Below are positions 1 through 27,156 of a DNA stretch of 27,156 nucleotides, one piece after another. The first letter of the stretch is position 1, and the number at the start of each line of letters is the position of its first letter. The notes beneath the pieces were generated by a model. That model was given only the letters and a program-made list of their open reading frames with translations, was not told the origin of the DNA and ran no database searches. Source of the DNA: a virus; IMG/VR virus record IMGVR_UViG_3300043570_000312, positions 1-27,156 of that record, one strand, 5' to 3'. The position numbers were made by a program, and so were the translations under genes.

Positions 1-2
1 TC

Positions 3-125
3 CAGTTTGATGGCAATGCTTATATCGTTTTAGAAGAAGGCGATAGAATTCAAATTACTACTCAAAGTGCAAGTACATTCAGTTTTATTGCCACATTTGA
101 AGTATCAGGAGCGCAACGAACATGA
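3..125 (+). CDS. 3' end of an unknown virion-region gene (partial)
   Basis: An open frame enters from the left edge and ends at TGA 123-125, which overlaps the ATG of the next gene in an ATGA junction. About 40 residues are visible, rich in beta-forming residues (pieces such as AYIVLEEGDRIQI and FSFIATFEVSG). The position just before the adaptor gene in a structural operon suggests a small virion or capsid-associated protein. I do not recognise the family, and the start lies outside the window. Confidence 0.6.
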   Translation, partial: QFDGNAYIVLEEGDRIQITTQSASTFSFIATFEVSGAQRT

Positions 126-766
126 CCTACTTAGAACTTGTTAACGATGTATTGGTTCGCTTGCGTGAAAGCACAGTCTCTACTGTTGGCGAAACAGCCT
201 ATTCTGCTTTGATTGGCAAGTTTGTCAATGATGCCAAGCGTCAGATTGAAGACTCCTATACATGGAATGTTTTAGCACAAACAGTCACTATCACTACCGC
301 TGCTGGCACAAGCTCCTATGCTTTGACAGGTGCTGGTCAGAAGTTTCGTGTTACTGATGCTATCAATACAACTAGCGTCATTACCCTAGATAACACCACT
401 GTTGCGGACATGAACCGCAAGCTCAATTTTGGTACACCTTCACAGTCTATTCCTAGCGAGTTTTGCTATAACGGGGTAGATGGTAATGGCGACACTAAGG
501 TTGATTTGTTTCCTGTCCCCAATGGCGTGTATACATTGTTGTTTGACCTAATCATTCCACAGGCCAATCTGTCTGCTGATGGCACTTCTGTCAAGGTTTT
601 AGACTACTTAGTTACTCAAAGTGCCTATGCACGTGCTTTGATTGAGCGTGGTGAAGATGGTGGAACTAACTCTGCTGAGGCTTATGCCTTGTTTAGAGGA
701 ATGCTCTCTGACGCTATTGCGATGGAGTCCACTCGTTATCCTGAAGACAACTTTGTGGCGGTCTAA
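122..766 (+). CDS. Head-tail adaptor / connector-like protein
   Basis: This 214-aa protein begins with a helical segment (YLELVNDVLVRLRE) of the type seen at the start of phage adaptor proteins that sit below the portal ring (P22 gp4-like or T7 gp11-like). A beta-rich middle and an alanine-rich helical C-terminus follow. It is coupled to its neighbours on both sides: its ATG overlaps the previous stop and its TAA overlaps the next ATG at 766. The next gene resembles a tail stabilisation protein, which fits a short-tailed virion order. The role rests on the N-terminal pattern and gene order; no catalytic motif is expected. Confidence 0.55.
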   Translation: MTYLELVNDVLVRLRESTVSTVGETAYSALIGKFVNDAKRQIEDSYTWNVLAQTVTITTAAGTSSYALTGAGQKFRVTDAINTTSVITLDNTTVADMNRKLNFGTPSQSIPSEFCYNGVDGNGDTKVDLFPVPNGVYTLLFDLIIPQANLSADGTSVKVLDYLVTQSAYARALIERGEDGGTNSAEAYALFRGMLSDAIAMESTRYPEDNFVAV

Positions 767-2310
767 TGGCATCAGCACTTCAAAGTTACAGTCTCTCAGC
801 ACCAGGCTTTTATGGCCTAAATACTGAAGATTCGCCTCTTGATTTGGGGTCTGGTTTTGCCTTGGTCGCAACTAACGTCATCTTGGATCAGTATGGTCGT
901 ATTGGCGCTAGAAAAGGTTGGACAAGGGTTAACTCATCCTCTGGCAATCTAGGCGCTAATGATGTTGGCGTTATCCATGAGTTAGTCCAAAACGATGGAA
1001 CTTTGACTGTTCTGTTTGCTGGCAACAACAAGATATTTAAACTTGGTACTGCTAATGCGGTGACTGAATTGACCTATGGTGGTGGCGGTTCTGCTCCTAC
1101 TATCACGGCATCTAACTGGCAATGTGCATCTTTGAATGGCATTGCATACTTCTTCCAAACTGGTCACGATCCTCTGATTTATGACCCTGCCGTAAGCACC
1201 ACAACTTATCGCAGAGTGTCTGAGAAGTCTGGTTATGTAGCTACAGTTCCTCAAGCCAACATTGCTATTTCAGCATTTGGTCGCTTGTGGGTGGCTAATA
1301 CATCTACAGACAAAGTAACTGTTACCTTCTCTGATCTGATTGCAGGTCATGTGTGGGGTGGTGGTACTTCAGGCTCATTAGATGTTTCCCGTGTGTGGCC
1401 TAATGGTGCTGATGAAGTCATGGGCTTGGCAGCTCACAATGACTTCTTGTTTATCTTTGGCAAGAAGCAGATTCTTGTTTACTCTGGTGCTTCTACTCCC
1501 GCATCTCTTGTTTTAAGCGACACAGTAGGCTCTATTGGGTGTATCGCAAGGGATACCATACAAAGCATTGGTACTGACGTTGTTTTCTTGTCAGACTCAG
1601 GTGTTCGTTCATTGATGAGGACAATTCAAGAGAAGTCTGCGCCTTTGCGAGACCTATCTAAGAATGTTCGTTTCGACTTAGCATCATCTTTGGCGGGTGA
1701 AACTATTGCTAATCTGAAGTCTGTTTACTCAGAAAAAGAAGCATTTTATCTGCTTGTTCTGCCTACTACTTTGCAAGTCTACTGTTTTGACACAAAACAA
1801 TCTCTGCAAGATGGTGCTTCCCGTGTAACCAAATGGGACAATATTTCTCCAACCGCACTAAGATCATTGCGTAATGGAGACTTGTACATTGGCAAGAATG
1901 GCTACATTGGTAAGTATGGTGGTTATCTTGATGATACTTCTACTTATCGATTCCTGTACTACACAAACAATGCCGACTTAGGAAACCCTAATCAGATTTC
2001 CATCCTCAAGTCTATTACTGCCATTGTGATTGGTGGTTCTAATCAGTTTCTCACAATCAAGTGGGCTTTTGACTATTCAGGCGCTTATCAGTCAGAGAAC
2101 GTCTTTATTCCACCTCAAGGCTATTTTGAGTATGGGGTTGGCGAGTATGCAATTGCAGACTTCTCAAGCGGCATCCCAATTAAAGCACTGACAAGCAATG
2201 CTTCAAGTGCGGGTAAAATCGTACAAACTGGTTACGAAGCCACTATCAATGGCACTCAGTTGTCAATTCAGAAAATTGAACTTCAAGCCAAAGAAGGCAA
2301 GATAGGATAA
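766..2310 (+). CDS. Tail tubular / stabilisation-like structural protein
   Basis: This 514-aa protein has an N-terminal signature (APGFYGLNTEDSPLDL, then GRIGARKGW) that I associate with podoviral stabilisation or nozzle proteins of the P22 gp10 type: the proteins describe themselves by a bound strand, then repeated beta blades. The rest is rich in beta-propeller-like stretches (FLFIFGKKQILVYSG, LYIGKNGYIGKYGG). It starts one base into the stop of the adaptor gene and ends 3 nt before the tail-fibre gene. It probably forms the lower tail tube between adaptor and fibres. The family call is moderate; a structural role is likely from context. Confidence 0.55.
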   Translation: MASALQSYSLSAPGFYGLNTEDSPLDLGSGFALVATNVILDQYGRIGARKGWTRVNSSSGNLGANDVGVIHELVQNDGTLTVLFAGNNKIFKLGTANAVTELTYGGGGSAPTITASNWQCASLNGIAYFFQTGHDPLIYDPAVSTTTYRRVSEKSGYVATVPQANIAISAFGRLWVANTSTDKVTVTFSDLIAGHVWGGGTSGSLDVSRVWPNGADEVMGLAAHNDFLFIFGKKQILVYSGASTPASLVLSDTVGSIGCIARDTIQSIGTDVVFLSDSGVRSLMRTIQEKSAPLRDLSKNVRFDLASSLAGETIANLKSVYSEKEAFYLLVLPTTLQVYCFDTKQSLQDGASRVTKWDNISPTALRSLRNGDLYIGKNGYIGKYGGYLDDTSTYRFLYYTNNADLGNPNQISILKSITAIVIGGSNQFLTIKWAFDYSGAYQSENVFIPPQGYFEYGVGEYAIADFSSGIPIKALTSNASSAGKIVQTGYEATINGTQLSIQKIELQAKEGKIG

Positions 2311-2313
2311 ACC

Positions 2314-4347
2314 ATGTCTAATTATTCAAAATCCACTAACTTTGCAACCAAAGATAATCTTTCGCCTGGCAATCCTCTAAAGATTGTTAAAGGTACTGAG
2401 ATTGACACAGAGTTCAATAACATTGCTACTGCTATAGCAACTAAGACAGATAACTCATCTGCCACCATTACTGGGGGTACGATAAATGGTGCTGTGATCG
2501 GTGGAACTACTGCCGCAGCGGGAACATTTACCAACCTTACTGTTAGCACTGCCGCTACGATTGCTTCTGCCGCCATTAGTGCGGGAACAATCAATGGTGT
2601 GGTAATCGGTGGTTCTTCTGCCCTTGCCATTACTGGCACAAACATTACTGCTACAACAGGCTTTAGTGGCCCATTGACAGGTGCTGTTACTGGTAATGTG
2701 ACGGGTAACGTAACTGGTGCTGTTACAGGCAATGTCACAGGTAACGTAACTGGCAATCTGACAGGCAATGTAACTGCAGCTACTGGCACTTCTACATTCA
2801 ACAATGTGACCATCTCTGGCTCATTGGACATGGACAGTGCTACATCGGCAACCATTACTGGTTTGGCAAGCCCTACAAACGATTCTGATGCGGCTACCAA
2901 GGGTTATGTGGATGCACTGGCTCAAGGTATTGATGCTAAAGCCTCTGTGGTTGCGGCTACTACTGCAAACATCACTTTGTCTGGCGCACAAACTATTGAT
3001 GGCATATCGATTGTTGCGGGTGATCGGGTCTTGGTTAAAGACCAATCAACTGCTTCTAATAATGGTATTTACTTGTGTGCAACAGGTTCATGGACACGCA
3101 CAACAGATGCGGATACTTATGCTGAGTTGGTGGCGGCTTTTACCTTTGTTGAAAAAGGCACAACTAACGCTGATTCTGGCTTTATCTGCACAATAGATGC
3201 AGGTGGAACATTGGGAAGCACATCAATCACTTGGGCGCAGTTCTCAGGTGCAGGTCAGATTACTGCGGGTGATGGTCTTACAAAGACAGGTAATACTCTA
3301 AATGTAGGCACTGCATCCTCTAGCCGTATTGTTGTCAATTCGGACAACATCGATTTGGCTTCTTCTGGTGTTACACCAGGCACTTACCAATCTGTGACTT
3401 TTGACACTTATGGTCGTGCAACGGCAGGAACGAATCCTACAACGATTGCTGGCTATAACATTACAAATGCTTATACCAAAACTGAAATAGATTCGATATT
3501 TGGCTCGACTACTGCTGCGGCTACTTCTGCCTCTAATGCGGCTACAAGCGCTTCAAACGCATCAACAAGTGCCTCAAATGCTTCTACAAGTGCAAGCAAT
3601 GCGGCAACAAGTGAAACCAATGCGGCAGCTTCATACGATGCTTTTGATGACAGATACTTAGGTTCTAAGTCTTCTGCTCCTAGTGTTGACAATGATGGCA
3701 ATGCTCTGTTGACAGGTGCTTTGTACTGGAACAATTCAGTCAATACTCTGTATGTGTGGACAGGATCGGCATGGACTCAGGCGGCATTTACTGCCTCTGG
3801 CTTTGCTACTTTGACAGGTGTTGAAACCCTGACAAACAAGACAATTACCTTTGCTGACAATACGCTAACCAATGTTGCAAGCCTTAACACAGCACAGACA
3901 TTCACGGCTACTAAGACTTTCTCAGGTTCATCATCAGCTACAGCCATTGTTTTAAACGATGCAGCAGAGGTTGCTACAGTATCAGCAACTGCGGCTACAG
4001 GCACGATTGCCTACGACATTACAACTCAGTCTGTTCTGTACTACACCTCTAACGCAAGTGCTAACTGGACAGTTAACTTCAGAGGCTCTAGCGGTACTTC
4101 ACTAGATACTTTGATGAGTACAGGTCAATCAATGACTGTGGCTTTCTTGGTGACTCAAGGCTCTACGGCTTACTACAACTCTGCTGTGCAAGTTGATGGC
4201 ACTACATCAGGCGTTACAACTAGGTGGTTAGGTGGTGCGCCTACTGCGGGTAATGCTAGTGGCATTGATTCGTACCGCTATCTCATTATCAAGACAGGTA
4301 GTGCTACTTTCACAGTCTTGGCAAGCAACACACAATTCAAAGCCTAA
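2314..4347 (+). CDS. Tail fibre protein with low-complexity shaft
   Basis: The 677-aa product has a conserved-looking N-terminus (TEIDTEFNNIATAIATKTD), expected to anchor the fibre to the tail. It then has glycine/threonine repeats of TGNV type (about residues 121-155), further beta-rich segments, and an alanine/serine heptad-like stretch built on SASNAAT (about residues 400-440) that should form a trimeric coiled coil. The C-terminus (SYRYLIIKTGSATFTVLAS) is a beta-rich tip. An AGGA ribosome site lies 7 nt before the ATG. It probably contacts the host surface. Repeats of this kind recombine easily, so length may vary between relatives. Confidence 0.75.
   Translation: MSNYSKSTNFATKDNLSPGNPLKIVKGTEIDTEFNNIATAIATKTDNSSATITGGTINGAVIGGTTAAAGTFTNLTVSTAATIASAAISAGTINGVVIGGSSALAITGTNITATTGFSGPLTGAVTGNVTGNVTGAVTGNVTGNVTGNLTGNVTAATGTSTFNNVTISGSLDMDSATSATITGLASPTNDSDAATKGYVDALAQGIDAKASVVAATTANITLSGAQTIDGISIVAGDRVLVKDQSTASNNGIYLCATGSWTRTTDADTYAELVAAFTFVEKGTTNADSGFICTIDAGGTLGSTSITWAQFSGAGQITAGDGLTKTGNTLNVGTASSSRIVVNSDNIDLASSGVTPGTYQSVTFDTYGRATAGTNPTTIAGYNITNAYTKTEIDSIFGSTTAAATSASNAATSASNASTSASNASTSASNAATSETNAAASYDAFDDRYLGSKSSAPSVDNDGNALLTGALYWNNSVNTLYVWTGSAWTQAAFTASGFATLTGVETLTNKTITFADNTLTNVASLNTAQTFTATKTFSGSSSATAIVLNDAAEVATVSATAATGTIAYDITTQSVLYYTSNASANWTVNFRGSSGTSLDTLMSTGQSMTVAFLVTQGSTAYYNSAVQVDGTTSGVTTRWLGGAPTAGNASGIDSYRYLIIKTGSATFTVLASNTQFKA
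2676..2771 (+). repeat. Eight tandem 12-nt units inside tail fibre
   Basis: Eight consecutive imperfect copies of a 12-nt unit close to ACAGGTAATGTG encode TGNV/TGAV four-residue repeats in the fibre shaft. The frame is kept throughout, so copy-number change would lengthen or shorten the shaft without breaking the gene. Confidence 0.85.
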
Positions 4348-4925
4348 TGAACACCGCCTACGTTTACACGCTGACAGACCCTAGAAATGGGATGCCCTTT
4401 TACGTTGGTAAGGGTGTGGGTAGACGTTGCCATTTTCATGCTTGGGAAGCTAAGAATTCTGATAAACCAACATTTAAACTGAACAAGATTCGTAAGATTC
4501 AAAGTCTTGGTTTAGACATTGTTGTGCGTAAGGTTGAGGAAAACGTAAGCCATGAGCAAGCCAAAGAACTTGAATGTTTCTTAATTGCTGAAATGCGTGG
4601 GTTTGGCATTGATTTAACAAACGCAACTGATGGTGGCGATGGAACTGAAGGTTATAAACATACCGCAGAAACACTTGCTAAAACTAGACATGAGTGGACT
4701 GATGAACAAAAACAACGTATCAGCAATTCGCTCAAAGGTAAAAGTAACCCTTGTACTGAACAACGCAGACAAGCTATTATTGCTGGAACAACTGGCGTAA
4801 AGAAATCAACAACAATCAATATGCGTAAGCCAAAGCGTAAAGAACAATGCCCACATTGCAAAATAATGGCAAGTGGCGGTAACTTAGCTAAGTGGCACAT
4901 GAATAACTGCAAAAGCAAGGAATAA
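4347..4925 (+). CDS. GIY-YIG homing endonuclease with NUMOD and zinc-finger-like tail
   Basis: This 192-aa protein carries a GIY-YIG nuclease core at the N-terminus: VYTL (6-9), FYVGKG (18-23), an arginine pair at 26-27, the candidate metal-binding glutamates E75/E77 and the downstream LTNATDGGDG element. Residues about 103-132 look like a NUMOD DNA-binding motif (HTAETLAKTR ... ISNSLKGKS). The C-terminus holds a probable zinc site (CPHC at 168-171, then H184 and C188). It starts inside the stop of the tail-fibre gene (TAATG) and is followed 2 nt later by another fibre-type gene. It therefore looks like a free-standing mobile endonuclease lodged in the fibre module. No intron or intein is visible. 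Confidence 0.85.
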   Translation: MNTAYVYTLTDPRNGMPFYVGKGVGRRCHFHAWEAKNSDKPTFKLNKIRKIQSLGLDIVVRKVEENVSHEQAKELECFLIAEMRGFGIDLTNATDGGDGTEGYKHTAETLAKTRHEWTDEQKQRISNSLKGKSNPCTEQRRQAIIAGTTGVKKSTTINMRKPKRKEQCPHCKIMASGGNLAKWHMNNCKSKE

Positions 4926-4927
4926 CA

Positions 4928-6835
4928 ATGCCTTTACAATCGACAAGTGGAGCAGCAAGCTACGATGCGTTCGGAGGCGGTACTGTTGCCAAAGTTAATT
5001 ACATAGAAGATTTCTTTCAGTCTTATTTGCGGACAGGTACAGGTGCATCTGCTACTGTAACAACAGGTTTAGATGGCTCAACTAAAGAAACTTTGGTATG
5101 GACAAAATCACGTTCTGCCGCAACAGCTCATAAATTAACAGATAATGTTCGTGGTGCGACAAAAGCACTAAGTAGCAACACTACAGGCGCAGAAGCTACA
5201 GATAGTCAAGGCTTGACGGCTTTTAGTGCTACTGGCTACACCCTTGGCACAAACACAGACTACAACAATAGCGGTGCAACGTATGTAGACTGGCAATGGG
5301 TATCGCAACCAAAGTTCTTTGATATTGTGACTTATACGGGGACGGGAGTTGCTAGAACAGTTGCACATAACCTCGGCTCTGAGCCGGGTTGCATGATTGT
5401 AAAAGTTACTGATAATGCCGGTGGGTGGCTGGTTTACCATAGAAGTTTAGGCGCTACAAAAAATTTAGTTTTAAATGAAACTTATGCAGCAACCACTTCA
5501 GCGCTTGAGTGGAACAACACTGCCCCAACAAGTTCTGTTTTTACAGTGGGAACTATTGATACTAATGAAACAGGCAGAACCTACGTAGCCTACCTATTCG
5601 CCCATGACGCAGGAGGCTTTGGCCTAACTGGTACAGACAATGTGATTTCGTGTGGGTCGTTTACTACTGATGCTAGTGGTAATGCAACTGTAAGTCTTGG
5701 TTATGAGCCTCAGTGGACATTGCAAAAAAGAACAGATGCTGCTGGTAACTGGTTTATTTCAGATGTGATGCGTGGAATGACAGTTAGTGCTGCGGCTAAC
5801 TTATTACGCCCAAACCTCTCAGATGCGGAATCAACAGGGGGAACAATTACTCCTACTGCAACAGGGTTTACTGTTTCTGGATACGGCAATGGATTATCTA
5901 TTATCTACATAGCCATTCGTAGAGGCCCAATGAAAGTGCCTACAAGTAGTACTAGTGTGTTTAGGCCGATGGTAATTCCTATAAATAGCGCATCAGCAAC
6001 AACGCCTATCAATGCAGGATTGACTACAGATATGGTGTTTGGCTCACACAACTCGGATGAAAGTGGGAGTAAGTGGTTTGCTTCCCGTTTGACAGGAGAG
6101 TACAGGCTGAATTCCACTTCAACAGCGGCAGAAGCTCAAGGTGCTTATTATTGGGATAACATGGTTGGGGTTCGACAAGAAGAAACCAATGCACAACCAA
6201 CTTGGTATTTTTTAAAACGTGCCCCATCGTTTTTTGATGAGGTTTGCTATACAGGGACGGGAAGTGCTACAACATTCAGTCATAACTTAGGTGTTGTTCC
6301 TGAGTTGATGATTGTAAAGTGCCGAAACGTTGCAAGATCTTGGGCGGTATATAGTTCTGCATTGGGCGCAACAAAAAATTTGTTCTTAAATTCGTCAAAT
6401 GCTGAACAAACAAATTCAAGCTATTGGAATGATGCAGCCCCAACAGCATCAGTTTTTTCTGTAAAAGATAGTGGCGATACAAATTTCTCTACTTGGACAT
6501 ATGTCGCCTACCTATTTGCAACCTGCGCTGGTGTTTCCAAAGTTGGCTCATACACAGGCACAGCTACTACAAAGCAAATTGATTGTGGCTTCACAGGCGG
6601 TGCAAGGTTTGTCCTAATCAAGAGAACTGATTCAGCTGCCGATTGGTATGTATGGGACTCAGCACGAGGAATTGTGAGTGGCAATGACCCTTACTTGCTC
6701 TTAAACAGCACAGCCGCTGAAGTAACATCTACTGACTACATTGACACCTATAGCGCAGGGTTTGAGATTAGTTCAACTGCGCCAGCCGCCATCAATGCAA
6801 GTGGTGGTTCTTTCGTGTTTTTAGCAATTGCTTGA
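4928..6835 (+). CDS. Tail fibre-like protein with duplicated DUF7483-type domains
   Basis: The 635-aa protein contains at least two clear copies of one module. Copy one starts near residue 131 (FFDIVTYTGTG ... AHNLG ... MIVK ... SLGATKNL ... TYVAYLFA). Copy two starts near 438 (FFDEVCYTGTG ... SHNLG ... MIVK ... ALGATKNL ... TYVAYLFA). After each comes a second module with a KRTDAAGNW or KRTDSAADW motif. I recognise this pattern from phage tail proteins (DUF7483-like). AAGGA precedes the ATG by about 7 nt. It is probably a surface-exposed receptor-binding or decoration part of the tail, assembled with the fibre encoded upstream. The exact role is unknown. Confidence 0.65.
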   Translation: MPLQSTSGAASYDAFGGGTVAKVNYIEDFFQSYLRTGTGASATVTTGLDGSTKETLVWTKSRSAATAHKLTDNVRGATKALSSNTTGAEATDSQGLTAFSATGYTLGTNTDYNNSGATYVDWQWVSQPKFFDIVTYTGTGVARTVAHNLGSEPGCMIVKVTDNAGGWLVYHRSLGATKNLVLNETYAATTSALEWNNTAPTSSVFTVGTIDTNETGRTYVAYLFAHDAGGFGLTGTDNVISCGSFTTDASGNATVSLGYEPQWTLQKRTDAAGNWFISDVMRGMTVSAAANLLRPNLSDAESTGGTITPTATGFTVSGYGNGLSIIYIAIRRGPMKVPTSSTSVFRPMVIPINSASATTPINAGLTTDMVFGSHNSDESGSKWFASRLTGEYRLNSTSTAAEAQGAYYWDNMVGVRQEETNAQPTWYFLKRAPSFFDEVCYTGTGSATTFSHNLGVVPELMIVKCRNVARSWAVYSSALGATKNLFLNSSNAEQTNSSYWNDAAPTASVFSVKDSGDTNFSTWTYVAYLFATCAGVSKVGSYTGTATTKQIDCGFTGGARFVLIKRTDSAADWYVWDSARGIVSGNDPYLLLNSTAAEVTSTDYIDTYSAGFEISSTAPAAINASGGSFVFLAIA

Positions 6836-6845
6836 GGTAATTAAA

Positions 6846-7343
6846 ATGCAAATCAGAACAAATAATGGACAAGTAATGTACGAAGCAGAATTTCGTGCAT
6901 ACACAAAAGCCAATGGTGGCCCATCATGGGACATAACAACAACTGAAGTCTTAACGGCTTTGGGTGCTGACGTAGTCTTTGAAGGCGCACAAGCTACTGG
7001 CGGTACTGTTTACCAATACTCTCAAGCCAATGGTGTTGAGCAAGTAGATGGTAAGTGGTACACAAAATATATCCTTGGCCCTGTGTTTACAGATACTACT
7101 GTCGATGGCGTAACAACTACAGCCCTTGAGCATGAAACTGCCTACAAAGCCACTAAAGATGCTGAACAGGCTAAGAGTGTTCGTGCTTCAAGGGATGAGA
7201 AACTAAAAGACTGTGATTGGACACAAGTAGCAGATGCTCCTGTTGACAAAGCAGTATGGGCTACCTATCGTCAAGCCTTGCGTGATGTCACTACGCAGAC
7301 AGGTTTCCCTTGGACTATTACTTGGCCTGATGCGCCACAATAA
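6846..7343 (+). CDS. Tail assembly chaperone-like protein (Phage_tail_APC type)
   Basis: I place the start at ATG 6846 because GAGG lies 8 nt upstream; an upstream in-frame TTG at 6828 has no such site. The 165-aa product has a beta-rich N-terminal half and a C-terminal helical part with RASRDEKLKDCDWTQ and FPWTITWP. That tail matches the end of small phage proteins annotated as tail assembly chaperones or fibre accessory proteins (DxDW...P...W pattern). It directly follows the fibre-like gene, which fits fibre assembly. The family call is moderate. Confidence 0.6.
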   Translation: MQIRTNNGQVMYEAEFRAYTKANGGPSWDITTTEVLTALGADVVFEGAQATGGTVYQYSQANGVEQVDGKWYTKYILGPVFTDTTVDGVTTTALEHETAYKATKDAEQAKSVRASRDEKLKDCDWTQVADAPVDKAVWATYRQALRDVTTQTGFPWTITWPDAPQ

Positions 7344-7352
7344 GGAGTAATC

Positions 7353-9635
7353 ATGGCTACAACTGTAGAACAACTTTATACCCAGATTTTAGGTCGTCAG
7401 CCTGATGCTGAAGGTTTGGCTTTCTGGCAAAGTGCCTTTGGAAATTCTGTTGACGCTGCTGAACAAGCATCATTCATGCAGTCTGTCCAGAGTGTTTTAG
7501 CATCTGCTCCTCCTGCACAACAAGCAGTTTTAGCCCCTAAACTTGTTGCTGAGTCTGTTGCTACAGGTCTTCCAGTAACTACTGTTGCGGCTTCTGTGCC
7601 TCCTCCTCCTGCCCCAACAACTGAATCAATAGTTGCAAACCTAACTCAGCAGATTCTTGGTCAAGGAACTACTGATAAGTGGACAGGCGAAGGCAAAGGA
7701 TCGCCACAAGCTAATGCTGCTGACATGGCTAATATTTTGGCTGGCATTGGTATTACCGATGTAACCCAATTTGGTCAGATACAAAAGACAGTTGTTGATG
7801 AGAATGGTAATGAATCTGTTGTAACAACTTATGGAAATAAAGTAACTGGTCAAGAAGTTCCTAATACTTATTCCGAGCGTCAAACTGGCAATGCCTTTGG
7901 TGGTACGTTTACTGGCAAAGGAAACACAGGTTATCGAGTTGAGTTTGATGCTCAAGGAAATCCTCTTTTCTATACAACTGGTGCGTCTAGTTCTGATGTG
8001 CCTAGTTGGGTAAAACCCGCCTTAATTCTTGGTGGTGCTTACCTTGGTTTAAATGCGGCAGGTTTGTTAGGTGGAGGAACAGCCGCAGCAGGAACTGGTT
8101 TAGGTGCTTCTACATCCCTTGGCACTGGTCTAACAGCAGGAGCAAGTGGCTTGGGAATAAATGCCGCAGGAACAGCGGGTCTTGGTGCTTTGGGTACAGG
8201 TGCTGGCATTACTGCGGGTGCAGGTTTAACTGGTACTGGCATTTTGTCAGGCTCAACTCTTGGAACGGCACTGTTAGGTACAGGCGCAGGTTTAGCAGGT
8301 TTGACAGGAACAGGCATATTGTCTGGTTCTAATCTTGGAACAAACCTTTTAGGTACTACAGGAACAGGCGCTTTAACAGGTACTGGAATTCTTACTGGTT
8401 CTGATTTAGGTACTCAATTACTTGGCACAGGTGCAGGAACAGCGGCTACTGTAGGTGGTCTTACTGGTTTGACAAATGCCGCCAATGTCGGTTTAGGGGC
8501 ATTAGGTACTGGAGTCACAACAGGTTTAACGGGCTTGGGTAGTGGTGCTTTAAATACAGGCGTGAATGTTTCTGGCGCAGGAACTGGAGTTGGCACTGGA
8601 ACAGTAACAGGAACAGGTGTGGGCACAGGCACTGGAACAGGAACTGGCACTGGCACTGGTCTAGCACCAACCCAAATTGGTTCTTTGTTGTCTTCTGGTC
8701 TAACACTTGGTGGTGGCTTGTTACAGAGTCAAACTTCACGAGAAGCCGCCATTGCTGCCCAAGCACGTATTGATGCTGAGACTGCTGCTGCAAAACAAGC
8801 TGCCGCTTTCAGACCTGTTGGCATGACTACTCGCTTTGGTACTTCACAATTCCAAGTCGATCCAGTAACAGGTCAATTGACAAGCGCAGGATACACACTA
8901 AGCCCTGAAGCTAAAGCCCAACAAGACAGGTTCATGGCTTTGTCTAATGCAGGATTGACTCAAGCTGAACAAGCACAAGCACAGTTTGCTCCTCTTCAAA
9001 CAGGCGCTCAGAACTTGTTTAACCTTGGCAATCAGTACATTGCTCAATCTCCTGAATCTGTTGCACAGAACTATCTCAATCAACAGATGGCTTTGTTGCA
9101 ACCAGGCAGAGAGTTAGAGTTAGCTAATCTGCAAAACAGACTCCAACAACAAGGTCGTGGTGGTTTGGCTGTTGCTCAAGGCGGTAATTTGGGTGCTACA
9201 ACTCCTGAGTTACAGGCTTTGTTTAATGCCAGAGCGCAACAAGAGGCTGTCTTGGCGGCTCAAGCTCAACAAGCGGGTCAACAACAGGTTGCTTTTGGTG
9301 CAGGATTGCTTGGCACAGGCGCTCAGACTATGGGTCAATACTATGGTGGTCAACAAGCGGCTTATGCTCCTTATACGACTGCTTTTGGACAAGTTCAAGG
9401 TCTTGAGACTTTGGGGCAACAACCCCTCCAAATGGGTGCGTCTCTTGGTCAAACAGCATCAACTGCGGGAGCAAGAGTGGGTCAACTAGGTTTACAGGGT
9501 GCTGGTCAAAGCGTAGCATTGGCAACAGGACAAGCCGCCACAAATAATCCTTATGCAAATGTGCTAGGTGGTTTAGGTGCTTCGCCAGCATTTAATACTG
9601 CTGCAGGAAATTTCTTTAGTGGCTTATTCTCTTAA
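7353..9635 (+). CDS. Large glycine-rich virion protein with N-terminal DUF4214-like domain
   Basis: The 760-aa protein opens with a DUF4214-like helix pair (LYTQILGRQPDAEGLAFW, about residues 8-25). A proline-rich linker and a beta-rich region follow, then a hydrophobic stretch near residues 219-245 and about 200 residues of glycine/threonine-rich repeats. The C-terminal third is glutamine/alanine-rich and helical (from about residue 465). This composition is usual for podoviral internal or ejection proteins that enter the cell envelope with the DNA, and two further helical proteins follow. DUF4214 occurs mostly in secreted surface-layer proteins, so its presence here is notable. Function is inferred from position and composition only. 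Confidence 0.5.
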   Translation: MATTVEQLYTQILGRQPDAEGLAFWQSAFGNSVDAAEQASFMQSVQSVLASAPPAQQAVLAPKLVAESVATGLPVTTVAASVPPPPAPTTESIVANLTQQILGQGTTDKWTGEGKGSPQANAADMANILAGIGITDVTQFGQIQKTVVDENGNESVVTTYGNKVTGQEVPNTYSERQTGNAFGGTFTGKGNTGYRVEFDAQGNPLFYTTGASSSDVPSWVKPALILGGAYLGLNAAGLLGGGTAAAGTGLGASTSLGTGLTAGASGLGINAAGTAGLGALGTGAGITAGAGLTGTGILSGSTLGTALLGTGAGLAGLTGTGILSGSNLGTNLLGTTGTGALTGTGILTGSDLGTQLLGTGAGTAATVGGLTGLTNAANVGLGALGTGVTTGLTGLGSGALNTGVNVSGAGTGVGTGTVTGTGVGTGTGTGTGTGTGLAPTQIGSLLSSGLTLGGGLLQSQTSREAAIAAQARIDAETAAAKQAAAFRPVGMTTRFGTSQFQVDPVTGQLTSAGYTLSPEAKAQQDRFMALSNAGLTQAEQAQAQFAPLQTGAQNLFNLGNQYIAQSPESVAQNYLNQQMALLQPGRELELANLQNRLQQQGRGGLAVAQGGNLGATTPELQALFNARAQQEAVLAAQAQQAGQQQVAFGAGLLGTGAQTMGQYYGGQQAAYAPYTTAFGQVQGLETLGQQPLQMGASLGQTASTAGARVGQLGLQGAGQSVALATGQAATNNPYANVLGGLGASPAFNTAAGNFFSGLFS
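8226..8438 (+). repeat. Three in-frame 72-75-nt repeats in glycine-rich segment
   Basis: Units begin at 8226, 8301 and 8373, each encoding LTGTGILSGSxLGTxLLGT followed by a short glycine/alanine linker. They are followed by runs of GTGTG around 8580-8660. The repeats keep the frame and diverge mostly at third codon positions, which points to selection on the protein. Confidence 0.8.
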
Positions 9636-9644
9636 GGATTTATC

Positions 9645-11144
9645 ATGGCAGAAAATATAGTAAGTAGCCTTTTTGGTTTAACACCACAAATGTATGGTGA
9701 GCAACAGCGCAGAAGTGCTTTGCAAGAAGGCATTACCCTTGCTCAACTAGACCCTGCGGCACGTGGTGCGGCAATGACCTATGCGGGTGCTAGAGGTCTT
9801 GGTGGTGCTATTGGTGGTGCTATGGGAATTGAAGACCCACAACTTCAGCGCATTACGCAACGTCAACAATTGCTTGGAATGATTGACCCAAGCAATCCGG
9901 ACTCATACATTCAAGCTGCTCAAATGGCATTGCAAAGTGGTGACGCAGAAGCTGCTTATGCTTTGCGTGAGCAAGGTACACAAGCCAGAATGCAAGCCAT
10001 GAAGAATGAAGATTATCTGGCTCAACGTGGTGCTCAAATGCAAGCCCGTGGTCTTGATGCAATTGCTCAAAACTTAATAACACAACTGAAAAACCCAGAT
10101 GGTAGCGTCAATGAAGAGGTGAAGAATAGACTGTTGTCATTCCCACAAGGACAGGCAGCAATCTCTCAGTTTGCCAAAGTTATTCCTGATCTTCGTAGAA
10201 TCGGTGCAATGGGCGCTTCTGAAGATAATCCATTTAAGGTGTTTATTGACGATGCAACTATTCCAAAGACTGTTCAAACTCTTGCGAAACAGTATTCAAC
10301 TAGTCTTGAAAAAGGCATTCTTGATCCTGAAAAGGTTGATGTAAAAGCTAAAGAGTTGGCTGAGATGACTCAGCGAATTAGCCAGTTTGAACAAAACCAA
10401 GCTCAGATTAAAAACAATCAAGACACACTTGCTTCATTAAGGTCTCAAGGTCTTGAGAACTCTCGTCAAAGCCTTTTGATTCAACAAGGCAATCAAGCAT
10501 TGCAAGCGCAGAATATTGCGTTCCAACAGGATATGAAGAAAGCAGAAGCAGAGCGTAAAGCAGAAACTGCTAGAACTAAGCCACTACCTGCATATCTTGC
10601 AAAAGATGAAGAAGCAGATTATGGAACTGCAACTGCTGCAACGAACTTAGCGTCTGATGCTAATAACTTTATTGGAAGAATTAAATCCGGTGACATCAAG
10701 TTTGGCTTAAAAGATAGAGCTACTATTAGAGCAAGGCAATTAGTTGGATCAGAAGACCCTGATGTTCTTGCTAGAGAAGATTATGATAAGTTCTTGAAGG
10801 TATTGACCAATGAGAGTTTGCGTTTAAACAAAGGCACACAAACTGAAGGTGATGCTGTAAGGGCGGCAAAAGAACTTGAAAGTTCAGAGTCTCCTCAAGC
10901 AGCGGCAGCAGCAATGAGACGTTTGGTTGACATCAATGTTAGGCGTACTCAGAACGCTGCTGATGATGTATTAAGACGTAGAAAGAATGCCAATTTCCCT
11001 GAACCAGAACGTGCAATTGAAGTTCCTAAATTTGATGTTCAAATTATTGACAATGCTGACTATCAAAGGTTTCTGAAGAACCCCAAGTTCCCATCAGGAA
11101 CGCCATACATTGACCCCGAAGGACAAAGAAGGACAAAACGATAA
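9645..11144 (+). CDS. Probable internal virion / ejection protein
   Basis: This 499-aa protein is almost entirely helical and rich in Q, A and charged residues. A small Gly/Ala-rich, weakly hydrophobic patch near residues 45-60 (GARGLGGAIGGAMGI) resembles membrane-inserting segments of ejection proteins. Residues about 230-310 look like a coiled coil. It lies between two other large helical virion proteins; its stop overlaps the next ATG (TAATG). I do not recognise a named family. A role in DNA delivery is inferred from order (after tail genes, before lysis) and composition. Confidence 0.45.
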   Translation: MAENIVSSLFGLTPQMYGEQQRRSALQEGITLAQLDPAARGAAMTYAGARGLGGAIGGAMGIEDPQLQRITQRQQLLGMIDPSNPDSYIQAAQMALQSGDAEAAYALREQGTQARMQAMKNEDYLAQRGAQMQARGLDAIAQNLITQLKNPDGSVNEEVKNRLLSFPQGQAAISQFAKVIPDLRRIGAMGASEDNPFKVFIDDATIPKTVQTLAKQYSTSLEKGILDPEKVDVKAKELAEMTQRISQFEQNQAQIKNNQDTLASLRSQGLENSRQSLLIQQGNQALQAQNIAFQQDMKKAEAERKAETARTKPLPAYLAKDEEADYGTATAATNLASDANNFIGRIKSGDIKFGLKDRATIRARQLVGSEDPDVLAREDYDKFLKVLTNESLRLNKGTQTEGDAVRAAKELESSESPQAAAAAMRRLVDINVRRTQNAADDVLRRRKNANFPEPERAIEVPKFDVQIIDNADYQRFLKNPKFPSGTPYIDPEGQRRTKR

Positions 11145-13000
11145 TGGCTGACTATAAAGATGATCCCATTGCTGACCAACCACAGGCATTCAAATCAGTC
11201 CTTGGTTCGCCCGTAGAGTACTCAGGGGTAGCCGAGGCTGTTAGGTCTGTTGGTCAAGGCTTGACCTTTGGAACACTTGACGAAATCGAGGCAGCACTTA
11301 GAACTGGCTCGATTAGTGGGCCAGAGTATGAGCGTCAACGCAATATTTTGCGTGAACAACAAAAACAGTTCGGCATGGATATGCCAATTGTTAAAACAAG
11401 TGCAGAGATCGGTGGCAGTTTGATTGCTCCGCTTGGCATTGCTAGACAGGTGGCAAAACTTGCTCCTGCCACTCAAGCATTGATTACGGGTCAGACTGTG
11501 CCAGGTCAAATTGCCCGTGGTACTGGAATTGGAGCAGTTACAGGTGCGGCTTCTGGTTATGGTTTTGCTGAAAAAGAAGATGGCTCTGAGGCTGCCACAG
11601 GTGGTGTATTTGGTGGCATATTGGGTGGTTCTGTGCCTATTGTTGTTAAGGGTGCAGGAACTCTAATTAAGAATGTCTTGAATTCTGCGGGTATTGGCGA
11701 TCAAGAGACTGTTGCATCAAAGATGTTGGCAAGCTATCTCAAGAAAGATAATCTTTCGCCAACAGAAGCGCAACAAGCATTGGATGAATTGCGTAGGATT
11801 GGCGTTCCCAATCCGGTCATTGCTGACTTAGGTAAAAACCTTAACGACTTGGCCTACAGTGCTTATGTTGTGCAATCCAAAACCAAGGGTGCTACTCAAG
11901 AATTCCTTGAAAATCGTCTTATTGACCAACCAAATGACATGGTTAGGGGATTGGTTGAAAAAGCAGGTTTGGCTAAAAATGTCAATGGTTTTGAGTATCT
12001 TGAAGCATTGTCTGCAAATCAGTCACGACTTGCTTCTCAAGCATATCCAGAAGCCTATAGCAAAGCCATCAATGCTGTGCCATTTAGAAAGTTCATTGAC
12101 AGAGATGTTTTTGCCAAAGCCTATGGAGAGGCAGTTAAAAGAGCAGATGTTTATGGTCAAAAACTGCCAGACCTTGGTTCTATTCGCAATGCTCAATCAG
12201 TTCCTACTGATGTTTTGCATCAAATCAAAATGGGACTTGACCGAATTGTTGATGCTGAAACAGACAACATAACAAAAAAGATATCCGGTTATGGAAGTGA
12301 TGTCGCTAAAGTTAAGAACGAATTTAACGATCTAATCAAGTCACTCAATCCTGAATACAAGAAAGCCAATGCTGAATTTGCTGATGCAGAACGCATTAAA
12401 AACGCTTTCAAGATGGGTGAGGACTATCAAAAACTTGACCCTGCAGAGGCCGCATCTAAGATCAAAAAATTGACTTCTGATGAGAAAGAGGCGTTTCGTT
12501 TGGGTGTGATGGCTGATGTCAACCAACGACTTGGAAACTACAAAAGCGGTGATTTCACTAAGCAAATCTTTAAATCAGAGAATCAAAAGCTATTGTTGAG
12601 AAATGCTTTCCCAGATCAAGCCTCTTATACTGAGTTTTCTCAGTATGTAAAAGGATTGAATCAGCAAGCTACAACTAAGCAACGTGTTCTTGGTGGCTCT
12701 AGAACAGATGAAAATCGTGCTGTGCGTGAAGAGTCAAACTTGCTTGGCTCACTTGCTCAAGCAGCGGTAGCAAGTGATCCTTTGAGTATGTTACGAGCTG
12801 GCGGTTCAGCCTTGCTTTCGAGAGCAAAAGGCATAAGTAGCGAGAGTTCAGAGGCTCTGCAAAAACGCTTGTTTAGTGTTGATCCGGTAGAGCAGACTGC
12901 AATCTTGCAAGAATTAAACAAAAGAGCTAGAAAACCACAAACTGGATTGCTAACAGGTGCTGCTGCCGTTGGAAGTGCCACCGGAATCATTGGTGACTAA
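11144..13000 (+). CDS. Probable internal virion / DNA-transfer protein
   Basis: The 618-aa product has an N-terminal region with VGQGLTFGTLDEIEAALR. Then come Gly/Ala-rich hydrophobic segments about residues 122-172 (GTGIGAVTGAASGYGFA, GGVFGGILGGSVPIVVKGAG) that could insert into a membrane. A long helical C-terminal body follows, closing with another Gly/Ala segment. The combination of a soluble helical body and glycine-zipper membrane segments is common in phage ejection proteins. It is the last of three such genes. No enzyme motif such as a lytic transglycosylase is visible. Confidence 0.5.
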   Translation: MADYKDDPIADQPQAFKSVLGSPVEYSGVAEAVRSVGQGLTFGTLDEIEAALRTGSISGPEYERQRNILREQQKQFGMDMPIVKTSAEIGGSLIAPLGIARQVAKLAPATQALITGQTVPGQIARGTGIGAVTGAASGYGFAEKEDGSEAATGGVFGGILGGSVPIVVKGAGTLIKNVLNSAGIGDQETVASKMLASYLKKDNLSPTEAQQALDELRRIGVPNPVIADLGKNLNDLAYSAYVVQSKTKGATQEFLENRLIDQPNDMVRGLVEKAGLAKNVNGFEYLEALSANQSRLASQAYPEAYSKAINAVPFRKFIDRDVFAKAYGEAVKRADVYGQKLPDLGSIRNAQSVPTDVLHQIKMGLDRIVDAETDNITKKISGYGSDVAKVKNEFNDLIKSLNPEYKKANAEFADAERIKNAFKMGEDYQKLDPAEAASKIKKLTSDEKEAFRLGVMADVNQRLGNYKSGDFTKQIFKSENQKLLLRNAFPDQASYTEFSQYVKGLNQQATTKQRVLGGSRTDENRAVREESNLLGSLAQAAVASDPLSMLRAGGSALLSRAKGISSESSEALQKRLFSVDPVEQTAILQELNKRARKPQTGLLTGAAAVGSATGIIGD

Positions 13001-13001
13001 C

Positions 13002-13094
13002 GTGAGAAACTTTGCCGAAGCATTTGTTGCGGCATTCTTTCTTGTTTGTTTTGTCATTTATTGTAGTTATATTGTTATCTGGGCATTTCCGTGA
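13002..13094 (+). CDS. Tiny membrane protein, GTG start
   Basis: A 30-codon ORF starts with GTG one base after the preceding TAA and ends in TGA 13092-13094, overlapping the GTG of the next small ORF. The product is a single hydrophobic helix (FVAAFFLVCFVIYCSYIVIW) with a short charged start. Tight packing on both sides supports it being real. It may belong to the membrane-protein group that precedes the lysis genes. Function unknown. Confidence 0.5.
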   Translation: MRNFAEAFVAAFFLVCFVIYCSYIVIWAFP

Positions 13095-13204
13095 TCGCCT
13101 TTCTCTTGGCGGCAACCATAGAGTACCGATGTATTAAGTGGACTTGGACTGGTGATGTTTACAACCGAAGGGTTGTTTGCATTAAGTGGGAGAGAAAGAA
13201 ATGA
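13091..13204 (+). CDS. Small cysteine/tryptophan-containing protein, GTG start
   Basis: This 37-codon ORF links two genes by overlap: its GTG overlaps the previous TGA, and its TGA (13202-13204) overlaps ATG 13201 of the next gene. The product has a short hydrophobic N-terminus (VIAFLLAATIEY) and a basic Trp-rich tail (RCIKWTWTGDVYNRR). I have an impression of similar tiny proteins in related phages but cannot name a family. Function unknown. Confidence 0.5.
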   Translation: MIAFLLAATIEYRCIKWTWTGDVYNRRVVCIKWERKK

Positions 13205-13698
13205 TTGATCCTATTACGGCTCTAGCTGGCATACAGTCAGCAATCAGCATGGTCAAGAAGGCAGCCAATGTTGCCAATGACTTAGGCTCACTTGCGCCCA
13301 TGATTGGTAAGCTATTTGACGCTAAGTCTGTAGCTACAAAAGCCATGCTTCAGGCTAAACAGTCTGGTAAAGGCTCAAACATGGGGACTGCCCTCCAGAT
13401 TGAGATGGCACTAGAACAGGCTAGAGCGTTTGAAGAAGAGTTAAAGATGCTATTCATGCAGACAGGCAAGATTGATGTCTGGAACAAGATTAAAGCCCGT
13501 CAAGCAGAGATGGACTTGGCAGATGCCAAAGAGATAAGTGCATTAAAGAAGGCAGAGAAAGAAGCCAAGCAGAAAGAGCAAGAACAGCTAGAGATTGGTT
13601 TGGCAATAGGTGGAATATTCTTTGTCTTGTTTCTAGTGTTTGTTGGCGTGAACGAAATGATGGATTTCTGTGCAACCACTCGTAGATGTGGCAGATGA
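13201..13698 (+). CDS. Membrane-anchored coiled-coil protein of unknown function
   Basis: ATG 13201 is preferred over the in-frame GTG at 13186 because it overlaps the upstream TGA and has a purine-rich site (GGGAGAG) before it. The 165-aa product starts with MIDPITALAGIQSAIS, a pattern common in small phage virion-region proteins. It has a long charged helix (about 65-130) and one transmembrane segment near residues 132-150 (LAIGGIFFVLFLVFVGV). It could be a minor virion or lysis-associated membrane protein. Its TGA overlaps the next ATG. Confidence 0.6.
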   Translation: MIDPITALAGIQSAISMVKKAANVANDLGSLAPMIGKLFDAKSVATKAMLQAKQSGKGSNMGTALQIEMALEQARAFEEELKMLFMQTGKIDVWNKIKARQAEMDLADAKEISALKKAEKEAKQKEQEQLEIGLAIGGIFFVLFLVFVGVNEMMDFCATTRRCGR

Positions 13699-13850
13699 AT
13701 GAGTACCAGAAGACCTTTGACCTATGCCTAAAGATATTTGTCTATGGGGTAGTGGCATTGTGGTTTCTTGGTTTCTTAAAGTTCTTACCTGATGATCTGT
13801 CTGACAGAATTGTCAATCTTCTACTTGGAAAGGTTGGTCTTGGCAAATGA
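13695..13850 (+). CDS. Small one-helix membrane protein
   Basis: A 51-aa ORF starts at ATG 13695, overlapping the previous stop, and ends at TGA 13850, overlapping the lipoprotein start. It has a polar N-terminus, one hydrophobic segment (IFVYGVVALWFLGFLKFL) and an amphipathic C-terminal helix. The double overlap strongly suggests translational coupling. Function unknown; a holin accessory role is possible but not shown. Confidence 0.6.
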   Translation: MNEYQKTFDLCLKIFVYGVVALWFLGFLKFLPDDLSDRIVNLLLGKVGLGK

Positions 13851-14053
13851 AGTACTTACTTGTATTACTTGTATTTTTAGTTGGTTGTGATGAGAAATAT
13901 CGGTATTTTTGCCAAAACCCAGACAACTTCCATGCTGAACAATGTCAAAAACCTAGATGCCAATTCACTCAGACTTGCCCTGAGTACTTGGTTGCCCCAA
14001 TCTTGGAGAAAAAAATCAATGATGTCCAACCAGAAAACAAACCTAACAACTGA
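13847..14053 (+). CDS. Small cysteine-rich lipoprotein
   Basis: The 68-aa product has a signal peptide (MKYLLVLLVFLVGC) with a lipobox LVGC, so Cys14 should be lipidated. The mature part has five more cysteines in a pattern CxNPDNF...C...C...CPEYL. That suggests disulfides in the periplasm or on the outer membrane. It sits in the lysis region but is separate from the Rz/Rz1-like pair further on. It might act in lysis or superinfection exclusion; neither is proven. Confidence 0.6.
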   Translation: MKYLLVLLVFLVGCDEKYRYFCQNPDNFHAEQCQKPRCQFTQTCPEYLVAPILEKKINDVQPENKPNN

Positions 14054-14537
14054 AGAGATCGAGGTCAGGATTTGGGGGTTTGTTGTGATTGCAGTCACGC
14101 TCATTCTCATGTTCATTGTTGCTGCTTTGCTCTACTCGGTCACGTTTGTGACTCAGCCAATCAAAAGCATGGCTCCGATTGACCAAGCCTATACCAAGAT
14201 GCTGAACGATATTGTTCTGTTGATCGTTGGTGGTATTGGTGGAGTTATTGGTAAACGGGCTATGTCTACTGCCGCTAAAGCGTTTAATCCTCCAACGCAA
14301 CCAATGTGTCAACCAATGGGTTATGGAGGCTCTCAGGGCGGTTTTAACTCGTCCTATGCCCCTCCGCAATCTGCGTATGGTTTGCCTAGTCAACCATTTG
14401 GTGCAATGCCTGTTTGGAAGAACCCTGAGTTGGATGAATCATGGACACCTGGCCCTCCTCCGACAACTCCTCCTGACCACCTAGAAGATGACCAAGAGCG
14501 TGAAGAATTGGCTCAAGCAAGAAAAGAGGCTGAATAA
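14019..14537 (+). CDS. Holin candidate (two transmembrane helices, proline-rich tail)
   Basis: I set the start at ATG 14019, with GGAGA 9 nt upstream; the frame is open further upstream but without a ribosome site. The 172-aa product has a transmembrane helix at about 19-45 and a second at about 63-80 (IVLLIVGGIGGVIGKRA), followed by a long cytoplasm-type Pro/Gly/Gln-rich and acidic tail. The second helix and its GKR end resemble phage holins. The gene lies directly before the spanin and endolysin genes. It overlaps the lipoprotein gene by 35 nt and its stop overlaps the spanin ATG. The holin assignment is from context. Confidence 0.5.
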   Translation: MMSNQKTNLTTEEIEVRIWGFVVIAVTLILMFIVAALLYSVTFVTQPIKSMAPIDQAYTKMLNDIVLLIVGGIGGVIGKRAMSTAAKAFNPPTQPMCQPMGYGGSQGGFNSSYAPPQSAYGLPSQPFGAMPVWKNPELDESWTPGPPPTTPPDHLEDDQEREELAQARKEAE

Positions 14538-15034
14538 TGTTTCCTATCCCCTTACCTTGGTTAATCGTGGGTGTTTTGGTATCTCTCTTTGGTACATACC
14601 GAGTAGGACACCACTATGGGTGGCTAGAACGTGATAACGACATGAAGATTGCCATTGCCAAAAAGAATGATGAAGCTCGTCTAATCGAGCAAAACATGAC
14701 TGAAAAACTTTCTCAACAATCTGCCAAACTACAGGAAGCCAATGATGCTATCAACAAAAAAACTACTGCTCTTGCTGTTGCCAATCGTGCTGGCAAGTTG
14801 CGCCTCTGCCCCTCAAGTAACGTACAAACCCCCACAAATACCGCCCCTACCAGCGCAGATTCAAAAGCAACCAGTGAACCTGACAGACCGACTAATGAAC
14901 CTTCTGATGCCGAAAGAGCAACAATCGATGCCATCGCAGAAATAGTCGCCCAAGGTGATAAGAATACTGTCGCTTTGAACGCTTGCGTAGACTCGTATAA
15001 CCAGATGAGAGACCTGTTGAATGATAAACGCTGA
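14537..15034 (+). CDS. Inner-membrane spanin (Rz-like)
   Basis: The 165-aa protein has one N-terminal transmembrane segment (about 7-21, PWLIVGVLVSLFGTY). A long helical periplasmic domain follows, from about residue 33 to 90 (KKNDEARLIEQNMTEKLSQQ), with a flexible Pro/Thr/Ser region and a final helix. This is the usual layout of an i-spanin, which spans the periplasm with the o-spanin to fuse inner and outer membranes at lysis. A lipoprotein frame is nested inside it at 14742-14945, and the endolysin start overlaps its end by 14 nt. Confidence 0.8.
   Translation: MFPIPLPWLIVGVLVSLFGTYRVGHHYGWLERDNDMKIAIAKKNDEARLIEQNMTEKLSQQSAKLQEANDAINKKTTALAVANRAGKLRLCPSSNVQTPTNTAPTSADSKATSEPDRPTNEPSDAERATIDAIAEIVAQGDKNTVALNACVDSYNQMRDLLNDKR
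14742..14945 (+). CDS. Outer-membrane spanin lipoprotein (Rz1-like), nested in Rz-like gene
   Basis: This ORF lies wholly inside the i-spanin gene in the +1 frame. The 67-aa product has a lysine-containing leader, a six-leucine core and lipobox LASC, predicting lipidated Cys20. A proline-rich mature part follows (PPQIPPLPAQIQ), typical of Rz1-type o-spanins. AGGA at 14733-14736 fits either ATG 14742 or ATG 14745; the second has the better spacing. Nested Rz/Rz1 pairs are well known, so this overlap is expected. Confidence 0.85.
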   Translation: MMLSTKKLLLLLLPIVLASCASAPQVTYKPPQIPPLPAQIQKQPVNLTDRLMNLLMPKEQQSMPSQK

Positions 15035-15617
15035 ACAACTTAAAAAACTTCACATTGGTGCGGAGTGGGTAGATGCCCTAAATGCCACTTTTGAGCGTTT
15101 TGACATTATGAATCCACTTAGAAAAGCGGCTTTCATTGGTCAATGTGGGCATGAATGTGGCAACTTCAGGATTCTTGAAGAAAATTTGATGTATAGGGCA
15201 GAGGCTTTGCAGAAGTTATGGCCTAAAAGGTTTGATGCTGCCAAGGCACAGGCTTGCGCTCGTAATCCTAAGTTGATTGCCAATACTGTTTACTCTAATC
15301 GCATGGGAAACAGGGATGAGGCTTCTGGGGATGGGTATCGTTTCCGAGGCCGAGGATGTATCCAATTGACAGGCCATGCAAACTATTTTCATGCAGGTCA
15401 GGCTCTAGGGGTAGATTTTGTAATGCAACCAGAGCTGGTGGCGACTCCCATGTATGCCGCACTGACTGCGGGATGGTTTTGGGATGTCCAAAAGCTGAAC
15501 CAATACGCTGATACCAAAGATTACAAAACTTTAACAAAGAAGATAAATGGTGGGTTTATAGGGCTAGAAGACCGCATAAAACACATAGATCACGCCTTAC
15601 TTGTGTTGGCATCTTAA
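15021..15617 (+). CDS. Endolysin, glycoside hydrolase family 19-like
   Basis: The 198-aa protein matches the phage GH19 (chitinase-like) lysozyme pattern. GHECGNF at 43-49 carries the probable catalytic acid E45, the next acidic pair is E54/E55, and the substrate-cleft signature GRGCIQLTGHANY spans 110-122. GWFWD and the closing KKINGG segment also fit. It should cleave peptidoglycan glycan strands after holin action. No signal peptide is seen. The start overlaps the spanin gene by 14 nt, completing the lysis cassette. Confidence 0.85.
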   Translation: MINAEQLKKLHIGAEWVDALNATFERFDIMNPLRKAAFIGQCGHECGNFRILEENLMYRAEALQKLWPKRFDAAKAQACARNPKLIANTVYSNRMGNRDEASGDGYRFRGRGCIQLTGHANYFHAGQALGVDFVMQPELVATPMYAALTAGWFWDVQKLNQYADTKDYKTLTKKINGGFIGLEDRIKHIDHALLVLAS

Positions 15618-15652
15618 ATTAAATTGTCATAAATACTGTATAAGGTGTTGAA

Positions 15653-16027
15653 ATGCCTAACATTCCTACACCAGAAGATGCAAAACTTTTCGCACAAAGT
15701 GTCAGAAAGTGGCAACAAGTGCTTAGTCTGGGTGATTGGAGAATTGAAAAAGGAAGTAAACCAGCTAAAGCTGCTATGGCTTCTGTTGAGTTTAATACTT
15801 CTGCTCGATTGGCTACTTATAGACTAGGTGACTTTGGTGCTGAGAAGATCACACCAGAGTCTCTGGATCAGACTGCTTTACATGAGTTGCTTCATGTGTT
15901 TCTGCACGATTTAATGACTGTGGCGCAAGACCCTAAATCATCTCAAGATGAAGTGGAAATGCAAGAGCATAGAGTCATTAACCTTTTAGAAAAGTTACTG
16001 TCTAAGGATACCAATGGGCGCTCATAA
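15653..16027 (+). CDS. Small zincin-like metallopeptidase domain protein
   Basis: This 124-aa protein carries HELLH at residues 77-81 followed by H85-D86, a zinc-binding HExxH with a downstream His/Asp ligand candidate. The preceding part is short and beta-rich. The fold is probably a minimal zincin, of the kind found as single-domain proteins in phages. The substrate is unknown; a virion-protein processing role or a SprT-like role are both possible. An AAGG site lies about 7 nt before the ATG. It overlaps the next gene by 14 nt. Confidence 0.6.
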   Translation: MPNIPTPEDAKLFAQSVRKWQQVLSLGDWRIEKGSKPAKAAMASVEFNTSARLATYRLGDFGAEKITPESLDQTALHELLHVFLHDLMTVAQDPKSSQDEVEMQEHRVINLLEKLLSKDTNGRS

Positions 16028-17000
16028 TGAAACCTGTACCGACATGGAGTTTATCCAGTTATGGGGTCAACTTCAATCTGCACAAAGAATGTCAGAACAC
16101 CTTGGTATAAATAACAGGGCAGTCCATTTACGCAGAAGGTGGATTGAAAAAGAATACAACATGACCCTCAATGCGAAAGACCATCGAGGTGATCTGTATA
16201 ACAAAAACAGACCCAAGTCTTTCTCTCCTTTAAAACAAGTAGAACTTGGCATCCTAGATGGTACTGTCATTGTCTTCTCAGATGCTCACTTCATACCTGG
16301 TCAACGAACAACAGCATTTAAAGGGCTTCTATGGGCTATCCAAGAGTTTAAACCTAAAGCCATTATCTGTAACGGGGATGCGTTTGATGGGGCTTCTATC
16401 TCTCGCCATGATGTAACTGAACAACCAGCGACTACTGTTATTCAAGAACTAAAGGCTTGTCAGGGTGCGCTTAACGAAATAGAGGAGATTGCAAAGTCTG
16501 TCCGACATAATGTAAAGCTCCTGTTTACATGGGGCAATCACGATGTTAGGTTTGGTAATCGTTTAGCCCAACACGCACCACAGTACAAAGAAGTATTAGG
16601 TTTTAAGCTGACAGACCACTTCCTAGATTGGGAGTTTTGTTGGGCGGTATGGCCTACAGAGGATGTGATTGTTAAGCATCGATACAAGGGGGGAATTCAT
16701 GCCACCCATAACAACACTCTCAACGCTGGTGTCAGCGTAATAACGGGTCATTTGCACAGCTTAAAGGTCACGCCATTTAACGACTACAACGGGATTCGAT
16801 ATGGTGTAGATACGGGGACTTTGGCTGAGACTGATGGCCCACAATTTACTTATGCTGAGATAAACCCTAGCAACCACAGATCAGGCTTTGCAGTGTTAAA
16901 CTTCTTCAATGGTCAGCTTTTATGGCCTGAACTCGTCCATAAATTTGAAGAAAATCAGATTCAGTTTAGGGGCGAAGTAATTGATGTAGGTGCATTTTGA
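16014..17000 (+). CDS. Calcineurin-like metallophosphoesterase with N-terminal helix-turn-helix-like part
   Basis: The 328-aa product shows the metallophosphoesterase motif set in order: SDAH (89-92), NGDAFD (120-125), GNHD (174-177) and GHLH (245-248), all needed for the two-metal centre. Residues about 11-50 form a helical segment that could be a DNA-binding HTH (RMSEHLGINNRAVHLRRRW). Phage members of this family may act on nucleic acid ends or nucleotides; the substrate cannot be told from sequence. It is coupled by overlap to the zincin gene and to the small ORF that follows. Confidence 0.8.
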   Translation: MGAHNETCTDMEFIQLWGQLQSAQRMSEHLGINNRAVHLRRRWIEKEYNMTLNAKDHRGDLYNKNRPKSFSPLKQVELGILDGTVIVFSDAHFIPGQRTTAFKGLLWAIQEFKPKAIICNGDAFDGASISRHDVTEQPATTVIQELKACQGALNEIEEIAKSVRHNVKLLFTWGNHDVRFGNRLAQHAPQYKEVLGFKLTDHFLDWEFCWAVWPTEDVIVKHRYKGGIHATHNNTLNAGVSVITGHLHSLKVTPFNDYNGIRYGVDTGTLAETDGPQFTYAEINPSNHRSGFAVLNFFNGQLLWPELVHKFEENQIQFRGEVIDVGAF

Positions 17001-17140
17001 GTGCTTGGCTAATCATTCTTACAGGGGCTATATACGCCTATATTGCTGGTGAACAGCTCTGGAAAGATAACCCACACATGGCTATTGTGTACGCAGGGTA
17101 CGCCTTTAGCAATGTGGGGCTTTATCTACTAGCAAAGTAG
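16997..17140 (+). CDS. Small two-helix membrane protein, TTG start
   Basis: A 47-aa ORF starts at TTG 16997, which overlaps the preceding TGA (TTGA), and ends at TAG 17140. The product has two hydrophobic stretches, WLIILTGAIYAYIAG and AIVYAGYAFSNVGLYLLA, separated by a charged loop (EQLWKDNPHM). There is no ATG in a useful place, but coupling by overlap is the rule in this operon. It is the last rightward gene before the convergent early operon. Function unknown. Confidence 0.55.
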   Translation: MSAWLIILTGAIYAYIAGEQLWKDNPHMAIVYAGYAFSNVGLYLLAK

Positions 17141-17152
17141 CTTATAGGCTAC
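17137..17152. terminator. Possible bidirectional terminator between convergent operons
   Basis: A perfect 5-bp stem, GTAGC with GCTAC and a 6-nt loop, covers the stop codons of the two convergent genes. Adenines precede it and follow it, so both transcripts would have short U-rich or A-rich flanks. The stem is short and there is no long U tract, so this is only a weak candidate. Confidence 0.3.
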
Positions 17153-17463
17153 AAATGGTCAAACGTCTTTAAGAACACTCCATTTGGCAAAAGCCTACCC
17201 CTACGATTCTTGATTTGATCGTATGCTATTTCCATACACTCTACCAGATTGATGTCTTGCAAAGCGCAATAATTGATAAGGCAGACCATGACATCACCAA
17301 CAGAATCCACAATAGCTTCTTTGTCTTTTTTAATGGTCGCATCTGCTAGTTCTCCCATCTCCGACATTGCTTTAAGAAGCTGAACATCTGGTGTACTGTG
17401 AGGAATAATCTTGCGATCTTCTGACCACTGTATGATTTTCATTTCAATTGCAGCATAGCTCAT
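17149..17463 (-). CDS. MazG-like nucleotide pyrophosphohydrolase
   Basis: This 104-aa all-helical protein contains the MazG-family metal-binding pattern: EMGE at 35-38 followed by D53 and D57 in DSVGDVMV. Such enzymes hydrolyse (d)NTPs or alarmone-like nucleotides to monophosphates and are common in phage early regions, where they may adjust nucleotide pools. Its ATG overlaps the stop of the gene upstream (ATGA) and AAGGAGAG is a strong ribosome site. It is the last gene of the leftward operon. The substrate is unknown. Confidence 0.75.
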   Translation of the reverse strand: MSYAAIEMKIIQWSEDRKIIPHSTPDVQLLKAMSEMGELADATIKKDKEAIVDSVGDVMVCLINYCALQDINLVECMEIAYDQIKNRRGRLLPNGVFLKTFDHL

Positions 17464-17642
17464 CTAACTCTCCTTAAAGGTTCTTGAAACTTCTCAGGTG
17501 GTGGTGGCAACATTTTCTCTGAGGGTGGAGTCCATCCATGCTTTCTCCAAATTGCCTGGACATCTGATCCTGTAGACCATTTAAAGTCTTTGTTTGGGGT
17601 AGATGGATAACTGATCTTTGAATAAGGTGGTTTTTCTAACAT
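17460..17642 (-). CDS. Small unknown protein
   Basis: The 60-aa product is rich in proline, lysine and aromatic residues (PPYSKISYPSTPNKDFKW, AIWRKHGWTPPSE). It has no membrane segment or catalytic motif. It is coupled on both sides: its ATG overlaps the stop of the winged-helix gene and its TGA overlaps the MazG-like start. The coupling and the good neighbours support it as a real early gene of unknown role. Confidence 0.6.
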   Translation of the reverse strand: MLEKPPYSKISYPSTPNKDFKWSTGSDVQAIWRKHGWTPPSEKMLPPPPEKFQEPLRRVR

Positions 17643-17968
17643 TATTTCGCTTTCATCACTCGTTGATTTCTGCCAAACCGACCACGTTTGACACCCGTTA
17701 CTTCAATTAAATCCTTGTCTAGCAGAGCACGATACCTTGCTGTTATAGAGGAATATGGGTAGTTTGGATACATCTCTAGTATCTCGTCTGAGATACACCC
17801 ATCAGGAAAGCCCTTTATAGCCTCGTAGACAAGACTTTCTAGCTTAGTGGTATCAACTGCTTGAGCCGCCTGATGGCTCGTTGTGGGGTCTTCTCTTCTA
17901 GCCAGTTTAAATGCTGGCGTACCAAAGAATCTCTCTATCGACTGCTTCATGTTGTCAAAAATCATCAT
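17642..17968 (-). CDS. Winged-helix DNA-binding protein
   Basis: This 108-aa protein contains a segment (REDPTTSHQAAQAV) that I associate with small phage winged-helix proteins. A helix-turn-helix follows (ISDEILEMYPNYPYSSITAR) and a basic wing and tail (GVKRGRFGRNQR). It probably binds DNA and may regulate early genes. AGGAG lies upstream of two adjacent ATGs; I use the first. It follows an 85-nt non-coding gap with inverted repeats that could be its own binding site. Confidence 0.65.
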   Translation of the reverse strand: MMIFDNMKQSIERFFGTPAFKLARREDPTTSHQAAQAVDTTKLESLVYEAIKGFPDGCISDEILEMYPNYPYSSITARYRALLDKDLIEVTGVKRGRFGRNQRVMKAK

Positions 17969-18053
17969 TAACTCCTATTGGGTGAGGGGAAAACTGCTCG
18001 TCTGCAAGCTAGGAAAATCCTTTGCACAGCTCTCCCCTCAGGTTTATATTAAC
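17969..18053 (-). promoter_or_regulatory. Structured 85-nt gap before the winged-helix gene
   Basis: This gap is unusually long for the operon. It holds a perfect 8-bp inverted repeat, TGAGGGGA at 17983-17990 and TCCCCTCA at 18033-18040, enclosing 42 nt. A smaller inverted repeat, AGGA-AAA-TCCT, lies inside at 18011-18021. The RNA could fold into a branched stem, or the repeats could be a protein-binding site. No ORF with support was found in it. Confidence 0.4.
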
Positions 18054-18290
18054 TCAAAAAGGCATATCCTCATCTTCAAAACTAGCCTTTTTAGGGGCTT
18101 GTTTGGGCTGATAGTCTTCTTTGGGTGATACTGCTAAACCCATGAACTTGCCTGACTTGCCCTCTTTAATCCATGCAGATAGCCAGTAATCCTGACCACC
18201 CACTGTGATATTTCCTTTGTAATCAGGGTGTTTCTCTGACTCTTTTTTATCGTTCTTGAATAAAACGCCTGAGTTATCTTTCTTTTCCAT
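18054..18290 (-). CDS. SSB-like small protein with acidic tail
   Basis: I place the start at ATG 18290, whose A overlaps the ERF gene TGA (TGATG) and which has AGGAA 5 nt upstream; a GTG one codon earlier is too close to that site. The 78-aa product has a beta-rich core (YKGNITVGGQDYWLSAWIKEG) and ends in EDEDMPF. An acidic tail with a C-terminal PF is the hallmark by which bacterial SSB recruits repair proteins. It may bind single-stranded DNA or mimic the SSB tail. Being next to an ERF annealing protein supports a recombination role. Confidence 0.55.
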   Translation of the reverse strand: MEKKDNSGVLFKNDKKESEKHPDYKGNITVGGQDYWLSAWIKEGKSGKFMGLAVSPKEDYQPKQAPKKASFEDEDMPF

Positions 18291-18904
18291 CACATTTCCT
18301 TCGCTTTCTTTAACGCACTTCTTACTTTACTGGGTAGGAGTGTCCACAATGCAATCTTTTGTTCTGCATCAAGGTTCTCTCCTTCCAGCTTATCCCAAGC
18401 TGCCTTGGGGTCACCTTGCTCACAGGTAGCAATCAATTCAACTGCCATCTCTTGCAAGTACTGTAATTCCTCTGGAGGAATGTTATCTTGTGCGCCCTGA
18501 GTGGGGCTAATGATGACCTTATCTTCCTTCAAAGGGGCAGAAGAGTCTAGGGCATCGTGCTCAACAATCTCCATAGCTGATACCCATAGGTATCTTCTAG
18601 TGTACGTTTCTACAGCCCCTAGGTTTTGAATTGGATGGCATCCCTTTAGATTGGCTTCTGCCATAGGGCTTGTCAGCTTGATCTCTGTACTGTCTTCAGT
18701 ATCGGTAATGGTCAGGGTTGCCAATTCTTTATCAAACGAGACAACACCGCACAGACCTACTTTGGCGAAGATTTGATTGATTGTTGGCAGAAAGTCACCA
18801 AGCTCGAAGTATGAATAACCCGCAAACTTGTTGTGGCCTGACTTCTTTAGTGGTGCTTGTTGCAAGAGAATCCTTGCATCCATTAACTTTTTATGTACAC
18901 CCAT
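18290..18904 (-). CDS. ERF-family single-strand annealing protein
   Basis: The 204-aa protein has the ERF pattern: an N-terminal helix, then KSGHNKFAGYSYFELGDF with the family-typical Y/F positions, a beta-rich core, and the motif GAVETYTRRYLWVSAMEI (about residues 96-113) followed by an acidic stretch. ERF proteins anneal complementary single strands in phage recombination and genome circularisation. The C-terminal 75 residues are a less conserved helical domain. AGGAG precedes the ATG by 7 nt. A SSB-like gene follows with a 1-nt overlap. Confidence 0.85.
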   Translation of the reverse strand: MGVHKKLMDARILLQQAPLKKSGHNKFAGYSYFELGDFLPTINQIFAKVGLCGVVSFDKELATLTITDTEDSTEIKLTSPMAEANLKGCHPIQNLGAVETYTRRYLWVSAMEIVEHDALDSSAPLKEDKVIISPTQGAQDNIPPEELQYLQEMAVELIATCEQGDPKAAWDKLEGENLDAEQKIALWTLLPSKVRSALKKAKEM

Positions 18905-18906
18905 GA

Positions 18907-19095
18907 TTAACTCCTTTGATTTTCATCTAACTCTTGTTGAATAATCTCTTTTTGTTGTTCAGGATATAAATCCTTGAACTCGATAAAGTCTGCTTCTTGG
19001 CAGCAAACTATTTTATCCCCTTTGATTGCCAGGCAGTAGGGGCAGTAGTGTATGTCTGAAAAGTGTTCAGAATACTGTTCAAATAGTGTTTTCAT
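18907..19095 (-). CDS. Small Cys-rich unknown protein
   Basis: The start is set at ATG 19095, which overlaps the previous gene's TAA (TAATG); a longer frame from 19125 would run into that gene. The 62-aa product has CPYC at 18-21 and CC at 31-32, spaced like a small zinc ribbon, then an acidic helical tail (FIEFKDLYPEQQKEII). The zinc site could be structural for protein or DNA contact. No named family recognised. Confidence 0.6.
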   Translation of the reverse strand: MKTLFEQYSEHFSDIHYCPYCLAIKGDKIVCCQEADFIEFKDLYPEQQKEIIQQELDENQRS

Positions 19096-19295
19096 TAGTG
19101 GAAACTCTCGTAAGCCATTGTCCACAGAACATCACCCGCCAGATCGGTGAGCTTATTCAACTCATCTTCTGTCAATGGTGTCCCATCTTCGTAGCATCCA
19201 CTTGAAAAGTAGGCATCAGAGAAGTCTGGAAAGTCTCTGCTATCTACTCCATCTATCTCTAGGTCTACAACCTTTTTTCCATTAAGAATCGGCAT
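19095..19295 (-). CDS. First gene of the leftward early operon, unknown acidic protein
   Basis: Start at ATG 19295, chosen because AGGAG lies just upstream; an in-frame ATG at 19334 lacks one. The 66-aa product is acidic (EIDGVDSRDFPDFSDAYF) with a C-terminal helix (LNKLTDLAGDVLWTMAYES). It is the first gene after the leftward promoter, about 67 nt downstream of the predicted -10. Anti-restriction DNA mimicry is one possibility for a small acidic early protein, but nothing specific shows it. Confidence 0.6.
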   Translation of the reverse strand: MPILNGKKVVDLEIDGVDSRDFPDFSDAYFSSGCYEDGTPLTEDELNKLTDLAGDVLWTMAYESFH

Positions 19296-19361
19296 ATTTA
19301 CTCCTGTTAAGCGTGGGTTACTGTTTGCCCACATCGATAATGTGCCACACCTTTTTAGCCT

Positions 19362-19390
19362 TTTATATAGGGGTTTTCCCTAGTTGTAGA
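19362..19390 (-). promoter_or_regulatory. Leftward early promoter with palindromic operator in its spacer
   Basis: On the minus strand, TCTACA (19390-19385) and TATAAA (19367-19362) are separated by exactly 17 nt and match the sigma-70 -35 and -10 boxes at 4/6 and 5/6 positions. Almost the whole spacer is a perfect inverted repeat, TAGGG-GTTTT-CCCTA at 19368-19382. A protein bound there would block RNA polymerase. The promoter would drive 19295 to 17149. Confidence 0.55.
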
Positions 19391-19440
19391 GACTTTTTTT
19401 CTATGCTAATCTAAAAAGACTTGTCCTATTAATAAATAGT

Positions 19441-19474
19441 CCCTCTGTCCCCCTTTCTCCTCCTCTTCCCTCTT
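19441..19474 (+). other. Polypyrimidine tract before the first rightward early gene
   Basis: Of 34 nt directly before ATG 19475, only one is a purine (G at 19447). There is therefore no Shine-Dalgarno site for that gene. The tract could be a ribosomal protein S1 binding region or, in DNA, a triplex-prone or flexible segment next to the early promoters. A rightward promoter was not clearly seen; TTGTAG at 19384 and TAATCT at 19407 are a poor match. Confidence 0.45.
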
Positions 19475-19654
19475 ATGAACATCGAACAAATTGAACAAAA
19501 GTGTGCAGAAACATTGCTTGATTACGCAATCACAATGGCTAATGCTTATGTAACCGAACCAGAGGACTTCAATGCCGCAGTAGTAGCTTTGCTTTGCAGA
19601 ACACTAGAAAACCACATAAACCGCCCCATCAACATTCAGGAACTTTACCAATGA
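19475..19654 (+). CDS. Small helical unknown protein, no ribosome site
   Basis: The 59-aa ORF begins after a pyrimidine tract and ends with TGA 19652-19654, overlapping the ATG of the HTH gene. The product is helical and mildly acidic (EQIEQKCAETLLDYAITMAN, then a C-terminal NRPINIQELYQ). The ATGA junction and its place as first gene of the rightward operon support it. Function unknown. Confidence 0.5.
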   Translation: MNIEQIEQKCAETLLDYAITMANAYVTEPEDFNAAVVALLCRTLENHINRPINIQELYQ

Positions 19655-20013
19655 CCCAAGAAGCAGTTATCAGAGCATTACAAAACGGCCCACTTACTTC
19701 CTATCAAATAGAAGACTTAACTGGCATACCAAGACTATCTATTGCAGCTTGTTGCACAAAGATGAGCTACAAGAAGAAGCTAAAAATTGGAAAAGTTAAG
19801 ATGGGACGTTCTTGGGTTTCTCAGTACACCCTAGAGCCACACATGATTGAGGCTGAAAAGGTAGAAGAGCCTCGTGATCTGCTAAACCCGTTTGACATCA
19901 GGAACGCTAAAGGTATATTCACTAAGTCTGAATATGCGAATATGAACGCCCAGGCTGTTCGTTTGTTTGGCAGAAAACCAACAAATGAAATCACCAACAA
20001 TCAATTTATTTGA
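19651..20013 (+). CDS. Winged-helix DNA-binding protein
   Basis: I set the start at ATG 19651, overlapping the previous stop, with AGGAA 8 nt upstream; the frame is open further left but without support. The 120-aa product opens with a winged-helix motif (LTSYQIEDLTGIPRLSIAAC), basic residues on the following strand (KKKLKIGKVKMGRSW) and a C-terminal tail that ends in polar residues. It is probably an early regulator or replication accessory protein. It is followed by a 108-nt leader region. Confidence 0.65.
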   Translation: MTQEAVIRALQNGPLTSYQIEDLTGIPRLSIAACCTKMSYKKKLKIGKVKMGRSWVSQYTLEPHMIEAEKVEEPRDLLNPFDIRNAKGIFTKSEYANMNAQAVRLFGRKPTNEITNNQFI

Positions 20014-20121
20014 TACAATGTTTTGAAACACGGCTAGATAGGGCTTGATCTCCCTATCGAAAAGAGTTATCCCTTCTCCTGCCGCAGTTTCTTTAAAGGG
20101 TGTTTAAAAAGCGGAAAATTT
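20014..20121 (+). promoter_or_regulatory. Promoter -10 and structured leader of the DUF1376 gene
   Basis: TACAAT at 20014-20019 is a good -10 box; no convincing -35 is present. The likely transcript would start near 20026 and carry a perfect 7-bp hairpin, GATAGGG (20037-20043) with CCCTATC (20052-20058) and an 8-nt loop. An outer CGGC (20031-20034) / GCCG (20081-20084) pairing could enclose it. The stem arms are an 8-nt-spaced version of the TAGGG/CCCTA operator half-sites. There is no strong ribosome site directly before ATG 20122, so translation may depend on the fold. Confidence 0.45.
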
Positions 20122-20895
20122 ATGCACTATTACAAGTTCAATATTGCCGACTATCGGAAAGATACTGGCCATCTTTCAACAATAGAACATGGCATCTACC
20201 GCCAGTTGATTGATTGGTATTACCTTGATGAACAACCAATTCCAGAGGAAACCCAAATGGTTATCAGGCGCTTACGTTTGGGTTCTGATGAGGTTATGTT
20301 TCTTCAAAATGTGTTGTCAGATTTCTTTGTTTTAGGCAAAAAAGGATATGAACACAAACGCATTGAAGTAGAAATTCAAGATTATCAAGAGCAAGTTGAG
20401 AAAAACAAGAACAATGGGAAGCTAGGCGGTAGGCCAAAGAAAACCCAGTCGGTTATTTTTGGGTTGCCAGATGAAAGCCAAAATAACCCTAACCAAGAAC
20501 CACTAACCATTAACCATAAACCAAAGAGAGAGAGCGCAACTGTCGTTGCTTGCCCACCAGATGTTTCTCAACAAATTTGGGGTGATTGGGTAGCCTTGCG
20601 TAAAAGCAAGAAAGCACCGATAACACAAACTGTTTTGAATGGTGCTATTGCTGAAGCAAAGATACTTGGTTGGCCCTTGGAGAAGTTTTTGGCTGAATGG
20701 TGCAGCCGAGGTAGCCAAGGTTTAAAAGCAGAGTGGATTGTTAAGCCAAACCCTGCCGACAAAGTAAGGCTCACTGTTCCGCCATCAAATGAGCCTGACC
20801 CTGCTTTGCTGAAGATTGCAGAAGATGCGAAAAAAGCAGCACCTATTCCGCTAGAAACATTGGCTAGGATGGCTCAAATAAGGGGAAGAGCATGA
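20122..20895 (+). CDS. DUF1376 (YdaU-like) replication-region protein
   Basis: The 257-aa protein has a DUF1376 N-terminal domain (MHYYKFNIADYRKDTGHLS, IEHGIYRQLIDWYY, EQPIP). This domain is found in phage proteins that replace or accompany DnaT/O-type replication initiators. A KNKNNGKLGGRPKK basic linker follows at about 95-108, then a C-terminal domain with WGDWVALRKSKKAPIT. No helicase or primase motif is visible. It likely works in replication initiation with host enzymes. The stop overlaps the next gene's ATG. Confidence 0.75.
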   Translation: MHYYKFNIADYRKDTGHLSTIEHGIYRQLIDWYYLDEQPIPEETQMVIRRLRLGSDEVMFLQNVLSDFFVLGKKGYEHKRIEVEIQDYQEQVEKNKNNGKLGGRPKKTQSVIFGLPDESQNNPNQEPLTINHKPKRESATVVACPPDVSQQIWGDWVALRKSKKAPITQTVLNGAIAEAKILGWPLEKFLAEWCSRGSQGLKAEWIVKPNPADKVRLTVPPSNEPDPALLKIAEDAKKAAPIPLETLARMAQIRGRA

Positions 20896-21632
20896 TCCAC
20901 TATCACGGCTTGCCAATAACTCCTGCCACAGTAGCTGTCAAAGCAATTGAGAATGGTCATGCATTTGTGTCGTTTGCTCACTCTGACCAGCTTTCAATAG
21001 CAATTGAGGTGTGTCAGTCTTTCGCCATAGACAATGGAGCATTCTCTGCCTGGCGATCTGGCAATCCAATCCAAGATTGGCAGCCTTTCTACGATTGGTC
21101 ACTTAATCTTAAGAAAATTCCTTCTTGCGACTTTGCAGTAATTCCTGACGTTATTGATGGGACTGAAGCAGACAACGATGCTTTGCTGAAAGACTGTCCG
21201 CTGCCGACATGGTTTGGCGCACCAGTTTGGCATATGCATGAATCTTTAATGAGACTTGAACAACTTGCAAATACCTATGTGCGGGTCTGCATTGGTAGTT
21301 CTGGGGAGTTTTCTACAGTAGGAACATCCAATTGGTGGGTCAAGATGGGGCAAGCCATGAGAGTTATTTGTGATGACATGGGAAGACCTGCTTGCAAACT
21401 GCATGGTTTGAGAATGCTAGACCCTGCAATCTTTACCAAATTACCATTTTCATCAGCAGACAGTACCAATATTGGCAGAAATGTTGGCATTGATGTTCAT
21501 TGGAAGCATGGGAATTATCTCCCGCCAACCAAAGAAGCCAGAGCGCAAGTCATGCGTTCTAGGATCGAGGCATTTAATGCACCTTCGCAATGGAATTTTT
21601 ATCAACCAATGGAGCAAGAAACACTTTTATGA
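20892..21632 (+). CDS. tRNA-guanine transglycosylase-like / DpdA-like base-exchange protein
   Basis: The 246-aa protein shows motifs I associate with the TGT superfamily: DNGAFS (47-52, parallel to the DSGGFQ base pocket), PDVIDG (85-90), WHMHE (113-117), GSSG (135-138), KLHGLRMLD (169-177) and SSADSTN (187-193). It is shorter than tRNA-acting TGT (about 370-380 aa) and lacks the C-terminal CxC..C zinc site, as expected for phage DpdA-type enzymes that exchange guanine in DNA for a 7-deazaguanine. The next two genes, a QueF-like T-fold and a YhhQ-like transporter, point the same way. Whether the target is DNA or tRNA is inferred, not shown. Confidence 0.7.
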   Translation: MIHYHGLPITPATVAVKAIENGHAFVSFAHSDQLSIAIEVCQSFAIDNGAFSAWRSGNPIQDWQPFYDWSLNLKKIPSCDFAVIPDVIDGTEADNDALLKDCPLPTWFGAPVWHMHESLMRLEQLANTYVRVCIGSSGEFSTVGTSNWWVKMGQAMRVICDDMGRPACKLHGLRMLDPAIFTKLPFSSADSTNIGRNVGIDVHWKHGNYLPPTKEARAQVMRSRIEAFNAPSQWNFYQPMEQETLL

Positions 21633-21871
21633 ACAAATACACAACTAAGTTTATTGCGTTATGCCCAATAAACAACAAGCAAATAGTTTATCAATTGGAA
21701 ATCAAACATTCTGAACAAATAATGGTTGAGAAAATCCTAGAGGAAGTAGGCAAATACACATCAGCATTCCATGAACGAATAGCAGATGAATTATTTGTAT
21801 TGTTTGGTGGTGAGCAGACTTTAACTGCCAATCATCATGGCGTTGTTATCCAAACAGAAAGAAAATTATGA
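21629..21871 (+). CDS. 80-aa QueF/FolE-like T-fold candidate
   Basis: The start at ATG 21629 overlaps the previous TGA and is preferred over the longer frame. The product has a CP motif at 12-13 preceded by KFIAL, then E34, FHE at 47-49 and HHG at 69-71. In QueF, a CP-linked catalytic Cys and an HE pair bind and reduce preQ0, and Cys12 and H48-E49 resemble them. The acid expected seven residues after the Cys is missing (I19 here), and the length is about half of QueF. It may therefore be a T-fold protein with a different reaction on a 7-deazaguanine. The fold is a proposal. Confidence 0.45.
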   Translation: MNKYTTKFIALCPINNKQIVYQLEIKHSEQIMVEKILEEVGKYTSAFHERIADELFVLFGGEQTLTANHHGVVIQTERKL

Positions 21872-22350
21872 TCTTTGCTTTAATTGCTTATGCCGTGGCA
21901 ATGATTGCTGCAAACCTTTTGGTGGCGACATTCGGCCCATCAGTAACCGCAATCAATGCTTTTTTACTGATTGGACTTGATCTGACTTTGAGAGATTGGC
22001 TTCATTTCAGGCTTAAAACTTGGCAAATGGGTGGCTTGATTATCGGAACTGGCTTAATCACTTATGGTTTAAACCCTGCTTCGGGAATGATTGCAGTAGC
22101 TTCTGCGGTGTCGTTCTTGGCGGCTTCCATAGTTGATTGGGCTATTTTTGTAAAAACCACAGGGTCATGGATTAAACGAGCAAATGTTTCAAATACTGCT
22201 GGCGCTGCCGTTGACTCTCTACTTTTTCCAACGATTGCATTTGGTGCTTTGATGCCTGAGATTGTTGCGCTTCAGTTTGTAGCCAAGGTTTCAGGTGGTG
22301 CGGTTTGGTCTTATGTTTTAGAAAAGAAGCTAAAGCATGAACTACTTTGA
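21868..22350 (+). CDS. VUT/YhhQ-family transporter, probably for 7-deazaguanine precursor
   Basis: The 160-aa protein is strongly hydrophobic with about five or six membrane segments. It has motifs of the YhhQ/VUT (PF02592) family: a polar INAF turn at 29-32, DLTLRDWLH at 38-46, SIVDW at 87-91, and SNTAGAAVDSLLF at 108-120. Bacterial YhhQ imports preQ0/preQ1. It is shorter than the usual bacterial length of about 220 aa. Its ATG overlaps the stop of the T-fold-like gene, and it follows a TGT-like gene. The likely role is to feed the modification. Confidence 0.7.
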   Translation: MIFALIAYAVAMIAANLLVATFGPSVTAINAFLLIGLDLTLRDWLHFRLKTWQMGGLIIGTGLITYGLNPASGMIAVASAVSFLAASIVDWAIFVKTTGSWIKRANVSNTAGAAVDSLLFPTIAFGALMPEIVALQFVAKVSGGAVWSYVLEKKLKHELL

Positions 22351-22444
22351 AGCTATGAGACTACTGGATAAGGTACGTGAAGGCGTACCATTTCCGATAC
22401 ATCTGATAAACCAAGCCTTAGAGCTTACTGGCGACTTGGACTAG
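22337..22444 (+). CDS. Tiny helical protein
   Basis: A 35-aa ORF starts at ATG 22337, 14 nt inside the end of the transporter gene, and stops at TAG 22442-22444. The product (FEAMRLLDKVREG ... LINQALELTGDLD) is an amphipathic helix pair. I have an impression of similar tiny proteins in phages. No function is known. Its stop codon is also the first half of a TAGGG palindrome. Confidence 0.5.
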   Translation: MNYFEAMRLLDKVREGVPFPIHLINQALELTGDLD

Positions 22445-22456
22445 GGTATACACCTA
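22442..22456. promoter_or_regulatory. Palindrome TAGGG-N5-ACCTA at a gene start
   Basis: TAGGG at 22442-22446 and ACCTA at 22452-22456 form a 15-bp inverted repeat with one mismatch. It joins the stop codon of the 35-aa ORF to the first base of the next ATG. It matches the family of sites at 19368, 24055 and 25169. Confidence 0.4.
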
Positions 22457-22668
22457 TGGCATACAGTAGAAAAAACATATCCAATGCAGGAGACAGAGTT
22501 GTTCTAGAGAAAGCCGAAGCAAGGGAAATATACCGAACTTGGCAATCCCTGAGAGACAATGATTTTGTTCGTGCCAGGCTTGAGCGTTGCGAAAAGGTCT
22601 ATGGATCAGGAGCAAGAGATCGGGTCAGGTTTTATATGCGTCAAATGAAAGAAGGACAAATTGAATGA
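22456..22668 (+). CDS. Small basic unknown protein
   Basis: The 70-aa product is helical and basic (RKNISNAGDRVVLEKAEARE, then RVRFYMRQMKEGQIE). I have an impression of short phage proteins upstream of methyltransferase or nuclease genes but cannot name a function. Its end overlaps the starts of both the methyltransferase and the overlapping ORF, and AAGGA near its end serves them. A regulatory palindrome overlaps its own start codon. Confidence 0.55.
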   Translation: MAYSRKNISNAGDRVVLEKAEAREIYRTWQSLRDNDFVRARLERCEKVYGSGARDRVRFYMRQMKEGQIE

Positions 22669-23632
22669 GTTGGCTTTATTCGCAGGTGCTGGTGGAGGCA
22701 TTCTTGGGGGACATCTCCTTGGATGGAGAACAGTCTGTGCAGTCGAGTGGGAGCAATACCCCGCAAGCGTACTGTGCGCCAGACAAAATGACGGGCTTCT
22801 CCCGCCTTTCCCGATTTGGGATGACGTACAAACCTTTAAAGGAGAGCCTTGGAGAGGAATTGTTGACGTTGTATCTGGCGGCTTTCCATGCACCGACATT
22901 TCCGCAGCAGGAAAAGGAGCAGGAATTGATGGAGAAGCCTCTGGAATGTGGCGAGAAATGGCGAGGATCATTCACGAAGTACGACCCCGATACGTCTTTG
23001 TGGAGAACTCACCAATGCTCACTTCTAGGGGACTTGGAAGAGTTCTCGGAGACCTGGCCGCAATGGGGTTTGATGCGAAATGGGGAGTGTTGGGAGCAGC
23101 GGACGTTGGAGCGCCACATCAGAGGGACAGGATATGGATTGTCGCCAAATGGCGTGGACAGCTTCCACACGCCCAACACGACAGGATTAGATGGTGGGAG
23201 CAACAGCAGGAAAGCATTAAAACAACGCATCGACAAATGGCCAACTCCAACGTCATCGGATTGGATGAACCCAAAACAAAACGGGATCGAACTCACGAAC
23301 AACAGATTTGTCAGAACGAGCTTGACTACGGGAACGAAATTCGGGGCGAAGCTATCAGATGCGGTCAACTTGGAAATGAAGAAGAATTGGCCAACCCCAC
23401 AAGTAGCGGACTACAAGGACAGGGGAAATCTGAGCAATCCATCAATTCAAAGACGTATGGAGATTGGGAAACAAGTCAATTTGCAGATGTGTGTGAGTCA
23501 GACTTCTGGGCAACTGAACCCGATGTGGGTAGAGTGGTTAATGGGATGGCCTCAAGGGTGGACAGAATTAAAGCCCTCGGAAATGGACAAGTCCCCTTGT
23601 GTGCAGCTACCGCATGGAGAATCCTAAAATGA
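22661..23632 (+). CDS. C5 cytosine DNA methyltransferase
   Basis: The 323-aa protein has all major m5C methyltransferase motifs: motif I at the N-terminus (LALFAGAGGGILGGHLLGW, 4-22), motif IV GGFPC with catalytic Cys77, motif VI VENS at 114-117, motif VIII APHQRDRIWIVA at 151-162, and motif X GNGQVP at 307-312. The target-recognition region between VIII and X is polar and variable, as usual. The only usable start is TTG 22661, since motif I begins at residue 4 and a stop lies just upstream. It likely protects phage DNA from restriction. A second long ORF overlaps it in the +1 frame. Confidence 0.85.
   Translation: MNELALFAGAGGGILGGHLLGWRTVCAVEWEQYPASVLCARQNDGLLPPFPIWDDVQTFKGEPWRGIVDVVSGGFPCTDISAAGKGAGIDGEASGMWREMARIIHEVRPRYVFVENSPMLTSRGLGRVLGDLAAMGFDAKWGVLGAADVGAPHQRDRIWIVAKWRGQLPHAQHDRIRWWEQQQESIKTTHRQMANSNVIGLDEPKTKRDRTHEQQICQNELDYGNEIRGEAIRCGQLGNEEELANPTSSGLQGQGKSEQSINSKTYGDWETSQFADVCESDFWATEPDVGRVVNGMASRVDRIKALGNGQVPLCAATAWRILK
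22665..23627 (+). CDS. Long ORF fully overlapping the methyltransferase gene (+1 frame)
   Basis: This 320-codon frame is open from ATG 22665 to TAA 23627. The AAGGA site at 22652-22656 fits its ATG (8 nt) better than the methyltransferase TTG (4 nt). The predicted protein is not typical shadow sequence. It begins with MSWLYSQVLVEAF and contains SFTKYDPDTSLWRTHQCSLL, SETWPQWGLMRNGECW, two WPTP motifs in the middle and a Trp-rich end (NPMWVEWLMGWPQGWTELKP). These match my memory of an unnamed protein family seen in phages and bacteria near methyltransferases. Function unknown. That both frames are translated is inferred. Confidence 0.55.
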   Translation: MSWLYSQVLVEAFLGDISLDGEQSVQSSGSNTPQAYCAPDKMTGFSRLSRFGMTYKPLKESLGEELLTLYLAAFHAPTFPQQEKEQELMEKPLECGEKWRGSFTKYDPDTSLWRTHQCSLLGDLEEFSETWPQWGLMRNGECWEQRTLERHIRGTGYGLSPNGVDSFHTPNTTGLDGGSNSRKALKQRIDKWPTPTSSDWMNPKQNGIELTNNRFVRTSLTTGTKFGAKLSDAVNLEMKKNWPTPQVADYKDRGNLSNPSIQRRMEIGKQVNLQMCVSQTSGQLNPMWVEWLMGWPQGWTELKPSEMDKSPCVQLPHGES

Positions 23633-24057
23633 CATTTATGGTCACTTTCAAAGTAGACGCTAACCCTGTTGGCAAACAAAGGGCTAGATACGTCAAAAGG
23701 GGAAACTTTGTGCAAACTTACACCCCTGAGAAAACTAGAACCTATGAGACTTTAATCAAAGATTCTGCAATCGAGGCAATGGGTGCTTCTGAACCATTGG
23801 AAACCCCTGTTAGCCTTTATCTCTATATTCGAGTGCCAATCCCTAAGTCATGCACCAAAAAGCGGTTAGAAGCCATTGATAACGGGTCAGAGAAGCCAAC
23901 AAAGAAGCCTGACGCAAGCAATATCCTAAAGAGCGTAGAAGATGGCATGAACGGGGTCGTTTACCATGACGACTCGCAGATCATAAACATCCATGTAACC
24001 AAGGTTTACTCAAGTCTGCCAGGTGTTGATATTTGCGTAAAAGAATGCCTAGATTAG
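23629..24057 (+). CDS. rusA: RusA-family Holliday junction resolvase
   Basis: Start at ATG 23629, overlapping the methyltransferase stop, with GGAGA 8 nt upstream. The 142-aa product matches RusA: an N-terminal PVGKQRAR, then the active-site block KPDASNILKSVEDGMNGVVYHDD with D95, K101, D105 and D114/D115. RusA dimers cut four-way junctions formed in replication and recombination, which suits the ERF protein of the leftward operon. The stop codon TAG is the first part of a TAGGG palindrome. Confidence 0.85.
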   Translation: MTFMVTFKVDANPVGKQRARYVKRGNFVQTYTPEKTRTYETLIKDSAIEAMGASEPLETPVSLYLYIRVPIPKSCTKKRLEAIDNGSEKPTKKPDASNILKSVEDGMNGVVYHDDSQIINIHVTKVYSSLPGVDICVKECLD

Positions 24058-24069
24058 GGTAAATCCCTA
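24055..24069. promoter_or_regulatory. Palindrome TAGGG-TAAAT-CCCTA
   Basis: A perfect 5-bp inverted repeat with a 5-nt centre begins at the rusA stop codon and lies about 50 nt before ATG 24122. TTTAAT at 24097-24102 could be a -10 box for the next gene, without a clear -35. The site is the same as the operator in the leftward promoter. Confidence 0.5.
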
Positions 24070-24121
24070 TGGTATTACGCCAACAATTAGGTAAGATTTA
24101 ATTTTTAACAGGAGTTACATC

Positions 24122-24373
24122 ATGGAATCAACTTGGGAATTTGACACAACAGTGGGTGCTGGTAGCGAAGTGGTTACAGTAGTTTATGAGTATTCATCAG
24201 ACGAGGATGGCACTTATAACGAGTCCATTAAAGAAATTTGGTATCAAAACAGAAGTGTCAACGTCATTGGATTGCTAAGTGACGAGGCATTTAAGGAATT
24301 AGAGTGTGAGGCAGCAATGCGTTTTCAGCACCATAAGCTCAACTTTAAGCAAACATCGGATATTCAGCCATGA
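24122..24373 (+). CDS. Small acidic unknown protein
   Basis: The 83-aa protein has a beta-rich start (WEFDTTVGAGSEVVTVVYEY), an acidic centre and a C-terminal helix (DEAFKELECEAAMRFQHH). A good ribosome site (CAGGAG) lies about 8 nt before the ATG. Its stop overlaps the next ATG. No family recognised; small proteins of this layout often accompany phage recombination genes. Confidence 0.6.
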   Translation: MESTWEFDTTVGAGSEVVTVVYEYSSDEDGTYNESIKEIWYQNRSVNVIGLLSDEAFKELECEAAMRFQHHKLNFKQTSDIQP

Positions 24374-24696
24374 GCGACAATCCCCACAAGGCCATACAAT
24401 TCTTGATTGACACGGCAGAACCCTATAGCAAGGCTAAAGCTAGTCGAATCTACCTTGAGGGTTTCCTTAAATCACGCAAGGCTCAGTTAATGAGCCAGGC
24501 AGGGACTGAGGTTTTGGGTAAACAAGAGACCTATGCCTATGCCCATGCAGATTATGTAGGCATCTTAGAAGGCATCAGGGAAGCCGTAGAGATCGAGGAA
24601 AAGCATCGTTGGATGATGACCGCAGCCCAAGCTAGGATCGAGGTCTGGCGAACAGAACAGTACTCAGCCCGAATGGAAATTAAAGCAACCCAATGA
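24370..24696 (+). CDS. Helical phage protein of unknown function
   Basis: The 108-aa protein is almost wholly helical (KASRIYLEGFLKSRKAQLMS, then AYAHADYVGILEGIREAVE and a final charged helix with AAQARIEVWRTEQYSAR). I associate this pattern with a conserved protein next to HNH or Ref-like nuclease genes, without an assigned role. It overlaps both neighbours by ATGA junctions. Confidence 0.65.
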   Translation: MSDNPHKAIQFLIDTAEPYSKAKASRIYLEGFLKSRKAQLMSQAGTEVLGKQETYAYAHADYVGILEGIREAVEIEEKHRWMMTAAQARIEVWRTEQYSARMEIKATQ

Positions 24697-24974
24697 ACAA
24701 CAAGCTGAACGCAAAAGAGAGATTGCACCTGGCAAGGGTTAAAAGTCTCCCATGTTCAGTATGCGAGGCATCAGGGCCATCAGAAGCCCATCACTTTAAG
24801 CAGGGTCTCCAGTACACCTGTATAGCCCTATGTGTAGACTGCCACCGGAATCCTGTACTTGGATGGCACGGGCAAAAGAGGGCATGGTCGATAAGGAAGA
24901 TGGATCAGATAGAGGCACTCAACGAGACCATCAGGAATCTCATCGAGCATAGCCCCTCTAGATCACCATTCTAG
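24693..24974 (+). CDS. Ref-like / HNH-type zinc nuclease
   Basis: The 93-aa protein has the layout of RecA-dependent Ref-like nucleases: a basic start, CSVC (21-24), EAHH (31-34) and CVDCHRN ... WHG. This gives a Cys/His zinc site and a His-metal active-site candidate. Phage P1 Ref cuts DNA near RecA filaments. It ends the rightward replication block and is coupled to the helical protein upstream. The specific family is likely but not certain; a generic HNH nuclease is the alternative. Confidence 0.65.
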   Translation: MNNKLNAKERLHLARVKSLPCSVCEASGPSEAHHFKQGLQYTCIALCVDCHRNPVLGWHGQKRAWSIRKMDQIEALNETIRNLIEHSPSRSPF

Positions 24975-24986
24975 AAAACAAAAGAT

Positions 24987-25094
24987 TTACTTTACTAATA
25001 CGTCAAAGTAAGCAAGCAGCCCAACGCACAGGGCTAGGCCGACAACAACGGCAGTAGCCAGGTCAAGGAAGAGATCAGATTTAAAGAAGTTCAT
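24987..25094 (-). CDS. Tiny membrane protein on the opposite strand
   Basis: A 35-aa ORF runs against its neighbours, from ATG 25094 to TAA 24987. AAGGGTG lies about 8 nt upstream of the start. The product has a polar start (MNFFKSDLF), one hydrophobic helix (LATAVVVGLALCVGLLAYF) and a lysine end. It fills the otherwise empty space between the nuclease gene and the next control region. It may be real but is only supported by hydrophobicity and the ribosome site. Confidence 0.45.
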   Translation of the reverse strand: MNFFKSDLFLDLATAVVVGLALCVGLLAYFDVLVK

Positions 25095-25113
25095 TGTTTA
25101 CACCCTTAGAGTC

Positions 25114-25128
25114 ACTAGTTCCGCTAGT
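25114..25128. repeat. Inverted repeat ACTAG-N5-CTAGT
   Basis: A perfect 5-bp inverted repeat with centre TTCCG lies upstream of the tiny minus-strand ORF and 115 nt before the next rightward gene. It may be a binding site or part of a weak hairpin. It is unlike the TAGGG family. Confidence 0.3.
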
Positions 25129-25151
25129 CCGGTTAAAGGAATATTAATTCA

Positions 25152-25195
25152 TTGACAGACAAAAAAAATAGGGATAAACCCTAATAAAGTACAAT
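25152..25195 (+). promoter_or_regulatory. Control region with TTGACA, palindrome and TACAAT
   Basis: A consensus -35 TTGACA lies at 25152-25157. The perfect palindrome TAGGG-ATAAA-CCCTA is at 25169-25183, and TACAAT at 25190-25195 could be a -10, but it is 32 nt from TTGACA. A 17-nt spacing would put TAAACC at 25175 as the -10, inside the palindrome. Either way the palindrome overlaps promoter parts. The ribosome site GGAGAGG precedes ATG 25229. Confidence 0.5.
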
Positions 25196-25228
25196 TAATT
25201 TAATTTAATTACTGGAGAGGTTAGAAGC

Positions 25229-25459
25229 ATGGCTAGACCCCCAAAGGCAGATACAGTCCAGTTCCGAAGAAAACTAGACAACCCAAAGCTGCAAATACTT
25301 TTATCCGCTGGACAAGGCAACATTAGCCAAGGTTTCGAGAACTTGTTAGCCCTGTACCATCATCTCCACTCTATAGGGTATAGAACAGAAGACCCATTGG
25401 ATACAATAGGGTTCGTAACTAACCTATCCGAGGATAAAGGATCAGCCCTTAACAGATGA
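25229..25459 (+). CDS. Small basic protein, possible regulator
   Basis: The 76-aa protein starts with a basic, AT-hook-like end (MARPPKADTVQFRRKL) and has a predicted helical core with NISQGFENLLALYHHLH. The pattern seems to recur in small phage proteins that are thought to bind DNA. It stands alone between two groups of TAGGG palindromes, which makes it a candidate for the protein that binds them. Nothing shows this directly. Confidence 0.55.
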   Translation: MARPPKADTVQFRRKLDNPKLQILLSAGQGNISQGFENLLALYHHLHSIGYRTEDPLDTIGFVTNLSEDKGSALNR

Positions 25460-25617
25460 ATCTATAGGGAGTTAGATAAGGAATAGATAGAGGGAAGGAA
25501 GGGTAACTGAAATGGAATTGGTGGGAATTGAGATTGATTCAAGTACACCCGAAAAGCACCCTCCAACTCTTTTGCTCTTTCTCCACTTAACATAACAACT
25601 TAACATAACGCAAAACT

Positions 25618-25678
25618 TAGGGTAAACCCTTAGGTGAAAACCCTACCCTTAGGTATAAACCCTTAAGGGTAAACCCTA
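25618..25678. repeat. Array of four TAGGG-N5-CCCTA-like palindromes
   Basis: Four imperfect 15-bp sites start at 25618, 25631, 25650 and 25664. Their half-sites are TAGGG/CCTTA, TAGGT/CCCTA, TAGGT/CCCTT and TAAGG/CCCTA, with A-rich centres. Spacings are 13, 19 and 14 nt. The perfect single copies elsewhere suggest one protein binds all of them. Confidence 0.6.
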
Positions 25679-25697
25679 GGTGGATGGGCATACAGTA

Positions 25698-25721
25698 GGG
25701 GGGGGGAGGGGGTAGGTTGGG
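25698..25721 (+). repeat. G-rich tract, G-quadruplex candidate
   Basis: Runs of nine G, five G, two G and three G occur within 24 nt, separated by one to two bases. It could form a G-quadruplex in single-stranded DNA or RNA, although one run has only two G. It is the longest homopolymer in the window and follows the palindrome array. Confidence 0.5.
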
Positions 25722-25804
25722 TCTGTAGATATTTGTGTACCCGCCTATCCTCTGAAAAGGTAAAAAAGGTAATATCGGTAATCACTTCCTAGAAAGGGAA
25801 AAAA

Positions 25805-26176
25805 GTGGAAACATTAAAGAGAGGTCGAGGAAGGCCCAAGGGAAGCGTTAAGATGACCATACAGAGGTTTGCTGACAATCCACCCCTAGTACTACCTAAG
25901 ACAGACCATCAACGTCTCAAAGAGCTTAAAGAGCTTATGATTAGGTCTGGAGGTAAGGATGTGGCTCAGAAGGTTATTGAGATAGCCCTTAATGATGAGC
26001 ATCCACATCAATTGGTAGCACTCAAGATGTGTCTTGATAGGACTCTTCCTGTTTCTTTGTTTGAAAAGGATAAGTCTCAAAGAAGTGCCGTAACCATCAA
26101 TATCACTGGTTTAGGACAAGAACCAATGGTAGTGGACACTGAACAACCTGAAGATGTAGAGGCTAAATATGGCTGA
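25805..26176 (+). CDS. terS: Terminase small subunit candidate
   Basis: This 123-aa protein starts with GTG, with AAGGGA about 6 nt upstream. The N-terminus is an AT-hook-like basic segment (KRGRGRPKGS), followed by helical segments that could form the DNA-binding and oligomer core (KELKELMIRSGGKDVAQKVI), and an acidic end. It directly precedes and overlaps the terminase large-subunit gene by 8 nt, the normal order. TerS recognises the packaging site, which often lies in or near its gene. The call relies mainly on that order. Confidence 0.65.
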   Translation: METLKRGRGRPKGSVKMTIQRFADNPPLVLPKTDHQRLKELKELMIRSGGKDVAQKVIEIALNDEHPHQLVALKMCLDRTLPVSLFEKDKSQRSAVTINITGLGQEPMVVDTEQPEDVEAKYG

Positions 26177-27156
26177 TCTGAACTTTAGTCTCTTGCCCTG
26201 GCAACAAGAGGTATTTAAGGATACGACTAGGTTTAAGGTTGTGGCTGCTGGGCGTAGGTGCGGTAAGAGTAGGATGGCGGCAGTTACCCTACTGATAGAA
26301 GGACTCAAGTGTCCACAAGGCTCTGCGGTTCTCTACGTTAGTCCCACTATGGGACAATCAAGACAGATTATTTGGGACTTACTGCTAGACCTTGGTAGAG
26401 AGGTTATTCAGAGCAGTCATGTAAACAACTTGGACATTACCCTGATAAACGGGGCTAGGATATACGTTCGTGGTGCGGATAGACCTGATACCCTTCGTGG
26501 TGTCTCATTGACCTATGCCGTTCTCGATGAGGTGGCAGACATTAAACCCGAGGCTTGGGAACAGGTCATTCGGGCAAGTTTGTCTGATAAACGGGGGAGA
26601 GCACTCTTTATTGGCACTCCTAAAGGTAGAAATTGGTTCTACGATACCTTCAAACTAGGCGAGTCAGAGGATGATCCTGATTGGAAGTCGTGGCACTTCA
26701 CCACTGCTGATAACCCCTTGATTGACCAAGCAGAGATAGATTCCGCTAAAAAGACCCTAAGTTCCTTCGCTTTCAAGCAAGAGTTTATGGCTTCTTTCAC
26801 CAATGCGGGTTCGGATATTTTCAAGGAAGAGTGGATCAAATACGGGGTAAAGCCTGAGCATGGAAGCTATTACATCGCTGTTGACCTGGCAGGATTCGAG
26901 GAAGTTGCCAAACAAGCAGCCAATTCTAAGAAGCGTCTAGACGAGTCTGCTATCTCAATCGTTAAGGTGACAGACGATGGGAAGTGGTTTGTTGAGAAGA
27001 TTGAACATGGGCGTTGGGACATCCGAGAGACCGCTTCTAAGATACTGATTGCCATTCGGGACTACCGCCCTTTAAGTGTGGGGATAGAGAGGGGGGCGCT
27101 AAAGAACGCTGTTTTGCCCTATCTGAGTGACTTGATGCGTAAGAACAACACCTATG
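26169..27156 (+). CDS. terL: Terminase large subunit (cut by the window end)
   Basis: A frame from ATG 26169 stays open to the window edge, giving 329 codons. It has the packaging ATPase motifs: Walker A-type AAGRRCGKSRMA (about residues 26-37), Walker B YAVLDEVAD (about 116-124) and the coupling motif IGTPKG (about 148-153). The start of the nuclease domain follows: AVDLAG (about 239-244) and SVGIERG, carrying acidic metal ligands. It packs DNA into the prohead and cuts it. The rest of the nuclease domain is outside the window. Confidence 0.9.
   Translation, partial: MADLNFSLLPWQQEVFKDTTRFKVVAAGRRCGKSRMAAVTLLIEGLKCPQGSAVLYVSPTMGQSRQIIWDLLLDLGREVIQSSHVNNLDITLINGARIYVRGADRPDTLRGVSLTYAVLDEVADIKPEAWEQVIRASLSDKRGRALFIGTPKGRNWFYDTFKLGESEDDPDWKSWHFTTADNPLIDQAEIDSAKKTLSSFAFKQEFMASFTNAGSDIFKEEWIKYGVKPEHGSYYIAVDLAGFEEVAKQAANSKKRLDESAISIVKVTDDGKWFVEKIEHGRWDIRETASKILIAIRDYRPLSVGIERGALKNAVLPYLSDLMRKNNTY

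Follow-up and report, generated by a model that had tools for sequence, protein, structure and literature searches.

The window, by which we mean the whole 27,156-bp stretch that was analysed (IMG/VR virus record IMGVR_UViG_3300043570_000312, from a freshwater phage), carries in its right part replication and recombination genes and a RusA-like resolvase gene (PHROG 140), followed in order by an HNH-like gene, a small conserved gene, an array of palindromes, a G-rich tract and the two terminase genes. The small terminase gene, terS (25805–26176, + strand, GTG start), lies directly before the large terminase gene, terL (26169–27156, + strand, cut by the end of the window), whose product matches PHROG 2 (E=2.4e-46) and Pfam Terminase_6N (E=5.9e-15). 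TerS bears an AT-hook-like stretch, RGRGRPKG, at its N-terminus; the Pfam AT_hook match is weak (E=0.19), and RGRP is present in most of 16 homologues. A comparison of TerS with the PDB gave no match at E≤1, and its AF2 model was of low confidence, too poor for structural assignment. The protein encoded at 24693–24974 (+ strand) was read as HNH-like by eye, from its CxxC/HH/CxxC arrangement, its sole match being PHROG 1588 (E=2.9e-14), a PHROG of unknown function; of 159 relatives, 113 encode a homologue on the upstream side of the tract. The small conserved protein at 25229–25459 (+ strand), possibly a DNA-binding protein of the ribbon-helix-helix type, has homologues in 146/159 relatives, where they lie ∼450 nt ahead of the tract. 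Its AF2 model consists of two helices (pLDDT 75), and the ribbon-helix-helix assignment found no family, PDB or fold match. As to the host, TerL has a match of 82% in a betaproteobacterial MAG contig that may be phage contamination; a betaproteobacterial host would fit the LexA and Fur formats seen in the arrays of relatives (see below).

A preliminary description had placed an array of palindrome-like sites and a G-rich stretch at 25618–25721, and both were confirmed. The nine-G run is exact (25698–25706, then A and G5) and precedes the small terminase gene as described, with terL next, whereas the gap between array and G-run, given as 20 nt, measured about 17 nt. The palindrome-like sites comprise two copies of AGGGTAAACCCT, one perfect CCCTTAAGGG and degenerate copies, but the dyads are mostly imperfect, and symmetry by itself is no rarity, an equally good score being reached by 147 of 2257 windows. 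Allowing ≤1 mismatch, GGGTAAACCC has seven matches in the window versus 0.95 expected, a number reached in none of 100 shuffles. The G-run is the sole run of at least seven G or C in the window; among Markov windows (n=300), G7AG5 occurred in none and a run of at least nine in 20. The feature is also wider than first noted, with a tandem ACTTAACATAAC upstream (25585–25609) and a conserved part that continues to about 25769.

A TerL search yielded 80 close relatives of the window. In 132 related contexts, the stretch from the G-tract through GAAAAAGCTAAA is highly conserved, with runs of positions at 90–100%, and the 110 nt upstream of the G-tract show no conserved column pattern. The left arm of the conserved element (25698–25769) is the G-tract itself, G9-A-G5-T (25698–25713, + strand; 90–100% conserved positions in 132 relatives), the first G block of which varies in length from 7 to 10 among relatives. 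It is followed by a conserved box, GATATTTGTG (25728–25737, + strand; at least 90% conserved in 132 relatives), and by a C-rich stretch, TACCCGCCTATCCT (25738–25751), which is predicted to be the cleavage zone in light of the contig ends of relatives and of the HK97 and actinophage cuts at an equivalent distance. The element closes with an A-tract, GAAAAGGTAAAAAAGG (25754–25769), the predicted binding site of the small terminase, as suggested by its fixed offset and by the parallel with the TerS site of HK97: the GAAAAAG of this tract stands at a fixed offset in 111 of 114 relatives, and at the same offset in the window. The AT-hook-like RGRGRPKG of TerS would suit such a target. Among 20 long records, which were selected for holding the tract, 19 have a single copy and one two-unit record has two. 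A stem-loop in the element was considered and rejected, the single-strand DNA fold being no better than that of shuffles (z −0.5). Two assemblies are unusual at this site: a 68,218-bp contig (G007; L074, L079) comprises two genome units whose elements, 34,245 nt apart, differ slightly, and is a chimeric assembly or a concatemer, and at the start of contig L447 a terS fragment in inverted orientation is fused to the predicted cos zone, probably an assembly artefact.

Contig ends in the window's own family fall inside the conserved element. Both ends of IMGVR_UViG_3300049629_000056 (34,904 bp; TerL 98% identical) lie within it, the left end reading CCTATACCGAAAAAGC and then terS, and the right end reading ...G9AG5TAGCGTCTGTGTGTGGATATTTGTGGTACATCCCCTA, closing with ...GGTACATCCCCTA after the G-tract. 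Counted from the start of the last seven Gs (25700), these ends are at +47 (left) and +50 (right), and of two contigs from other samples one starts at +45 and one ends at +48, all of which corresponds to about 25744–25749 in the window; these fixed ends are assembly ends of relatives, not reads and not ends of the window's own record. Roughly 30 contig or stretch ends lie within −200 to +300, in a tally counted by hand that may include some stretch limits rather than contig ends, and four lie within +45 to +50 versus about 0.4 expected at even density. There is a small chance that the ends in this family instead mark places where assembly broke off in difficult G-rich sequence. Most family contigs read through the site (in complete scans, 1/47 starts there and 2/89 end there), as is expected, though it is no proof, from intracellular DNA. 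Closed contigs and the spacing of the two tracts in the two-unit contig put the unit genome length of relatives at about 34.0–34.5 kb. The two ends of the 34,904-bp contig overlap by 4 nt, with a 2-nt difference between the two alleles. A 3′ overhang of the HK97 type would leave a gap between contig ends after end repair; since the ends here share four bases, the overhang, viewed after end repair, would not seem to be of the HK97 kind.

Cultured phages with an equivalent site were reached via neighbouring genes and by inspecting HK97; Blast of the element against cultured phages gave nothing useful, and the record ends of SSU5 hold no such G-tract. The HK97 record ends with ...CAAATGAGAATGAATCGCATCAGGGCAGGGGGGGGGATCAAATCTTCAAAACCTTTGCCCCAAATGACCGCCGCCAAA and begins with GTTTGAATTTAACGCTAACCCGATTTTTTTAG, the last 10 nt of HK75 are annotated as cos, and in HK106 the gp74 gene lies shortly upstream of the same stretch. 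Akin to the window, members of the Hendrixvirinae (HK97, HK75, mEp390, mEp235 and Cronobacter ENT39118) feature a G-tract, a C-rich cut zone and an A-tract with terS next, and the order gp74-cos-terS of the HK97 group matches that of HNH-like gene, G-tract, cut zone, A-tract, terS and terL in the window. HK97 is reported to have a 10-nt 3′ overhang. Its TerS binds at +15 to +29 to the right of the cut, a site at which an A-tract and a G at +21 are required, and gp74, an HNH protein, stimulates cleavage (PMC11331095). By comparison, the A-tract of the window would lie on the same side of the cut as the HK97 small-terminase site. The G-rich tract lies 39–45 nt before the overhang in seven HK97-group phages and about 40–51 nt left of the cut in HK97-group phages and actinophages, to which the window element is comparable; a G-tract about 40–50 nt left of the cut is a criterion from this analysis, not a published one. 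The two systems differ in that the TerS of the window is shorter, appears to be another protein and matches nothing detectable in the PDB, and in that the window family has its tract, G7-10AG5, at fixed spacing and a large variable dyad array. In the cos of lambda, a left element, a nick site and a terminase-binding site succeed one another as cosQ, cosN and cosB. The likeness to the window is an analogy of functional order only, in which the position of the G-tract would be comparable to that of cosQ; unlike the window, lambda has no G-tract, and its overhang is a 5′ overhang of 12.

Cohesive ends of actinophages provided a second comparison. Two tract-holding contigs stop precisely at +39 from the start of the tract, at ...GCAT, and one of these, of 43,659 bp, begins at its other end with CCTAAAAATTT. 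A search with the right-end gene retrieved a third contig that stops at ...GCAT, together with another that reads through, GCAT-CGCCCAGCCCT-CCAAAAATG, and the cultured relatives of the right-end gene of the 43,659-bp contig are actinobacteriophages. At their ends, the records of HotFries, RosaAsantewaa, Schwartz33 and Hankly show a G-tract, which in HotFries is an uninterrupted G-run, then a C-rich stretch and then TGCAT, after which come CGCCGCCCT (HotFries, Schwartz33), CGCCCGCCT (RosaAsantewaa) or CGCCGGCCT (Hankly), and all four begin with an A/T-rich stretch after CC(T). Overhangs of 9 nt at the 3′ end have been reported for HotFries (CGCCGCCCT; PMC6256688), for the Gordonia DJ phage Pherobrine (CGCCGCCCT; PMC9753669) and for Arthrobacter AU phages (CGCCGGCCT; PMC11320949), the latter two reports concerning relatives of Schwartz33 and Hankly. 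The layout at these reported overhangs indicates that the G-tract element is the cos site in these actinophages, and the actinophage-like metagenomic contigs stop where the lost 3′ overhang would start, with a gap between their ends. The cos sites of Streptomyces BI, Gordonia DJ and Arthrobacter AU phages resemble the window in having G5-7AG5T or a pure G-run, a C-rich stretch and an A/T tract, with a GCAT box and then the cut between the latter two; unlike the window, they have a perfect or near-perfect G/C hairpin and other right-end genes, and no array was seen. The right genome end of the actinophage-like contigs also encodes an 881-aa protein (L307:338-2983) with the motif SGADFDGDTV and a weak RdRP match, possibly a YonO-like RNA polymerase.

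A scan for GGGGGGGAGGGGGT returned at least about 118 stretches, many of them unrelated to the window. Among the matches listed, 23 of 43 long ORFs downstream of the tract belong to terminase family PHROG 2, the remaining ones to other terminase families or, in some cases, not to terminases, and some G-tract loci have no terminase directly downstream. An A/T run of at least six starts at +55 to +68 from the tract start in 47 of 60 non-redundant contexts among these matches, versus 7.1 on average and 14 at most in control windows, and 12.5% of other G-rich tracts (n=505) have such a run at the equivalent place. A box of the GCAT/CGAT/TTGG type precedes the A/T run by 6–18 nt in 34 of 51 cases (shuffled mean 10, maximum 18). 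The composite spacing of tract, box and A/T run is non-random, and judged by sequence the layout of the window recurs in unrelated uncultured phages. We found no description of a G-tract/box/A-tract layout shared across phages in the open-access literature.

Taken together, the architecture, its conservation, the fixed ends in relatives, the layout of cultured cos phages and the A-tract need of HK97 make it highly probable that 25698–25769 is a cos site of the HK97 type and of similar construction. Most likely, the genome is cut into unit lengths for packaging at the nine-G tract and the sequence immediately following. On concatemers joined head to tail, the small terminase would bind the A-tract to the right of the cut, and the large terminase would make a staggered cut in the C-rich zone, about 45–50 nt after the start of the G-tract, possibly helped by the HNH protein encoded upstream; the overhang type of the window family is a part of this proposal that we infer. 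If packaging runs in the direction we infer, the G-tract side would become the right end, packaged last, and the A-tract/terS side the left end, packaged first. The G-tract would probably serve as a left-hand recognition or stalling element, and the variable dyad array would sit at the far right of the linear genome as a separate operator-like feature. If the HK97-type cos reading is right, then G-tract, 30–35 nt, box, about 12 nt and A-tract would constitute a genome-end rule for many uncultured phages, packaging mode and a linear genome could be read from sequence alone, even with diverged terminases, and the small-terminase mechanism of HK97 would extend well beyond HK97.

A packaging signal of either the pac or the cos type had been proposed for this locus. 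The cos type is strongly supported, but not in the iterated sites to which the signal had been assigned: these are not conserved, whereas the G-tract and the next 55 nt are. In the headful (pac) alternative, the terminase would start at the site and later cuts would be set by head filling, yielding permuted genomes. The position before terS and terL, the read-through of most contigs and the closed circles among some long relatives would agree with this, but it is contradicted by the fixed unit-length ends, one unit-length relative contig having both its ends at the site, and by a layout that is the same as in phages with cohesive ends, and we consider it highly improbable.

The array spans 25585–25681. 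Its proximal part (25618–25681), variable in relatives, contains AGGGTAAACCCT twice (25619 and 25666), a perfect CCCTTAAGGG at 25660 that overlaps the second of these, and the degenerate copies TAGGTGAAAACCCTA and TAGGTATAAACCCTT. The tandem at 25585–25609 occupies a distal slot that in relatives holds one of four nearly mutually exclusive dyads (75, 18, 17 and 4; two together in 2, none in 16). Over 190 nt upstream, the 132 relatives show combinations of short dyads in 80 different module strings, and all nine pairs with identical +15 to +105 differ in their arrays, on which grounds the array was rejected as a conserved packaging core; it is instead a fast-changing mosaic of operator-like sites at the trailing genome end. 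The proximal part in relatives mixes AGGGTAAACCCT (116 sites in 94 loci; 3 loci in the control region) with GGTAGAAACCCT and with CTGT-N8-ACAG, which has precisely the format of a LexA box and accounts for 70 sites spread over 59 loci, with none in controls; CTGT-ACAG spacers other than 8 account for 0–1 sites. The commonest distal dyad, AAATGAGAATCATTCGCATTTAG, is Fur-box-like, and the 19-mer AATGAGAATCATTCTCATT, which we take to be the Fur consensus, is matched at ≤3 mismatches in 94/132 loci and in no controls. Like the relatives of the window, the HK97 group has a Fur-like dyad just left of the G-tract: 18 of the 20 bases of AAATGAGAATCATTCGCATTTAG are found directly left of the tract in HK97, and the Fur-like match beats nearly all shuffles in 7/7 HK97-group phages (L583, the HK97 right end, and L584–L589). 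We found no mention of a Fur-like box at HK97-group cos sites in the literature searched. In the window itself, the array matches neither LexA nor Fur sites, the array modules are absent from other G-tract families, and the Zur consensus is not enriched in the arrays of this family.

LexA-format and Fur-like sites are shuffled as modules beside cos, for example in L065, L076 and L019, and successive AGGGTAAACCCT sites are often 50 nt apart in relatives. The RNA fold of the array is weak (z −1.95). A specific co-variation of the array with the upstream protein was rejected, the correlation (0.24) being the same as for the terS side (0.23); the protein at 25229–25459 is a candidate binder of AGGGTAAACCCT, not more. 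We entertain, as an idea with more against it than for it, that the array represents exchangeable operators of host regulators (LexA, Fur and others) that would couple packaging termination or terminase transcription to the DNA-damage or metal state of the host. Proteins at the trailing genome end would then act as a roadblock for the motor just before cos, and the same principle would extend to the Fur-like box left of the HK97-group G-tract. Whether host regulators touch packaging is a question that operator cassettes next to cos raise and that can be tested.

The array had also been proposed to switch early to late transcription, which is possible, although no sigma-70-like promoter was found in 25100–25850. 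As an account of the whole site, this would make the array a set of operators for a promoter that reads into terS, with the small upstream protein or host regulators binding these operators and the G-tract incidental. The LexA-format and Fur-like sites in relatives, the conserved small protein and an operator-like site that also precedes its gene (25170–25185) speak for such control, but besides the lack of a promoter it leaves the conserved G-tract, the box, the A-tract and the contig ends unexplained, which renders it very improbable as the sole function; transcription control by the array could hold in addition to cos. A replication origin, also put forward earlier, for example an R-loop origin with the array as iterons and a G-tract like that of mitochondrial CSB II (a G-run with one A, G5AG7, and a resemblance only), can be set aside as scarcely credible, since the A-interrupted G-tract, the AT-rich stretch downstream, the iterated sites upstream and the single copy are offset by a GC skew without a turn at 25.6 kb, by DnaA boxes that are not enriched in the family's arrays, by the lack of conservation of the array and by the equivalent site in cultured phages being cos.

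Further features were noted elsewhere in the window. A lone AGGGATAAACCCTAA at 25170–25185, which precedes the small gene at 25229 by about 45 nt, looks like a terminator on the opposite strand. Among the genes to the left, two ORFs of 323 and 320 aa (22661–23632 and 22665–23627, + strand) cover almost the same stretch in different frames and each have a match to a DNA methyltransferase family (PHROG 363, E=1e-67, and PHROG 1008, E=1e-30), which makes them a gene pair with full overlap. An ORF at 4347–4925, inserted among the tail genes, has by eye only the look of a GIY-YIG endonuclease with a DNA-binding tail.
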